Assembly (NCBI GenBank): GCA_002778785.1
Contig: PEZS01000002.1
Location: 39,108-103,107, forward strand
Direction: 5' to 3'
Source of the DNA: Bdellovibrionales bacterium CG10_big_fil_rev_8_21_14_0_10_45_34
Lineage (GTDB): Bacteria > Bdellovibrionota > Bdellovibrionia > Bdellovibrionales > 1-14-0-10-45-34
Length of the DNA stretch: 64,000 bases
This document shows positions 1 through 64,000 of this stretch, in pieces. Below the pieces are notes generated by a model. That model ran no database searches. It was given only the letters and a program-made list of their open reading frames with translations, and was not told the DNA's origin. Each line of letters opens with the position of its first letter. Position 1 is the first letter of the stretch. The position numbers and the translations under genes were made by a program.

Positions 1-217
1 TTTTTTGGTCTGGTTCCGGCAGGTTTAAAAGGCGCATTTGGCCTTTTAAAAGTGGAATTTCTCCGGCCACCGATTTTACCCACAAAGACTTACCCGTGCC
101 GTTGGGCCCAACAAGCCCTATCGTCTCACCCTCTGAAATAGAGAGATTCATATCCTCTACAAAGATACGACCAGCGATGCCTATTGTTGCATTCTCTAAC
201 CTGAGTATTTGGCTCAT
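1..217 (-). CDS. ABC transporter ATP-binding protein, N-terminal part (cut by window start)
   Basis: Reading leftwards from an ATG at 215-217, the first 72 codons encode the start of an ABC ATPase: a short beta region, then a Walker A motif GPNGTGKS near residue 38. The rest, including signature and Walker B motifs, lies outside the window. It is divergent from the phnDCE-like operon, with about 240 bp between them. The substrate cannot be told from this fragment. Confidence 0.8.
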   Translation of the reverse strand, partial: MSQILRLENATIGIAGRIFVEDMNLSISEGETIGLVGPNGTGKSLWVKSVAGEIPLLKGQMRLLNLPEPDQK

Positions 218-459
218 AGAAATGAGTCGTCCCTGTTCGGCTTTGGGGTTTATGGGGAGTCCTTACAATTATTGCTTCAGGAAATAACTCATTTCGTGTT
301 CAAGCGCTACAGCGAAGAGGCCCGGGTGGACACTTCGTCCCTATCAGCATCAATAACGCATGACGCAAACACAAACGCTTCGGTCCAATGAGCCGAATGC
401 GGCTTGGCCATCTCGAACACATTTGGTAGACCTTTGGCGCCCACCTTGAAAGGGAGCTT
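218..459. promoter_or_regulatory. Divergent intergenic region, ABC ATPase / phnD
   Basis: This stretch of about 240 bp separates two divergent transcription units, so it should hold promoters for both. I see no convincing operator palindrome, Pho box or riboswitch by eye. A GGGAG ribosome-binding site lies just before the phnD ATG at 460. Confidence 0.4.
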
Positions 460-1380
460 ATGGGACGCACTATACAACTGAGACTTTGCTTCTTCGCCGC
501 GTTAGTATCGCTTTTCAGTGCCTGTACGACTGAAAAGGCAGAATTAGGTACCGCAGACAACCCCATAAAGTTCTTCTTTGTTCCTTCTGTGGACGCTATG
601 ACCCTTGAGGATACCGGCAGAATTGTTCAGGCCTACCTTGAGGAAAACACGCCCTACAAATACAAAGTTTCTATTCCAGCGAGTTACGTGGCAGTGGTGG
701 AAGCCTTTGGAACGGAGCGCGCCGACGTAGCCTCCTTAAATACGTTTGGCTACGTACTCGCTCACGAAAAATACAAAGCTCAGGCGAGGCTTACGGTCAT
801 TCGCTTTGGTGAAGACACCTACAAAGCCCAAATAGTCGCGCTTAAAGATGGTCCGATTAAAAAGTTAGAAGACGTCGACGGCAAAAAATTTGCTTACGTT
901 GATCCGGCTTCCACCTCTGGATACTTGATGCCCGCGAAATTGTTTATGGATAAAGGCATTAAGCCTGCCGATTACATGTTTGCTAAAAAACATGACAACG
1001 TCATTACGATGATCTACCAAAAACAAGTTGACGCAGGAGCCACGTTTTATTCCCCGCCCGAAGACGGCAAGATTCAGGATGCGCGGAGGTTGGTTAAAAC
1101 CCAGTTTCCTGACGTTGAAGACAAAGTGAAAATAGTGGCTCTGACTGATGCTATTCCGAATGATCCGATTGTCTTTCGAGAGGGAATGCCCGAGGAGATG
1201 AAACAAACTATAGTCGATGCACTGCTAAAGTTTGTTAAGACCGAACAAGGGAAAGATGCGCTCTACAAGCTCTACGGAGTAACGGACTTCAAAGTCTGTA
1301 CGGATGAAAAATACGACGGCGTCAGGGAAATGCTTAAGGCATTAGGTAAATCCGCTCATGAATTGGTCGAGAAGAAGTGA
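460..1380 (+). CDS. phnD: Phosphate/phosphonate ABC transporter substrate-binding lipoprotein (PhnD-like)
   Basis: This 306-residue protein has a lipoprotein signal peptide ending in FSAC (Cys22). The body follows the PhnD/PtxB/TauA periplasmic-binding pattern, including the early phrase on Asn-Pro-Ile-Lys and a VDPASTSGY segment in the middle that lines the oxyanion site in the family. It would capture phosphate, phosphonate or phosphite at the outer face of the inner membrane and deliver it to the PhnE-like permease. The ATPase and permease genes follow directly, the first overlapping this stop codon. No C-P lyase or phosphonatase gene is in the window, so the ligand is open. Confidence 0.9.
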   Translation: MGRTIQLRLCFFAALVSLFSACTTEKAELGTADNPIKFFFVPSVDAMTLEDTGRIVQAYLEENTPYKYKVSIPASYVAVVEAFGTERADVASLNTFGYVLAHEKYKAQARLTVIRFGEDTYKAQIVALKDGPIKKLEDVDGKKFAYVDPASTSGYLMPAKLFMDKGIKPADYMFAKKHDNVITMIYQKQVDAGATFYSPPEDGKIQDARRLVKTQFPDVEDKVKIVALTDAIPNDPIVFREGMPEEMKQTIVDALLKFVKTEQGKDALYKLYGVTDFKVCTDEKYDGVREMLKALGKSAHELVEKK

Positions 1381-2150
1381 TGTCTGACATTATATTAAAG
1401 ATCTCTCAATTATCTAAGACTTTTCCGAACGGGGTACAGGCTCTCAAAAATGTCTCGTTTGAAGTGAAAAGAGGAGAGTTTCTTGTTGTTATTGGGCTGA
1501 GCGGCTCTGGTAAATCGACGTTGTTAAGATGTATTAATCAACTTCATCAACCAAGTTCTGGCCAGATTCTCTTTAACGGACAAGACATCACTTATCTTGA
1601 GGGGCGAAAGGCAAGAGAGCTTCGTACCAAAATTGCGATGATTTTTCAGCAGTTCAACCTCATTGGCAGAAAAAGCGTGCTTAACAATGTGTTGATGGGG
1701 CGCCTTTCTAAGACAAATACCCTAAAAAGCTTGTTCGATCTCTTTTCAGAAAAAGACGTCGCACAATCAAAAGAATACTTGAAGCTCGTTGGTATTGAGC
1801 AAAAAGCTTTTATAAGAGCTAATCAACTTTCCGGTGGCCAACAACAACGCGTTGCTATTGCACGGGCGCTTAACCAGAAGCCAGAAATGCTCTTAGCAGA
1901 CGAGCCAGTTGCTAGCTTAGATCCTGCTACTTGCCACACCGTTATGGACTACCTTGAAAAAGTGAATAAAGAGCTCGGCATCACGATAGTTTGCAATCTT
2001 CACTTTTTGAGTCTCGTGCGTCAGTACGCTACGAGAGTTATTGCACTTAAAGGCGGAGAACTTGTATATGATGGATCGCCGAATGACATAAGTGACACAT
2101 GGTTTCAGACCATTTACGGAGAAAAAGCTCGAGAAGTTCATATCAACTAG
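1380..2150 (+). CDS. phnC: Phosphonate/phosphate ABC transporter ATPase (PhnC-like)
   Basis: This is a complete ABC ATPase of about 256 residues. Walker A is GLSGSGKS, the Q-loop is IFQQFN, the signature is [15 protein letters not shown], Walker B is MLLADEP, and the switch region reads NLHF, typical of PhnC. The ATG at 1380 overlaps the phnD TGA; an in-frame GTG at 1377 is an alternative. It energises the PhnD/PhnE importer on the cytoplasmic side. Confidence 0.92.
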
Positions 2151-2175
2151 CAGCTCGATTGGGGAGTTTGAATTC

Positions 2176-3198
2176 ATGCGCAAACGGTTTCGCGGTCATG
2201 TTTTAGATACGGTTCTCTTTGGTAGTTTGTTTGTCGGTATCTCGTATCTGCTCTTCAAGCCTAATTCTCAACAGCTTCTTGAACTCGATAAAAACGTTTT
2301 GGTTATTACTGTTTGCCTCGTACTGGGTGCCTTTCTAAGTATTATTTTAGATTCGCTTCGCATTAAGACCCTGGGTGAAGTTCTTTTTGAGGCAGGACAC
2401 CTTAAAGAGGCTCCAGAGACACTTTTAAGAACTTTTTGGGGCTGGCAACTTATTGTGTGCTTCCTCGCTTTTTTTGTCGCAGGCCTCCGAATCACTGAGT
2501 TCAGTTTTTACGAACTTTTTTCAGAACAAGGGTTCCTGGGCGCCAAGAGAATCTTCTCGAGCCTCATTGACCCTAATTTTGCCATTTTACCTCGAGCCAT
2601 ACTCGCTATCGTAGAAACAATTTTTATCGCTTTTGTTGCGACGATCCTATCCGTTCCCGTCGCTTTTCTTCTCAGCTTTCTCGCCGCCAGAAACATTATG
2701 GGTAAAAGCAAACTCACAATGATGATTTATGGCGCTGTACGAACCTCTTTCAACATCACACGCTCTATTGAACCCCTTATCTGGGCAATTGTATTTTCGG
2801 TTTGGGTGGGTATCGGGCCTTTTGCGGGCATGCTTGCTCTTATGCTTCACTCAGTGGCATCTCTTGCTAAATTGTATAGTGAACTTATCGAGTGTGTCGA
2901 AGACGGCCCCATCGAGGGTATTCAGTCCACAGGAGCCGACCCACTACAAATTATTTGGTTTGCCGTTGTGCCACAGGTAACACTGCCAGTTGTGGCGGTG
3001 ACCATCTACCGCTGGGATATCAACGTGCGTATGGCAACCGTGATTGGTCTTGTCGGTGGAGGCGGAATCGGAACAATGCTTATTCAGTATCAGGGCCAGG
3101 CACTTTGGCGAGAAGTCGGCTGTCTGGTGATTGTTATTGCGATTGTTGTTTGGCTTATGGATATGGCAAGCGCCCATATTCGAGAAGCCATTAAATAA
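2176..3198 (+). CDS. phnE: Phosphonate/phosphate ABC transporter permease (PhnE-like)
   Basis: This inner-membrane permease has about 340 residues. The N-terminal half has two or three hydrophobic segments; the C-terminal half is the binding-protein-dependent permease domain, with the EAA-like loop around GADPLQIIWFAVVPQ that docks the ATPase. An open frame continues upstream to 2092 inside phnC, but the ATG at 2176 has a GGGGAG site about 9 bases before it and begins with basic residues before the first membrane segment, so I choose it. It is the last gene of the operon. Confidence 0.9.
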   Translation: MRKRFRGHVLDTVLFGSLFVGISYLLFKPNSQQLLELDKNVLVITVCLVLGAFLSIILDSLRIKTLGEVLFEAGHLKEAPETLLRTFWGWQLIVCFLAFFVAGLRITEFSFYELFSEQGFLGAKRIFSSLIDPNFAILPRAILAIVETIFIAFVATILSVPVAFLLSFLAARNIMGKSKLTMMIYGAVRTSFNITRSIEPLIWAIVFSVWVGIGPFAGMLALMLHSVASLAKLYSELIECVEDGPIEGIQSTGADPLQIIWFAVVPQVTLPVVAVTIYRWDINVRMATVIGLVGGGGIGTMLIQYQGQALWREVGCLVIVIAIVVWLMDMASAHIREAIK

Positions 3199-3227
3199 TG
3201 CCGTAAAATAGTTCCGCCCTACTCCCA

Positions 3228-3262
3228 AGCATTTAGCCCTCCCTCTTGGGCTTTGCTGATTT
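3228..3262 (+). terminator. Possible terminator after phnE
   Basis: A short stem AGCCC/GGGCT with an 8-base loop lies about 35 bp after the phnE stop and is followed by a T-rich run. The stem is only five pairs, so this is a weak call. The remainder of the gap to 3492 shows nothing else I can support. Confidence 0.35.
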
Positions 3263-3492
3263 TTGTATTCAATCCACCAGCATGCCTCTTCGATTTACAG
3301 CATCTACTCGGCAATAGCACTTCCCTCGCAAGCTTAAAAGCATGTGGTACTGATGGGCCAGTCCTGCAAGCTAGATACTATTTATAGTCATTTGATTTTC
3401 AATTTCACAATACGTGACTTCAGAGCCGCACTGTTGTTTTTTATGGCCTCCAATATTTTACGGCATTTCAAAGACTGACGGAGGCCAAAGGA

Positions 3493-5067
3493 ATGAATAA
3501 AGTCTTTTGCTTTTTCAAGAACCTTCCCTTCTTTTGCAAAACTCAATTTCTGCCCACGACACCTAATCGTTGGAAGAGCCTCGGCAAGGGTCGCGTAGTC
3601 CAAGTTTTCTTTGGTCTTGCGGCACTTACTGCAGCGACTGAATCTTCACTTGCTCAAAACGCTAGAATTATTTCAATCTTTCAAGAACCTTCTGTTGAAG
3701 CTCGTTTAGGCGGTGCCGAAAATCCGGTGACGTTCTATGAAGATGATTTGGCTATGCCCCTAATGAATGTGAACCCGAAGCGTTTCGTTATCTTGAACAT
3801 CGATGAACACTATTCTACTGAAGTGCCAGCGCACCTTGTCTCAATGCTTTGGGAAATCGTCGAACACTCATTAATTGACGGAAACCGCGTAGACCACCAC
3901 GAACATGAAAAAGGCCCCTCGAGCGCAAGTTGCTCTGGCGATTGTGATCACAATCACGCTCAAGCGGGTCACGCTCAAGCGGGTCACGCTCAAGCGGGTC
4001 ACGCTCAAGCGGGTCACGCTCAAGCGGGTCATGCTCAGGCGGGTCATGCTCACACTCACAGCCATTCTCATTCTCATTCTCACAGCACTGACACTTCCCT
4101 CGGTGAACGTGTTCAAAATATTTTGAAAGCCTCAATCACGAGAGATTTTTGGAATGAGTTCGGCAAAAAATTTAACTTCAAGAGAATCGCCATAAACCTA
4201 AGAAGGCTCGCTAGCACACAAGACCCTACTCACGCTCAAAAGGCTGAAGTTCTTAAGGATCTTGTTAGCCTATTTCCGTTTTCTCATGGCTTCGAGATGG
4301 CATCTGGACCGCTGAGCATCGCGGTAGCTCGGATTATGGGATTTGAAAGCGTGGCTCTTGATAGCGCTCTTGGTGCTATTGGTATAACCATTTCAATCCC
4401 AGGTCTCGACCCCGTCTGTTACATCGTCATTATGGGTTACGCCGCCGAGCCTTTTCGAAATCTTGTAAGAACAAGTCGCTTGTTCGTGGAGCCTATCTTA
4501 AGCGCAGTTTGGAACCCTATTGAAAAACAATTCTCACAAATTGGGTATAATCATGATCCACTTTCCCGTTGGCAGAGAGACTTCACTGAATCCGAACGAC
4601 GTCGAAACGAAAAAGACTTAAAGATTTCACGACAACCACACCAAAACGATCTTTGGCTCAGCCACGTGTATGCGCCGCAAATGGAACTTTGGAACTCAGC
4701 GAATCACAAAACTCGCTTCCCCTTCCGAGCCCCACCCAACTATTTGGAAGTTTCGTTTGGTGCCAACGAAGTAAAACTTTTTGATCAGGATGAGCGACTA
4801 TTGATGCATTTGGAGTTCTCAAACCTCAACGAACAGAGCAACTCTCGATTTCTAAAAAGGGTCTGGCTGGCAGGTGATCTTACGGCACGGGACAAGACAA
4901 AACTTCTTAATGCCATTAAATCGCTTCACTGGAACGCTAGAGATGCCGTCAAAGAAGTCTTAAAAGAGAAGCCACAAGGGGTTTCGCAAAGATTTTATGT
5001 GGAGTCGACTGCCGATAACGAAGTCAGGTATCACCCAAGCGCCATCGTCTGTAAGTTCTTACTCTAG
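3493..5067 (+). CDS. Secreted protein with HAQAG repeats and a poly-His/Ser tract
   Basis: This 524-residue protein matches no family I recognise. The ATG follows an AAAGGA site, and a long basic N-region of about 35 residues leads into a hydrophobic segment ending near ESSLAQ, so it is probably exported. Residues 155-184 are six HAQAG units, followed by an HTHSHSHS-type run to about residue 198. Such His-rich stretches bind zinc, nickel or copper in other proteins; here that is an inference. The region after the repeats is rich in charged residues around a hydrophobic patch near residues 260-320. A diverged copy of its last about 34 codons lies beyond the toxin-antitoxin pair at 6568-6669. 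Confidence 0.75.
   Translation: MNKVFCFFKNLPFFCKTQFLPTTPNRWKSLGKGRVVQVFFGLAALTAATESSLAQNARIISIFQEPSVEARLGGAENPVTFYEDDLAMPLMNVNPKRFVILNIDEHYSTEVPAHLVSMLWEIVEHSLIDGNRVDHHEHEKGPSSASCSGDCDHNHAQAGHAQAGHAQAGHAQAGHAQAGHAQAGHAHTHSHSHSHSHSTDTSLGERVQNILKASITRDFWNEFGKKFNFKRIAINLRRLASTQDPTHAQKAEVLKDLVSLFPFSHGFEMASGPLSIAVARIMGFESVALDSALGAIGITISIPGLDPVCYIVIMGYAAEPFRNLVRTSRLFVEPILSAVWNPIEKQFSQIGYNHDPLSRWQRDFTESERRRNEKDLKISRQPHQNDLWLSHVYAPQMELWNSANHKTRFPFRAPPNYLEVSFGANEVKLFDQDERLLMHLEFSNLNEQSNSRFLKRVWLAGDLTARDKTKLLNAIKSLHWNARDAVKEVLKEKPQGVSQRFYVESTADNEVRYHPSAIVCKFLL
3955..4087 (+). repeat. Six 15-bp coding tandem repeats plus His/Ser codon run
   Basis: Units of 15 bp begin at 3955, 3970, 3985, 4000, 4015 and 4030. 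The first five are identical and the sixth carries two third-position changes. Each encodes HAQAG. A short His-Thr/His-Ser dipeptide run follows. Perfect copies with a period divisible by three can change in number by slippage without breaking the frame. Confidence 0.95.
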
Positions 5068-5200
5068 GCCATCTTCGGCAAAATCTTACTCTAGGCAACC
5101 GTCGGTCAAAATCCCGACACGAAGTGTGTAGAGCTAAAGACACAACTTAAACATTAAGGGAAAATCAGCATGACCAGAACAATGCGGCAAAAGAAACGAA

Positions 5201-6013
5201 TTAACTTGCAGTTTCGTCTTGTTCTTCCAATTCGCGATATTTAGGAAGATTTGTATAATAGTCAATTAGGGATTGGAGAGTTATTTCGGCATCAGAAGGT
5301 GCTTCAGCAGGCAATCCACTACGAGCCTTGCTCCAAGGACCTTCAATATGTGTTAAGTGACTCAGAGTATCGCCATCCAAGTTGCCGTATTTTTCTACAG
5401 CCCAATGCACACAAGCTTTTTGTTCCATAGAAAGATTGGACGGACTTCCAAGGTTGACATTATTTAGAGCTTTAAATCCTTTGTGCTTATCAAAAAGTTC
5501 ACGCACGACTGGACCACCTCTCCAGGCCAAAATCTTTTCACCAAAAAGTGGTTTTGAATAGTGAACAAGTGACTCAACCTGAGCGTAGTAGACAATTTTT
5601 TGTAACTTCATATATGTCGAATTTCTAGATATTAGTGCCGAAGCATATTCAGCCACATCGAGCACATTTGCCGGCTCATTTGTAGAAATGACTTCTCTAA
5701 TCTGTTCTACGGAAAACCGAAGACCAATGGCACTTAAAATTGCCATGATGTTTTGAATATTTGGAATGCTCTTTCCATTAAGAATTTTGTGAAGCCCCTG
5801 ACGAGATAAACCTGCATTGTCAGCAAGATCAGATTTCCCTCTTGCGGCAGCTACGTCATTGATTGCTTTGATCAAATAAAGATAATCATTATTTTCTTTG
5901 ATGTCAGGATTTTGGAGAGCTTCTTTGATATGAAGAAACACAGCTTGATCGTCACCTTTTAGACTTTCAAGCAAATATTCATAAAAGCTTGAGCCTTTGT
6001 TTTTATTTGCCAT
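5201..6013 (-). CDS. HTH-Panacea antitoxin (DUF4065-type)
   Basis: This 270-residue protein has two parts. Residues about 55-105 form a Cro/CI-type HTH typical of the HigA-like addiction-module antidote group (motif LSRQGLHKILNG). From about residue 125 onwards comes a Panacea/SocA-type domain, recognised by MKLQKIVYYAQ, the WRGGPV segment and the later HVEGPW-like motif, here HIEGPW. Panacea domains are established as versatile antitoxin domains paired with diverse toxins. The gene lies downstream of the toxin and overlaps it by 11 bp. Its AAGGAG site is strong, whereas the toxin site is weak and structured. Confidence 0.85.
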   Translation of the reverse strand: MANKNKGSSFYEYLLESLKGDDQAVFLHIKEALQNPDIKENNDYLYLIKAINDVAAARGKSDLADNAGLSRQGLHKILNGKSIPNIQNIMAILSAIGLRFSVEQIREVISTNEPANVLDVAEYASALISRNSTYMKLQKIVYYAQVESLVHYSKPLFGEKILAWRGGPVVRELFDKHKGFKALNNVNLGSPSNLSMEQKACVHWAVEKYGNLDGDTLSHLTHIEGPWSKARSGLPAEAPSDAEITLQSLIDYYTNLPKYRELEEQDETAS

Positions 6014-6365
6014 CGGTGTTCTCCTTTTTGTTTTTAAGATATCGTTCCCACCTTTTTTCTGCGAGTTTTATATCCTCCTGTTGATTTAGTTTTGTTCCTA
6101 CATGCAACAAGAGAATCAATTCGTCTCCATCAACACCAAAATAAACTCTATAGCCAGGCCCAAAATCGATTCTTAGTTCGCCCCAGCTTCCACCCAAAAT
6201 TCGATGGTCGCCGAAGTTTCCCATTTCTGCTCGCCCAATTCGCTGAGTGATCTTTCCATATTCAACATACCTGTTTTTTCTTTTTAAGAACTTCAACCAT
6301 TCTTTCACTGGTTCAGTTCCACTATCTTCTTTGAAGAATTCAGCTTTTCGAAGTTTCGCTTCCAT
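6003..6365 (-). CDS. RelE/ParE-superfamily toxin (HigB/Gp49-like addiction module killer)
   Basis: This 120-residue basic protein ends in a Lys-rich tail. The core has the Gp49/HigB-like layout: ELRIDFGPGYRVYF followed by a strand of Leu residues and GTKLNQQEDIKLAE, the usual G-K-x-x-Q-x-x-DI segment of this killer group. Family members are usually ribosome-dependent mRNA interferases; the activity here is inferred. Toxin-first order matches higBA. The ATG at 6363-6365 lies four bases after an AAGGG that forms part of a perfect hairpin. Confidence 0.85.
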   Translation of the reverse strand: MEAKLRKAEFFKEDSGTEPVKEWLKFLKRKNRYVEYGKITQRIGRAEMGNFGDHRILGGSWGELRIDFGPGYRVYFGVDGDELILLLHVGTKLNQQEDIKLAEKRWERYLKNKKENTDGK

Positions 6366-6368
6366 AGA

Positions 6369-6394
6369 ACCCTTAGCTTTTCACCACTAAGGGT
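6369..6394 (-). promoter_or_regulatory. Hairpin holding the toxin ribosome-binding site
   Basis: A perfect 8-bp inverted repeat (ACCCTTAG at 6369-6376 and CTAAGGGT at 6387-6394) surrounds a 10-base loop just upstream of the toxin ATG. On the toxin mRNA the second arm contains the AAGGG that would serve as its ribosome-binding site, so folding would hide it. It could also be a DNA operator for the antitoxin HTH. Confidence 0.6.
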
Positions 6395-6412
6395 GTATTA
6401 AACTATTCGGCA

Positions 6413-6460
6413 TTATGTCAACAACAGTTTACCTCATATGTTGTTTATGTCAATAATAGT
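6413..6460 (-). promoter_or_regulatory. Likely operator/promoter of the toxin-antitoxin operon
   Basis: Two nearly identical 16-bp sites start at 6413 and 6445, exactly 32 bp (about three helical turns) apart; they differ at two positions. Between them, CAACA at 6422-6426 and TGTTG at 6439-6443 form an inverted pair. This is a typical arrangement for autorepression by an antitoxin HTH, which is an inference. Confidence 0.55.
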
Positions 6461-6567
6461 GCACGCAAATGGGGTAAGATACTGAAATAACTTAAGAATC
6501 AGAACCTACCAATTGGCCAAGCAACTCTACAAAGAAGTTAAAGCACTCAAAATTAAGGGGGTTAAAA

Positions 6568-6669
6568 AAGAAACCACAAGGGGATTCGCAAAGATTTTAT
6601 GTGGAGTCGACTGCCGATAACGAAGTCAGCTATCACCCAAGCGCCATCGTCTGCAAATTTTTGCTCTAG
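6568..6669 (+). pseudogene. Remnant of the 3' end of a paralogue of the His-repeat gene
   Basis: Read in one frame this stretch encodes PQGDSQRFYVES and then the same tail as the gene ending at 5067, with only two residue changes in about 30 (V to D and R to S) and several silent ones, ending at TAG 6667-6669. Upstream of about 6560 similarity fades and no start is available. It is therefore a gene tail left after loss or replacement of the rest, with the toxin-antitoxin pair now lying between the two tails. Confidence 0.85.
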
Positions 6670-6760
6670 TCAGTCGGGCCAAAGCTGATCGACCGTTATT
6701 TACTCGATTGCATAAAAACAAACAAAGCTCTTCATGAAATGGACAGCGTAGTTTGAGTGA

Positions 6761-6789
6761 AAAGCCCCCTGCGTATTGGCTAAGGGGCA
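6761..6789 (-). terminator. Terminator of the beta-barrel gene
   Basis: On the minus strand a stem GCCCCT/AGGGGGC closes a loop of about 12 bases and is followed by TTTT, 15-40 bp after the stop of the outer-membrane protein gene. Confidence 0.6.
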
Positions 6790-6803
6790 CTGCGAGTTAG
6801 TAA

Positions 6804-7493
6804 TTAAAATGTGTAGCCAACTCTTAAACCAAAACCCCAAATGCGAGACTCATCAAACGCGATGGGGCCAACTTTTAGTCTGGGATTGAGAGTTTGATAC
6901 TGAAGCTCCGCTATAAGTGGACCATCTGCAAAACCCAACCCCGCCTGAACGCCCAAATCACCTTCAATCGTAAGACTCTCGAAGACCCCGGTCTTGCCAA
7001 CGGGAATCAAATAGTTGGGGCCGCCAAATAGATAGAGGCTTGAACTAAGCCCAAAGGTCGCATTGGGTTCGACTGTAATCATGGTAAGCTTCGATTCGGG
7101 CAATTGCTCACTCCTTCCGCTAAATTCAGCACTATCAAAACGCCTATCGATGTGAATTACACTCCCTAACGTGTAACCGAAGCTTCTCACTTTAATGTCA
7201 GAATATCGAATTCCTATACCGGGTGCGCCCGATGACTTGATTTTCACTGCAGCAGAGCCACCAATTCCATTGATCTTTAAGTCCCAATCCTGAGCAAGAG
7301 AGTAGCCAATATTGACTCCAACACCTTTGGTTACCTGGGCACCAAGATTTTCCATTGTATCCACTGAAGTTGAACTCGTTTGGTTCGAGGATGATTGGGC
7401 GATCGCCTCATTTTCCGTCAAACAGAGCGACGCCGCAGCTAGCAAAACGAATGCAAAATTTAGTTTGTTCCCGCGGCAGTTCTTATCAAACAT
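6804..7493 (-). CDS. Outer-membrane beta-barrel protein, unknown role
   Basis: This 229-residue protein has a signal peptide of about 32 residues ending near EAIAQ. The mature part alternates polar and hydrophobic residues in short strands with Gly-rich turns and ends in GLRVGYTF, whose terminal aromatic residue is the usual barrel-assembly signal. Length and strand pattern suit an 8-10-stranded barrel of the OmpW/OmpA-N-like size class. A GGAGG site lies just before the start. It is transcribed alone. Confidence 0.75.
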   Translation of the reverse strand: MFDKNCRGNKLNFAFVLLAAASLCLTENEAIAQSSSNQTSSTSVDTMENLGAQVTKGVGVNIGYSLAQDWDLKINGIGGSAAVKIKSSGAPGIGIRYSDIKVRSFGYTLGSVIHIDRRFDSAEFSGRSEQLPESKLTMITVEPNATFGLSSSLYLFGGPNYLIPVGKTGVFESLTIEGDLGVQAGLGFADGPLIAELQYQTLNPRLKVGPIAFDESRIWGFGLRVGYTF

Positions 7494-7732
7494 AACATTC
7501 CTCCAGATAGAATGATTCGTTCTTTCTTGGGCTTAAAGCCATGGGTCCTGATTTGCCTAATGACGACAACCAAAGAACGAAATGGTTTTGTGTGAGAGAA
7601 GATACTACTACATGCCTTCAGCACTCTGTGAGGGAAACATTTTCAATTTGAAAAAACTACTTTAGAGTATACGAAAGCGAAATGAGTCTAAAGCGACAGG
7701 AATTGTTCGACTTCTTCTTAACGGCTCTGCAA

Positions 7733-7981
7733 TCAGAGATAACGAGCGCCTTTTTCTTCTTCATACACGGGAGGTGCCAGAAATTTCATTTCAATTTTAA
7801 GGACTCTAAGAATTGCCAGCAGCTTATCGAGCTGGATCTTTTCATGGCCTTTTTCTAGATCAAAGATCAAAGTCTTGCCGACCCCCGCTTTTTTCGCAAG
7901 GTCGCATTGGCTCAAACCGGCCCCTCTTCGACCTCTGCGAACCAAATCTTTTAACTGATCAACAGATTCAAGCGGAACCAC
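7733..7981 (-). CDS. HipB-like HTH regulator (y4mF type), orphan
   Basis: This 82-residue protein is essentially one XRE-type HTH: GLSQCDLAKKAGVGKTLIFDLEKGHEK with the LAILRVLKIEM helix that follows in HipB/y4mF proteins. The only usable start is GTG at 7979-7981, preceded by AGGAAG. HipB-type proteins normally pair with a HipA kinase, but no hipA is nearby, so this is an orphan antitoxin-like regulator or a plain repressor. Confidence 0.75.
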   Translation of the reverse strand: MVPLESVDQLKDLVRRGRRGAGLSQCDLAKKAGVGKTLIFDLEKGHEKIQLDKLLAILRVLKIEMKFLAPPVYEEEKGARYL

Positions 7982-8015
7982 TGCTCTTCCTTGCTGATAC
8001 TGCTAGGGCGGTAAA

Positions 8016-8028
8016 ATTATTCAATAAT
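8016..8028. promoter_or_regulatory. Palindromic operator candidate upstream of the HipB-like gene
   Basis: ATTATTCAATAAT is a perfect 13-bp inverted repeat centred on 8022, about 35 bp upstream of the GTG start, in an AT-rich segment fit for a promoter. It is a likely autoregulatory site for the HTH protein; binding is inferred. Confidence 0.45.
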
Positions 8029-8214
8029 ATTAATAGCTTATGCACACCTTAAAGATATAGCCTTGAGCGTTTTTTTGTAAACTAAAATATTTGATATTTT
8101 TTTATATTTTAACGCAGCAAACACTGCCCCGCCCCCTCCCCCCAAGGAGCCGAGCGTCCGAACACTTAGGAACCCTTATGCTCTTTCGACTGCTCTCTTT
8201 TATTCTGCTCTTGT

Positions 8215-9564
8215 TTATTCAATTCGTTGTTTATTTAATTCGTCTTGAGATTGAGTTGGAGTCGTACCTCTACGATCAGCGTGATTATATTCAGAAAGCA
8301 AAACGTAAGATGCGACTTCACTTCCAGATTTACCTAATGACCTGCACAGAAATCCCTCCTTCGAAATCTCTGTCAACTTTGATCCATCTCGCGCGAGGAT
8401 AATCTCTGATTGGCTCTGCTGCAACTCTTTGCCTTGCACCTGCGAAACTGCTTCAGAAGCACTTGAACCACTGTCGTCTTTGCAATTAGAATTCTTAAGG
8501 CTATATAAAACGTTTCTCCCTCTGTTTCTCTGCAAAAACTCCACCCATTCATTGTTTTGGTGAATCCCTACAATTTCAGACTTATAGTTGCTAGTGCATA
8601 CGTAGGGGCGCGATTCAAATTTCGCTCTGGAATCCCTCGATATATTATTATTCCCCCAAGCATCTTTCCAAATGATTTTTGAATCTTGAATTTTCCAAAC
8701 CATTTTTCCGGCAACGAAACCATCTTCTAATTGCACATCGGCACCGCCACATTTCAGGCTCGACAGCTCCCAGGGCCTACGTTCAAGTTTTTCCAAAGTG
8801 ACAACCTCGTGAAAAAGTTCATTTGGTTCAATAACAGGCCCGACGACTCCGCCGCCGCTAGTGGCGACAGGTACTTCGTCCATCTTGATTCGGGGTTGAT
8901 CGCCCTCAGGCACATTGGTTTCACCAAATGCGAGCTCGCCGATCCACGAGTTTTCTTCTGCGCTGCCAGTGACTGTTGAATTTCCGTCGTCAGCAGCGGA
9001 ACCCGCGTTCTCTTGTCTTTCTTTGATCTTTTGCTGATAGGCAACTTGAACTGCCTTTACACTCTCTTCTAGTTTTTCAAGGGGTATCTCATACTGCGCA
9101 GCTGTTTTTTGAAGCATGACGTTTTGTAGCTCAGAAAGATTAGCCACTTTGTCACCCAAGGCAACTATTAGTAAAAAATAATCTGCCCTTAGAACACGAC
9201 GCGCCTCAGGAGGTTTATCAAGCTCGCTGGTCTTTCCGTAATTCTTAATGCCTTTACCAGCAACAGTTGTCTCTACACCTTTCATGCTCCATGCATTCTC
9301 TTCTCGCTGCATAAAGGCCGGCAAGATGTGTCCATTTTCTAGCACAACGACTTGATTGCTTGACGCAAACTTCTCGTAACCTCTTGCCGCGTTAATAAAC
9401 GTCAAAAGAGTCGTACCAGATAAGCATTGGGCTTTTTTAACTTCTACCGGAGATCCAACTGTGTTGTGTGATTTGTTATAAACTATCTCACCAAGATTCG
9501 CTTCATAAGTTTCTTTAAGAGAAAGAGGCTCTGTGTTTGCCACCTTCTCTTTTTGACCCAGCAT
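8215..9564 (-). pseudogene. 5'-truncated paralogue of the lipoprotein gene at 17094-18785
   Basis: The first about 220 residues align closely with the middle of the lipoprotein at 17094-18785: shared segments include KAQCLSGTTL, TTVAGKGIKNYGK, RRVLRADYFLL and KTAAQYxIPLEKLEES. The intact paralogue has a lipobox and about 140 residues before this region. Here the frame runs upstream only to a stop near 9761, and its deduced residues match the paralogue for about 35 residues before 9564 and then stop matching, with no signal peptide and no good start. The C-terminal about 190 residues differ from the paralogue. The gene has probably lost its 5' end; a functional cytoplasmic product from the ATG at 9564 is possible but unlikely. 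Confidence 0.7.
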
Positions 9565-9878
9565 GAACCCTTTTATCGCGGCTTCAATCGAAGCCTTTTC
9601 AGTTGCACGTTTCGATGTAGCCGACGCATTCAGGCCCTTGCTATGTAAGACTTTCTTGTTAGAGGGATTGGGCAGCTTCTTATGGTGGTTGCCATGAAGA
9701 GGGTACCAAACTGCATCTGAACTGATTGACGTTTTTGCCCCAATCGTTGATGCCCCCTACTCGTTAGTGCCAAAGACGATTCAGCAGAGAAATTTTATTT
9801 GAAGTATGGGGGTTCATCTCACTGATGGATGAACCAACGACTCTGTTTCTGATCATGACGAGCTTCCCCTAAACAAAG
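9565..9878. other. Degenerate upstream part of the truncated paralogue
   Basis: From 9564 to about 9670 the minus strand stays in frame with the truncated gene and still resembles the intact paralogue (SKGLNASATSK versus SEKLNGTATAK). Beyond that, to a TAG near 9761, the frame is open but without similarity. 9765-9878 is the downstream region of the deoxyhypusine-synthase-like gene; I see no clear terminator. Confidence 0.5.
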
Positions 9879-10853
9879 CTATCGGCCAAGAACATAGGCA
9901 AAAATAAGAGGAGCTACTATGGTCGCATCGGATTCGATCATGTATTTCGGGGTATCAGCAGCAAGCTTTCCCCAAGTGATCTTTTCATTGGGCACGGCGC
10001 CGGAGTAAGATCCAAAACTTGTTGTCGAATCACCTATTTGACAAAAATAGCCCCAAAGCGGAGTTCGGCGCTGCAAATCTTGCTCTAACATTGGCACCAC
10101 ACAGATGGGAAAGTCACCGGCAATCCCCCCACCAATTTGAAAAAACCCGATGGACGATTTGGATGAAGTCTCCGTGTACCACTCTGCAAGCGACATCATG
10201 TATTCAATGCCGGTTCTCACGGTGTGAACATTTTTAATATCTTTCTCAATACAATGGGCCGCAAATATGTTGCCCGTGGTAGAGTCCTCCCACCCAGGAA
10301 CATACATCGGCAAGTTCTTCTCGGTGGCAGCCAGCAGCCAACTGTGCTTGGGATCAATCTGATATTTATCTTTTAGCTCACCCGACAGTAGAATTTTGTA
10401 GAGAAACTCATGCGGAAAGTACTTCTCGCCTTTCGAGTCGGCGGTTTGCCAGACCTTAATCAGATGCTTTTCTAATCGACGAATCGCTTCGCCTTCTGGA
10501 ATACAAGTATCCGTCACTCGGTTGAGGTGCTCATCGAGCAGCGCCTGCTCATCTGCTGGCGTCAACTCTCGCCAGTTCGGGATCACCCGGTAGTGCTCAT
10601 GGGCCACTAAATTAAAAACGTCTTCTTCAAGGTTGGCCCCGGTACAAGTGATCGCATGCACCTTATCTTCGCGAATCATATCCGCAAGTATGATACCCAG
10701 CTCTGCTGTACTCATTGCACCAGCCAGGGTGACCATCATCTTCCCGCCTGAAGCTAGGTGCTCTTTGTACCCTTGAGCTGCCCGTTTCACTGTGATGGAG
10801 TTAAAATGCTTGTAATGAGTGTCAATAAAGTCTGAAACGGGGCTTTTGCTCAT
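9879..10853 (-). CDS. Deoxyhypusine-synthase-family protein (bacterial DHS-like)
   Basis: This 324-residue protein follows the NAD-dependent deoxyhypusine/homospermidine synthase fold: AGAMSTAELGIILADMI near residue 45, TCTGANLEEDVFNL near 90, GGGIAGDFPI near 245, and a C-terminal WGK (Lys296) matching the lysine that takes the aminobutyl group in DHS. Bacteria lack eIF5A, and bacterial DHS-like proteins are thought to act on free polyamines, making homospermidine or spermidine-type products. The ATG follows GAGGAG. It is divergent from lysC and has no polyamine gene beside it. Confidence 0.85.
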   Translation of the reverse strand: MSKSPVSDFIDTHYKHFNSITVKRAAQGYKEHLASGGKMMVTLAGAMSTAELGIILADMIREDKVHAITCTGANLEEDVFNLVAHEHYRVIPNWRELTPADEQALLDEHLNRVTDTCIPEGEAIRRLEKHLIKVWQTADSKGEKYFPHEFLYKILLSGELKDKYQIDPKHSWLLAATEKNLPMYVPGWEDSTTGNIFAAHCIEKDIKNVHTVRTGIEYMMSLAEWYTETSSKSSIGFFQIGGGIAGDFPICVVPMLEQDLQRRTPLWGYFCQIGDSTTSFGSYSGAVPNEKITWGKLAADTPKYMIESDATIVAPLIFAYVLGR

Positions 10854-10965
10854 GGTTCGTCTCCTCAGATTGCGATCAAAAGTACCAGTTACAATCTACA
10901 ATCAAACAATGTCAAATTGAACTGTTAGACGGACGCCCCAGAATAGAGTAAAAGTTCATAAGCAA

Positions 10966-12186
10966 ATGAAAACGCAAAGCATAGTAGTTCAAAAATTTGG
11001 CGGTACCTCAGTTGGCACCATCGAGCGGATCGAGGCACTCGCCGCAAGAATCCAAACAAGCGTCGCCAAGGGGCTAAAGCCCGTCGTTGTTGTCTCAGCG
11101 ATGTCGGGCGAAACGAATCGCCTCGTTGCGCTTGCCGGACAAATCGATCCCAATTATCGGGGGATCTCCTACGATATGATTGTCGCCTCAGGCGAACAAG
11201 TCAGCGTCGGCCTTTTGGGGATAGCTCTAGAAAAACGAGGGGTTCAACCGAGACTTTTCCTAGGGTTTCAGCTGGGTATCCGCACGGACTCAGTCGCAAG
11301 CCGTGCGCGCATTGAAGACATTCGAGTCGAAAGACTTCATAAGGCCCTCGCAGACGGATGTGTGCCTGTGGTGGCGGGGTTTCAAGGGCTTGACAGTTCT
11401 GACCAAATTACAACGCTTGGGCGCGGAGGCTCCGACACAACTGCCGTCGCATTGGCCGCCGCCCTCGAACTTGATAGCTGCGAGATTTACACAGACGTAC
11501 CCGCAGTGTACACATCTGATCCGAGGGTTGTCCCAAAAGCTCGCCCCTTAAAAAGTCTTAGCTTTGAAGAGACTCTAGAGATGGCATCCCTGGGAGCAAA
11601 AGTGCTCCACATTCGCAGCGTTGAAATCGCCGCGAAGTACGGGGTAAAAATAGTACTTAAAAGCACATTTGAAGATGCCGCAGGCACCATCATTGGCATC
11701 GAGGAGCTAGATATGGAAAAACCAGTTGTTAGCAGTGTCACATTTGAAAGAAATGTTTCTGTTTTTCGTTTGTACCCACTTAAAAAAGGCATTCAACCCC
11801 TGAGTCAAATCTTTGAAGGCCTAGCGAAGCGAGGAATAGTCGTAGATATCGTCAATCAAACGACACTTCCCGAAGGTCAACGACTAGCCTTTTCTGTATC
11901 AAGTGATGACTGCGAAGAAGCCCGGCAAATTATCAAGAAGATCGTGCCAGAAACAACAAATATGGAAGTTTTGAATCCTAAATCAAAGATTTCTGTGGTG
12001 GGCGTAGGAATGCGAAATCACACCGGAGTTGTAGAGACTTTTTTAAAGTGTTTGGAGTCTTGCGAAGCTGAACCTCATTTGATCACAACTTCTGAAATCA
12101 AAATTAGCGCTGTTGTTGAGAGTGAACTACTTGAGCCAGCAGCGCGAGAACTTCACAGTAAATTTGGCTTAGATTTAGATAGTTAA
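10966..12186 (+). CDS. lysC: Aspartate kinase
   Basis: This 406-residue protein phosphorylates aspartate, the first step to lysine, threonine and methionine. The kinase domain begins with KFGGTSVG (residues 10-17) and continues with LGRGGSDTTAVALAAAL and YTDVPAVYTSDPR. Two ACT domains follow from about residue 265, as in the lysine-regulated monofunctional enzymes, and the length is normal. lysA follows 170 bp downstream. Confidence 0.95.
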   Translation: MKTQSIVVQKFGGTSVGTIERIEALAARIQTSVAKGLKPVVVVSAMSGETNRLVALAGQIDPNYRGISYDMIVASGEQVSVGLLGIALEKRGVQPRLFLGFQLGIRTDSVASRARIEDIRVERLHKALADGCVPVVAGFQGLDSSDQITTLGRGGSDTTAVALAAALELDSCEIYTDVPAVYTSDPRVVPKARPLKSLSFEETLEMASLGAKVLHIRSVEIAAKYGVKIVLKSTFEDAAGTIIGIEELDMEKPVVSSVTFERNVSVFRLYPLKKGIQPLSQIFEGLAKRGIVVDIVNQTTLPEGQRLAFSVSSDDCEEARQIIKKIVPETTNMEVLNPKSKISVVGVGMRNHTGVVETFLKCLESCEAEPHLITTSEIKISAVVESELLEPAARELHSKFGLDLDS

Positions 12187-12359
12187 TGACCCTAAGGATT
12201 TAGTGTTGAGAGCTTACAAGGCTAGTGAAACTAAAGCCTTTGAAGAGTGCATAAGACAATCAACTGTTTTATTGATTTAGTTTTTGTATTTTTATCCGTA
12301 AAGTAGAGACTTACAAGAGTCGTTCAAATTTCAGTTGTTATTTTTGATTCGGAGTACTA

Positions 12360-13616
12360 GTGAAATTAGCTTACGAACTAGATGTTCTTACACTTCACAA
12401 CAAGCAGGGCTCACACCCTCTCAAAGACTTTTGTGCCAACTACTCTCATCCTTTTTATTTTTACGATTTAACCTCGATCGAAGAACGAGCCCAACTGATG
12501 TCTGAATCCGTCAAAGACATCCCCGTCCATTTTCACTTTGCAATGAAATCTAATTTTCAAAAACCTCTTCTTAAAAAGTTGATCGCGTGCGGATGGGGTA
12601 TCGATACGGTCTCTCAAGGAGAAATTGAGTTGGCTCTTGAGTGCGGTGCCACCGCCGATCAAATTGTCTTCTCTGGAGTCGGAAAGACAGCCACCGAAAT
12701 TGAGTTTTCTCTACGGTCAAAAGTAAATACGATCAACGTGGAGTCTTTTGAGGAATACGAAAGAGTCCATCAAATTGCGAGAAAATTCGGTGATGCCACG
12801 TCAATCATTGGAGTGAGAGTGAACCCAGACGTTGACCCAATGACCCATCCATCAATCACAACGGGATTAAGAGACAATAAGTTTGGCGTCGATTTTGAGA
12901 GTTTTTTAGCATGGCATCATCAATCAAAAGATTTTCCGCCAAGTCGGCTAGCCCTAAGCTGCCATATCGGAAGTCAAGTTCGTCACATTGGCGTGCTCAA
13001 AGAAGCCTACTTCAAAATGCTGGGCTACGTTCAAATATTAAAAAAGCGCGGTGTAGATATTGTGCACCTCGATTTGGGCGGCGGACTTGGCATTGATTAC
13101 TCAAGAGATCCGTTAGCTGTGGCGGCAAATTTTGAGAACTATTTTTTAGATGAAACAAACAAAGTAGGTTCTTCTTCGTCAAGTAAATTGAACCTTTGGA
13201 AGTCTTATGCGAGTTTGCTGGCCGAGGTTTTTGAAAAAGCAAAAATGCCAATTTTGCTCGAACCAGGACGCATCGTTGTAGGGCCCTTTGGTGCGCTCAT
13301 TGCGCAAGTTCAGTATGTTAAACGAACACCGTACAAAAACTTCGTTATTTTAGATACAGGGATGAACCACCTTATGCGGCCAATGTTGTACTCTGCTAAT
13401 CACAAGATAGTTCCAATTGAAAATCCAGACCGACCAAAAGAGATTTTTGATGTTGTCGGACCGATTTGCGAATCAACAGATGTGCTCGCTCGTTCAATAC
13501 CGCTGCCTTCTTTAAAGCAAGGCGAATATGTTGCCATACTTGATACCGGCGCTTACGGCGAAGTCCTTGCGAACAACTATAACTTGCGCCCACTAGCTCC
13601 AGCTGTTTTTGTTTAA
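12360..13616 (+). CDS. lysA: Diaminopimelate decarboxylase
   Basis: This 418-residue PLP enzyme converts meso-diaminopimelate to lysine. The PLP lysine lies in FAMKSN (Lys63), with HIGSQ, the phosphate-binding GGGLGIDY, EPGR, CESTDVLA and GAYGEVLANNYN in the expected order. The start is GTG at 12360 with GGAG five bases upstream. With lysC it supplies the first and last steps of lysine synthesis; the intermediate dap genes are elsewhere. Confidence 0.95.
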   Translation: MKLAYELDVLTLHNKQGSHPLKDFCANYSHPFYFYDLTSIEERAQLMSESVKDIPVHFHFAMKSNFQKPLLKKLIACGWGIDTVSQGEIELALECGATADQIVFSGVGKTATEIEFSLRSKVNTINVESFEEYERVHQIARKFGDATSIIGVRVNPDVDPMTHPSITTGLRDNKFGVDFESFLAWHHQSKDFPPSRLALSCHIGSQVRHIGVLKEAYFKMLGYVQILKKRGVDIVHLDLGGGLGIDYSRDPLAVAANFENYFLDETNKVGSSSSSKLNLWKSYASLLAEVFEKAKMPILLEPGRIVVGPFGALIAQVQYVKRTPYKNFVILDTGMNHLMRPMLYSANHKIVPIENPDRPKEIFDVVGPICESTDVLARSIPLPSLKQGEYVAILDTGAYGEVLANNYNLRPLAPAVFV

Positions 13617-14058
13617 TCGAACCTTTCAACTAGGTCACCGCCCCACTTATGGCCACCAGCTTCGGCGCTAAAGTATGGTGCGGAGATTAAGTCTGCTATT
13701 CTCAGTATATTTTGCGGAGAATATACTGGCCCGAAAGCCATCGCCTTATAAACGAAATAGTAGAGGTAAAGGAATATTGATCAGCTAATCGATTGGCTTT
13801 TACTCATGAAAAGCCCCGGCGCCAACAGAAATACAACCTAAATCGCTAAGCTAAGACAAAACTTTTTAATTGAAATATGTCGCTGGTCGAAAGCAGTTCA
13901 AATCAATTATGGGGCCCCTAGACGGCCATAAACTTCAAACGATTAACTAATCAACAAGCAACGGTTGCTTTGCCTATTTTGAGGCATACGTTGAAGGCAT
14001 GAGACACCCCCATAGTATTTCAAATGCCTTTTTACTAACAAACTCAGGAGAAAAAATC
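13617..14058. other. Long intergenic region after lysA
   Basis: About 440 bp without a convincing gene. An open frame beginning at 13999 only extends the downstream lipoprotein. The one clear structure is the hairpin at 13703-13728. There may be a promoter for the OmpA-type gene near its end, but I cannot place it. Confidence 0.5.
13703..13728. other. Perfect 9-bp stem-loop
   Basis: CAGTATATT at 13703-13711 and AATATACTG at 13720-13728 are perfect complements around the 8-base loop TTGCGGAG. No T-run follows on either strand, so it is not a standard terminator. It could be an operator, an RNA hairpin or part of a small RNA. Confidence 0.5.
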
Positions 14059-15456
14059 ATGCTACCGAAAACAAAAACTCTTAAGCCGACCATGCCAACT
14101 ATAAAGATGTTGGTTCTTGGTATCGGAGCCTCATTAATGTTTGGCTGCTCAAGCGTCGAAATGGCCGACATACCGGCTACAGCTAATCCTCGCGAGGAGA
14201 TCGTTAAACTTCAATCGGAAATCAACGTGGCCACCACAAAAAACGTGGATGTCCTTGCTTCTGATAAATTTAGTAAGAGTCAAAAATATCTGAATGATGC
14301 TAAAGTTGGTCTTGAAAAGGGAGACGATCAGAGTGACGTCTTAGATGACTTAAGAAGAGCAAAAGGAAGTCTTAATGAAGCTTATGCGGAGACGGGCGAT
14401 CGCGCAAGCCACGCCGAGGGGCTATTTCAAGCAAGACAACTTGCGCTTCAGGCGGGAGCTGGCTCTCTTCCTGAACTTAGCGCCGATCTCGCAAGCGTAG
14501 ATGACGAAGTCAGCGATATAGCCGATGAACTTCAGAGCACTCGAGTCGACAAGTTGGCAAATTATCAAAACGAATACATAGATCTTGAAAGGCGTGCCGT
14601 CATTTTAACGCAACTCGGAGACTCCCAAGCCCTTGTCAACGGACTAAGGCAGGAAGACGCAGCTAAGAAAGCTCCCGTAACTTTCAAACGAGCCGAGCTT
14701 TCACTGAGAACTGCTGAATCTATTATTTCATCGAACGTTCGAAATCCAAATGGCTTCCAAGCTGCAGTCACTAAGGCCAAAACCGATGCTGCCCACTTGA
14801 GGGACGTTATGGCAACCATCCGTCAAAACGGAAACAAACTTGAAGAATCTGTTGCCATTAAAATGGTGGCTCAAAAGAAAACGATATCCGGGCTAGAGGA
14901 GAACATTGGAGACATAACTGCGCAAAGTGAGGCTAACATATCTACGATGGAAGCCGAGAATGAAAGATTGGCTGCTGCAAACCGAACGAAGGCTGCCGCG
15001 CTTGGTAGTGCCGCCACAAGGATTCAATTACAACAAGCTATGGAAGCCGCACGATCTGAATTTTCACAAGATGAAGCTGAGGCTTATCAACAAGGTGATA
15101 ACCTTGTAATTCGCCTCAAAAAGGTCCCTTTCGCTTCTGGTAGAGCTGATCTTCCAGAAGAATCACTTCCGCTACTTGCTAAGGTTCTGAATGTGACGAA
15201 ATCTTTAAATACATCTGCCATCAGAGTCGAAGGCCATACAGACGCTACGGGCTCAGAAGCAATCAACAAGTCGATTTCTCAAAATAGGGCAAATGCGGTT
15301 GCAACTTATTTTAAAGCCAATGGCATGGACGACGTAAACATTGAGTCGGAAGGTTTCGGTTACAGAAAGCCGATTGCGACCAACAAAACCAAAGAAGGTC
15401 GTGCGCTGAATCGACGAGTCGATGTTGTTATAGAACTTGAATCTACAGTTGAATAA
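14059..15456 (+). CDS. OmpA-type peptidoglycan-binding lipoprotein with DUF4398-like N-terminus
   Basis: The ATG at 14059 is chosen because AGGAG lies just before it and a lipoprotein signal follows, ending in LMFGC (Cys30). The protein is about 465 residues. Residues 40-110 resemble the DUF4398 helical domain (LQSEINVATTKN), the middle is Ala/Glu-rich and coiled-coil-like, and the last about 115 residues are an OmpA domain: FASGRADL, VEGHTDATGS, NxSxxRA, GFGYRKPIATN and RRVDVVIE. It should tether the outer membrane to peptidoglycan. The CsbD gene follows 50 bp later. Confidence 0.9.
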   Translation: MLPKTKTLKPTMPTIKMLVLGIGASLMFGCSSVEMADIPATANPREEIVKLQSEINVATTKNVDVLASDKFSKSQKYLNDAKVGLEKGDDQSDVLDDLRRAKGSLNEAYAETGDRASHAEGLFQARQLALQAGAGSLPELSADLASVDDEVSDIADELQSTRVDKLANYQNEYIDLERRAVILTQLGDSQALVNGLRQEDAAKKAPVTFKRAELSLRTAESIISSNVRNPNGFQAAVTKAKTDAAHLRDVMATIRQNGNKLEESVAIKMVAQKKTISGLEENIGDITAQSEANISTMEAENERLAAANRTKAAALGSAATRIQLQQAMEAARSEFSQDEAEAYQQGDNLVIRLKKVPFASGRADLPEESLPLLAKVLNVTKSLNTSAIRVEGHTDATGSEAINKSISQNRANAVATYFKANGMDDVNIESEGFGYRKPIATNKTKEGRALNRRVDVVIELESTVE

Positions 15457-15506
15457 GCAATTGAGTAAGTGGTTGAAATAGTTGAATAAGTCAAAATGGA
15501 GATAGC

Positions 15507-15758
15507 ATGAGCTTAAACAAGGATATTGCAAAAGGAAAATGGCTAGAAATTAAAGGCGAAGTTCAGAAGACTTGGGGAAAGTTGACCGATGACGAACTTG
15601 AGCAGACCAAAGGCGACGCTAAAGCCATAGCTGGCCTTGTTCAACAGAAGTACGGTGAAAAACGTGAAAAGTTCCACGACCGATATGCGAAGCTTTTAAA
15701 GAATCTAGAAAATAAGAAAGACTCTGTCGTAGAAGACGTGAAGAATAAACTAAGGTAG
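15507..15758 (+). CDS. CsbD-family stress protein
   Basis: This 83-residue, highly charged helical protein has the family opening: GKWLEIKGEVQKTWGKLTDDEL, followed by a GDAK segment and a Lys/Glu-rich tail. CsbD proteins are induced by general stress in many bacteria but their biochemical role is not known. It is 50 bp downstream of the OmpA-type lipoprotein, with a GGAG-like site, so co-transcription is likely. Confidence 0.85.
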   Translation: MSLNKDIAKGKWLEIKGEVQKTWGKLTDDELEQTKGDAKAIAGLVQQKYGEKREKFHDRYAKLLKNLENKKDSVVEDVKNKLR

Positions 15759-15867
15759 CCGTTAGACTCCGCTTCCTCTTGCGCTAAGAACTTTTTACAA
15801 AGCTCACTATCCGCGTGACTGAGTGCTTTAGCGGCGAATAGGGTGCCCTGCGGCACATATAGTCATT

Positions 15868-15905
15868 AGCAGGGCAGGCCGCTTGCAGCACCCTGCTACT
15901 TTTCT
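15868..15905 (+). terminator. Terminator-like hairpin after csbD
   Basis: AGCAGGG at 15868-15874 pairs with CCCTGCT at 15891-15897 and is followed by a T-rich stretch ACTTTTCTT. A smaller stem GTGCC/GGCAC lies just upstream at about 15843-15856. Its position between the csbD stop and the next gene fits termination. Confidence 0.5.
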
Positions 15906-15918
15906 TAAAGGGGCAGGA

Positions 15919-16404
15919 ATGAAATCATCATTTTTATTTGTAGGATTGTTGCTTTACTCATCTCTCGGGTTCACACACATGTACATCGAGTGCGGGAAGA
16001 ATGTAGACGTAGATAACGGCACAGTCGAAGGTTTTCACTTTGCCCTATCAACCGAAGAATCTACCGACTCATTTGCCGGCCCGGTGGGCGGGTCTTGGGA
16101 ACTCAAACTGACCCAAGAGTTCGCCAAGTCTATGGGTTTGGCCTTGCAGGAGCCAAGGGCTGATGCAAATTTAGGTTGGGTCAAACCTACTCAGAAAGTC
16201 ACCGCTAAAGATCTTTCAACTGAAGAATCGGACGTCGTCGAGATCACTTTGGTAAGAGAACAATCTACCACTGGCGAAGCCGGCAGGATGTATAGGGTCT
16301 TAGATCTGTATTCAGATGAACCTACGGCAGAAGAGTTTACTTTCGGTGGAATCGCGGGATATGTTAAAACAGGCTCTTTTAAGTGCTATAGCTCAAATGA
16401 CTAG
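15919..16404 (+). CDS. Small secreted protein of unknown function
   Basis: About 161 residues from the ATG at 15919, preceded by a GGGGCAGGA site; the open frame extends 12 codons further up but through the terminator hairpin. A clear signal peptide (MKSSFLFVGLLLYSS, ending near GFTH) leads into a mature protein with only two cysteines, one near each end, possibly a disulfide. I do not recognise a family. A second secreted protein follows 50 bp later. Confidence 0.65.
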   Translation: MKSSFLFVGLLLYSSLGFTHMYIECGKNVDVDNGTVEGFHFALSTEESTDSFAGPVGGSWELKLTQEFAKSMGLALQEPRADANLGWVKPTQKVTAKDLSTEESDVVEITLVREQSTTGEAGRMYRVLDLYSDEPTAEEFTFGGIAGYVKTGSFKCYSSND

Positions 16405-16454
16405 AGTTAGAAAAGTGAATTGTAATCAATGTATTTTTTAAGGGGAGAGTTCGA

Positions 16455-17024
16455 ATGAAATCCTTATTTAGCTTTACCATTTTGGCCTCAATATTTTCGT
16501 TAGCTATGACTTCAAACGCCGCCTCAGCCTTGTATGGCGAGTATAATTATGTTTCGGGCGGCACGAGTCATCCTCTTGATTTTGTTTGCTCAAATCAGCT
16601 CAATGTAGAGCAGATTTTGGGGTCTGACGGGAGTACCGTGGGATTTAGTGCTTACGGACTCAGCGGGCGTGCTGACAACGGCAGCCGCTACAACTTCGAG
16701 ACTTCTATCGAAATAAAGTATGAAGAGTTATCAAAGGGACGCATCTGCCGCAAACAGAATTCTTCAAGTACATTCGGTGGATACGTTTGCCGTCTGTCAG
16801 AAGGGGAAATGTTTTCGAAGGTCTTTAACGCGTGGAGCTGCGCCACTTCTGTCTTGAGGTTTAAGTGCGATCCAAAAAAACAAGATCATCGAAAAATTTC
16901 GTTTGTTGGCGATGGCGTTGTAGAAGTTGAAGAAAAACTCGAATATCTTTACCGCGCCCAAAACCCTTCAGGCGAAAAGACAGTCGTTCGCAAATGCGTT
17001 TACGCAAAAGCCCCCACTCGCTAA
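16455..17024 (+). CDS. Small secreted Cys-containing protein of unknown function
   Basis: This 189-residue protein has a signal peptide ending near TSNAAS and an AGGGGAG site. The mature part is predicted mostly beta, with seven cysteines including CRKQ, VCRLS and CATS segments, suggesting disulfides in the periplasm or outside. No family is recognised. It converges with the lipoprotein gene ending at 17094. Confidence 0.65.
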   Translation: MKSLFSFTILASIFSLAMTSNAASALYGEYNYVSGGTSHPLDFVCSNQLNVEQILGSDGSTVGFSAYGLSGRADNGSRYNFETSIEIKYEELSKGRICRKQNSSSTFGGYVCRLSEGEMFSKVFNAWSCATSVLRFKCDPKKQDHRKISFVGDGVVEVEEKLEYLYRAQNPSGEKTVVRKCVYAKAPTR

Positions 17025-17093
17025 GCGCCTTATATCTCAACTGTGCAGTAGTTAAAGCATCTGCTACGAAAGTATATGGTTGTTTCAACAATC

Positions 17094-18785
17094 CTATTCT
17101 GTGTAGTGGATTCGAAGCAATGGTTGATGACACTGCGTCCACGATGCCGGAGGAACAACGACACCATTATAGATCTCCCACTTTTGACTAGCTGGCGAGG
17201 TCTCGAAGGCTAACACATAAAACTTAAGTTCATCCCCTGATGCATGATGAAAAAAGTCTATGGTTGAGCCGCTGTAATAATATAACTCGTTTTTAATTAT
17301 TCCTTTACGGCGAAGCAGTCTAACCTCGGTCGATTCCGCTTGATAAAATCCTTTCTCAACTCGTATCTCCTCTTTCGAGGTATCTTTACACCAATCGCCC
17401 TGAGGAAGAACTTCGTCATTAAAAACCAACAGCCTACCAACGACCGCCAGCTTTATCTCGCCTTCCGCTTGCGGTTTAAGTTGATGAAAGAAGTTCAGGT
17501 GAAGGGCCACTTTTGAATCTCGATGACTCGTTGAAAACGCATATTCAAGGCCTTTACAAATCTCGTCGCCGCACTCTTTATTAAAGAATCCCTCCCCCGA
17601 GAGTTCCGCAGCACTACTCGCTAACTTCGACAGGTCCCACTTAGATAGGTCTTGCTCCAAAGATTCGTCAAGGCCCTCGCCAGATCCCACGGCGTGGCCT
17701 ACGCCCATAACGAAAACTTCGTCTTGCTTCTGTCGAACGATGTTGCCTTCTGGTACGTCTGCTTCGCCAAATGAAAGTTCGCCCAACCACGAGCTTTCAT
17801 CAGAACTTCCTGTGACTGTTGACTTACCTTCGGCAACTGATGAACCACTAGATTCTTGTCGCTCCTTCAACTTCTGCTGAAAGTCTTCTTTCGCTTTTTG
17901 CACACTCTCTTCTAGCTTTTCAAGCGGAATACCATACTGAGCTGCAGTTTGCTTTAGCATAGTAGTTTGCAGCTCGGCTAGGTTTTCAACCTTGTCGCCC
18001 AAAGCCAACATAAGCAGAAAGTAATCTGCCCGTAAAACCCGGCGCGGCTCAGGAAGTTTATCAAGCTCACTTACTTTGCCGTAATTCTTGATACCTTTAC
18101 CTGCTACCGTGGTCTCGATACCGTTCATTTGCCAAGCGTTTTCATTTAACTGCATGACCGCAGGCAAGATATGACCACTTTCAAGAACTACAACTTGGTG
18201 AGAGGCGGCAAACATTTCGTACCCTCTTGTTGAGTTAACAAGAGTGAATAACGTCGTGCCAGATAAACATTGGGCCTTCTTTACATCAACCGGAGACCCC
18301 GCTGTGTTGTGAGCCTTATTGTATAGAATTTCTCCAAGATCCGCTTCGTAGGATTCTTTCATCGAAAGCACATCTACTGAGGCGACCTTTTCTTTTTGAG
18401 TGCCCAAGAAGGTTTTGATTGAAGTTTCTGCTGCAGCTTTTGCTGTCGCTGTGCCATTAAGTTTTTCAGAGTTGGCTTCGTATCGTGATGCTTCGCTCTC
18501 TATAGCTGCATCTACAATTGTTTCAAATTTGAGGGGATCGTTGTTTATAAGAGCAGTTAAAATCTCGCTTTGCTTGGAGGTCAGCTGAGCTTCTGCCTTC
18601 ACCTGTACACTCTGAAGTTCAGGGTAACGCCCATACTCCAAAGTTGTATTTGTTCCGGTTGAATAATTCGTACAGCCCATTTGAACTAAGCTTAGGAAAC
18701 CTAATGTGATCAAAAAGGCACTGGACTTCAAGGTAAAGTCATTTCTTCTTCTAACAGTCCGTTCGCTAAGCTTTATTAAAGCCAT
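17094..18785 (-). CDS. Lipoprotein of unknown function (intact paralogue)
   Basis: About 563 residues from the ATG at 18785, which has GGGAG upstream; an open frame runs to 18872 but without a good site. A lipoprotein signal ends in LVQMGC. The N-terminal about 140 residues are helical and charged. The next about 220 residues form the region shared with the truncated gene at 8215-9564, including KAQCLSGTT and RRVLRADYFLL. A Ser/Gly-rich linker follows, then a unique C-terminal part with Cys pairs. I recognise no family. It lies 118 bp downstream of the metallopeptidase-like lipoprotein gene on the same strand. Confidence 0.7.
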   Translation of the reverse strand: MALIKLSERTVRRRNDFTLKSSAFLITLGFLSLVQMGCTNYSTGTNTTLEYGRYPELQSVQVKAEAQLTSKQSEILTALINNDPLKFETIVDAAIESEASRYEANSEKLNGTATAKAAAETSIKTFLGTQKEKVASVDVLSMKESYEADLGEILYNKAHNTAGSPVDVKKAQCLSGTTLFTLVNSTRGYEMFAASHQVVVLESGHILPAVMQLNENAWQMNGIETTVAGKGIKNYGKVSELDKLPEPRRVLRADYFLLMLALGDKVENLAELQTTMLKQTAAQYGIPLEKLEESVQKAKEDFQQKLKERQESSGSSVAEGKSTVTGSSDESSWLGELSFGEADVPEGNIVRQKQDEVFVMGVGHAVGSGEGLDESLEQDLSKWDLSKLASSAAELSGEGFFNKECGDEICKGLEYAFSTSHRDSKVALHLNFFHQLKPQAEGEIKLAVVGRLLVFNDEVLPQGDWCKDTSKEEIRVEKGFYQAESTEVRLLRRKGIIKNELYYYSGSTIDFFHHASGDELKFYVLAFETSPASQKWEIYNGVVVPPASWTQCHQPLLRIHYTE

Positions 18786-18902
18786 TAAAGTTTCTCCCGA
18801 TTTTTTTTCGCTGATCACCGATTTACCGTTTCTCAATGAACTGCGGAATGTAGTGATTCCAGTTGACCTCAATTACTTCTCTCGCCAATTTCACCGGTGG
18901 GT

Positions 18903-19709
18903 CTAAGGTGTGGCCTCTGGCTCTTCACTTGCCAACTTCTCAGCAGCTTTCTTATCTTTTATACTTTGAATTTTCTCTAAAAGAACCCTTTGAAAATCAC
19001 CAAGATTATCGTACTGGTTCACGACGGCAAGAAAAGCTTCGCCGTTATCGGCTTTAGCAGATGAAACATTCACTCCCTTTGGTAGGTAGGCTTCAGTCAC
19101 ATAAGGAACTAGTCCCAGCTTTTTGAGCGCTTGATTATTAAAGGAAATTCCTTCTTTCTCCAGTGCAAGATTCGTTTGATAGGCTTTAACTTCGCTGAAC
19201 AAAAGACTCGTGACGAAAAACTCCATTAACATTTCTTTTTCGTCGGAATCAACGTAACCAGCAATTCGTTTCTCTTTTATGGCCTTTGCCAATTCCTCCA
19301 TAGCTGCATTCACTTCTGGGTATTCTGCCATTACCGGCTTCATACTAATTTCGTCATAAATATGTGAGGTCTCATGGATGAGTGCATGAGCAAGTGAATC
19401 TGCATCAGCAGCTTGTGGCAAAAGAATCGAAAACGAGCCGTTTTCATTCTCTCTAATACCTCCTTGGTGACCTGATTCTGTTGCTGATTCGATTCCATCG
19501 ATACTGGCAATACTGCCGCTATTCTCTAAATTCTTAAGAACTGCAAGAGATTGGGCTCCAGTCGTTGTCGAGCTCAAGCGAGCCTTAGCTGCCGCCATCT
19601 TTTGCTCAAACGTTGGGGCTGGCTGCGGAGTCTGCTCATTTTTTTGACAACCCAGGAGACAGACGGTGCCGAATAGGGCCATAACACTCAGCGAATGTTT
19701 GATCTTCAT
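18903..19709 (-). CDS. Metallopeptidase-like lipoprotein (HExxH), fused in frame to a GH15 fragment
   Basis: From the ATG at 19707-19709, preceded by GAGGA, a 268-residue lipoprotein is encoded: signal MKIKHSLSVMALFGTV ending in LLGC, a Gln/Pro/Ala-rich linker, then HETSH (an HExxH zinc motif) in a helix followed by a Glu-rich segment that could supply the third ligand. The C-terminus is Lys/Glu-rich. No known peptidase family is certain. No stop codon separates it from the upstream GH15 fragment, so a 575-residue read-through is possible, but that would bury the signal peptide. Confidence 0.65.
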   Translation of the reverse strand: MKIKHSLSVMALFGTVCLLGCQKNEQTPQPAPTFEQKMAAAKARLSSTTTGAQSLAVLKNLENSGSIASIDGIESATESGHQGGIRENENGSFSILLPQAADADSLAHALIHETSHIYDEISMKPVMAEYPEVNAAMEELAKAIKEKRIAGYVDSDEKEMLMEFFVTSLLFSEVKAYQTNLALEKEGISFNNQALKKLGLVPYVTEAYLPKGVNVSSAKADNGEAFLAVVNQYDNLGDFQRVLLEKIQSIKDKKAAEKLASEEPEATP

Positions 19710-20618
19710 GCTATTTTCCTCACTTTCGCTGAACCTTTTGCAACGCTCGAGCATCGCGGTTGCTTCTTGAGAACTTCGCAAATATTTTTCTGCCAGCTCG
19801 TCGTTACCCAGTTTCTTTGCCAACTGGGCTCCCTTTTTCAACGCATTCCTCTGGACCAGAAGAGTCGCGTAGTGCCTTCCTAAAACCTCTTCCCAAATAT
19901 CAAATGTAAGGTCATTTAGCTTTTCAGAAACGTAATTGAGGTCGACGGTGCTAAATTCAAAGAAGAGCGAGGGGATTTCCTCTTCTCTACCTTGCTCAAT
20001 AAGATAGTCATACCATGCAAACATCGCCAACTGCCTGAGTGCTGGGCCGTCGTTTTGAGGCCTCCCCCAAGGATCCGTAAAGGGCTGCCCATCAAGATAG
20101 AATTTTGGTTGATGAAGATGAGCCTGATGAATCTTCGAAGTCGTTATGTAGCTTTTCACAAATTTCTCGATGTCAGTCGCTTGCTGTGCTGACAGTTTCT
20201 GCAAAGTCATAAGCCGAATGAGTGATTTTACGACGAGTGCGCCATCCCTCACCCAGTGAAAACGATAAATCTGCACTTTCTTTTCTGTGGGATCAAACGC
20301 TCCATGTGGTGCAGCCAAAATCGATCCCTCAAGATAGAATTCCCCCTCAGGAGGTTGCCACCTCTCGCCCTCGTTAATTCGTAGGTTGTAAAGCACTCTC
20401 GCTATCGAACTATGTAACCTGTGGTTTAGCTGTAGATCTAAAACTTCGACAAGAGGCAACTGAGCGCTTTGATCATTGGACTCTCCATCCGCCACTTCGT
20501 TGCCACTTTTTTGATTCTTTTCGTGAGCAGGCAAACTGCTCGCCGAGAAAACGAGACCTATAAAAACGCCTACTGCAAATCTAGAAAGCGCAAGATTCAA
20601 AAGCCTTCGCCAGTTCAT
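19710..20618 (-). pseudogene. GH15 glucoamylase, N-terminal half only
   Basis: The first about 300 residues of the open frame have a signal-like N-terminus and clear glucoamylase motifs: FHWVRDGALVVKSL, the DPWGRPQNDGPALR block, and DIWEEVLGRHYATLLVQRNAL, whose Glu pair includes the general acid in this family. The catalytic-base half, normally another 130-150 residues, is missing; similarity ends near SSQEATAMLERC and the frame runs straight into the lipoprotein ATG. It is best read as a truncated glucoamylase joined to the next gene by deletion. The ATG at 20618 fits an AGGGGTGG site. Confidence 0.7.
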
Positions 20619-20867
20619 AAGGAAATCCACCCCTTGTTGCGGTGGCTTGATATATCCAAGAATTTTGCTTCCGGGTACTGTAAAGGTTTCAATCCCATTT
20701 TTGTCGTTTCGTCAGTCTCGCAGAAAACTCCGACTCTAGAGATCTCGAAGTCCGGGAGATGGGAACTCGAAAAGAGGCTCGAAAAATTTGTATTTTTTTC
20801 AAGGCAGGTATCCCAAAGCGTTCAAAATAGGGTTTCAGGTCCGAAGTCATGATACTTTAGCCCTCAC

Positions 20868-21686
20868 ATGAGCACTTTTTCAAATATGAGCACAGCTAAA
20901 GAGATAGGCCCCATCTTCGATCGTGGCAATCGACTTGTAGACAACACCAACCACCGAGCCGAAGTCCGATCATCTTTAAACAACACTCAGCGCCAGGCCG
21001 AAGGCCAATCTTCTGTAAACTGGGATAATCTCAAAAATAGCTTGGATCTTTTAGGAAATGCTTTAAGGCATCTACCCCTCAAGCACCATTACTACAGCGA
21101 ACGAAGTGTAATGAACTACCTCGAGCATCCCATCGAGATTCAGCGCGCCGTAAGAGAGCGCCTCACTTCGTACTCACACCTCATTAACGAAATTGTACGC
21201 GAAAGAGCGGACATTACGAACAATACATTCGTCTTGAAGCGATGGCTCCAAAACTTAAAGCTTTCTACCCTCAATGAAATCTACGAACGCATCGAAGATG
21301 ATAATATCGTAGAGGTCTACAACGCCCAAGGTGTTCAGGTATTTAGGAGTATTCAATTTTTCTACTTTTGCAATTATGATTTACTCGACGTAGAAACGAG
21401 AGCGTGGAATGAGCTCTACGAGAGGCATGAACTAATTAACAACAGGCTTTTTGAAATTGTGTATGATCTATTTGCCAGTCCGAACAAGGTCTTTAATATC
21501 GATGTGCCTCCTCACCCGATGAGAGAAGTTTTTTCTGATTTTCGGCAAGTATTTCGGATTGAGCACAACTGCATGGCTCCGGTATATAATTCAGACTGCA
21601 GCCTATTTGGATTTGTGAGCAGCCAAAAGGCCACGACGATAACTCAAAACGATCCAGAAGATTCATTTCTATTTTTGAAAAGGTGA
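20868..21686 (+). CDS. Unknown protein preceding an XRE regulator
   Basis: This 272-residue, hydrophilic, mostly helical protein has no signal peptide, membrane segment or family that I recognise. It is Asn/Arg/Tyr-rich with a central aromatic patch (FFYFCNYD). Its stop overlaps the GTG start of the XRE gene by four bases, so the two are coupled and probably act together. The ATG at 20868 lacks a good ribosome-binding site; a second ATG at 20886 is in frame. Confidence 0.6.
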   Translation: MSTFSNMSTAKEIGPIFDRGNRLVDNTNHRAEVRSSLNNTQRQAEGQSSVNWDNLKNSLDLLGNALRHLPLKHHYYSERSVMNYLEHPIEIQRAVRERLTSYSHLINEIVRERADITNNTFVLKRWLQNLKLSTLNEIYERIEDDNIVEVYNAQGVQVFRSIQFFYFCNYDLLDVETRAWNELYERHELINNRLFEIVYDLFASPNKVFNIDVPPHPMREVFSDFRQVFRIEHNCMAPVYNSDCSLFGFVSSQKATTITQNDPEDSFLFLKR

Positions 21687-22024
21687 AAAGAGTGAAGAAA
21701 AAACGAACCGTTAAAACAGGAAGAAGCAGTGTGGTGCAAAAGGCCAAGCAGAAAAAGTGGAAAACTCTTGGGAACTACATCCGAAAGAAAAGAATTGAAT
21801 CAGGTTACTCTCAGGGTTCTGCCATGCGTCTGATCAATTCGCGGGCAACGACTCCGCAGTATTTGTCGAATATGGAGAGAGGGATTTGTGCAATCCCAGA
21901 TGATATTCTGCGAAAGATGATTTCTCTTTATAAGATCGACACAGACGAGTTTATCGAAGAGCTGCTTTCGATCGAAAAAAGCTGCCTCTACGACACGTTT
22001 AAAATTAAGAGCCGGGCCCAGTGA
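21683..22024 (+). CDS. XRE-family HTH regulator
   Basis: This 113-residue protein begins with a very basic N-terminus, then an HTH: LGNYIRKKRIESGYSQGSAM, QYLSNMERGICAIPDD and a helix LRKMISLYKID, the canonical XRE layout. The GTG start at 21683 overlaps the upstream TGA. The short C-terminal tail has no sensor domain, so the upstream partner may provide control. Confidence 0.8.
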   Translation: MKRVKKKRTVKTGRSSVVQKAKQKKWKTLGNYIRKKRIESGYSQGSAMRLINSRATTPQYLSNMERGICAIPDDILRKMISLYKIDTDEFIEELLSIEKSCLYDTFKIKSRAQ

Positions 22025-22115
22025 TCTGTCTAAAAAACTTTGACTGTCTAGATAGGTAAATAAAAAGGCCCCGTTTTCTTGAATACTTGAACACTAAAAG
22101 GCTTGAAGACCTAGT

Positions 22116-22250
22116 GACTTAAATAGCCTACAACTTGAGCCTTTAAGACTTAAATAGCCTACAACTTGAGCCTTTAAGACTTGAATAGCCTAATCCTTTT
22201 ATACCTAAGTATTTAAGACTTAAATAGCCTGCGCCTTTTAAAGACTTAGA
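22116..22250. repeat. Imperfect tandem repeats, 31-bp core
   Basis: Units beginning GACTTAAATAGCCT (or close variants) start at 22116, 22147, 22178, 22217 and 22243. The first two are nearly identical with an exact 31-bp period; later units are shortened or lengthened to 39 and 26 bp. The last unit overlaps the stop codon of the oxidase gene on the minus strand. Confidence 0.85.
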
Positions 22251-22941
22251 GGCTGAGTTCGCGTCCTTTGTTGGCAACTTTTGAGTCGCCTAAAGCCAAA
22301 TCTGCGATCTCATACATAAACTGATTGTAGGAATGCTCTGCTATCGCCATTGCTTTGCACACTCTGGCCTCCCTTACGGCCGAAAGCGATTCGAGAGTTT
22401 TCAGCGCTTTGTCAGCATGTCCCTCACCGGCGTGACCGGTGTCTTCTTCAACATGCACGATCATAAAAGTGCTGGCGTCGCGGCCATACTGTTTAACAAG
22501 CCGATCTGTTACTGGCGTACCAATGACTGTCGACAGACCCTCCAAATAGAGCACGCTTCCAAAAAGACAGATTGGATCTTCTCTTTCAATTAGGTAGTAA
22601 ATAGAGTGATAGAATTGAGCAATACTCGGCATTTCCGGAAAGTCATTGAGATCAAACCCTAGCTTTCTCAGATCACTAAGAGCCAATCTTTCATGAGCTT
22701 TTTCTTCTGCCGCATGCTGCATGCAGCGAAAGTGAAAAACATCATCTTCTATTCCAAAATTTGCACCAGCCAATGCGATCACGCGAGAAGCGTGACACAA
22801 GAAGTGATACATCTCACCCAACCAAAGCCCGTAATAGAGTTTATTTTCCCAAGGGGCATCCATAAACACTTTTGCTCCGGCGGCTACTGACTTTTCGTAC
22901 TGCTCGCTCAAAGATTTAGAGTACGGCTTCACTAAGTTCAT
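22246..22941 (-). CDS. Heme-oxygenase-fold iron redox enzyme (HDO-like)
   Basis: This 231-residue all-helical protein fits the iron-containing redox enzyme group of the heme-oxygenase/TenA fold. Acidic and His residues sit where diiron ligands are expected: Glu43 (WLGEMYHFLCH), Glu80 and His83 (EEKAHE), Glu134 (LYLEGLS) and Glu166 or Asp167 with His170 (VEEDTGH). Family members such as UndA, BesC and SznF oxidise small molecules, often carboxylates or amines. The gene starts 26 bp inside the upstream FeeM-like gene, with GGGAG upstream, so the two products likely share a pathway. Confidence 0.75.
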   Translation of the reverse strand: MNLVKPYSKSLSEQYEKSVAAGAKVFMDAPWENKLYYGLWLGEMYHFLCHASRVIALAGANFGIEDDVFHFRCMQHAAEEKAHERLALSDLRKLGFDLNDFPEMPSIAQFYHSIYYLIEREDPICLFGSVLYLEGLSTVIGTPVTDRLVKQYGRDASTFMIVHVEEDTGHAGEGHADKALKTLESLSAVREARVCKAMAIAEHSYNQFMYEIADLALGDSKVANKGRELSL

Positions 22942-23656
22942 AACTGATTTCTCCCTTTGTTTGTTTTTTCATACTGTTTGGAATTGCTATAGTATTTACA
23001 TCCGAACTAATGAGACGGCTAAAAACATCTTTGTACTTCGAAAGGGGATAAGTAATTACTTTCTCGCTTTCATACACGACCAAGTTTGCAAAGGTGTTGG
23101 CATATGGAACATCTTCTTTCATTGAAGTTGTTCCATATTTGGCGACAAGTTTATGGAGACCAACATCATTCCTAACAATCGAAATCATCTTAGGATGACC
23201 TAGGTCCTTGAATATTTTCACCACGAAGGTGTGAAACAGATAAATCGAAGGAAGATCATAAACCTTTAACCGATACCCCTTGTCGAGCGTGAATCCACTT
23301 GCGACGACAATACGCTCGGTGTCGCCAAACCCTGCGATGGAATCGCGATCCCATACTGATAGATAGGAGTCGTCTCGCGAGAAAAGGTAATTCATGTCGA
23401 GAAATCTCATGCAGGCAGTGGCTATGCACTTACCGTAGAGATCCAATGATAAGATGAGGCCCTGACGACAGAAGTTGTCTGAATATGCAGTTTCTGTTGC
23501 CTTGAATTGATTGAGCTCTCGGTACGCTTCAGTCCAGTTTTGCCTCCAAAGCTGATACGAGGATTCTAAGAAATTTTTGGTCTTAGGATTGCCATCAAAG
23601 GGAATCGCACTAAACCTCAATCCGTGGTAGAGCTTATTAATCTCCGAACTTTCCAT
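22916..23656 (-). CDS. FeeM-like N-acyltransferase (GNAT fold)
   Basis: This 246-residue protein resembles N-acyl amino acid synthases of the FeeM type, GNAT-fold enzymes that take acyl-ACP: a central ERIVVASGFTLDKGYR stretch, a hydrophobic IYLFHTFVVKIFKDLG helix and a final IVRNDVGLHKLVAKYG segment. FeeM proteins load a fatty acyl chain onto an amino acid or related amine. The overlap with the HDO-like gene suggests that the acyl product is then oxidised. The specific substrate is unknown. Confidence 0.65.
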   Translation of the reverse strand: MESSEINKLYHGLRFSAIPFDGNPKTKNFLESSYQLWRQNWTEAYRELNQFKATETAYSDNFCRQGLILSLDLYGKCIATACMRFLDMNYLFSRDDSYLSVWDRDSIAGFGDTERIVVASGFTLDKGYRLKVYDLPSIYLFHTFVVKIFKDLGHPKMISIVRNDVGLHKLVAKYGTTSMKEDVPYANTFANLVVYESEKVITYPLSKYKDVFSRLISSDVNTIAIPNSMKKQTKGEISYELSEAVL

Positions 23657-23848
23657 GAAAAATAATCGTAGTTTAGAAACAAAATATGTGAAAGTTTTGT
23701 TGTTATCCGTATTCTTTGAGATGTCCTGTATTTGCGAAGCTTAAAGATTTCATTGGCTTACCAAATGATATTATGCGTGGTTTTTAAGTTTTAGTGTCCT
23801 AGACCCACCTATTTATTCATAAGATGTAAGTTTAACGTGCTTCTGACA

Positions 23849-26800
23849 CTAGTTGATGGCAGGAGGAGTTGCGGCGCCTTCGGTAACCCCACTGGTGGGT
23901 CGGCCACGAGCAGGCCTTTCCACAACTAGTCCTGCTGCTGAAGGGCTCTTGAATCTACTAACTATTTTCTGAACTGCGCGACTGAGAAGTGTTTTGGACT
24001 CGTCATTCACCACAAGAAAACACGGCAAAACGAACAGTGTTGATAAGGTGGAGACAACAAGCCCCCACCCAAGAGAAAACGTTATTGGTTGAGCGGTTGC
24101 AGATTCTCCAAAAAGGCCATATGCAGTCGGAAACACCCCCGCCCAGGTTGTAACAGAGGTCAAAAATATTGCCCTCAGTCTATCAGGCGCACCAGTTACG
24201 ACGGCCTCTCTAAATGTTGGTTTACCACGACTCACTTCCCTGATTCTATGAACCATTACTATGCTATCGTTGACCGCCACTCCAATGACTCCCAGCAGTC
24301 CGATAATCGACATAATCGTTAGAGTGTGACCATGCGCCCACAATACCCAGAACACACCAGAAACCGCCAAAGGAATGGGAAGCGCTACAATCATACCCGT
24401 AGTCAACGATCGAAATGTTAGAAAGAGAATCGTCAAGACGAGAACTAAGCAAGTGGCTAATACCTCGAGCGACCAATTGCGATTTTCTGTTTCACTGCGA
24501 TTGCCATCTTCCACTCTTACATTGAGACCCGCGAAACGATCTTTAATTTGATCAACGAGCTTTGCCAACTCTAGCTTGGCAGATTCAGCATTCAGTGTGG
24601 CCGAATCAAATTCGAACTGGGCTTGCTCTATTCTAGATCCGCCCTCACGCTTCAATTCTTTTAGCTCTTCGTGAAGCTCCCAATGACCTAGTTGGTTCAA
24701 CGAAACTGGTCGACCAAATTTGCCCATTATTTTAATGGTGTCGATGTTCTCGACCACCGCTCTTTCGTTTGCCCCCTGCGTTTCAAGATAGAGAACAACT
24801 TCTTCATCATTCACTATTTGGCGCGAAACTTCGCTAGGAGTAAAAACCGGTGCTAAACTTTGCGTAAGATCGCTGCGCGTGATGTTATACTTCGCAAGCG
24901 CCGCCTCGTCGGGATAAAAAATCCACTGAGGAGTGCTCTTTTTACTGCGATCCTTGTAGTATGTAATTCCACTGAGATTTTGTTGCGAAATTTCTTCGCG
25001 AAACTTTCTAAGCGCACCCGCATCAGATCCTTCCGCTGTAACCGAAACCAGGTTTTTGGCAACTCCTTCATCGCCCCTTTTTCTCTCCTCAATGGCAATC
25101 TCTTCAAAAATGTCTTGATTCCACCCTTTAGAAATTTCATTCAAACTTTCCACTAGTTTTTTCTTAACTCGCGAAGGCCACAAAGCTTCGGCGTCGATAT
25201 TAACAATGACCTGACCATACTGCGGTCCCTTAAACTCTTCACCGTTGCGCCATAAGCCGCCAATTGGAACAAAAATACTCTCAGAAACATCCCGCGAAGA
25301 TTCGACAATCGATGAAACCATAGGCTGAAGTAACTGCCGCGTTTGAGCTAACGATTCGGTGTGTTTGAGCACAAAATAGACGCGAACTTGTTCGCTTCCG
25401 ATACTGATGTTGAAGCTATGCTGAAGTTTCTTAGCAACCACCCACCCAGAACCAACAATAAACAATAGGCTACCTAACAAAACCAAATAGCGAAAGCGTA
25501 GAGCTCTTTGCAAACCATTAGTATAAACTCGTCGGAACGATTCAAATAGCCTTTTGGACCTATCGCGCGGAGGTGTTTTCACGAAATGAGCCAGATGGTT
25601 TGGTAGCAAAAAGAATGATTCAAACCAGCTCACTATAAGTGCGGCTCCAATCACTATAGGAATTGGCGCCAAAAACTGAGTCATAGAACTTTTCAAAAAT
25701 AAAACCGGCAAGAATGCCGCGATTGTCGTTAGAATTGTGCCACTTACGGGTACAATCAACTCTCTACTTGCTTGTCTTGCCGATTCATAAGGGCCCAAAC
25801 CCTCTGAACGCAAAGTTGTATACCTTTCAGATACAATGATCGCATCATCAACGAGAATGCCAACTACAACAATCATTCCGATAAGCGTGAGTAGGTCAAC
25901 CGCCATACCCAGGGCGTTCATGAGTAGCAGTGTGCCCGCGTAGGCTAGCGGAATCCCCCACGCTGTGATAAGTGCTACTCGAAAACTTAAGAATAGCATG
26001 AGCACGATCAATACTAAAAGGAAGCCCACGACTCCGTTCGTCTTTAATACGCTAAGTTGGCTGAGCAAAAACTGAGGTCCGTCGCCGACGCTTACCAGCG
26101 TTACCCCCTCGGGTAGATCCTTTTTAGCCTCTTCTATTTTCTTATTGAGCTTTTCGAGTGTAGAAAACGAGTCGCCTTCGACAGATTTGAACATCTGGAT
26201 CCAAACGGCGTCGTCTCCGTAATAGAGCCATACCATACTTTCAGGAGGAAGCTTGTAGTCAACTTTTGCAAGGTCTTCAAGCCGAATAGATTGCCCTGTC
26301 CGATTGGACTCTATAGGTATATCGCGCAACTTTTTAAGATCAAACTTCGGCTCCGACAGTGAGACGCTCACAGTGCCGCCATCCTCGAAGTAAAGATTAG
26401 CAACCGGCGCACTCGTTAGATTGTCTGAGATAGCTTTACGGACTTGCAGTATCGTCAGTTCAAGCATCTTAAGTTTTTGTTGATCAATCTCAATAAATAT
26501 ATCGCGACCAGGAATATAAGCGTCAACGCGAGCAACGCCGTCGCTTGTGCTCAGTTTTCTTTCAATCTTTTTAACGGCCATCCTGTGCTGATCATTTTTG
26601 GAATCTAAGCCCAAGAAAACATAGCTAGCCAAATAGATTTCTCGAGTTTTGTTTTGCTCGACCCGAATTTTTCGTACGTTCTGAGGCAGTTTAAAGCCAA
26701 TCTCTTCAATCTTTTGACGGGCCTCTTCTACTACCTCGAGCATGTTTTCAACGCTATAAGGAAAATCCATTTCAATGCGAACACTAGCAGCGGAGCTCGT

Positions 26801-27049
26801 CGACCTCATTGACTTTAAGTTGGGCAGCGATCTTAAGGCATCTTCTAAAGGTGTAGCGATCAATCGCTCGATCTCCGTTGCCGACGCCGAGGGCAACTCT
26901 GCCGTTACAACAATCGATCGCGAGTCAAAGGGTGGGTGCAGATCTTTTTTAATGTTCAAAAGTACAAAGACACCGACAAGGATAATGCCGACCGCTAAAA
27001 AATTAACGAGCTTCGAATCGTTGAGAAAGTAATCAAGGGCTCTTTTCAA
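23849..27049 (-). CDS. RND-family efflux permease
   Basis: About 1066 residues with the twelve-helix RND layout: one N-terminal helix, a large periplasmic porter domain, six helices, a second porter domain and five more helices. Helix 4 has GILVDDAIIV, the paired Asp residues that carry protons, and helix 10 has GVAVNDSIVMVHRI. It belongs to the AcrB/HAE-type branch and exports drugs or lipidic molecules. The TTG at 27049 overlaps the TolC-like TGA and lies five bases after a G6 tract; a TTG at 27064 is an alternative. No membrane-fusion protein gene lies nearby. Confidence 0.9.
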   Translation of the reverse strand: MKRALDYFLNDSKLVNFLAVGIILVGVFVLLNIKKDLHPPFDSRSIVVTAELPSASATEIERLIATPLEDALRSLPNLKSMRSTSSAASVRIEMDFPYSVENMLEVVEEARQKIEEIGFKLPQNVRKIRVEQNKTREIYLASYVFLGLDSKNDQHRMAVKKIERKLSTSDGVARVDAYIPGRDIFIEIDQQKLKMLELTILQVRKAISDNLTSAPVANLYFEDGGTVSVSLSEPKFDLKKLRDIPIESNRTGQSIRLEDLAKVDYKLPPESMVWLYYGDDAVWIQMFKSVEGDSFSTLEKLNKKIEEAKKDLPEGVTLVSVGDGPQFLLSQLSVLKTNGVVGFLLVLIVLMLFLSFRVALITAWGIPLAYAGTLLLMNALGMAVDLLTLIGMIVVVGILVDDAIIVSERYTTLRSEGLGPYESARQASRELIVPVSGTILTTIAAFLPVLFLKSSMTQFLAPIPIVIGAALIVSWFESFFLLPNHLAHFVKTPPRDRSKRLFESFRRVYTNGLQRALRFRYLVLLGSLLFIVGSGWVVAKKLQHSFNISIGSEQVRVYFVLKHTESLAQTRQLLQPMVSSIVESSRDVSESIFVPIGGLWRNGEEFKGPQYGQVIVNIDAEALWPSRVKKKLVESLNEISKGWNQDIFEEIAIEERKRGDEGVAKNLVSVTAEGSDAGALRKFREEISQQNLSGITYYKDRSKKSTPQWIFYPDEAALAKYNITRSDLTQSLAPVFTPSEVSRQIVNDEEVVLYLETQGANERAVVENIDTIKIMGKFGRPVSLNQLGHWELHEELKELKREGGSRIEQAQFEFDSATLNAESAKLELAKLVDQIKDRFAGLNVRVEDGNRSETENRNWSLEVLATCLVLVLTILFLTFRSLTTGMIVALPIPLAVSGVFWVLWAHGHTLTIMSIIGLLGVIGVAVNDSIVMVHRIREVSRGKPTFREAVVTGAPDRLRAIFLTSVTTWAGVFPTAYGLFGESATAQPITFSLGWGLVVSTLSTLFVLPCFLVVNDESKTLLSRAVQKIVSRFKSPSAAGLVVERPARGRPTSGVTEGAATPPAIN

Positions 27050-28551
27050 CTTTGCCCCCCGCAAATCGGCTGCTCACTTTTATCTTGGACCAACATAGTA
27101 AGTAAAGACGCCCAAAGCTCCGAAATTGCTAGTAGACGATCCACGCTTTGTCTTACGAATTGGTCGCGATAGTTCAAATAATCTGTGTATTCCATTTGAC
27201 CGCGAAGTAGCCTTGCCATTGCGACAGGCACCTGCGAGGAAGCAAGCGTTCTTCTTTCATCGAGCAATTTAATTCGCTCTTTGAGAGTTTGAATTTTTTG
27301 AATAGCTATGGCGATTGCCTGGGCAACCTGCCGCAATTCCCGCTTCATGAGTTCTTCTTTTAATAGTTTATTTTTGTACGCATGTGCTTCATCACGGGAC
27401 GGCTCCTTGTCAAAAATTGAAAAGTCCATCCCGATTCCTACCTTTACGACATCTTCTCGAAAACCAATATCGATATTAGAAAGGTTACTGCCGCCCGTAT
27501 TTACTACCGACCTTTGGTTCCCTTCGCTTCGAGATGCTTCGGCGAAAAGATCCACTTTTGCTCTCGATGCACTTCTAACGGATTCATATTGCTTTTCAGC
27601 TTGCTGTGCCTCCATGTTAGCGGCTTGTACGCCTACAGTATCTTGTGCTTCTAACTTCGGCACGTTCAAACTCAAGAGAAAACTCTCAGGGCTCTCGAGC
27701 GAACCCATGTGACTTTCATAGAAGGACTTTAGCTTTGTGAAGGCGTTACGTTTATTTTGATCTGCGATTAGCCAGCTTTCTTTCGATCGATTGGCATCAA
27801 TCCTAGCGCTGCTCCAAGCTAGCCGCGACAATAGCCCCTGCTGAAAGGCCTGTTTAACAGCTGCTTCGGCCCTATCTGCATCTTTAAGGAGATTCTCTTC
27901 GAGTTTAAACCTTTGCTCAGAAACCCATGCATCAACAAAAATGCTGACCCCATCGAGACACGCCTGCTTGCCAGCAATCCGCGCTTTCAGCGTGTTTGCC
28001 TTATAAAGAAACTCTGCAGCTTCGAGTTGCATCCGATCACTGAAGCCAAAACCGTTTCGCCACAACGACTGCGTGAGACGAGCAGAACTACGGTTTTCGA
28101 CGAAGTAAAGAGACGGATAAGAGCCGTCATTAAAGAACTTTTCAAAGTTGAAATCTAAAGTTGTTCCAGTGGGTAGACTTTGACTAACTCCAATGGAGGC
28201 GTCGTGCACATTGCCCATTATCGCCTGAAACTGGGTTGAAGATTCTTGGTGACTGGTTCCGCCGCCTACCCTTAAGCGTGATTTGTAGAGGTTGTCTGAT
28301 CTCTCAAAGTTTAGAGTCGCCATCTCATAGTTGAATTCGCTGATTTTAAGGCCTTCCGCCTTGATTAAATACTCTTTCAAAAATTCTTGTAGATCTAGCT
28401 TAGGTGCACTCGCTGGATTTTGATTGGATGGACTCGCTTGATTTAGCTTAGTTGCACTCGCTTCTGCCTCGGGTTTAACCCCGGGGCCTTTTTCAGCCAT
28501 AGCATGCTGCGCTGTTAGAATCAGGAGGGCCAGTACGATGTGACCAAACAT
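27046..28551 (-). CDS. TolC-family outer-membrane efflux protein
   Basis: About 501 residues from the ATG at 28551, which starts a normal signal peptide (MFGHIVLALLILTAQHAMA); an open frame extends 24 codons further but without one. Two repeats of long coiled-coil helices with short beta strands (for example GVSQSLPTGTTLDFNF and VGIGMDFSIFDK) give the TolC trimer pattern. It is coupled to the RND permease by overlap and forms the outer-membrane channel of that pump. Confidence 0.85.
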   Translation of the reverse strand: MFGHIVLALLILTAQHAMAEKGPGVKPEAEASATKLNQASPSNQNPASAPKLDLQEFLKEYLIKAEGLKISEFNYEMATLNFERSDNLYKSRLRVGGGTSHQESSTQFQAIMGNVHDASIGVSQSLPTGTTLDFNFEKFFNDGSYPSLYFVENRSSARLTQSLWRNGFGFSDRMQLEAAEFLYKANTLKARIAGKQACLDGVSIFVDAWVSEQRFKLEENLLKDADRAEAAVKQAFQQGLLSRLAWSSARIDANRSKESWLIADQNKRNAFTKLKSFYESHMGSLESPESFLLSLNVPKLEAQDTVGVQAANMEAQQAEKQYESVRSASRAKVDLFAEASRSEGNQRSVVNTGGSNLSNIDIGFREDVVKVGIGMDFSIFDKEPSRDEAHAYKNKLLKEELMKRELRQVAQAIAIAIQKIQTLKERIKLLDERRTLASSQVPVAMARLLRGQMEYTDYLNYRDQFVRQSVDRLLAISELWASLLTMLVQDKSEQPICGGQS

Positions 28552-28623
28552 GAGATTTTCTACCGGGGAAAACCCCGAGACAACACTCTGTTCGGTCTGA
28601 ATTGTAAAAAATACATCCACCAA

Positions 28624-28708
28624 AGGTACCTGCTTCCCGCGGGTAGCTTGCGTGTGTCAAAAACCCGATTATTGATGCGCTATTGCTACCATTGGGAAGC
28701 AGGTACCT
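28624..28708. repeat. Long inverted repeat at the end of the M28 gene
   Basis: A 14-bp sequence at 28625-28638 is perfectly repeated in inverse at 28694-28707 (GGTACCTGCTTCCC and its complement), with one more pair outside and a further 6-bp match inside (GGTAGC at 28642-28647, GCTACC at 28685-28690). The loop is about 37 bp. The right arm encodes the last residues of the M28 peptidase. No T-run follows. Confidence 0.8.
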
Positions 28709-30035
28709 CATAAACTGAGTTTTCAGTTTCACGGGAGTTAGCAAGCTCTAGCGCAAACCCTACTGCCAGCTTAGAGAAAATGGCTGCATGCTCAAAGCTA
28801 GACTCGGCATTAATTTTGTCGTTAGGCGTATGAATCAACTTGTTCATATGTTTTAACGACGACTCCGTTGGAAACACCGACGGGAATCCGTTCTTGTACC
28901 ATGAAGCGTGGTCGCTACATCCGTACCGACACTGACTTTCCTCAATTCTCGCTTTAACATACTCATCATTTACACGCGCCAAAACAGCTCGGAGCCACGG
29001 ACTTGTGAAGTCAGAAATCGAAGTTATCGTGCCCGCGCCAAGCCCCGGATACATGACCATGTCTAATTGCAGGGCTCCAACAACATTCTTATTTTCGCGC
29101 TTGTGATCTTCAGCAATATCTTGAGATCCAAATAAGCCTACTTCTTCAGCTGCGTACCAGTAGAAGTCGACTGTACGGCGAGGAGCTGGTGCCGAAAGCA
29201 ATACGCGAACAGTCTCAACCAGCGCAGAAGAACCAGATGCATTGTCGTCGGATCCAGGAGCGGGCTCACTAGCCAACACTCCGCCGAGCTTCCAGTAAAC
29301 GCTATCTAGATGGCCACCTAAAACAACATGTTCGTCAGCAAACACGCTACCCACAAACCTTACGTGAACCGACTTTTGAGTAGTCTTTTTGTGCTCAACA
29401 AGCCCAACCTTCACATCTTGGCGCCCCGAGGCGCGCACCATCTGCTCCAACATATTTTTCATGTCTTCGACGTGAACATTATTCTGTTCACCCTTGTGAA
29501 ATCGCGTGGAGTAACCAGATAGCCATTCTACCTTTTCTTTAATATTTAAGGGCTCCACCTGATCCACGTAAGACTGAACATTCAAGCCACTGTTGAAACT
29601 CATTTTACTAAGGTAAGCGCCGTCTCTGAGTGCCTTTTGCAAGTCTAAGTCTTTTCGGTGCCTTTCAATAATAGGTAGAAAGAACGAATGCACATCGGTT
29701 GATTTTAGTGTAGCAAGCTCGCCCACGATAGTGTATCCGCCACATCGACCGAGCTCGTGCGCTCGTGTGCTAATGGCAATCATCTGCGCTGTATTAATGC
29801 TTGCGAGCGCCACTTGTGTTTCTGGCTCAAACGCTAGCGGAGTGATTGAAAGATCCTTTAAGATTTGAAGATCTGTTGCAATCACTCGACCTTCAAACTC
29901 TTCGATGTCATCGGGCAAATGTGCCGAACTTGTTAAAGGCATGATCAGACTCAACGATAACAACGTCATAAAAAGCGCCGTAATCCGGCTTGTTCCTCTC
30001 AGCAATTGTCTAGATGTAAGCTGCGTGTGTAACAT
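28686..30035 (-). CDS. Secreted M28-family zinc aminopeptidase
   Basis: This 449-residue protein has a signal peptide (to about residue 38, ending LTSSAH) and the M28 zinc-site motifs in order: GGHLDS, DDNASGSSALVE, YAAEEVGLFGS, LDMVMYPG and a terminal HTPND. These supply the His/Asp/Glu ligands and the catalytic Glu of the leucine-aminopeptidase-like group. It should degrade peptides in the periplasm or outside, in line with a proteolytic lifestyle. The ATG follows a strong GGAGGGGG site. Confidence 0.9.
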   Translation of the reverse strand: MLHTQLTSRQLLRGTSRITALFMTLLSLSLIMPLTSSAHLPDDIEEFEGRVIATDLQILKDLSITPLAFEPETQVALASINTAQMIAISTRAHELGRCGGYTIVGELATLKSTDVHSFFLPIIERHRKDLDLQKALRDGAYLSKMSFNSGLNVQSYVDQVEPLNIKEKVEWLSGYSTRFHKGEQNNVHVEDMKNMLEQMVRASGRQDVKVGLVEHKKTTQKSVHVRFVGSVFADEHVVLGGHLDSVYWKLGGVLASEPAPGSDDNASGSSALVETVRVLLSAPAPRRTVDFYWYAAEEVGLFGSQDIAEDHKRENKNVVGALQLDMVMYPGLGAGTITSISDFTSPWLRAVLARVNDEYVKARIEESQCRYGCSDHASWYKNGFPSVFPTESSLKHMNKLIHTPNDKINAESSFEHAAIFSKLAVGFALELANSRETENSVYEVPASQW

Positions 30036-30197
30036 GGTCCCCCTCCTTGGCGATCAACGGCCTCCCCACTGGCCTCTTCTTTGATCGGTATATCAAACAG
30101 GATTGGACTACCAGGTGCTGAAAGCTAGCTAGACTGGAAATTAGACAAGAAAATGGACCAAAGCCTACTGGCGCGCTCTACCAACGTAGTGAAATTT

Positions 30198-31019
30198 TTA
30201 TGCCCGGCGGGGCTTTCGTCTGAGCAGTGCCGTAAAACCACCGACGCCCCAGCCCTGCCAAGGATAAAGCCTGTACGCAAATGCGGCCGTCAGGCTGCTT
30301 TGAAAGTCACCGAGCTGAACGACCTCGACACTTTCTAAATCAGGAAACTTCTTTAGAGCCCACTCAATCACTTTTTCGTTTTCTTCGACGCTAAATGTGC
30401 AAGTTGAGTAAAGGATAAACCCACCTGAAACGACGCATTCGGCAGCTGAAGAGACGCATAGCCTCTGAATTTTAACCGACCGATCGATGTTGTATTTAGA
30501 AAAGCAGCCTTTACTTTCTTTACCCTTCATTACCAGCGTTTGACCACTACAGGGTGGGTCAACAACGACCAGATCAGCACTGTCGGAATACCTTGAAGCT
30601 AGTGTCCTCATATCGAGATGGGTGACTTCAAAGTTGCCACCATGGTGAACTGCTAGATTGTGCCTCAGCCGCGCCACCCTGGCCCTCGCGTATTCATTGC
30701 AAAAAAATTTAGCACTCTCAAACTTTCGAGAAAGCAAAATGCTCTTACCACCCGGGGCCGAACATAGGTCGATAACGGATTGGATATTATTCGGCACACC
30801 ATAATAGGCCGGTAGCACTTCAAATACGCTTGAGAGATCAAGGCCGTACTTTTGGTTGCCGTCACTCGGCTCGACTTGGCTCTGCCCGTTAAGCACAGGC
30901 GGATCAATAAGGACTTTGTGCGCGTAAATGGCCGAATCAAAGCATTCTTGTAGCTTCGATGATTCAGCTTCATCTAATTTGAGTTTGGTTGCGAGGCGGG
31001 CTATGGGTTCTCGTGACAT
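30198..31019 (-). CDS. RsmB/NOP2-type RNA m5C methyltransferase (short form)
   Basis: About 273 residues from the ATG at 31019; a TTG at 31049 is possible. Motif I is LCSAPGGKS, motif IV is DPPCSG with the resolving Cys, and motif VI is STCTFSVEEN with the catalytic Cys. The usual N-terminal NusB-like domain is absent, so this is the compact NOP2/NSUN-like form that modifies cytosine in rRNA or tRNA. It is divergent from metG with about 65 bp between. Confidence 0.85.
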   Translation of the reverse strand: MSREPIARLATKLKLDEAESSKLQECFDSAIYAHKVLIDPPVLNGQSQVEPSDGNQKYGLDLSSVFEVLPAYYGVPNNIQSVIDLCSAPGGKSILLSRKFESAKFFCNEYARARVARLRHNLAVHHGGNFEVTHLDMRTLASRYSDSADLVVVDPPCSGQTLVMKGKESKGCFSKYNIDRSVKIQRLCVSSAAECVVSGGFILYSTCTFSVEENEKVIEWALKKFPDLESVEVVQLGDFQSSLTAAFAYRLYPWQGWGVGGFTALLRRKPRRA

Positions 31020-31085
31020 CCTAGCTGAAGATAAGCTAGGATTGCACAATAAGAAAAACTTTTTTTAAGTCCTGGAGAAGCTTAC

Positions 31086-33116
31086 ATGTCTCGCAAGATT
31101 ATCGCTACATCGGCTCTTCCCTACGCAAACGGGGCCATACACCTTGGACACATCTTAGAGCATCTTGCCATGGACTACTGGATCCGGTTCCAGAAACTCA
31201 AAGGCAATGCGGCCTTCTACTTCTGCGCCGATGATACGCACGGAACGCCAGTTATGTTGAAGGCCAGAGAAATGGGAATGAGCCCGGAAGACTGGGTAAA
31301 AAAATGCCAAGCAGAACACCTAAGAGACTTTAAGGATTTTGAGATCCAGTTTGATCATTACTCTACCACACACTCAAGTGAGAACCGGAGACTGGCAGAA
31401 ACAATTTACCTAGGCGCCAAAAAGAATAACAACATTGCAACCAAAACAATTCAGCAACTCTTCTGCGAAAACGACAAGATGTTCTTACCTGATCGTTTTG
31501 TACGAGGCACTTGCCCGAAGTGCGCCTCAGAAAACCAGTACGGCGACGCGTGCGATAACTGTGGATCTACATACTCTCCTAAAGATCTCATCAAACCTCA
31601 GTGTTCAGTATGCGGAACTACCCCTGTCGACAGAGAGTCCGAACATGTTTTCTTTAAGTTGGGCGACTTTCAGGAGTTTTTAAAAGAATGGGTCCCCCAG
31701 CACACACCAAAAGAAATCTCAAACAAGATGAACGAGTGGTTGAGTGAACCTCTTCGCAATTGGGATATTTCTCGCGATGAGCCCTATTTCGGCTTTTTAA
31801 TTCCGGGTTATTCTGACAAGTACTTTTACGTTTGGGTAGATGCACCTATCGGATACATCTCAACTTTATCTGAGTGGGCCATTTCTCAAGGTAAAAAATA
31901 CGAAGACTTTTGGGAGAACGAAGAGTTCGAGATCTATCACAACATTGGCAAAGACATCGTGTATTTTCACTGTCTCTTTTGGCCAGCGATGCTCAGATCG
32001 GCGGGCTTTAGGACGCCCAATGAGATCATCGTCCACGGGTTTTTGAATGTAAACGGCGAGAAGATGAGCAAGTCAAAAGGGACATTCATCAACGCACGCA
32101 CCTACTTGAACAACTTAAACCCTCTGTTCTTGAGATACTATCTTGCTAGCAAAATGTCAGGTAGCGTGAGCGACCTTGATATCAATTTTGAAGACTTCAC
32201 TTCGCGCGTAAACTCCGAACTTATCGGCAAAATAACGAATCTTGGCTCGCGTAGCCTTCAAATGATCGCAAAAAGATTTGACTCTACTCTCGGCAAAATT
32301 CTGGATGACGACAAAAAGAAACTCCTTGAATGGCAGCGACAGGTAGACGATTTGGCTAAACTTTACGACGCTCGAGATTTCGCCAAGGTGATCGTGGGAA
32401 TTCGAGAAATTGCTGAGTCAGCTAACCAATATTTTGATTCGAAGGCACCTTGGAAGGGAACAGAAGCCACTCGCCTAAGTGATTTGTCTTGCTTGACTAC
32501 AGTTGCGAATTTATTTAGGTGGTTGGCCGTCGCATTAAGCCCAATCTTACCGTCCTACAGTGAGAAGGCGTTGGCCTTGTACGGTAAATCTCAACCGAAA
32601 TGGACAGATCTAAAGGACATTATAGAAGAGCAACAAGTAAAGGCTTACACTCACCTGATACAAAGAATCGAACCTGAAAGGATTCAAGCAATGATTGAAG
32701 AACAAAAACGAGAATATGAAGCCTCATTAGAAAAAGCGACTCCTGCTGCACCTGTCAAAGCAGCGACTGAGACTCAAACTGAAGGGGCGATGATCACGAT
32801 TGATGATTTTATGAAGGTGGATCTCAGGGTTGCGCGAATTGCCGAAGCTTCTCTGGTGGAAGGTGCTGATAAACTGCTAAGGTTAAAATTAGACTTGGGG
32901 CCACTCGGAGAGCGGCAAGTTTTCGCGGGCATTCGGGCTGCCTATGAGCCCGAGAAACTTGTAGGCCGTCATACGATTGTGGTTGCCAATCTCGCCCCTC
33001 GAAAAATGAAGTTCGGTATGTCGGAGGGAATGGTGCTTGCCGCCGGTGACGGAGGCGCTGATCTTTACATCTTTAGCCCCGACTCCGGTGCCAAAGCCGG
33101 TCAACGAGTAAAATAA
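31086..33116 (+). CDS. metG: Methionyl-tRNA synthetase
   Basis: This 676-residue class I synthetase charges tRNA-Met. The HIGH-type motif is HLGH in [10 protein letters not shown] (residues about 13-22), the zinc finger has CPKC, CDNC and further Cys pairs near residues 140-170, and the KMSKS motif is intact in GEKMSKSKG. The last about 110 residues are the Trbp111-like tRNA-binding domain ([11 protein letters not shown]), typical of the dimeric bacterial enzyme. The ATG follows GGAGAAG. Confidence 0.97.
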
Positions 33117-33254
33117 GCGAAGGGGCGTTTACGTATCACTATAGCCAAAACTCAAGCGACAATATCGGCATGTGGGTGACTCAGATATTCTAAGCCGTTA
33201 GCATTTGTTGTGCTTGTGGCGCAAACGATAGTTAAGTCAAGTTTTGAGCGTTTG

Positions 33255-36011
33255 TTACGGGTTGAATTCTCCAATGTCAGGATGAAGCGAAACTGGCCCT
33301 CTGTAGGGATGATAAATCGGTACTCGTCGAAAGCTGGTTGATGATCTTGACGAATAGGGAGCAAAACCTTTTGAGCGCTCATAGACGGCTTTGATGAGGT
33401 TGGCTGGAGATAGCTCTTCCAACTCGTAGGCACCTTCTGAACTCATGTCTCGCTTTTCAAGTATTGAAGTAACAAGTTGAGAGACGTACCCCGCCACAAT
33501 TGGAGCCGCCATGGATGTGCCACTCATTGGTCCAACGATAAACTGAGATTCTGCGCAATAGTTTTGTTTAGCGAGTTTATAAAGCAATTGATTAAAGGTA
33601 TGAATGTTTTCTAGCTCTTTCTCGTTCAGTGGATACTTGCCCTCTTTCGCCCTACTGACAACTGGTTCGAACAAAGCGTAGTCCTTAACAAAGTCCCCCG
33701 CGGTCAAGGCAGCGCCAGCGATAAACTCAAATCGAGTATCACTGCCGCTACAGTCAATCGAGCGAAGAGGTGCTACGACAGATTCCCCCAGTGCAAAAAC
33801 TTGATGAACTCCCGACACAAATTCTGGCATAATAATGTTTGTAAAAGAAGACAACGCCTCCTTTGAAGAAATGCTTCCCACACAAAGTACGTTCGTGTTG
33901 TTCCACAGTTGCGAACGAGACTCTTGAGACTCAGCATGCTGTTTAGGAGTTTCTTGCTTTTGAGTTGGTCGGGCATTCGAGTCTAACTTCAATAGGGAGT
34001 TTAACTTAAGGTTTGAAGACAAGTCGCATGGTATCGCCGAGCGCGTCCTGCCATCAATGCCAGAACCATCATTTCCAGCCGCAACAACAAACAAGGTTTT
34101 TGGTGCGTATTCTGTGATCGCTTCACGCAACTGATTTTTGAAATATTCAAACTGCAGGTAAATGATTGCTTTTCTTCTTTGCTCAGTCAGTTCAGGCGCA
34201 AAGGTCGAATCGACCTCTCTTAGGTATCCGTGACCCAAAGACATGTTTACGATTTTTACTTTCTTTTGGCCGTTGTACTTTATAGCTTGAACAAGCTGAT
34301 CAACAAACTGAAGCGACATCATCTGGTTTTCAGAGAAGTTATCTAAAAATTCGTCAACCCAGGCTATGACATCTTTTGCTTCGGGCTTACGTGAGGAGTT
34401 TTGAAACTCAGCCCTACTAGAAATGTAATCTAGAACACTCTGCGCCGACTCGCCCTCCAAAGCCCACCTGAGAAAATTTTCTTTGAAGTTTTGAATCGTA
34501 GGTCCATCTAACCTCTGACTCGTCTCTTTGGTGCTCACAATTACGCGTGAAGGGAGCACCATGGCCTTCTCGTTTTGGGCGAGCACCGTCGCCGCGACAT
34601 GTGTGCCGTGTTGATTCTCTGAAACTTGACTGGGCTCAAATAGGGCGGGGTGACTGCGAACCCCCAGCTTGTGTTGATAGTCTTCTCTGAGAGGCGCAGG
34701 CCGTGCTGCCAAAGAACAGGAAAATTCAGATGACTTTCGACCCTTAAATAGCCAATCATCTTGAACGGCCTGCTTTTCATACTTCACAACATTCATATTA
34801 GTCATGATCAAACTACCCCTGGAGGCAGTCGGCGAGTTGAGCTGAAGATTCAACAACTCAAGACTTACTCCCCTGATTGCCGAAATTTTCTCTAAAACGA
34901 GGCTACGAGACATCTCGGAGTCATCGAGTCGCATCCACCTTTCAAACTCCACTCCACTAAGTTTAAAGCAAAGCTGCTTACGCAGTTGGGTCAACGTGTC
35001 TACTGAAGGAAGCCTTCGTGTGTGCTCGTACCAAACTGTCTGCAACTTTACCAAAGACTCTTGCCTCTTTGTCTTTAGGTCGAAAACGGCATCTGGGTTT
35101 CTATAGACCTTGTAACTGACGTGGTTGTCGAGGTGAGCCAAAAACTCATTCCACCTTGGATGGTTCTGCACCACTTGAGTCAACAATTCCACAAAATCTA
35201 AAAATCCCTCAATTTCTATTAACACTGCTTTTGACGCATCTGGGCCGAAGTCAGGAGTGCCTAATGTTGGCTCCATTTCCCAAGGTAAGTCATGAATGGC
35301 CCGCTCTATTCCTTCATCGCGATAGCGTTGACCCTTTTTCGGATTTTCGGCACCTAGCTTTCTCAATTTATCTGCGCCTTTGTTCTTTAGATATTCCTCT
35401 CGAAAACTTTTTACAATTTCTGGCTGCTGCATCTTGAGAGCGATTCGAGCCAATGCGAAAACAGAAATTGCTTCCCGGTTGAGCTTACTGAAAAGGCTTT
35501 TTGAAAGAGACTCGTGGGCGCTGAGTTGTGTTAGAAAATGCGAGACAAACTCAGTATTGAATTCGGTCATTAAGGAGAATGGTTCTTCCGGTGCGCCTAT
35601 GATAATCCCGTCGCGAACGCCCTGTGCTCCAAAAGCGTAAAGAGACGCATCAAAATAGAGTGGGTATGGTAGTCTATCCGCCGCAAAGAAATCATACCCA
35701 ACTCCATCGGGTTGATTGCTCCCATTCCAGTCGTAGACAACACGTTCATTCAGAAATGGATGTAAGTAATCAACTCCCGAGTCGACGACTCCTACTGTGA
35801 CTCGGCCTCGTTGATCAAACCTCTTTTGCCATTGGTGCAGTTCAACCGAGGGATCAGGGTTAACAAGTTGGTCGAGGGATGCGGGAAGTTCGCCCTGAAA
35901 GATCTCACTTGGATCTTGCTCAGGAGTGCGGCAGGAAACCGCGGCGGCAACTGCTACAAAGAAAACGACGCCTCGAAAAAAGAAATGTTTGTTCGATTTT
36001 TGAAAATACAA
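33255..36011 (-). CDS. S8 subtilisin-like lipoprotein protease with a large insertion
   Basis: About 918 residues. A lipoprotein signal ends in AAVSC. The catalytic Asp lies in VVDSGVDYLHP (near residue 77), His in NQHGTHVAA (near 467), Asn in VVAAGNDGSG and Ser in SGTSMAAPIVAGY (near 832). In most subtilases Asp and His are 30-60 residues apart; here about 390 lie between. The start is TTG at 36011, four bases after nine Gs; TTG at 36026 is in frame upstream. It is likely exported and outer-membrane anchored. Confidence 0.85.
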   Translation of the reverse strand: MYFQKSNKHFFFRGVVFFVAVAAAVSCRTPEQDPSEIFQGELPASLDQLVNPDPSVELHQWQKRFDQRGRVTVGVVDSGVDYLHPFLNERVVYDWNGSNQPDGVGYDFFAADRLPYPLYFDASLYAFGAQGVRDGIIIGAPEEPFSLMTEFNTEFVSHFLTQLSAHESLSKSLFSKLNREAISVFALARIALKMQQPEIVKSFREEYLKNKGADKLRKLGAENPKKGQRYRDEGIERAIHDLPWEMEPTLGTPDFGPDASKAVLIEIEGFLDFVELLTQVVQNHPRWNEFLAHLDNHVSYKVYRNPDAVFDLKTKRQESLVKLQTVWYEHTRRLPSVDTLTQLRKQLCFKLSGVEFERWMRLDDSEMSRSLVLEKISAIRGVSLELLNLQLNSPTASRGSLIMTNMNVVKYEKQAVQDDWLFKGRKSSEFSCSLAARPAPLREDYQHKLGVRSHPALFEPSQVSENQHGTHVAATVLAQNEKAMVLPSRVIVSTKETSQRLDGPTIQNFKENFLRWALEGESAQSVLDYISSRAEFQNSSRKPEAKDVIAWVDEFLDNFSENQMMSLQFVDQLVQAIKYNGQKKVKIVNMSLGHGYLREVDSTFAPELTEQRRKAIIYLQFEYFKNQLREAITEYAPKTLFVVAAGNDGSGIDGRTRSAIPCDLSSNLKLNSLLKLDSNARPTQKQETPKQHAESQESRSQLWNNTNVLCVGSISSKEALSSFTNIIMPEFVSGVHQVFALGESVVAPLRSIDCSGSDTRFEFIAGAALTAGDFVKDYALFEPVVSRAKEGKYPLNEKELENIHTFNQLLYKLAKQNYCAESQFIVGPMSGTSMAAPIVAGYVSQLVTSILEKRDMSSEGAYELEELSPANLIKAVYERSKGFAPYSSRSSTSFRRVPIYHPYRGPVSLHPDIGEFNP

Positions 36012-36015
36012 GTTG

Positions 36016-36024
36016 CCCCCCCCC
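36016..36024 (-). repeat. Nine-base homopolymer (G9 on the coding strand) at a start site
   Basis: Nine consecutive C on the plus strand lie at 36016-36024, immediately upstream of the probable TTG start of the S8 protease and within the longer alternative frame. Such tracts are prone to slippage; change of length would alter ribosome-binding spacing or shift the frame. Confidence 0.8.
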
Positions 36025-36100
36025 AAAGTCTTACCTTTGATAGCGAACTTCTTCTGATTAGGGACCTTTTTCTTTCTGCAGAGGTAATTTTTTCACATGA

Positions 36101-39100
36101 TTAAAGCATATTCGGGGCTAACCACTTTTGTGCTTCAGAAAAACTCATTTTCTTTCTCTTGGCGTAGTCATCCACCTGCTCGTTCGTGATCTTGCCAACT
36201 GTAAAGTACTGCGCTCGCGGGTGATTAAAGTAGTAACCCGAAACAGAACACGGTGGAGTCATTGCAAAGGTCTCCGTTAACCGAATCCCTACCTTTGTTT
36301 CAACTTCGAGCAGGCGCCAAATTTTCGCCTTTTCAGTATGATCCGGGCACGCGGGATATCCCGGGGCCGGCCTGATTCCGCGATACTTTTCATCAATCAA
36401 ATCCTTCGGCGACATGTTTTCGTTGAGTCCATAGCCGCAAAAGTTTCTAGCAAGTTTGTGACAGCGCTCTGCCATTGCTTCGGCAAGACGATCGCCCACT
36501 GCTTTTATCAAAATTGACGTGTAATCATCACCCTTGCTTTCAAAGCCGCGAGCATACTGCTCGACTTCTGGTCCGGCAGTAACTGCAAAAAAACCGAGCG
36601 AGTCGATAAGACCTTGGTGCTTGAGTTGTTGTTCCTTGCTAGCAACAAAATCGCTCAAGCAAAAATTTGGCGAAGAATTTGTTTTAGCTGTCTGCTGCCG
36701 AAGAAATTCAAATCGCTCGATGACTCGAGATGAACTCATCAACTCTTCGCGCTTTTCACGTGTATATGCTTGAACGTCTTGAGCCCGAATCGTCGAGCCC
36801 TCAAAAGTTTGCGAATAGACTTCTATTGTGTTGCCAACTGAAGCCGCAGGCCAAAAACCCCACACGCTTCTGGGCTTTAAGATTTTTTCTCGTTTCATTT
36901 GATTCAATATCCGCTGGGCATCCTCAAATAGCTCCTTCGCCTGTGCGCCATACTTGGGATGTTGAAATATCTTCGGATAAAGACCCTTAAGCTCCCACGT
37001 CCAAAAAAGCGGAGACCAATCGACGAACTCGGTGAGTTCATCAATATTAACGTCGTCTTCTTTATGAACGCCAAACGACTGAGGAAGGGCAATATCATCT
37101 GATGAAAATTCATAATCAAAGCGATTTTTGTTGGCTTCAGAAAAACTAATGTAGTCCTGATCTGAGGACTTACCATGGGTTCTTCGAATGGCCTCTTGGC
37201 TTTGCTGATTGGTAGCGATGTACTCTGAAGAGCTCTCTGACAAAAGCTGACTACAAACACCGACTACCAAGGATGCATCTGGCACATGCACGATGGGGCC
37301 TTCGTAGTGAGGGGCAATTTTTATAGCTGTATGTGCTTTGCTTGTTGTCGCGCCACCTATCAAGAGAGGTGTTTTGAATCCCCTTCGCTGCATTTCTTTG
37401 GCGTTGTATATCATTTCATCGAGCGAAGGAGTGATAAGTCCGCTCAGACCAATAAAATCGGCTTTGAGCTCCTCTGCTTTTTTAAGAATGGCTTCGCAAT
37501 CAACCATCACTCCAAGGTCGTGAACCTGGTAACCGTTGCAACCTAAAACCACAGCAACAATGTTTTTACCAATGTCGTGAACATCGCCCTTCACGGTTGC
37601 GATTACAAACCTACCTTGGCCTCTGCCTTGAAGACCTAAGCTATCGGCTTCGTCTTCCTTTTCCATAAAAGGCGTCAAGTGAGCGACCGCTCTCTTCATC
37701 ACTCGGGCACTTTTTACGACTTGCGGAAGAAACATCTTTCCGCTTCCAAATAACTCCCCAACTACCTTCATCGCATCCATTAACGGACCCTCAATAACAT
37801 CTAGGGGTCGCTTAGATCTTAAGCGGGCTTCTTCGGTGTCGATTTCGATGTAGTCGGCGAAGCCTTTGACCATGGCATGTTCAATGCGCTTATCAACACT
37901 CTGCTCTCTCCATGATAAATCTGTTTTGTCTTTCTTAGCTCCCCCGTCGCCGCGGTATTTTTCTGCAGCTTCGAGCAAATGCTCGGTGGCATCCGCACTT
38001 CTATTCAGGATGACATCTTCGATCAACACTAAGAGTGATGGCTCGATTTCTTCATAAACTTCTAACATCCCAGCATTGACAATGCCCATATCAAGGCCGG
38101 CTTTAATTGCGTGATACAAAAACGCTGCATGCATTGCTTCGCGGATTTTATTGTTGCCCCTAAAAGAGAAAGAAACATTGCTAATTCCGCCGCTTGTTCT
38201 AGCGCCGGGACATTTCTGTTTAATCTGTTTTACGGCCTCTATAAACGCCACACCGTATTCATTGTGTTCGTCAATTCCGGTTGCTAGCGTGAGAACGTTC
38301 GGGTCGAAAATGATGTCCGTCGGTTCAACTCCGACTTTGTTTACAAGTAGATCGTAGGCTCGTTTACAAATCTTTACTTTGTCTTCGAGAGTGGCAGCCT
38401 GGCCGCGCTCGTCAAATGCCATGACAACCATAGCCGCGCCATACTTCTGGCATAGCTGTGCCTGGCGCAAAAACTCTTCTTCTCCCGCCTTGAGGCTCAG
38501 CGAGTTCACCAAAGACTTGCCTTGAACACACTTAAGCCCAGCTTCGAGTACCGACCACTTAGAGCTGTCGATCATGATGGGAACTTTGCAAATGTCTGGC
38601 TCCGCTGCGATGAGATTCAAAAACCTGGTCATGCACTCTTCGCTATCCAGCATTCCTTCATCAAAATTGACATCAATAATGTTAGCCCCGTTTTCAACCT
38701 GACTACGGGCTACTTTTAAAGCCTCCTCAAATCGATCTTCTTTTATCAACTGGGCAAACTTAGGTGAACCCGTCACATTAGTTCTCTCACCTACGATCAT
38801 AAAGGGCGCGCCTTCTATCGGCAGCACCAAGGGTTCAAGGCCGCTAAAACGTGTGGCCTGCGGAACTTGAGGCACTATGCGAGGTGCCACATCCGAGACA
38901 GCTTGAGCTATTGCAGAAATATGAGCCGGCGTAGTGCCGCAGCAACCACCTACTATGTTGATAAAACCACTTTCAGCAAATTCTTTAACCAATGCCGCGG
39001 TTTCACGAGGCTTTTGATCGTATCCTGTTTCACTTAGCGGGTTTGGCAGACCTGCATTTGGATAACAACTCACGTAGCAATCTGCCACTCTTGAAAGCCT

Positions 39101-39898
39101 CTCAATATAGGGCCTCATCTCTTCTGCGCCGAGAGCGCAATTAATACCCACGCTCAGAGGCTTTGCATGACGAATAGAATTCCAGAAGGCTTCAATCGTT
39201 TGGCCAGATAGTGTGCGCCCAGATTGGTCCGTGATGGTCACGGAAACCATAATCGGGATTGGTTCGCCTAGCTTCTCATTAATCTGCTGTATAGCAAAAA
39301 GGGCCGCCTTGAGATTCAAAGTATCGAAGACCGTTTCACAAAGGAGCAAATCAACTCCGCCCTCAATAAGTGCAGCAGCTTGTTCTCTGTAACTCTCTTT
39401 AAGCTGATCAAAACTTACAGCCCTGTAGGCAGGATTATTTACGTCGGGTGAAATCGAAGCGGTTCGAGTCGTCGGACCTAACGCGCCGGCAACATAAACT
39501 TGTGCATGAGGCTGTTCTTTTTTAAACTCCGCCACCGCATCTTTAGCAATCTTTGCTGCCGCAAGATTAATCTCTGTTACTGAACCCTCTAAGCCGTAGT
39601 CGGCCTGAGAAATGGAATTTGCGTTAAAAGTACTTGTTTCAATAATGTGAGCACCCGCACGCAGGTATTCTAAATGGATCTCCGTAATAACGTCAGGTCT
39701 CGTTAGACACAACAAATCGTTATTGCCTTTAAGATCTTTGAAGTGGGTTTGGAATTTCTGGCCCCGGTAGTCGGCCTCTGAAAGCTTGTACCTTTGAACC
39801 ATTGTTCCCATGGCGCCATCAATCACAAGAATTCGGTTTTTAAGTGCGCTATCTACTTCTTGGAATATTCGGCTAGTTTTATTCAATTTTCTCTCCAA
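36101..39898 (-). CDS. metH: Cobalamin-dependent methionine synthase
   Basis: This 1265-residue, full-length MetH methylates homocysteine using methyl-tetrahydrofolate. Modules in order: homocysteine-binding barrel with the zinc motif GGCCGTTP near residue 320; pterin-binding barrel from about 360 ([11 protein letters not shown]-like segment); cobalamin domain with DVHDIGKN carrying the axial His near residue 770; and the S-adenosylmethionine reactivation domain with [12 protein letters not shown] near 1160. It starts 28 bp after the RsmB-like gene on the same strand. No cobalamin riboswitch is visible just upstream. Confidence 0.97.
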
Positions 39899-39926
39899 TA
39901 GAAAAATAGGTGATCTGAAATGCCAG

Positions 39927-41186
39927 CTAGTTGCTACGAATCAAACGAGCTGCGAAGAAACCATCTCCGGAATAAGGGGACGGCAACCAGGATTCGACAA
40001 GATCAATGCTCCACTCCGGGTGATCATCAACAAATTCATTAATTTGGGCCAGGTTCTCTTTATCAAAAACCGAGCACGTTGAGTAGAGCAATTTTCCGCC
40101 GGGCTTAAGAACTTTGGAATACTTTTCGAGTATGTCTCTTTGCGTACTTATGAGTCGCTCGAGGTCTTCTTGGCAAAGACTGTACTTAGCCTCAGGGTTA
40201 CGCCGAAAAACGCCTGATCCCGTACATGGGACGTCAAGCAAAAGCGCATCGAATCTTTCCCTGTGACGCTTTAAAAAGCCCTCATCCTCGATGTGATGCA
40301 CTTCTACGTTATCAACCTTCGCTCGTCTGAGCCGTAGCTTCAGTTCAGCAATTTTATTTTTACTCGGATCACAGGCAAGTATCTTTCCTTGATTCTTCAT
40401 TAAATTTGACAAGTGGAGGGTCTTCCCGCCTGCTCCGGCGCACCCATCCATGACTCGCATCCCCGGTTTTATTTCTAAAAGGGGCGCAATCAGTTGTGAG
40501 TGGCCATCTTGAACTTCAAATAAACCGGCTTTAAATGCGGGGGTCACAAAGACATTTTGCCGACGCTTCAATCGAAAACCAATTTCACTCACTGGATCTA
40601 AGGAAATGCCGCTAGCTTCGAGATTTTGCTGCAGTTCTGGAGCCGTTGTCAGTGCCGTATTTGTTCTTAAAAAAACTGGTGCCTCCTGATTGGAGATCTC
40701 CCAAAACTTGGTATATTTGTCTTTCAAACTAGATTGCGAGAATTCATCGAGCCATTGACCGCACGAATGCCTGGCCCAAGTTGGCATCTCATCGGACGTC
40801 CATCGAGAGATCGCGCTTCGAAGTTTAGACTCGATCTCTTTCGTGGCCTCAAAATGCGGCCAAACTTTTTGAATCTCTTCATAATCTGCCCTATGAAGTT
40901 CCTGTGACGCGCCTTCGGAGCGGATCATCCTCATCGAAAATGCCACGACGAGCGGCCAGCTTTTTGGATCGGACAAGTTCACTTCTAACACCCATCCAAT
41001 TCGAAGTTTCCAGCGAACGAGAAAGTAACACAGCGACGAAACGGCAGCTCGATCGCGCTTACCCCAGTTTCTGTTAGAACCGAAAGCTTTCTCAAGAACA
41101 AACCTGATATAGCTCTCACCCGAAAACAAATCATTGAGCGCCCGCTCTTTAATAAACAGCAATTGCGGGCGATGAAGGAATAACAA
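39927..41186 (-). CDS. RsmB-like 16S rRNA m5C methyltransferase
   Basis: This 419-residue protein has an N-terminal NusB-like helical domain (to about residue 150), a linker and a methyltransferase core: [13 protein letters not shown] (motif I), DVPCTGSG (motif IV with Cys) and [10 protein letters not shown] (motif VI, catalytic Cys). The layout matches RsmB, which methylates C967 of 16S rRNA in E. coli. The start is TTG at 41186. metH follows 28 bp downstream. Confidence 0.88.
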
Positions 41187-41195
41187 TTCAACCTC

Positions 41196-41891
41196 TTAAA
41201 ATACGAACACGGTGCCTAAAGAAAAATAGGTTCCATTAAACTGACCCGAACTTAACAGATGAAGATGGTTTTTCAAACCCCCTTCAACGGTGAATCCCAC
41301 AGTTTGGTAGACGTTAAAAAACCTGGCACCCGCAAAAAGTTGATAATCGAGTGAGAGATTTGACTCATTTTCTAATTGTCGAAAGAATATTCCCGGGCCG
41401 ATACCGCCACCGAAGTAGAGTGGGAAACGACTGGCCGCATCTGGGAACACAATCACGGGAACCAAAGAGAGCTTAAGGCTTTCTCCTTGCGCTAAACTGT
41501 AGGTATTAAAGTCTGCCCGAAAAATGAGATCCATGGAATTAACCCACTCGCCCACGCGATAACCGACGCCAAATGTGTTGCGCCCAGCGTTTCGGACCTT
41601 TCCACCGGGGCCCCATTCGTAAGCGTCACCGTCAAGATAACCGCCAATGTGAAGCATAAGTAGGCGATCACTCTCAGACGGAGCACGACCCGCAACTGCC
41701 CTTGTTGATCGCGTCGTAAAGTACTCTCTTGCCGAGTCTTCTCCCACCTCAACAACTTCCGGCGAGCGCGACTCGAGACTGCGCTCACTAATACCTGCCC
41801 GAGAACGCGTTTGCCCTAATCCAACCGATGGCAATACTAGAAGCGCAATACACCCAATCAAACGTACCAAACTTCGACTCCTGAAATTCAT
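41196..41891 (-). CDS. Outer-membrane beta-barrel protein, unknown role
   Basis: About 231 residues from the ATG at 41891, with a G6 tract four bases upstream in the place of a ribosome-binding site. A signal peptide (to about GLGQ) is followed by a Ser/Arg/Glu-rich spacer and then Gly-rich strands such as YFGGGIGPGIFF, ending in FVF, the terminal aromatic signature of barrel proteins. No family is recognised. It lies just upstream of the rsmB-metH unit and is divergent from nrdR. Confidence 0.7.
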   Translation of the reverse strand: MNFRSRSLVRLIGCIALLVLPSVGLGQTRSRAGISERSLESRSPEVVEVGEDSAREYFTTRSTRAVAGRAPSESDRLLMLHIGGYLDGDAYEWGPGGKVRNAGRNTFGVGYRVGEWVNSMDLIFRADFNTYSLAQGESLKLSLVPVIVFPDAASRFPLYFGGGIGPGIFFRQLENESNLSLDYQLFAGARFFNVYQTVGFTVEGGLKNHLHLLSSGQFNGTYFSLGTVFVF

Positions 41892-41970
41892 TTTACCCCC
41901 CGCTAAACACAGTCCATTGTACTTGCTTACCCATGAGGAATAACATAGTTTACGCAATGGGAGAAGCACC

Positions 41971-42471
41971 ATGAAATGCCCCTATTGCCAAGCTCAAGAC
42001 ACACGAGTGCTCGACACTCGCATGCATAAAGGCGGAGAACAAATTCGGCGAAGGCGCGAGTGCATCCAGTGCAAGTCTAGGTTTACGACGCAGGAAGGCC
42101 TGCTCGAAGATCTTCCTTTTATTGTTAAGAAGGATGGACGAAGGGAACCCTTTTCAAAAGAAAAGGTCATGAGAGGCATCCAGGCTTCTTGTCAAAAAAG
42201 ACCCATCTCGCTTTCTGAAATCGAACAAATTGTAGACCGTGTCAGTAGGAGTATTTTGAACCGTTACGAAAAAGAAGTTTCTTCTGGGGTCATAGGTCAG
42301 ATGGTAATCGATGAACTCAGAAGTCTCGACGATGTGGCTTATATCCGGTTTGCGAGTGTCTACAAATCCTTTAGGGACCTCGACGAGTTTTTAGAAACAC
42401 TAGAATCTAATCCCGAATCCTTGGTACCACAGGGCAATAAGGTGTTTAGAGAGAAAAATAACGAATCATGA
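41971..42471 (+). CDS. nrdR: Transcriptional repressor NrdR
   Basis: This 166-residue protein has an N-terminal zinc ribbon (MKCPYC and CIQCKSRF) and an ATP-cone domain (FIVKKDGRREPFSKEKVMRGI). NrdR senses ATP/dATP and represses ribonucleotide reductase genes at NrdR boxes. It heads a tight operon in which nusB follows with an ATGA overlap. A GGGAGAAG site precedes the start. Confidence 0.97.
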   Translation: MKCPYCQAQDTRVLDTRMHKGGEQIRRRRECIQCKSRFTTQEGLLEDLPFIVKKDGRREPFSKEKVMRGIQASCQKRPISLSEIEQIVDRVSRSILNRYEKEVSSGVIGQMVIDELRSLDDVAYIRFASVYKSFRDLDEFLETLESNPESLVPQGNKVFREKNNES

Positions 42472-42935
42472 ATCTCAAGAAGAAAAAAATCCGAGAAAAA
42501 GCTTTTCATGTCATTTACGAAAATGACTTTCAAACGAGATCAGGTATACCCACGGACAAGAGAGGCTCTGTTGAAGAAGGATATGCTCTTCACCTGGATG
42601 AATCTCACTTTGAAGAACTCACATCCGAGGCCCTTGCAGAAGCCCACGAATTAGCTCAAAGCGTTTTTTTTCATTTAGAGCAGATCGACCGTATTATTAA
42701 ACAATGCTCAAAGTCCTGGCGCATTGATCGGATGAATTCTGTGGATCGAAGCATCCTCCGTCTGGCAATTTTTGAAATGGATATTGGAGAACCTGTGTTA
42801 CAGCCAGCAATAGCCATTAACGAAGCGGTAGAGCTGGCTAAGGTCTACGGCACCAGTGAGTCAGGTGCTTTTGTGAACGGCATCTTGGATCAGGCGGCCA
42901 AAGTGCTTGGACGTATCGAGAGTGGATCGGATTGA
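42468..42935 (+). CDS. nusB: Transcription antitermination factor NusB
   Basis: This 155-residue helical protein binds boxA RNA with NusE during rRNA transcription. Family signatures include the N-terminal REKAFHVIYENDF, the central WRIDRMNSVDRSILRLAIFEM and the C-terminal AINEAVELAKVYGTSESGAFVNGILD. Length is normal. The start overlaps the nrdR stop, a common gene order. Confidence 0.95.
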   Translation: MNLKKKKIREKAFHVIYENDFQTRSGIPTDKRGSVEEGYALHLDESHFEELTSEALAEAHELAQSVFFHLEQIDRIIKQCSKSWRIDRMNSVDRSILRLAIFEMDIGEPVLQPAIAINEAVELAKVYGTSESGAFVNGILDQAAKVLGRIESGSD

Positions 42936-42936
42936 C

Positions 42937-43422
42937 ATGCAAATTGTTAGCTTGAATTCCATTTCATCGCTCTCTGAGGGGGCTCCATTTTGGTTCATTC
43001 ACCCCCGCGCCAAGAGCGCCTGGACCCGAAAAATCGACTGGCTCATTAATTTTCAACTGGCACGGGCAACGCTGTGGCAAAGACCGACCATCTCGACCTT
43101 TCTTAAGGAAGAGCTCGCTGACCGCGAAAGTGAGTTTGAAGTGAAGTCCTTTGACAATTCATCGGACCTGATTGTCAGTGTAAAGGCTTTTCTCCCCGCC
43201 AAAGCAATTATTCAAATTGATATTGATGATTCCTCGAAATGGCTTGAGAGAGTCGACGAAGTTAGCTCTCAAATTGGTGCGAATATTTATCGAGTATTTC
43301 CGAAAGATAGTGATGACCCCTTGGAGTTAAAAGCGAGAATTGCAAAGTCCATAAAGTTCGCAAGCGAGGTGAGCTTAGTCGCGCCGCTTGATGGCCAAGA
43401 CACTCGAAAGGCCAAATCTTGA
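42937..43422 (+). CDS. Unknown protein between nusB and ppsR
   Basis: About 161 residues from the ATG one base after the nusB stop; an in-frame TTG at 42907 would overlap nusB. There is no signal peptide. The sequence has a Trp/Arg-rich N-terminal part (FWFIHPRAKSAWTRK) and alternating strand/helix segments later. I recognise no family. Its stop overlaps the ppsR start, so it belongs to this operon. Confidence 0.65.
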   Translation: MQIVSLNSISSLSEGAPFWFIHPRAKSAWTRKIDWLINFQLARATLWQRPTISTFLKEELADRESEFEVKSFDNSSDLIVSVKAFLPAKAIIQIDIDDSSKWLERVDEVSSQIGANIYRVFPKDSDDPLELKARIAKSIKFASEVSLVAPLDGQDTRKAKS

Positions 43423-44264
43423 AAGGTCAAAGTCTCTCACTCTACGTTGTTTCAGATAGCACCGGTGAGACCGCTATATCACTTACACAAGCGGCACTTG
43501 TGCACTTTCAGAACCAGGAAGTGCAGATCATTCGGATTCGACATTTAAAACAAACTGAACAAATAGATCGACTCGTCGATGACATCAAAGCTCACTCTGG
43601 CCTCGTGGTTTTCACTATTGTTGCTCAAGATCTAAAGAAGCATCTGGTTGAGCAATGCTCTGTTAACAAGATCCCCGTTGTGGATTTATTGGGGCCCCTC
43701 TTGTTCGCCCTCGATCAATTTTTCGAAGTCACACTCAATGGCTCGCAAAGACAAGTAGGCCTTCTACGTACTGTCGATGAACGTTATTTCCGAAGAGTGG
43801 AGGCAATAGAATTTACGGTTAAACATGATGATGGCAAAGAACTGAGAGACCTTGAAAATGCCGACATTGTGCTCGTAGGGATTAGTCGTACAAGTAAGAC
43901 ACCACTTTCTGTTTTTCTCTCACACAAAGGATGGAAGGCAGCCAATATTCCGATTGTACTAGGGATGGATTTACCAGACGAGCTTCTAAAGGTAGACCCG
44001 AGAAAGATCATCGCTTTAACGATTGATCCCCAAAAACTCACCGCCATCCGCAAAAAGCGAGCGGAAAAACTAGGGGTCCACCAAACAGACTATGCCTCTT
44101 TAAAACACATCAATGAAGAAGTAGAATATGCGCTCAAGATTTTTGAAAAGAATCGCCGCTGGCCAGTCATCGACGTAACCGAGAGAGCACTCGAAGAGAC
44201 AGCAGCAGAAATTATTCGACTTGTTTGCGCCCGCCTGGGGCGCAAAGAAGATCCACTGATGTGA
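43419..44264 (+). CDS. ppsR: PEP synthase / PPDK regulatory protein
   Basis: This 281-residue DUF299 protein is a bifunctional kinase/pyrophosphorylase that switches phosphoenolpyruvate synthase or pyruvate phosphate dikinase. The N-terminus has VVSDSTGETA, and the P-loop-like GISRTSKTPLSVFLS segment lies near residue 155, followed by PIVLG and a DPQKL segment. The TTG at 43419 overlaps the preceding TGA. The target enzyme gene is not in the window. Confidence 0.9.
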   Translation: MKGQSLSLYVVSDSTGETAISLTQAALVHFQNQEVQIIRIRHLKQTEQIDRLVDDIKAHSGLVVFTIVAQDLKKHLVEQCSVNKIPVVDLLGPLLFALDQFFEVTLNGSQRQVGLLRTVDERYFRRVEAIEFTVKHDDGKELRDLENADIVLVGISRTSKTPLSVFLSHKGWKAANIPIVLGMDLPDELLKVDPRKIIALTIDPQKLTAIRKKRAEKLGVHQTDYASLKHINEEVEYALKIFEKNRRWPVIDVTERALEETAAEIIRLVCARLGRKEDPLM

Positions 44265-44299
44265 GGCTCATGTATATTGGCTCATCTAAAAAGTGCCTG

Positions 44300-45211
44300 C
44301 TAAAGCTGTTGCTGGAGAGCCTTCATAAAAACGTCAACTGCCATTGCCACTTTTTGAATCTTAGGCACATAAATTGTCATTGAAATTTCGTACTCAAAAT
44401 CTGTGACTTCAATTTTTCTGAGTCGATCTGCATTCAGCTGTTTTATCACGCTGTGCTCTGGCAAGAACCCCCAACCTAACTTGGCCTCAACGACTCTCTT
44501 TAAAGTACCCACGTTGGAGGACTCAAAAACTGGTCTAACTCTCATAGACCTCTTTTTCAAAGCCTTCTCGAGAGTGTTTTCAAACCCTGCATATTCATTC
44601 GCCAATGAGATTACGGGCAATAGATTGTATTGATTTAGATCAATACTGTTGGGAACTTTGGCGTCTTTAACCCCCGTTACTAAAACCATTTTTTCTTTAA
44701 ATAATGGAGTCGCTTCGCAATCAGAGGGCTCCATCGAGTATTCCTTTTGCGTATCTGGAAGGAGCGCGACATCGACCTCTCCACGCTCCAACATGCGAAC
44801 AATCTCGGCTCCCCGTCCGTATTTCAACTGAAGCCTTACCTTGTTATTGTTTTTCAAGAAAAGCCCAAACACCGGGCCAATGAGATGAAGGCCAATAGAA
44901 TTCAGTGTGCCTACCCTTAGCAAACCGCTCACCTCAGCCTGCATAGCCTGAATGGCTAAGCGCGACTCATCGACCAGTCCAAGAATCCTCTGAGCATACT
45001 CATAAAGCAGTTGTCCTTGCGGAGTTGCCCGTACTTGTCTCACTCCCCGAATGAGCAATTCGATACCCACATCTTCTTCGAGTTGCCGGATTTGTTGGCT
45101 TACAGCGGGCTGTGTTAAGAAAAGTTTCTGCGATGCGGCTGTCATGCTTCGCTCTCTTAGTACCGTACAAAATGTTTTAAGGTGTTGAAAATTCATACCT
45201 TTTTTTACCAT
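44300..45211 (-). CDS. LysR-family transcriptional regulator
   Basis: This 303-residue protein has an N-terminal winged HTH (FCTVLRERSMTAASQKLFLTQPAVSQQIRQLEEDVG) and a C-terminal LysR effector domain from about residue 90. The effector resembles those of the CysB/CbbR type only in general outline, so the inducer is unknown. It is divergent from the second subtilase gene, with about 170 bp between. The ATG at 45211 has AAGG seven bases upstream; ATG at 45196 is a possible alternative. Confidence 0.9.
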   Translation of the reverse strand: MVKKGMNFQHLKTFCTVLRERSMTAASQKLFLTQPAVSQQIRQLEEDVGIELLIRGVRQVRATPQGQLLYEYAQRILGLVDESRLAIQAMQAEVSGLLRVGTLNSIGLHLIGPVFGLFLKNNNKVRLQLKYGRGAEIVRMLERGEVDVALLPDTQKEYSMEPSDCEATPLFKEKMVLVTGVKDAKVPNSIDLNQYNLLPVISLANEYAGFENTLEKALKKRSMRVRPVFESSNVGTLKRVVEAKLGWGFLPEHSVIKQLNADRLRKIEVTDFEYEISMTIYVPKIQKVAMAVDVFMKALQQQL

Positions 45212-45385
45212 AAAAAAACCTTATAGGTCGCTCAAAAAGATCTAAATTGCTCTTTTGTCCAGTTTCGAACAAAATCACACTCGGGTGAAGGGTAAGTTCG
45301 AAAAATAAGAGCAGGCTCAGGGGGAGCGAAAAGGTGCTTAAGTTTTTGACGAACAAATTGTCGCTCAGGGGATTCAGGGGGAATT

Positions 45386-47182
45386 TTGGGGGAACAAAGA
45401 GAGTCGGCTCGTACCGGGAAAGGGCGCTTTCTTCGAGATAGAAGAATTGAACGCCTCGTGCAGGAGAGAGCGGAGACTTGGGGAAGTCTTCGCTCTGAAC
45501 CCAAGGCCTTAGCGTTACCAAAAATTCTAATTGGCCTTCTTGTTTTGAGCGGTTTCGGGTGTGCTCAGCCAATCGGATCCTTTAGGCAAGTGGCCCCCGC
45601 TACCCCGTCTGACCTGGGGGTTTTAGTTCAAAATCTCGAGCCCTCTGAGATCGATGTTTTTATCAATTCCGGAATCGACCTGCGACAACTCTACGGCAAC
45701 AGTTACGAAGTCTATACGGATATTCAAACTGTGCGCGCGACACTTTCGAGTGATAAAATCATCGGCAAAAATGAGTTGTTCAAAATCATCCCGCCCGCCT
45801 CTACGCGATTCAAAAAAAACAATGATGCCAATTTTGTTAGGAGTCTTCTTGCTCAGTGCGAAGTAGCCGACAAACTAAGCCTTGAACTAGGAGCGAGTCT
45901 TACAATCTCAGTCGACGGCCTTAAAGCTGGCCTAGCTCACCCGGTGATCTCCAAAGAGTTCGATGGGCCGACCACAGTAAAATTGGAATCCAAAACATCT
46001 CGACAAACTGTTCTAAAGGGCCGCACCAATAGTTACTGGATTATCTGGGCGCAGCCCGAAGGATCTGAAGACAATCCTATTCTTTCAAAAGGCTCAGAGC
46101 TGAACCTTTCTGTGCCAGTTCCTGGTGCTTATTCTCTTCAAGCTGTAATTCAAGACGAAAAAGGAAGATGCGAATCATCTGTCATGGCATTGGGAGCCGA
46201 GCACAACGAGAAGTATCTCGGAAGAGGCAGAAATATTGTCATGCCGGCAAAGACTAAAGACTTCGACCATCTGCTTGCCGTGCATGCAGAGGAGGCGTGG
46301 CAACACTCGCGCGGCAAAAATGTTAGAATTGCGGTTATCGACTCGGGAGTGGCTTACAACCATCCGTTGTTGAGGGACAGAATTGCTATTAACCAAAAAG
46401 AAATCCCGAACAACGGAATTGATGACGACGGCAATGGCTTGGTCGACGACGCTTATGGCTTCGACTTTGTTCAAAGGGACGCCACTCCCAATGATCCAAG
46501 TGGCCATGGGACTTTTGTCACAACGATGGCTGTCGGAACCATCGGTGGCATCGCCCCCGAGTCAATGGTCCTACCAATCAGAGCTATCAACGTTTATGGA
46601 ATGGGGGACATCGGCACCATCGCTGCCGCGATCAACTACGCGGTCGATCAGAGAGTAGATCTCATCAACCTTTCTATAGGCCTCCCTGACTCATTCGAAA
46701 CCCAGCTTAAGTTAAAACCCTCCATCGAGCGAGCAAGAATACACGACATAATCGTCGTTACTGCTGCTGGAAATGAGACGACTGACATTGATAAAATTCC
46801 CATGGCGCCCGCATCTTACGCCTATTCAAACCTGATTTCTGTGGCAGCCATTGATAAGCAGCTACAGCTTACGAACTATTCGAACTATGGCAGTAAGAGT
46901 GTGAAATTGGCGGCTCAGGGTGGAACCAGTGAGGCTCCCATAGTTAGCGCCTATCATCTACCGACTCTGGGTCCCCTATTGACTAAAATGTCTGGCACTT
47001 CAATGGCAACACCACTTGTTACTGGAGCGCTAGCTCTCATCAAATCGAGACATCCAGGGCTTTCTGCAGCACAAGTTATTGAACTCTTTATACGCACTCA
47101 GCCGGAAGCTGCCCATTTGGCAGACAAGATATCCAGGGGCAAACACCTTGACCTCCGGTATCTAACGCCAATACTCAAGTAG
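45386..47182 (+). CDS. S8 subtilisin-like lipoprotein protease
   Basis: Up to 598 residues. Cys near residue 59 in LIGLLVLSGFGC forms a lipobox, but about 45 residues precede its hydrophobic segment when the ATG at 45386 is used, so the true start may be later (GTG near 45467 is one candidate). The Asp motif is IAVIDSGVAYNHP, His lies in NDPSGHGTF, Asn in VTAAGNET and Ser in MSGTSMATPLV. A prodomain-like region of about 230 residues precedes the catalytic domain. Confidence 0.85.
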   Translation: MGEQRESARTGKGRFLRDRRIERLVQERAETWGSLRSEPKALALPKILIGLLVLSGFGCAQPIGSFRQVAPATPSDLGVLVQNLEPSEIDVFINSGIDLRQLYGNSYEVYTDIQTVRATLSSDKIIGKNELFKIIPPASTRFKKNNDANFVRSLLAQCEVADKLSLELGASLTISVDGLKAGLAHPVISKEFDGPTTVKLESKTSRQTVLKGRTNSYWIIWAQPEGSEDNPILSKGSELNLSVPVPGAYSLQAVIQDEKGRCESSVMALGAEHNEKYLGRGRNIVMPAKTKDFDHLLAVHAEEAWQHSRGKNVRIAVIDSGVAYNHPLLRDRIAINQKEIPNNGIDDDGNGLVDDAYGFDFVQRDATPNDPSGHGTFVTTMAVGTIGGIAPESMVLPIRAINVYGMGDIGTIAAAINYAVDQRVDLINLSIGLPDSFETQLKLKPSIERARIHDIIVVTAAGNETTDIDKIPMAPASYAYSNLISVAAIDKQLQLTNYSNYGSKSVKLAAQGGTSEAPIVSAYHLPTLGPLLTKMSGTSMATPLVTGALALIKSRHPGLSAAQVIELFIRTQPEAAHLADKISRGKHLDLRYLTPILK

Positions 47183-47364
47183 AGCTCAGATCGTCACCGA
47201 CGAAAAATAATTTAGTTCAACGCCAAAATCGCTGAAGCTTTCATTTGAGTTGGTTCACTCAATCACTTGCGCTAATCTGTATATCGAATCGCAAAGCGTG
47301 AGCGAAGAAGCATCGAATGATCGCGGATTCTAAGAATTCGCACTGAGTATTGATTGGAAGACTT

Positions 47365-48111
47365 ATGCAGCGTTATTGGATTTTTGCCACGAGATTGCTG
47401 GCCTTCGGACTGCTGATGGTCACGAGTTTTGAGGTCAGCCACTCAAAAACTTTTCGCAGTGACTACGTGTCTTTTGATCTGCCAGATCGCTGGGACTGCG
47501 TTCGAGAAAATACCGAGTGGGTGTGCAAAAGCACCGTCGTTGCAAACACTAAGGAAGCAATAATTATTCTTACGGCCAAAGAGATTGGGCCCGAAGACTC
47601 CTTAGCCGCGTACGAAAGCCATCTTAAGACGCCTAGAATGGTACCGGACGCCCAAGGCAGACCTCAAAAAAGTGTGATCAAAAGCGTTGTCTCCCGTAAA
47701 ATCGCCCAACATACGTGGTTAGACGGCCTGCAGCTCGGGAGCGAAATACCGTCGTACTACACGCGCTATCTCGCAACCGTGAAGTCCCGCTTGGCCATCT
47801 TAGTCACTTTTAGTGCGCACCAACGCTACTTCACAAAATACAGTGGTGATTTTTTTAAAGCCGTTAATAGCCTGAGAATTGTCGCCAATTCTGACCTTCT
47901 TAACCCCTCAGCCACTAGTTCTCTCGAACTTGGTGGATCTGAGCAAATCGGCCCCGGCCAGGTACCTGGATTCGGCTCACCACTGCAGGTTCCAGATCTC
48001 GACACCCTTCCGTCCGAGCCTAGCGGAGCACCCAGAAATCAGCAGTTATTGTTTTTAATCGGAATTATCATCGCCGTGGCGGGGATATTCATATTCCTTA
48101 AACGCAAATAA
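47365..48111 (+). CDS. Exported protein with C-terminal membrane anchor
   Basis: About 248 residues from the ATG at 47365, preceded by GGAAG. An N-terminal signal peptide ends near FEVSHS. The soluble middle part resembles a DUF1795/PsbP-like stress-response fold in outline (YVSFDLPDRWDC and later FKAVNSLRIV), which I hold only loosely. A Pro-rich linker leads to a hydrophobic helix and a Lys/Arg tail, so it should be anchored in the inner membrane facing the periplasm. Confidence 0.6.
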   Translation: MQRYWIFATRLLAFGLLMVTSFEVSHSKTFRSDYVSFDLPDRWDCVRENTEWVCKSTVVANTKEAIIILTAKEIGPEDSLAAYESHLKTPRMVPDAQGRPQKSVIKSVVSRKIAQHTWLDGLQLGSEIPSYYTRYLATVKSRLAILVTFSAHQRYFTKYSGDFFKAVNSLRIVANSDLLNPSATSSLELGGSEQIGPGQVPGFGSPLQVPDLDTLPSEPSGAPRNQQLLFLIGIIIAVAGIFIFLKRK

Positions 48112-48176
48112 ATGTTTGCCATGGTGCGTCTAACAAGATATACAAGGCAAATGAAACCAAGGAGATGGATCTAGTT

Positions 48177-48551
48177 ATGGATATTTTCTTTGATGCCCTT
48201 CGAATTTGGCTTGAGGACATGGGCCTTACGACAGCCTATCTTTTGACGATCTCTTTTCTTTTTGTAGCTGTAGTTGCTCTTATCACCCGCGAGATCATGA
48301 CATGGTTGGTACGCTCGCGTTCCGTGCTCAAGACCCTGAAAAAGCAGCTCCAACACATGGAACAAATTGAAGGGGAAATCAGCGAGGTCCAAGCAGAAAT
48401 AAGGAATCTGAAAGGTGTCATTTCTGCTTTAACGCTTTCTCTTGAGAGAGACGCTCAACGAAAGACGCCCACAACTAAAACCAGTAAATTTGAAACCAAT
48501 AAAGAGACCGTCGTCCATCAGACGAAAAGACCCCCAGAACCAACCCCCTAA
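48177..48551 (+). CDS. Small membrane protein with coiled coil
   Basis: About 124 residues from the ATG at 48177, ten bases after AAGGAG; the ATG at 48165 is too close to that site. One transmembrane helix (TAYLLTISFLFVAVVALI) is followed by a basic segment, a coiled coil rich in Gln/Glu/Leu of about 45 residues, and a Lys/Thr/Pro tail. No family is recognised. The DUF2298 gene begins 11 bp downstream. Confidence 0.65.
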   Translation: MDIFFDALRIWLEDMGLTTAYLLTISFLFVAVVALITREIMTWLVRSRSVLKTLKKQLQHMEQIEGEISEVQAEIRNLKGVISALTLSLERDAQRKTPTTKTSKFETNKETVVHQTKRPPEPTP

Positions 48552-48562
48552 GCTTTTACACC

Positions 48563-50833
48563 TTGAACCTACTTCTAGAGTTTCTTCTTGCCGCTTGTTA
48601 TTTCTTGTTTGCCACCTTACCGGGCATCGCTTGGCTCATTTTACTTTTTTACATCAAATCGCCTTCGGTGGACGCCAAAGTAAATAACGATCCCAGTGAA
48701 GGGCTCGAAGTTCTGACCGTGGTGTCACAGCACTTCTTTTGGGTTTTGCTCACACTGACCACTTGGTGGGTGGCTTGGGCATACCAGTCTACACTTAGTG
48801 CCCCTCTCGGGTTCGTCGGTCTTGCATCAGTCTTTTACGCAGCCGCTTTGCTTATTCCTTTGTTGTTGGTGTTTTGGTTTTCAGCAACCAAATCTTCGAA
48901 ACCTCGTTGGCGGACATGCTCTCATCAGTTAATGCAGTTTGCAGCGAGTGAGTCCGCCCGCGGGTTAGCAATCAGGCTTGGTCAAGTTTTGCTTTTACAG
49001 TTTGCCGTATTCTTGGGCTGGAGCTTTTTGCGCAAATACAATCCGGAACTGCTTTCACTAGAAAAATTCATGGACTACGGATTTATTGAGTCTATTCGAA
49101 ATTACGTCGCGGTACCGCCGATCGATCCCTTTTTGTCTGGCTACGGAATTAATTACTACTATCTCGGGCACTGGTTATCAGCTTTAAGAAGTGCTTCAAT
49201 ATATAAATTTCCTATTGCCGCATACCATTTCGAAATGTCTTTTATTTTAAGCCAACTCTTCATCGGAGTTTTCGTTTTAGTGCGCTATTGCTTTAGAAGA
49301 CTCCGGGCAAACGATATTTCTCGAACCTCTCCGATGAACTATTCCGCCGCCGTGGTTGCTTTCTTGGGAGCTTGTTTTGTGAGTTTTGGCGGCAATGCTC
49401 ACCTCTTTTACCATTTCATTAAATTCCCGAGCAAGGCGTACTGGTTTCCAACAGCTACACGCTTAATTCCAGCATCAATTCATGAGTTCCCACTGTATAG
49501 TTTTGTCGTCAACGATTTGCATGCTCATGTCTTGGCAATCACGCAAAATATTTCGTTGATCACATTGTTTTTGTTGGGGGCCTTCAACGTAAAGGAAGTG
49601 GCTAAGTCATGGTCAAAAAGGCCACTCCTCTATAGTTGCCTTTGGGCTTGTGTTCAGGCGATGATTTTTGCTTACGGTGCCGCCTCACATTCATGGGACC
49701 TACCAACTTGGGGCGTTCTTTTATTTTTTCTTACATGGATTACCACTAAAAGCATAAAACACACTTTTTTGATGAGTCTCATGGCTGCCTTCTGTAGTGT
49801 TTTTTTGACCTTCCCTTTTATGGAAACTTTCTTCCCTATTCCAAAAGGGTTTGCGTGGGTGTCTGCAGATATGCGAAGCCCCCTTCCGGAATGGCTAGGT
49901 GTTTGGTCTCTTCATCTTATTTTCATCGTAATCCTGCTTTCTCATTCGCGGAACCAAATCAAACGCCTAACACCTTCTGTTCTAATTCAGAATCCAGAAT
50001 ATCTAGGACTATCAGTTCTCGTATTATGGGGTGTCCTGCTCATAGCAATACCCGAGATAGTCTATGTGAAGGATATCTATTCTTCGCACCCTCGCGCGAA
50101 CACCATGTTTAAGTTTACTTATCTCAGCTGGATGTTGCTGGGTGTTGCGTTATCTGTACTGCTCGGCCACTATCTACTGAGCCCTTTTGAGCGCTTGTCG
50201 AGTACAAAAAAGATGGTCGTCCAATCGACTCTTGCTCTCGTCGTCGTCGCCATTGCTCTGGCTGGTAGTTTTGGCTATACCTTCTTGGCCATTCGATCTC
50301 AAGTGGTACGTCCGCAGTCTCAGATGAACGATATAAATAGCAACACGCCGCAAAGCCTGAAATTTCCTGGTGAGTGGGCGATCGTTGAGTATCTCAAAAG
50401 TAATTCGCTCCCAACGGACGTTATCGCTGCCGCTGCAGGCGACAGCTACTCAACAATGGGCATAGTTTCCGTTTTTTCTGGAAGAGCTCCGATCATAACT
50501 TGGAAGGTTCATGAATGGCTATGGCGAGGGGGACTATCAGCGGAACTCTCTTACTTTTGCAAAAATAAACGCCTCCCTTGCCCCGACGCAGCAGATACAA
50601 TCACTCGACGATACAACGACGTCGAAACAATTTACACAAGTAACGACTGCCAAACCGTGCTGCAAACCTTAAAGCGCTATAGCGTCCGATACATTGTTTT
50701 GGGTATGCAAGAACAAACCAAGTATAAAGCCGATCAACATCGAATGGCGGCGTTCGGAATGACAGTGGCCTTTATTTCAAACGATGCTATTCTCTTTGAG
50801 GTGCCAAAGGACTATTCTGGTTGCGGCGAGTGA
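48563..50833 (+). CDS. DUF2298-family polytopic membrane protein
   Basis: This 756-residue protein has roughly 13-15 hydrophobic segments and DUF2298 signatures: DPFLSGYGINYYYLGHWL, FPLYSFVVNDLHAHVLAI, ANTMFKFTYLSWMLLG and the C-terminal GDSYSTMGIVSVFSGRAPIITW. The layout recalls GT-C glycosyltransferases such as the YYY and mannosyltransferase families, so glycosyl transfer from a lipid carrier is plausible. It starts with TTG at 48563. A GT2 gene follows 130 bp later. Confidence 0.85.
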   Translation: MNLLLEFLLAACYFLFATLPGIAWLILLFYIKSPSVDAKVNNDPSEGLEVLTVVSQHFFWVLLTLTTWWVAWAYQSTLSAPLGFVGLASVFYAAALLIPLLLVFWFSATKSSKPRWRTCSHQLMQFAASESARGLAIRLGQVLLLQFAVFLGWSFLRKYNPELLSLEKFMDYGFIESIRNYVAVPPIDPFLSGYGINYYYLGHWLSALRSASIYKFPIAAYHFEMSFILSQLFIGVFVLVRYCFRRLRANDISRTSPMNYSAAVVAFLGACFVSFGGNAHLFYHFIKFPSKAYWFPTATRLIPASIHEFPLYSFVVNDLHAHVLAITQNISLITLFLLGAFNVKEVAKSWSKRPLLYSCLWACVQAMIFAYGAASHSWDLPTWGVLLFFLTWITTKSIKHTFLMSLMAAFCSVFLTFPFMETFFPIPKGFAWVSADMRSPLPEWLGVWSLHLIFIVILLSHSRNQIKRLTPSVLIQNPEYLGLSVLVLWGVLLIAIPEIVYVKDIYSSHPRANTMFKFTYLSWMLLGVALSVLLGHYLLSPFERLSSTKKMVVQSTLALVVVAIALAGSFGYTFLAIRSQVVRPQSQMNDINSNTPQSLKFPGEWAIVEYLKSNSLPTDVIAAAAGDSYSTMGIVSVFSGRAPIITWKVHEWLWRGGLSAELSYFCKNKRLPCPDAADTITRRYNDVETIYTSNDCQTVLQTLKRYSVRYIVLGMQEQTKYKADQHRMAAFGMTVAFISNDAILFEVPKDYSGCGE

Positions 50834-50961
50834 GACTCCTTGGAAAGTTGGGGGTAAAAGCTAGGCGAGAACCCGTCCTATAACATCGACGGCAAAACTA
50901 TCTCTTAAAAGCTCTTGAGCGGCAGGCAGGGCAGTCGAAGTATAGCAAGGGGGAGAAGGCA

Positions 50962-51702
50962 TTGATTACAGACGGGTCAACACCAACGACTAATGAATCT
51001 TTGTCGGTCATTGTCCCGATTTACAATGAAGTCCAAAGTCTTTGTCCTCTTTTAGAAGAAATAGAAAAGCACATCGCTCCGATAGCGCGAGAACTTGAGG
51101 TTATTTGCGTCGATGACGGTAGCACAGATGACTCACTGAGAATGTTAAAGTCCATGACAGCGAAGTTTCCGTATTTAAAAGTAATCCGCCAGAAAAACCA
51201 GGGCCACGGCGCTGCGCTTAGTAGCGGAATCCTTTCAGCAAAAATGCAGTGGCTCCTTCTCATCGATAGTGATCGCGAAATTCCTTTAGAAGTTTTTTCG
51301 AAATTCTGGCGCGATAAAAGTGACTTCGACGCGGTCTTTGGAGCCCGTAAAGAAAGAGCAGATGGTGCCCTTAGAAAGTGGGGATCCAGATTCTTAAGAA
51401 ATGTTTTGGGATTGTTTTATTCACAGCTTCCCCGAGATCTCAATTGCCCCTTCAAACTTGTGAGAAGAGAATCTTTGATACCTCTAAATGATTGGTTAAA
51501 ATCACTTCCGCTCGTGCCGTCAATAGAGATTGCTTTGTATGTTTCTCAGGTAGGGCGCCATGTCTCGTTAGGCGTTGATCACAAAATAAGAGAATTTGGA
51601 GAGAGCCATCTCAAGAAACTCAAATTCTTGAAGTTTGGTCTCAGAGCTTTTTTTGAAATTTTACGATTCAAGATGAAAACTCATCAGCGAGAGCGAACGT
51701 GA
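50962..51702 (+). CDS. Family 2 glycosyltransferase (polyprenyl-phosphate type)
   Basis: This 246-residue GT-A enzyme has LSVIVPIYNEVQSL, the VDDGSTDDSL nucleotide-binding motif, a DXD-like LLIDSDREIPL and the CPFKLVRRESL segment seen in DPM1/ArnC-like transferases that load sugar onto polyprenyl phosphate. It has no membrane helix of its own. The start is TTG at 50962 with AAGGGGGAG nine bases upstream. The following FAD gene overlaps by four bases. Confidence 0.85.
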   Translation: MITDGSTPTTNESLSVIVPIYNEVQSLCPLLEEIEKHIAPIARELEVICVDDGSTDDSLRMLKSMTAKFPYLKVIRQKNQGHGAALSSGILSAKMQWLLLIDSDREIPLEVFSKFWRDKSDFDAVFGARKERADGALRKWGSRFLRNVLGLFYSQLPRDLNCPFKLVRRESLIPLNDWLKSLPLVPSIEIALYVSQVGRHVSLGVDHKIREFGESHLKKLKFLKFGLRAFFEILRFKMKTHQRERT

Positions 51703-53123
51703 AAGACTCATGCCAAATATTAATTCTCGGTTCAGGCCCGACAGGGCTGGGCGCCGCGTACAGATTGAACAAAATTCAGTTTAACGACTATGTCGTCATT
51801 GACAAGTCTGACCTGCCGGGCGGCTTATCTGTCACAAAAAAAGATGCACAAGGCTTTTTATGGGACATGGGTGGGCACGTACTTTTCTCTCATTACAAAG
51901 AATTTGATGAAATGCTCGATGAAACCTTAGGAGATGAGTGGCAGTGGCATGTTAGGGAGTCTTGGGTTTGGATGAGAGATCGTTTCGTACCTTACCCACT
52001 TCAACACAATTCACATATGTTGCCTAAAACAGAATCTTTGGGTTGTGCGCGCGACTTAACTGTCAGAAAACTCCTTAGTTCCACTGGAGGAATTTGGGAT
52101 CATTGTCCTGATAAAATAAAGAAACTGGCGCGCCCTTTCTTTGACCTAAAAAAAGCCACTGATTTCGAGAACTGGCTTCAATCAAAGTTCGGGCAGCAAC
52201 TTTTTGAGTCCTTTTTAAAGCCATACAATGAAAAGGTCTGGGCACAACCGCTTTCTAAAATGAATTCCGTGTGGGTGGGAGAGCGAGTGGCGCTGCCTAA
52301 TTGGGAGTCTTTGTTAAAAGGGTTTTTGCTAGGACGATCAACTGAGACCTGGGGACCAAATTATCAGTTTCGATTTCCGACCTTTGGCGGAACAGGCGCC
52401 ATTTGGCAAAGGCTTTATGAGTCACTGCCGAGAGATCATTTTTTGTTTTCAAAATCTATCTTGTCCGTCGATGCCAATAAAAAGTTGGTAAGACTTTCTG
52501 ACAGCTCCGAACTTAAGTACGACAAATTGATTTCTACTATTGCTCTTGACGACTTATTGAAACTTGTCGCCGTGGGTGATCGAAAGATTGAAGGTGATCG
52601 CCACGTTGATCTACTTTATTCAAGCACATCCGTGCTAGGAATAGGCCTAAAAGGGCAACCGCCGGCTGCGCTAAAAACAAAAAACTGGATTTACTTTCCT
52701 GAAGAGCAGTTTCCGTTTTATCGAATGACTGTGTTTTCTAATTACTCACCCTACAATGTTCCGCTGCCGGGTGAGCATTGGTCGCTATTACTAGAGGTGG
52801 CATCGAGTGAGCATCGACCCAAGCCAACTGAGCTCATGGAAAAGTGCGTTTCGTCACTAGAGAACGTCGGTTGGTTACATTCGCAAAATATTCTTTCCAG
52901 GGCGGAGTATTTTTTGCCCAAGGGTTACCCAACCCCATTTTTAGAAAGGGACAACACCTTGTCAGAGGTTCAGCCCTGGTTAGAATCGCTTGATATTTTT
53001 TCACGTGGACGCTTCGGCGGCTGGAAGTATGAAGTGAGTAATCAGGATCACAGCTTTATGCAAGGCTATGAAATTGCCGATCGTTTGGTTTCCGGTCAGG
53101 CGGAGAAGACCTACCGTATTTAA
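51699..53123 (+). CDS. FAD-dependent oxidoreductase, UDP-galactopyranose-mutase-like
   Basis: This 474-residue flavoprotein begins with a Rossmann motif, ILGSGPTGLGAAYRLN, followed by DKSDLPGGL, DMGGHVLFSHY and VPYPLQ, all typical of UGM and related amine-oxidase-fold proteins in sugar pathways. A C-terminal GRFGGWKYEVSNQDHSFMQG forms the second FAD-binding part. The GTG start overlaps the GT2 stop, so both act in the same glycan pathway. Whether it makes galactofuranose is not certain. Confidence 0.82.
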   Translation: MKDSCQILILGSGPTGLGAAYRLNKIQFNDYVVIDKSDLPGGLSVTKKDAQGFLWDMGGHVLFSHYKEFDEMLDETLGDEWQWHVRESWVWMRDRFVPYPLQHNSHMLPKTESLGCARDLTVRKLLSSTGGIWDHCPDKIKKLARPFFDLKKATDFENWLQSKFGQQLFESFLKPYNEKVWAQPLSKMNSVWVGERVALPNWESLLKGFLLGRSTETWGPNYQFRFPTFGGTGAIWQRLYESLPRDHFLFSKSILSVDANKKLVRLSDSSELKYDKLISTIALDDLLKLVAVGDRKIEGDRHVDLLYSSTSVLGIGLKGQPPAALKTKNWIYFPEEQFPFYRMTVFSNYSPYNVPLPGEHWSLLLEVASSEHRPKPTELMEKCVSSLENVGWLHSQNILSRAEYFLPKGYPTPFLERDNTLSEVQPWLESLDIFSRGRFGGWKYEVSNQDHSFMQGYEIADRLVSGQAEKTYRI

Positions 53124-53172
53124 GAAAGTGTCAGCTTCTTCATAGCGGGTAAAAGCTTCTGTCAGATGCATA

Positions 53173-53201
53173 AAACGGGCTAACCAATAGCCCGTTTATG
53201 A
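53173..53201. terminator. Bidirectional terminator, FAD gene / ahcY
   Basis: AAACGGGCT at 53173-53181 pairs with AGCCCGTTT at 53189-53197 around a 7-base loop between two convergent genes. On the minus strand it is followed by TTTTA. A second hairpin CTCACTC/GAGTGAG lies at 53230-53252. Confidence 0.7.
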
Positions 53202-53271
53202 TCTTATTACAGCGGCCCCTATTACTGTTCTCACTCCCGTCAAGAGAGTGAGAAATCCATTTTTTAAAGAA

Positions 53272-54663
53272 CTAGTAGCGATAGTGCTCAGGTTTGTACG
53301 GACCTTCTTTTGAAAGACCAAGGTACTGAGACTGCTTGTCAGAAAGCTCAGTCAACTCAACACCCAACTTACCCAGATGTAGCCTTGCCACTTTTTCATC
53401 GAGGTATTTTGGAAGTCGATAAACCTGAACTTCTGAGTACTTATCACGGTTGGTAAAGAGCTCAATCTGCGCAATGACCTGGTTTGTAAATGAGTTACTC
53501 ATAACAAACGATGGATGCCCTGTAGCACAGCCCAAATTCACAAGCCGACCCTTGGCAAGTACCACGATTCTGCGACCATCTGAAAACTCGTGCTCATCAA
53601 CCTGAGGTTTAATCTCAACCATCTTCGTATTCTTATTGAGCCATGCCATATCGATCTCGATGTCGAAGTGACCTATGTTGCAAACAATGGCTCCGTCTTT
53701 CATAACGCTAAAGTGCTTAGAGGTTAGTATGTCGCAGCAGCCTGTTGCGGTGACAAAAATATCTGCTTGAGGGGCCGCACTCTCCATAGAAACTACCTCA
53801 AAGCCCTCCATCGCTGCTTGTAAAGCGCAAATAGGGTCAATCTCGGTGATCAACACTCTGGCGCCGTAGCTTCTCATTGAGTGAGCACATCCCTTACCAA
53901 CATCACCGTAACCGGCGACTGCGATGACTTTGCCGGCAAGCATAGTGTCAGTGGCGCGCTTTATTCCGTCTGCCAAAGATTCTCTACATCCATAAAGGTT
54001 ATCGAATTTACTTTTAGTTACAGAGTCATTGATGTTGATGGCAGGAAGTTTCAACTTGCCCTTACTGTGGAGCTTTTCAAGATTGTGAACACCCGTCGTC
54101 GTTTCTTCTGAAAGACCAACAACCTTCTTAATAAGTTCAGAAAATCGATCTTCGTGCATCATATTGGTAAGATCGCCACCATCATCCAATATCAGGTTAT
54201 AGCCCTCAGGACCCCAACCTAGAATTGTCTGCTCAATGCACCAGTTGAATTCTTCGTCTGTTTCTCCCTTCCAGGCAAAAACAGGAATGCCAGTTGCTGC
54301 AATTGCTACTGCCGCGTGATCCTGAGTGGAAAAAATATTGCATGAAGACCAGCGAATTTCTGCCCCAAGTGCCGTCAACGTTTCAATGAGTACAGCAGTT
54401 TGAATTGTCATATGCAGGCAGCCCGCTATCTTTGCACCTTTAAGTGGTTGAGCGTTGCCGTATTCTTGCCTTAGGGCCATGAGACCTGGCATTTCTTTTT
54501 CAGCTATTTCAATTTCTTTTCGGCCCCATCTTGCTAATTCGTTAAAATGTTCGCGGTTATCCATCGCCTGTTGGCAAACGCGATAGTCAGCAGAGTATTG
54601 TTTGTTGAGAAATGGCGATGAGTAATTTGTTTGAGACTTTGTAGGTTCCACGGTTTGAAGCAC
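53272..54663 (-). CDS. ahcY: Adenosylhomocysteinase
   Basis: This 463-residue NAD enzyme splits S-adenosylhomocysteine into adenosine and homocysteine, feeding MetH. Motifs include [30 protein letters not shown], the NAD-binding [14 protein letters not shown] and the C-terminal [14 protein letters not shown]-(x)n-YKPEHYRY that closes the partner subunit site. Length and residues are normal. An GAGGGG site lies just upstream. About 280 bp of structured non-coding sequence precede it. Confidence 0.97.
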
Positions 54664-54750
54664 CTTTTTCCCCTCGTTAATGGTTAAACGGTTTTGCGTG
54701 TTTTGTAGCTTTTGTTCGGACCCAAAAACTTAGAAGAGGGCCCGCGCCGA

Positions 54751-54766
54751 GTCAAGACTCGACTAC
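54751..54766 (-). other. Hairpin in the ahcY leader region
   Basis: GAGTCAAGACTC forms a stem of about six pairs (CGAGTC/GACTCG with a 2-base centre) roughly 90 bp upstream of ahcY. It could belong to a leader RNA or be an operator. I could not fit a SAH or SAM riboswitch consensus around it. Confidence 0.35.
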
Positions 54767-54821
54767 CCAAGACGCCCCCCAAAAAAGCGCAGAGGCTGAG
54801 CCCACGCCCCCAAAAAAACCG

Positions 54822-54944
54822 GCGATGTTCAAAAGGATCAGATGCTAGGCCGCACTCCCAAAATCGAGCGCAGGCGTATGACTAAATACGTCGTAGCGAG
54901 ATTTTGGGAGGAGAACGACGCAGATGATGCCTTTTCAACATCGC
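54822..54944. repeat. REP-like long palindromic element
   Basis: A 123-bp imperfect palindrome. Outer arms: 54822-54836 against 54930-54944 match at 14 of 15 bases. Inner arms: CTCCCAAAATC at 54855-54865 against GATTTTGGGAG at 54900-54910 match perfectly. The centre CGTAT/ATACG (54875-54879 and 54886-54890) also pairs. It lies between ahcY and map, both on the minus strand. Confidence 0.8.
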
Positions 54945-54946
54945 TC

Positions 54947-55720
54947 CTAAGTTAGAGTCATGATTTCATACCCCTGGTCGGTAATCAGTACCGTATGTTC
55001 AAATTGTGATGAAAGAGTTCCATCTATGGTGCGGTAGTACTTTATCTCACTTCCAGGAATGCTGTATTCGACGTGTTCTTCACTGGTTTCGTTGATCATG
55101 GGTTCCACAGTTATGCATGTAAAGGGCCTTAAGGGATCGCCACGGCCCTTTTTACCAAAAGAGGGGACAAACGGGTCCATATGAAACTTTTGACCGATAC
55201 CGTGCCCTCCGATGTCTTTTACGGAGTGATATCCCTTCTTGGTGACAAACTTACCAATGGCAAATCCGATATCTCCGGTTCGTCCACCTGGCTCGATAGC
55301 CTCGATTCCTTTAATCATTGCATCATAGGCTGCTTGGGTGATCGCTTTTGCGCGCTCTGAGACTTCTCCCACATAAAAGGTGGCTGAAGTGTCACCGTAG
55401 TAGCCATTTAAGATACTCGTGACATCGATATTGATAATGTCGCCGTTTTTGAGAACTGTTTCATCAGGAACACCATGGCAAATGACGTCATTGACAGAGG
55501 TACAAACGGATTTGGGGAAGCCTTTGTAATTAAGGGGAGCTGGCGCCGCACCTTTTGACAAAGTAAAGTCATAGACGGCTTGGTCGATTTCATTAGTGGT
55601 AATACCAGCTTTTACGAGGGTACCAGCAAATTTGAGCGTTTCAGCAGCGAGCCGCCCAGCTTTTTGCATTCCATTTACGAAACTTTGTCGAGATGCTTCC
55701 ATTACTAGCGTTTTAATCAA
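54947..55720 (-). CDS. map: Methionine aminopeptidase, type I
   Basis: About 257 residues. The TTG at 55720 gives the usual M-I-K-T opening and has GGGAAA upstream; ATG at 55702 is the conservative alternative. Family motifs: GMQKAGRLA, NDVICHGVPD, INIDVTSILNGYYGD (two Asp metal ligands), GHGIGQKFH (His ligand), TVEPMI (Glu) and SQFEHTV (Glu). It removes initiator methionine in the cytoplasm. It has no long N-terminal extension. Confidence 0.95.
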   Translation of the reverse strand: MIKTLVMEASRQSFVNGMQKAGRLAAETLKFAGTLVKAGITTNEIDQAVYDFTLSKGAAPAPLNYKGFPKSVCTSVNDVICHGVPDETVLKNGDIINIDVTSILNGYYGDTSATFYVGEVSERAKAITQAAYDAMIKGIEAIEPGGRTGDIGFAIGKFVTKKGYHSVKDIGGHGIGQKFHMDPFVPSFGKKGRGDPLRPFTCITVEPMINETSEEHVEYSIPGSEIKYYRTIDGTLSSQFEHTVLITDQGYEIMTLT

Positions 55721-55749
55721 GATTTCCCATCTTTTAAAGCAAATAAGCA

Positions 55750-55776
55750 AAAACCCGAAGGAAACTTCGGGTTTTT
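55750..55776 (-). terminator. Strong terminator between the SWIB gene and map
   Basis: AAACCCGAAG and CTTCGGGTTT form a nine- to ten-pair stem with a GAAA-type loop and T-runs on both sides. It lies 30 bp after the stop of the SWIB gene and upstream of map, so it ends SWIB transcription. Confidence 0.85.
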
Positions 55777-55807
55777 AATGAAATCCACTCTTAATTTGTA
55801 GATCTGA

Positions 55808-56212
55808 TTACTTAAGGTGCTTAGATACGTACTTTGTCATTTCGAACATATTGACGACAGCTTTTCCGCCAAAGATCCCTTTAAGCTTTGAATCTGCGTT
55901 GATGTTTCTTCTGTTCTTTGGATCTTGAAGCTTGTTCTTGCGGATGTAATCCCAAAGCTTCTTAACAACTTGAGTTCTTGGCATAGGCTGAGAGCCCACT
56001 ACGGCTGCCAAAAGATCGCTAGGAGTCAAAGGCTTCATAAAAGCGGCATTGGGTTTTCTTTTAGTTGCTCCAGCTGCTGCTTTTTTAGTGGCCTTCTTAG
56101 CTACCTTCTTAGTTGCTTTTTTGGTCGCTTTTTTTGTGGCTTTCTTAGTTGCCTTCTTTGTTGCTTTTTTAGTCGCCTTCTTAGTTGCTTTCTTCTTTGC
56201 TTTTTTCGCCAT
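55808..56212 (-). CDS. SWIB-domain protein with histone-H1-like Lys/Ala tail
   Basis: This 134-residue protein has two parts. Residues 1-50 are about nine repeats of the KKAT type, like histone H1-like bacterial proteins and eukaryotic H1 tails. Residues 58-134 are a SWIB/MDM2 fold: MKPLTPSDLLAAVVGSQPMPRTQVVKKLW, YIRKNKLQDPKNRRNI and VVNMFEMTKYVSKHLK. Similar architectures are known from Chlamydia and Bdellovibrio-type bacteria and are presumed DNA-binding chromatin proteins. The DNA repeat of the tail is near-perfect. Confidence 0.88.
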   Translation of the reverse strand: MAKKAKKKATKKATKKATKKATKKATKKATKKATKKVAKKATKKAAAGATKRKPNAAFMKPLTPSDLLAAVVGSQPMPRTQVVKKLWDYIRKNKLQDPKNRRNINADSKLKGIFGGKAVVNMFEMTKYVSKHLK

Positions 56213-56395
56213 CGATCCTCCAATGGATTGTTAACTTAAAAAAATGATAGCTAACTCAAAGTCCATGTCCAAACAAAAATGAAGGGGGGCCAACAATTTT
56301 TTCCTCGATCTAAAGGCCGTATATCGATTTGCCCTCTATAAACCGGCTCTTTTAACAGTCAATTCCTCATCAAATTCTGCCGATCTTTCTTGTGA

Positions 56396-56899
56396 ATGGA
56401 AAAAAGCTTTCAGCAGATACTTAACGAGACGATTACCTATACTCCATGCCAGCAGAGCGTTTCGGGGTGGACAGAGAGCCTTCCTTGTCGAGTCAGCTTC
56501 GATCATCTATTGCTGCGACCCTCTCGTAATACCGTAAAATCGAAGCGAGTCTTCGGCGTGTATGGATACCAAAATGCAAAGCCCCAGCAGAGCGAAAATC
56601 TCTCTGAAGCGACCCGTCAGAAGTCGAGTAAGATGCCCAGCTCCTCGGGTAAAAATCTTACTTCTATGAACTTCTTAACAAAAGAGGAGCTTTCGGCGGT
56701 AACTTGGTTTGCCTCTCAGGGATGCTCTGGGCTTCGCGAGAATTTCTCACGAGGAGCACTTAAGGCAGAATTTCGACGGCTGAGTAAGAAGCTTCATCCC
56801 GACACAAATTACGGCAAAAGCCCTTCCGCTCGTGCCTTTTACGAACTGATGCAATCTGTAAAGATTCTCGAAGAACTTGCACTGAAGCTCGATGCCTAA
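56396..56899 (+). CDS. J-domain protein (DnaJ-like, C-terminal J domain)
   Basis: This 167-residue protein has no strong domain in its first about 95 residues (Ser/Gln-rich). The last about 65 form a J-like domain with the key tripeptide in LHPDTN near residue 138, preceded by a basic helix (KAEFRRLSKKLHP) and followed by FYELMQSVKILEEL. The HPD motif should stimulate a DnaK-type ATPase. A client is unknown. The first helix is less canonical, so confidence is moderate. Confidence 0.7.
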   Translation: MEKSFQQILNETITYTPCQQSVSGWTESLPCRVSFDHLLLRPSRNTVKSKRVFGVYGYQNAKPQQSENLSEATRQKSSKMPSSSGKNLTSMNFLTKEELSAVTWFASQGCSGLRENFSRGALKAEFRRLSKKLHPDTNYGKSPSARAFYELMQSVKILEELALKLDA

Positions 56900-56942
56900 G
56901 TATCGGGAGCCACAGTTTCTAGGGCGATGAGATTTTCTAGCC

Positions 56943-58619
56943 TTAGTGAACGACTTTCTTGTACTTGAATCGATGGGGTTTTAAGCCCTCTTCACCCTGG
57001 CGACGCTTAAGATCTGCTTCATAATCAGCAAAATTGCCCTCGAGGAACTCCACCTTGCCTTCGCCTTCAAACGCCATAATGTGCGTACAGATACGATCCA
57101 AAAACCATCTATCGTGAGATATGACAACCGCTGTACCGCCGTACTCAAGGAGTGCCTCTTCAAGTGCACGGATCGTGTTGACGTCTAAATCGTTCGTTGG
57201 TTCATCGAGTAACAACAGGTTCGACCCTTTTTGAAGAAGCTTTGCCAGCTGAACTCTATTGCGCTCTCCGCCGGATAGATTTCCGACCAATTTCTGTTGA
57301 TCCTGCCCTGAAAAATTAAATCGCGAAACGTAAGCTCTTGAGTTCATCTCTTTTGAGCCGATCATCATGATTTCACTGCCGCCTGTTATTTCTTCAAAGA
57401 CAGATTTGTTCGGATTGAGAGAATCTCGTTCTTGATCCACGTAAGCGACTTTAACAGTTTCGCCCATTCTTAGCGAGCCACTCGTCGGAGTCTCCCCCGC
57501 CGTGATCAACCTAAAGAGAGTTGTCTTTCCGGCTCCATTTGGACCAATAACTCCCACAATAGCGCCGCGCGGAATTTTGGCACTAAAGTCCTCAATAATT
57601 ACCTTATCATTGAAAGTCTTAGAAACGTGATCTAGCTCAATGACCAATTCGCCTAGCCGAGGGCCTGGCGGTATAAAAATCTGCACTTCTTGAAGTTTCT
57701 CCGCAGTGGGTTCCTTCAGTAGATTTTCATAATTAGAAATCCGCGCCTTAGACTTAGCCTGCCGAGCGCGAGGACTCATTCGTACCCACTCAAGCTCTCG
57801 CTCTAAGGTACGAACACGTTTTGTTTCTGCCCTTTGTTCATTTGAAAAACGCTTTTCTTTTTGTTCTAACCACGAGGAGTAATTGCCCTTCCAAGGAATT
57901 CCTTCACCTCTGTCGAGCTCTAAAATCCAACCGGCCACATTGTCGAGAAAGTATCTGTCGTGAGTCACTGCAATGACAGTGCCCGGAAACTCCTTCAAAT
58001 ACCTCTCTAACCAAGCAACCGACTTTGCATCCAAATGGTTCGTTGGCTCATCGAGCAGCAAAATATCAGGCTCTGAAATCAGCAGCCTAGCCAGGGCCAC
58101 ACGGCGCTTTTCCCCTCCTGAAAGCTGGCCAACCACTACTTCCGCTGGAGGGCAATTCAAGGCATCTAGTGCAATATCAATTTTTCTATCGAGGTCCCAG
58201 CCATCTAGCGCTTCTATTTTCTCTTGAACTTGCCCTTGCTTCTCAATGAGACGAGTCATTTCATCTTCGTCCATAGGTTCAGCAAACTTAGCCCCAATGG
58301 CTTCAAACTCTCGCAAGAGATCCTTGAGCTGCCCAACGCCGTCTTCAACGTTTTCTTTAACAGTCTTTGCCAAATCTAGTTCGGGCTCTTGCGCAAGATA
58401 CCCAACTTTTAACTCTTTTGCAGGAAAGGCTTCGCCCAGGAAGTCATGATCCACTCCTGCCATGATTTTTAAGAGAGAGCTCTTGCCAGATCCATTCAAA
58501 CCCAGCACACCGATTTTTGCCCCGAGATAATAAGACAAATAGATATCTTTTAATATCTGTCGCTTTGGAGGCACAACTTTGCCAACACCCTTCATGGTAT
58601 AGATGATTTCTTCAGACAT
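56943..58619 (-). CDS. ettA: Energy-dependent translational throttle protein EttA
   Basis: This 558-residue ABC-F protein has two ABC domains, with Walker A GLNGSGKS and GPNGAGKT, two LSGGEKRR/LSGGERNR signatures and LLLDEPTNHLDA/LLLDEPTNDLDV Walker B. The linker with YSSWLEQKEKR is the P-site tRNA interaction region of EttA. It binds the ribosomal E site and links translation to ATP/ADP ratio. Length matches the family. A GGAGG site precedes the ATG. Confidence 0.95.
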   Translation of the reverse strand: MSEEIIYTMKGVGKVVPPKRQILKDIYLSYYLGAKIGVLGLNGSGKSSLLKIMAGVDHDFLGEAFPAKELKVGYLAQEPELDLAKTVKENVEDGVGQLKDLLREFEAIGAKFAEPMDEDEMTRLIEKQGQVQEKIEALDGWDLDRKIDIALDALNCPPAEVVVGQLSGGEKRRVALARLLISEPDILLLDEPTNHLDAKSVAWLERYLKEFPGTVIAVTHDRYFLDNVAGWILELDRGEGIPWKGNYSSWLEQKEKRFSNEQRAETKRVRTLERELEWVRMSPRARQAKSKARISNYENLLKEPTAEKLQEVQIFIPPGPRLGELVIELDHVSKTFNDKVIIEDFSAKIPRGAIVGVIGPNGAGKTTLFRLITAGETPTSGSLRMGETVKVAYVDQERDSLNPNKSVFEEITGGSEIMMIGSKEMNSRAYVSRFNFSGQDQQKLVGNLSGGERNRVQLAKLLQKGSNLLLLDEPTNDLDVNTIRALEEALLEYGGTAVVISHDRWFLDRICTHIMAFEGEGKVEFLEGNFADYEADLKRRQGEEGLKPHRFKYKKVVH

Positions 58620-58691
58620 ATTTCCTCCTGGTAGTTCTCTTACACCTTTTCACTTGAAAAAAACAGATTCCTTTTCCACAGTAGTAGAAGC

Positions 58692-58889
58692 ATGTCGAAA
58701 AGCCGAAAGATTCGCGAATCAGCTCTCAATTCAACCCTCAAATCCTTAGAACAGGCCTTTGAAGACTACGAAAAGGTTTTGTCTCAACCTGCCTCTCGAG
58801 TCGGCGAAAGCATAAAACCTCTCAAGCTGAAACAGCAAGCAGAATCGCTTTTTAAAAAACTTAAATCTCAACTCAAGGAACTCTCTTAA
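58692..58889 (+). CDS. Small helical protein upstream of hemH
   Basis: A 65-residue Lys/Glu/Gln/Ser-rich protein likely to form a helical hairpin or coiled coil (LNSTLKSLEQAFEDYEKVL and SLFKKLKSQLKEL). It has no recognised family. It is divergent from ettA and ends nine bases before the hemH ATG, so co-transcription with hemH is likely. The start lacks a strong ribosome-binding site. Confidence 0.55.
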   Translation: MSKSRKIRESALNSTLKSLEQAFEDYEKVLSQPASRVGESIKPLKLKQQAESLFKKLKSQLKELS

Positions 58890-58898
58890 AACTCTGGC

Positions 58899-60032
58899 AT
58901 GAACCAAAGAATCTATCTTCTCGTTAATCTCGGAACGCCTGCCTCTCCTTCGACTTCAGATGTTCGTCGATATCTAGGGGAGTTTCTTATGGACCCTTAC
59001 GTTATCGACATCCCTACTCCGCTGAGATGGCTACTTGTACATGGAATCATTCTGCGAACTCGCCCCTCAAGGTCAGCTGCTGCTTATGAGAAAATTTGGT
59101 CGAAAGAGGGATCCCCTTTATTATTCCACACTCGAAAACTCACTGAACAAGTAAATACGCGCTACGAAGGCCAATCACTAAAAGATCGAGCTTTTTTTTG
59201 CATGAGGTATGGAGAACCCAGTATTTCTAGTGGCATTACCCAAATACTTGAAAATACTAAGGCTACAACCGATGGAGCCGAAATCTTCGTCATTCCACTC
59301 TACCCGCATTTTGCCGACTCTGCCACAACCACAGCGCTCGCGAAGTTCGAGCAAGAGATAGCGAAAGCTTTTGTGAAAAGAGGTTTTTCTAGTTGCTCCA
59401 ATAAATTAGGGCAAGAACGAGACGGGATATGGAGACATCTCGCATTTAAAAAACAGCAAGTGCGAATTCAGCTAAAAAGTGTCCCACACTTTTACCAATC
59501 TCGCATGTGGATAGACTCATTGGTTGGAAGCATTAAAAATGCCACTTTAGAAGAAGACGAATTCCTATTGCTCAGTTTTCATGGCCTCCCTGAGAGGCAT
59601 ATTAAAAAGCGCGACAGAGACCAACCTCCTAGATGTCTTATAAGCGCGAACTGCTGCGCCCAACCCTCGGAGTTCGCCAAAGAATATTGTTACCGAGCGC
59701 AATGCTTTCAAACTTTAAGAGATGTTCAAAGAGAACTTAAACTTCCTATCGATCGTGTATCTCTCGGTTTTCAGTCGCGGCTAGGAAGAAATAAATGGAT
59801 CGATCCATCCACTACGAACCAACTGGTCCAATTGCGAAAAAACGGAGTCGAAAAACTTGTCGTTGCTTGCCCTAGTTTTGTTGGCGACTGTCTTGAGACG
59901 CTTGAAGAGGTCAATATCGCGCTCAGAGAGCAGTGGACTCATTTAGGTGGTAAGAGCTTTCGCTATATAGCTTGCCTCAATGAAACCGAGATGTGGGTCG
60001 ATAATTTGACCACATGGCTCACGGAGCTTTAG
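58899..60032 (+). CDS. hemH: Ferrochelatase with internal Cys cluster
   Basis: This 377-residue enzyme inserts iron into protoporphyrin IX, the last step of protoheme synthesis. It has LLVNLGTP at the N-terminus, the catalytic His in LLSFHGLPERH, and the metal-site Glu in GDCLETLEE. Cys246, 252, 253, 264 and 269 form a cluster in an internal loop. Some bacterial ferrochelatases bind a 2Fe-2S cluster through such internal Cys; that is established for the family but inferred here. The protein is slightly longer than simple bacterial forms. Confidence 0.92.
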   Translation: MNQRIYLLVNLGTPASPSTSDVRRYLGEFLMDPYVIDIPTPLRWLLVHGIILRTRPSRSAAAYEKIWSKEGSPLLFHTRKLTEQVNTRYEGQSLKDRAFFCMRYGEPSISSGITQILENTKATTDGAEIFVIPLYPHFADSATTTALAKFEQEIAKAFVKRGFSSCSNKLGQERDGIWRHLAFKKQQVRIQLKSVPHFYQSRMWIDSLVGSIKNATLEEDEFLLLSFHGLPERHIKKRDRDQPPRCLISANCCAQPSEFAKEYCYRAQCFQTLRDVQRELKLPIDRVSLGFQSRLGRNKWIDPSTTNQLVQLRKNGVEKLVVACPSFVGDCLETLEEVNIALREQWTHLGGKSFRYIACLNETEMWVDNLTTWLTEL

Positions 60033-60048
60033 TCAGAGCCTTCACGCC

Positions 60049-60354
60049 TTACCTTTTGTTTGCGCATTTAGGGCTTCGGGTATTTTTTTGCGGATCAAAC
60101 TCTGCTTCGGTGTGCGCATGAATTGAAAGTGCGTGCAGACCAAATTGAAATTCCTTCTCTAGCAAGTTCATTATGTGAGCGTGGCGAAGAACGGGCCGGA
60201 CACCTTCAAATTTTTTAGAAACTATGACCACTTTAAAATGTGTCTGAGCATCGGGGCCCACAGAATGCATATAGCTTTCGTCAATAACCTCAAGCCTCGA
60301 CGGCGAAAACTCTTGTTTCAACAATTTCTCGATCGTATTTGCTCTTAAGTTCAT
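60049..60354 (-). CDS. BolA-family protein
   Basis: This 101-residue protein has the BolA/IbaG fold: N-terminal helix ANTIEKLLKQEFSPSRLEVIDES, then HFKVVIVSKKFEGVRPVLRHAHIMNLLE with the conserved FEG-x-(3)-LxxH loop, and the terminal HALSIHAHTEAEF strand. BolA proteins act with monothiol glutaredoxins in iron-sulfur handling and stress. Convergence with hemH is in keeping with iron metabolism but not proof of a link. Confidence 0.85.
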   Translation of the reverse strand: MNLRANTIEKLLKQEFSPSRLEVIDESYMHSVGPDAQTHFKVVIVSKKFEGVRPVLRHAHIMNLLEKEFQFGLHALSIHAHTEAEFDPQKNTRSPKCANKR

Positions 60355-60611
60355 AGGTGTTTTCCCAACCCGAACGTTTATTACACTCCACCCTACAGCT
60401 CTCTCGTCGAAAACCTACAGCATTTTTGCCAAAAACGCGCTAGTTGAATAACTAAAATCTTATCCTAGATGACTAGAAACTCATCTTAGATAACCTAAGC
60501 CAACAGAGATACTAGAGGCCCTACCCGTTTGAATTTTTTTCAAACTGCCTACTGACTATTGCTTACGAACCAGAAGCCCCATAGCTTCGCCAAAACTTTA
60601 GGAGGGTTAAA
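60355..60611. promoter_or_regulatory. Divergent intergenic region bolA / repetitive secreted gene
   Basis: About 257 bp. Two imperfect copies of an ATCTTA-rich motif sit near 60450-60500, and an AGGAGGG ribosome-binding site precedes the downstream ATG at 60612. I see no clear operator palindrome. Confidence 0.4.
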
Positions 60612-61619
60612 ATGATCAGAAAAATCACAACAATGTTAGTGTGCACAAGTTTTGTGCTGACTCAAACCACAACGGTATTCGCAAATGCGGAGTCGTTTTA
60701 CTCGGGCCATGATGATGGTGCAGAGATGATGGTGCAGTACGTAGAGCTCGATGGTTTAGAAGATGCTGACATTGAGCACACTATGGAAAACGCAGATGAA
60801 CTGCACGAACTAGCTATGGAGGCTCATGAAGCAGGTACGAGCCTAGCGGACGAAGTAGCTGTTGAAGAAGAAGAGCTGCAAGAAGAAAAAAAGAAGGGTC
60901 CAAGTTTCATCGGACTCATTGGCAAAGGTGTTAAGAAGTTGGGTAAACTTACAGTAAAGGGCGGCAAATTCTTATTTTATAGCGGCCCTAAGCGACTTGG
61001 AACAAAAGTGATTTGGCCAGGCCTTAAAGCCACTGGAAAAGGCATCAGCAAAGGGGTAAAAGCAACAGCTTCTGGCGTAAAATATGTTGCAGTTAAAACC
61101 GCTCAAGGAACAAAACTTGTCGCTGTAAAGACTGCTGAAGCTGCAAAGAAGGGCGCTTTAGCTGTTAAAGACGGCGCGGTTTACGTAGCGGTTACTGTAA
61201 AAAATGGAACTGTTAAAGGTGTTACCGTAGTTGCCAAAGGCGCCGCGAAGCTCGCTACAACAACTTATGACATTGTTGTCGTCAAAGCGATTGGCGAGTA
61301 TTTGATTAAAAAGGGCTTGGTAAATGGAGTTTACAACGGCTTCTTGGTACCAGTCGGTAAAGGTATTGCAAATGGATCAGTTGCTGTCGTTAAAGGCGCT
61401 CGAACCGCAGTTGTTGCAACAGGCAATGGGATTGCAGCTGGCGCCAAAGCTACTGGCAAAGGTGTAAAGACAGCTGTTCTTGCTACTGACAGATTCTTAG
61501 GCACAGTAGTTGTTAAAACAGGTCGCGGCATTGCGAGAGGCTTTAGCTTCTATGTGAGCTCGTTTCAAAACAACTCGACCACAATTGAAAGTCAGGTTGA
61601 AGGCCAAGCCATCAACTAA
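60612..61619 (+). CDS. Secreted repetitive Lys/Gly/Val-rich protein
   Basis: This 335-residue protein has a signal peptide ending near TTVFANA. The first about 65 mature residues are very acidic (EVAVEEEELQEE). The remaining about 240 consist of degenerate units alternating Lys-Gly/Thr with runs of Val/Ala (for example VKATASGVKYVAVKTA, VAKGAAKLATT, GKGIANGSVAVVKGA), strongly basic and without cysteines. I know no family. The pattern could make a repeated amphipathic surface or fibre. A strong terminator follows. Confidence 0.7.
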   Translation: MIRKITTMLVCTSFVLTQTTTVFANAESFYSGHDDGAEMMVQYVELDGLEDADIEHTMENADELHELAMEAHEAGTSLADEVAVEEEELQEEKKKGPSFIGLIGKGVKKLGKLTVKGGKFLFYSGPKRLGTKVIWPGLKATGKGISKGVKATASGVKYVAVKTAQGTKLVAVKTAEAAKKGALAVKDGAVYVAVTVKNGTVKGVTVVAKGAAKLATTTYDIVVVKAIGEYLIKKGLVNGVYNGFLVPVGKGIANGSVAVVKGARTAVVATGNGIAAGAKATGKGVKTAVLATDRFLGTVVVKTGRGIARGFSFYVSSFQNNSTTIESQVEGQAIN

Positions 61620-61677
61620 GAGGTTTGAAACTTAGGGCGTGATGCCCTTTCAAATTTCAGCTGAAAATTCTTTAGAC

Positions 61678-61711
61678 AAGAGCAGGTTCCGATACCTGCT
61701 CTTTTTTTGTG
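61678..61711 (+). terminator. Strong terminator
   Basis: AAGAGCAGGT and ACCTGCTCTT form a ten-pair stem with a 6-base loop followed by seven or more T, 60 bp after the stop of the repetitive secreted gene. Confidence 0.88.
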
Positions 61712-62045
61712 CTTTGACCTTTTGCATCCGTAAAAACGGAGTTGGCCCTTCTGTCGGATATTCAGTTCTTTGGCCTTATGCATTCGAAAAAGGTGTAAAC
61801 GCTACTATTTATGCGGTCAAAGTCACTGGCGAACTAATCGGTCATAGTCGCCTTTTAATCGTTTTTTAATTAAACTGTCTAGTTTTTCGCCACCGATATT
61901 TTTGTTCTGATCGCGTGTATAAAATCTGCTCACTGTCTCAAAATAAAACACAGATAACCACATGAAATCACCTCGCTTTTCTTTTCCGGTTAGGCCTAGC
62001 TTTTGCACTTTAGAGGGTAGAAAGTGAAAACAAGGGGGGAAACAT

Positions 62046-62216
62046 ATGGAAAGACTCTTTTACGAATTCAGACCATACCTATTTATTGCTGTAGGGCTTA
62101 TTGCATTTATGAATGCCCATTCAAACAGCCTACTTAAGATCTCTGGTTTGTCGTTAGCGTTACTCAGCGCAATCATCGTGTGGGCTCGGTATTCGGCACG
62201 CAATAGATTAGCTTAA
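62046..62216 (+). CDS. Small two-helix membrane protein
   Basis: A 56-residue protein with two hydrophobic segments (PYLFIAVGLIAFMNA and LSLALLSAIIVWARY) separated by a short polar loop, and a basic C-terminus. The ATG is preceded by AAGGGGGGAAACAT, a strong ribosome-binding tract, which argues that it is real. It lies in its own short gap before a lipoprotein gene. I know no family. Confidence 0.7.
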   Translation: MERLFYEFRPYLFIAVGLIAFMNAHSNSLLKISGLSLALLSAIIVWARYSARNRLA

Positions 62217-62251
62217 TCTTACCTGAATTTACATCTCGACTGGGGGACTCA

Positions 62252-63181
62252 ATGACAAAAAAAACAAGTTCTAAATATTTATGGCGACCACATGGATTCA
62301 GAACACTCCTTTTGATTTTGTCATTGGTACTCACGCTGAGTTTTCAAAACTGTTCCGAAAATAATAGTTCGCCGTCTGGGACGATGTTTGATTCGATGGG
62401 ACAGGGCTCAAATTCTCTGTCGGGCGGGGAAACCCCTACAATTGAATCAGTGAAGCTATATCAAAACGGACAAGAAACTTCTGTTTACCAAATCGGCGGC
62501 ACTCTAGAAATCGAAGTAAAAACTCGGAATGCCTCGCAGTGTGCCTATCCCGCTAAGGATGGATCACTAAGAGACTGCTCTTCGGGTACCGTACGATTCA
62601 CTGTGAATGTCGCTAATACCTATAACTCTGAGCCCTTCTTTGGAGCTGCTCAACTACGAGCAGTTAACGCTATCAACCGAAGAGAAGTGAACGCGTCGTT
62701 TGCGAGCCAATGCCCCTGGGGAGGCACCGAGTGCCGATTCATTAGACTCGAACCGGAAGATCTCAACGCACCCAGAGCTCTGGGAGTAAGGCTTGGCCAT
62801 TTTGATGGTAAACAGTGTAATGACTCTCTCATGCAAAAGAATAGCTTCGATTTTCCCGGACCAATTGCAAATTTGTGCATGAAAACGAAAGCTCTGGTTG
62901 GCTCTGGCCAAGGCGTGATTAGCAAATGCTACTATCACGGTGCCGCTCAACCTCCTGAGCAAGGAATTTCTGTTCCGTGTGATGGAGTCACCTTTTTGGA
63001 ATCTGGTGGCTTCACATTAGGAAGCTGGGCTGGCCCATCAACTACAGCCGAAAGGGCAAAATTTAGCGTTGTGTGGGAAGACACAAGCCAAAAAATCAAG
63101 CGTGTGGATTCAGTAACCTACGTTAGTCAATGTAGTGCTAATAGCGGTCCGCGCACCTGCACTTTTGCGCCGGAATTATAA
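62252..63181 (+). CDS. Lipoprotein of unknown function
   Basis: This 309-residue protein has a lipoprotein signal ending in LSFQNC, a Ser/Gly/Asn-rich linker and a mature region with several Cys pairs (CAYPAKDGSLRDC, CPWGGTEC, CSANSGPRTC), implying disulfides. No family is recognised. The ATG follows GGGGG-ACTCA. The FQNC lipobox and Ser-rich spacer are frequent in Bdellovibrio-type secreted proteins, an observation I hold only loosely. Confidence 0.65.
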   Translation: MTKKTSSKYLWRPHGFRTLLLILSLVLTLSFQNCSENNSSPSGTMFDSMGQGSNSLSGGETPTIESVKLYQNGQETSVYQIGGTLEIEVKTRNASQCAYPAKDGSLRDCSSGTVRFTVNVANTYNSEPFFGAAQLRAVNAINRREVNASFASQCPWGGTECRFIRLEPEDLNAPRALGVRLGHFDGKQCNDSLMQKNSFDFPGPIANLCMKTKALVGSGQGVISKCYYHGAAQPPEQGISVPCDGVTFLESGGFTLGSWAGPSTTAERAKFSVVWEDTSQKIKRVDSVTYVSQCSANSGPRTCTFAPEL

Positions 63182-63193
63182 ATCACTTTTTGA

Positions 63194-63781
63194 TCAGAAA
63201 GGAATAGGCACTACTTCTTGCCTGGCCTGCAAAAGAGTTTTCTTTCCGCTTTCAAAAATGACGTCAATGCGTCCATCAATGGTTTGAGATACAAACCCCA
63301 CTCCGAACGAAGGGTGGCTGATGACGTCTCCCTTTTGAAAAGTGCGATCAACAGAATAAGCAATGTGCTCCATATCTCGAGTAGCTTCGCTCAACTCCTC
63401 CCAGGAATGATCCACTATATCTTTTCGAGTGACTTTCTTTTTTTGGGAAATTCGCTTTTTGGGTGCTGCGACAGTCTTGATACGAGCTCCTTCTTTGATC
63501 TCCACCGCTTTTTGGATGAGTCTTTTTTGTGAGTCAGCTGCCTCTGGGGCGTTTGATAACTTTTCTAGAGTGATCTTTTTTGCTGAAACTCGCAATGATT
63601 TTTTGTCAGCAGGCCGAGCCGACACGGCCTTTGGCGATACCTTTGACAACTTAGCTTTTCCTGCTTGCGCCTTAGCGCTCCCCATCTTCTTTGATTTAGA
63701 CGAACTGGATCCTGCCGACTTACTCGTTGTCTTGGCTGAAGCCCCGGTTCCAACCTTTTTGGCCGTTTTCTTTTTCGCCAT
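63194..63781 (-). CDS. Lys/Ala-rich protein with CarD-like C-terminal fold
   Basis: This 195-residue basic protein begins with about 110 residues rich in Lys, Ala and Ser (AKKKTAKKVGTGASAKTTSK), like bacterial histone-H1 homologues. The last about 60 residues resemble the small barrel of CarD/TRCF RNA-polymerase-interaction domains (FQKGDVISHPSFGVGFVSQTI), though this match is by eye. It may be a DNA- or RNA-polymerase-associated protein. GGAGGG precedes the ATG at 63781. Confidence 0.6.
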   Translation of the reverse strand: MAKKKTAKKVGTGASAKTTSKSAGSSSSKSKKMGSAKAQAGKAKLSKVSPKAVSARPADKKSLRVSAKKITLEKLSNAPEAADSQKRLIQKAVEIKEGARIKTVAAPKKRISQKKKVTRKDIVDHSWEELSEATRDMEHIAYSVDRTFQKGDVISHPSFGVGFVSQTIDGRIDVIFESGKKTLLQARQEVVPIPF

Positions 63782-63893
63782 CGGTTAACCCTCCACTAAA
63801 AATACGTGAGGCAATTAGAACACATACAAGAAGTATTTGTAACCCCTGAAAGAGATAATTCTCTAGGTTAGTCCAAAAATGAAAAATTTTTCT

Positions 63894-64000
63894 AGGGCGT
63901 GTACTCATTTGGGCGAGCGTCGCGAGAAAGCCAATTTAATGCGAGATCAAGGCGCGAGGAGAAGCCATAGCGCCTCTATGGCGCCGACGAGCAACGCTGA
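63894..64000. repeat. Left part of a long palindromic element, cut by window end
   Basis: The sequence from about 63894 has the look of a long imperfect hairpin: GGGCGTGTACTC at the outer left, GC-rich arms with repeated GCGAG motifs, and a perfect centre CCATAG/CTATGG at 63965-63970 and 63976-63981. The right arm should lie beyond the window. It resembles the element at 54822-54944 in type, not in exact sequence. Confidence 0.55.

Follow-up and report, generated by a model that had tools for sequence, protein, structure and literature searches.

The window, the whole 64,000-nucleotide stretch of DNA analyzed here, carries a pair of overlapping genes on its minus strand, designated G and H, and a second pair on the plus strand, designated R and T. 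Gene G (22916-23656, minus strand) precedes H and encodes a 246-aa protein predicted to be a GNAT acyltransferase of LuxI/FeeM fold, based on its open reading frame, an AlphaFold model, fold matches and a 37-member alignment. Gene H (22246-22941, minus strand) encodes a 231-aa putative heme-oxygenase-like diiron oxidase (HDO), assigned from a PF14518 match, an AlphaFold model, its fold and the conservation of its ligands. The stop region of G overlaps the start of H by 26 bp (22916-22941, minus strand). This overlap had been described in an earlier note on this DNA, and the coordinates of both open reading frames agree with it. A Shine-Dalgarno-like sequence, GGGAGAAATCAGTT (GGGAG), lies 5' of the ATG of H, and the two genes share a strand in 27 of the 28 cassette copies that were examined separately. 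The overlap likely reflects translational coupling.

Gene R (20868-21686, plus strand) encodes a 272-aa candidate PAS-like sensor from a family without prior annotation, recognized as a conserved neighbor and by a PAS profile match. Gene T (21683-22024, plus strand) encodes a small 113-aa protein of the Cro/C1-type HTH family (PF01381, E 3.1e-5). The start of T overlaps the stop of R by 4 bp, and an R-T overlap is also present at locus L202. In the window, R-T is convergent with G-H. Between T and H, three tandem-like repeats of 31-39 nt (GACTTAAATAGCCTACAACTTGAGCCTTTAA), two of them identical copies, were found at 22116-22248. RND permease and outer-membrane efflux genes (23849-28623, minus strand; RND efflux genes at 23849-27064) are found immediately upstream of G and share its strand. 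RND efflux was considered as a part of the cassette and rejected, since these genes adjoin it only in the window and in L084 and are not conserved. Another open reading frame (18903-20630, minus strand) combines a glycoside hydrolase family 15 domain (residues 122-333), an internal lipoprotein-like signal (MKIKHSLSVMALFGTVCLLGC) and a tail with weak similarity to peptidases. Two genes may have fused here, or a stop codon may have been lost.

The AlphaFold model of G has a pLDDT of 90.2. AHL synthases are among its best fold matches, including RpaI (Z 15.9, 199 residues), BjaI (Z 15.8) and LasI (Z 14.0), and the model also matches FeeM (2g0b; Z 14.9, rmsd 3.1, 168 residues). Residues W37, F62 and R162 are nearly invariant in the 37-member alignment. 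G diverges fast, with aligned members sharing 10-26% identity with the window G. No Pfam or NCBIfam family matches G. The FeeM model PF21926, which does work on other proteins, matches 0 of the 37 G members at E<=0.1, and the AHL synthase model PF00765 matches none of the 37 either. Profile comparisons of G with FeeM (probability 55% over 54 columns) and with LuxI (probability 27%) are both weak. The earlier note had described the product of G as a FeeM-type GNAT enzyme. The fold matches to FeeM and RpaI agree with this description, but membership of the FeeM family is ruled out at the sequence-family level by the PF21926 result. On the model and the alignment, G is predicted to have the AHL-synthase/FeeM fold and to lie outside both sequence families.

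H matches Pfam PF14518 above the cut-off (E 1.6e-9). Its AlphaFold model (pLDDT 91.9) matches 3dde from Shewanella (Z 22.0), CADD 1rcw (Z 20.1), HrmI (Z 19.8) and UndA (Z 18.6), with 3dde being the closest solved relative, and the model and these structural matches show the seven-helix heme-oxygenase fold. Judged from the sequence and the fold overlay, the metal site of H contains a complete three-His/three-carboxylate ligand set (E80, H83, E134, H163, D167 and H170), the set that defines most HDOs (PMC13108848). Residues E80, H83, E134, H163 and D167 are kept in 56/56 aligned H relatives, and the HxxxDxxH motif (H163, D167 and H170) is found in all 56 by pattern. The window H has a five-residue insertion directly after H170, so a plain column count misplaces this residue. 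A heme-oxygenase fold with a metal site had been predicted for H before, and the full ligand set and the match to UndA bear this out. The ligands listed at that time need revision. E80, H83, E134, D167 and H170 stand, H163 had been omitted, and Glu43 and Glu166 are to be removed: position 43 is Gln in 52 of the 56 relatives and position 166 is Glu in only 40, which excludes both as conserved primary ligands. H is accordingly graded here as a predicted heme-oxygenase-like diiron protein with a complete metal-ligand set, as read from the alignment and the model.

A match to H was detected in 43 of 59 genomes of the same order. In the loci fetched from related genomes, after profile searches, G is adjacent to every one of the H-bearing ORF hits (44/44). 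The neighborhood search for a fused pair that the earlier note had suggested returned one natural G-H fusion of 455 aa, in a single genome. The G-H pairing greatly exceeds what chance would produce, and other genomes keep the pair, as the proposed partnership of the two genes had implied. A scan of named genomes with the H protein gave no relatives.

All-against-all clustering of the genes around 20 loci was used to count shared families. Generic histidine kinases aside, only G, H, R and T are common to loci beyond the genus level. The view of a two-enzyme unit held previously is therefore too narrow, as the cassette also holds R and T, an exchangeable oxidase and a common C-terminal tail. Members of the R family are approximately 160-270 aa in length. 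R is a conserved neighbor at 17 of the 20 loci, and 45 of 57 genomes contain it. It matches no family in Pfam or NCBIfam, and no output domain was found in it. The C-terminal half of R gives a weak hhalign match to PAS domains of the same genome (probability 55%, E 1.2e-4, 94 of 104 PAS columns), and PAS_9 matches occur in 4 of 18 R members, all below threshold. R and T abut or overlap, and just 16 of 33 cassettes have a T-type gene close to G. L207, L208 and L210 carry G and H without R or T.

The distribution of R follows that of G. Within the order, 44 of 57 genomes have both genes, 11 have neither and two have one. Across the phylum, both are present in 69 of 240 genomes and absent from 149, with 13 genomes having G only and nine R only (Fisher p 2e-36, uncorrected for species phylogeny). 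The G, H and R trees correlate, likewise uncorrected for species phylogeny. G is patchy (82/240 phylum genomes), and several families within the phylum have the cassette. Plasmid pBdHM1 of Bdellovibrio sp. HM001 also carries G, H and R, each annotated as hypothetical. Genome G030 carries R, G and H in this order on a single strand, together with five more R copies elsewhere (six in total), one of them adjoining a T. These additional copies, which have no G beside them, resemble unpaired receivers. The same genome has a second G without H or R, beside a glutathione-S-transferase-like gene (L196 2831-4271). No shared operator was identified; only short repeats occur upstream of R and G, and the promoter scan was at chance level. 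A defense or phage origin of the cassette was considered and rejected, as G, H and R have no PADLOC family, PHROGs gives only a generic HTH for T, and no phage record contains H.

The slot of H is occupied by other oxidases at several loci. In L243 and L244, a FAD_binding_4 flavoprotein gene of VAO/PCMH type directly follows and overlaps G and is convergent with R. The best solved matches of the L244 flavoprotein are 4-cresol dehydrogenase and vanillyl-alcohol oxidase. In L236 (1565-3877), one polypeptide of 770 aa combines G with a FAD domain of vanillyl-alcohol-oxidase type, and the genome concerned has no H or R matches. A fatty-acid desaturase fills the H slot in L198 and L245. Desaturases also occur alongside H in L092, L093 and L204, and without H in L098, L240 and L241. 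In L096, a methyltransferase-like gene follows H. Some H-less cassettes (e.g., L196, L197, L200 and L247) have no identified oxidase. A cytochrome P450 gene lies beside R and T on a G-bearing contig (L246 1766-3190) and is perhaps another exchangeable oxidase. Exchange of the oxidase would be expected if the acyl product of G is oxidized in different ways from lineage to lineage. That desaturases can replace H hints at oxidation on the acyl chain, whereas lineages with the vanillyl-alcohol-oxidase type may use a phenolic amine.

G, H and most of the replacement enzymes end in a short Lys/Arg-x-Ala-Ala-like C-terminus, which is absent from R. A C-terminal Ala is present in 68% of G, 67% of H and 3% of R proteins, compared with 7% of the control set of 463 other ORFs at the same loci. 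A C-terminal Ala-Ala is present in 32% of G and 53% of H proteins, compared with 2% of the control. Among the other tailoring enzymes of the cassettes (replacement oxidases and a methyltransferase), 10 of 13 end in Ala (Fisher p 2e-9, with related sequences not independent), with tails such as KVAA, KFAA, KRVA, TKAA and KKLAA. The tail is not a by-product of the G/H overlap, a reading that was ruled out because H, divergent G, lone G and replacement oxidases carry it too. In the window, G ends in EAVL and H in ELSL. Neither has the tail, which leaves the window copy, in its present form, outside this part of the model.

In the mechanism proposed here, acyl-ACP or acyl-CoA would supply a fatty-acyl group, which G, like other enzymes with its fold, would transfer to the amino group of an amino acid or small amine. 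H, coupled to G, would then oxidize the acyl-amide (by desaturation, hydroxylation or cleavage) using its diiron site and O2. The product would be bound and sensed by the PAS-like R, which would act on transcription through T as its DNA-binding HTH partner, a link between R and T that is suggested by gene neighborhood. In most relatives, the ssrA-like tails may lead to fast removal of the biosynthetic enzymes by AAA+ proteases, allowing tight control of the product. Swapping of the oxidase would give a different product in each lineage, as expected of a diversifying signal. These four assignments (N-acyltransferase for G, oxidase of the G product for H, sensor for R and DNA-binding partner for T) are proposed from the TyzA precedent described below and from the substrates of characterized HDOs, which are mostly fatty or amino acids (PMC13108848). 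Collectively, we read G-H-R-T as one modular regulated cassette that makes oxidized acyl-amides and senses its product through R and T, with a probability of approximately 0.45. The logic of acylation followed by oxidation is, as a part of this reading, quite probable. A signaling cassette is plausible, and the signaling role itself falls somewhat short of likely. More tentative is the broader proposal of a new cell-cell or self-signaling system of the Bdellovibrionota, which would consist of a LuxI/FeeM-fold synthase, an interchangeable oxidase that sets the identity of the product (HDO, desaturase or VAO-type), a PAS-like receptor with an HTH protein, and a common degradation tag.

Other explanations of the cassette were weighed against this reading. 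G and H could make a structural or membrane aminolipid, namely an oxidized N-acyl amino acid, with R and T tuning its level to the membrane or redox state. Redox state is commonly sensed by PAS domains, and the exchange of desaturases with H would fit tailoring of an acyl chain. Membrane components and biosurfactants are known among N-acyl amino acids and aminolipids (PMC11631085, PMC8762209). However, ssrA-like tails on the enzymes, presence in only about a third of the phylum genomes, the fast divergence of G and a location on a Bdellovibrio plasmid would all be unusual for a bulk lipid pathway, and we regard this explanation as unlikely. Somewhat less likely still is a specialized metabolite, such as an antimicrobial or predation factor, whose producer regulates itself by sensing the product and which is not a cell-cell signal. 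Characterized HDOs belong mainly to natural-product pathways (PMC13108848), and RND efflux genes lie beside the cassette in the window and in L084, as well as in the related Aestuariibacter cluster L159. Against this, most cassettes do not keep RND genes beside them, and the many lone R genes per genome, as in G030, are easier to explain as receivers than as one gene for resistance or feedback.

The fold matches of G raise the question of whether it makes true acyl-homoserine lactones, which H would modify, as AHL synthases are its best structural matches. This is very improbable. Apart from the lack of PF00765 matches among the G members, the invariant Glu and Arg of the LuxI WELSRF motif align to non-conserved residues of G, making an AHL product unlikely, although the profile alignment itself is weak (probability 27%). 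The LuxR autoinducer-binding domain (PF03472) was found in 0 of 57 genomes of the order, and a PF00765 search of the same 57 genomes gave no clear LuxI. Both searches rule out a canonical LuxI/LuxR system in the order. Two weak partial PF00765 matches were seen in other proteins (L211 and L212, 281-aa frames of genomes G026 and G017). For the C-terminal tail, which is shared by unrelated enzymes of one pathway, the best explanation from the sequences is a common proteolytic tag or, alternatively, a docking tag. As docking tags, the Lys/Arg-x-Ala-Ala tails would gather G, the oxidase and other tailoring enzymes and would not be degrons. Their occurrence on unrelated enzyme families of the same cassette would suit docking, as would the fused G-H protein, which carries the tail at its end only. 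The tails nevertheless resemble the end of the tmRNA tags of the same genomes, which finish in LAA (ALAA), a known protease signal, and docking is considered rather improbable. The regulated cassette for an oxidized, sensed acyl-amide is the reading preferred here.

If this reading is right, the cassette would be a genetically tractable candidate for the own chemical communication of this order of predatory bacteria, with a synthase, a tailoring enzyme and a receptor that can each be tested. It would also add a new class of HDO substrates, suggest a principle of exchangeable tailoring enzymes for diversifying an acyl product, and represent a rare case of unrelated enzymes carrying one C-terminal tag through their common pathway. 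A literature search confined largely to open-access papers found no description of FeeM together with an iron-containing redox enzyme, of a C-terminal degron on an AHL synthase, or of such a cassette.

Several known systems share parts of this architecture. H has the fold and the complete 3-His/3-carboxylate set in common with UndA, CADD, HrmI, MboA and 3dde, the last being its closest solved relative, with no function assigned. It differs from other HDOs in its obligate G partner and in belonging to a subgroup of its own, marked by Gln at position 43. The nearest HDO relatives outside the phylum also adjoin acyltransferase-type genes. In a separate, uncharacterized operon of Pseudomonadota, a FeeM-family (PF21926) gene occurs with a 3dde-type HDO and DUF3419 (Aestuariibacter and Deefgea; L159 4692-8820, L218 6206-9104), and the Deefgea operon includes a SAM decarboxylase too. 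L159 and L160 yielded no R or T. One operon on Pantoea and Vibrio plasmids encodes a thermostable-hemolysin-family protein, an AMP-binding enzyme (AMP-ligase), an HDO and an SDR (L219 5816-9972; L220 3925-8076). We take the thermostable-hemolysin family to have a GNAT fold, and by analogy these so-called thermostable hemolysins may be biosynthetic acyltransferases. Both operons resemble the cassette in having an HDO beside an acyltransferase-type gene, but the acyltransferase families and the companion genes are different. Within the phylum, FeeM-family proteins are other, longer proteins than G, which resembles FeeM in fold, and a separate HDO clade lies beside them without tails. Acyltransferase-HDO neighbors in several groups suggest that this partnership originated, or was retained, on more than one occasion. 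The G-H-R-T arrangement was encountered only in Bdellovibrionota, with G and R searched for within the phylum.

The cassette is similar to LuxI/LuxR systems in the synthase fold shared by G, in the adjacency of synthase and putative receptor or regulator genes, and in the extra unpaired receivers. It departs from LuxI/LuxR in that PF00765 does not match it, the order has no LuxR-type receptor, an oxidative enzyme accompanies the synthase, and the sensor and the HTH protein are separate. The closest biochemical precedent, by analogy, is TyzA of Mycobacterium, which N-acylates Tyr/Phe, has FeeM and BjaI as its nearest folds by DALI, and is encoded next to an oxidative tailoring enzyme (PMC10404671). 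The Tyz system (TyzA with TyzB/TyzC; PMC10404671) is like G-H in placing an acyltransferase of AHL-synthase/FeeM fold and then an oxidative tailoring enzyme in one cluster, and the nearest folds of TyzA are shared by G. The Tyz oxidase belongs to the flavin nitroreductase family, whereas the corresponding enzyme here is an HDO.
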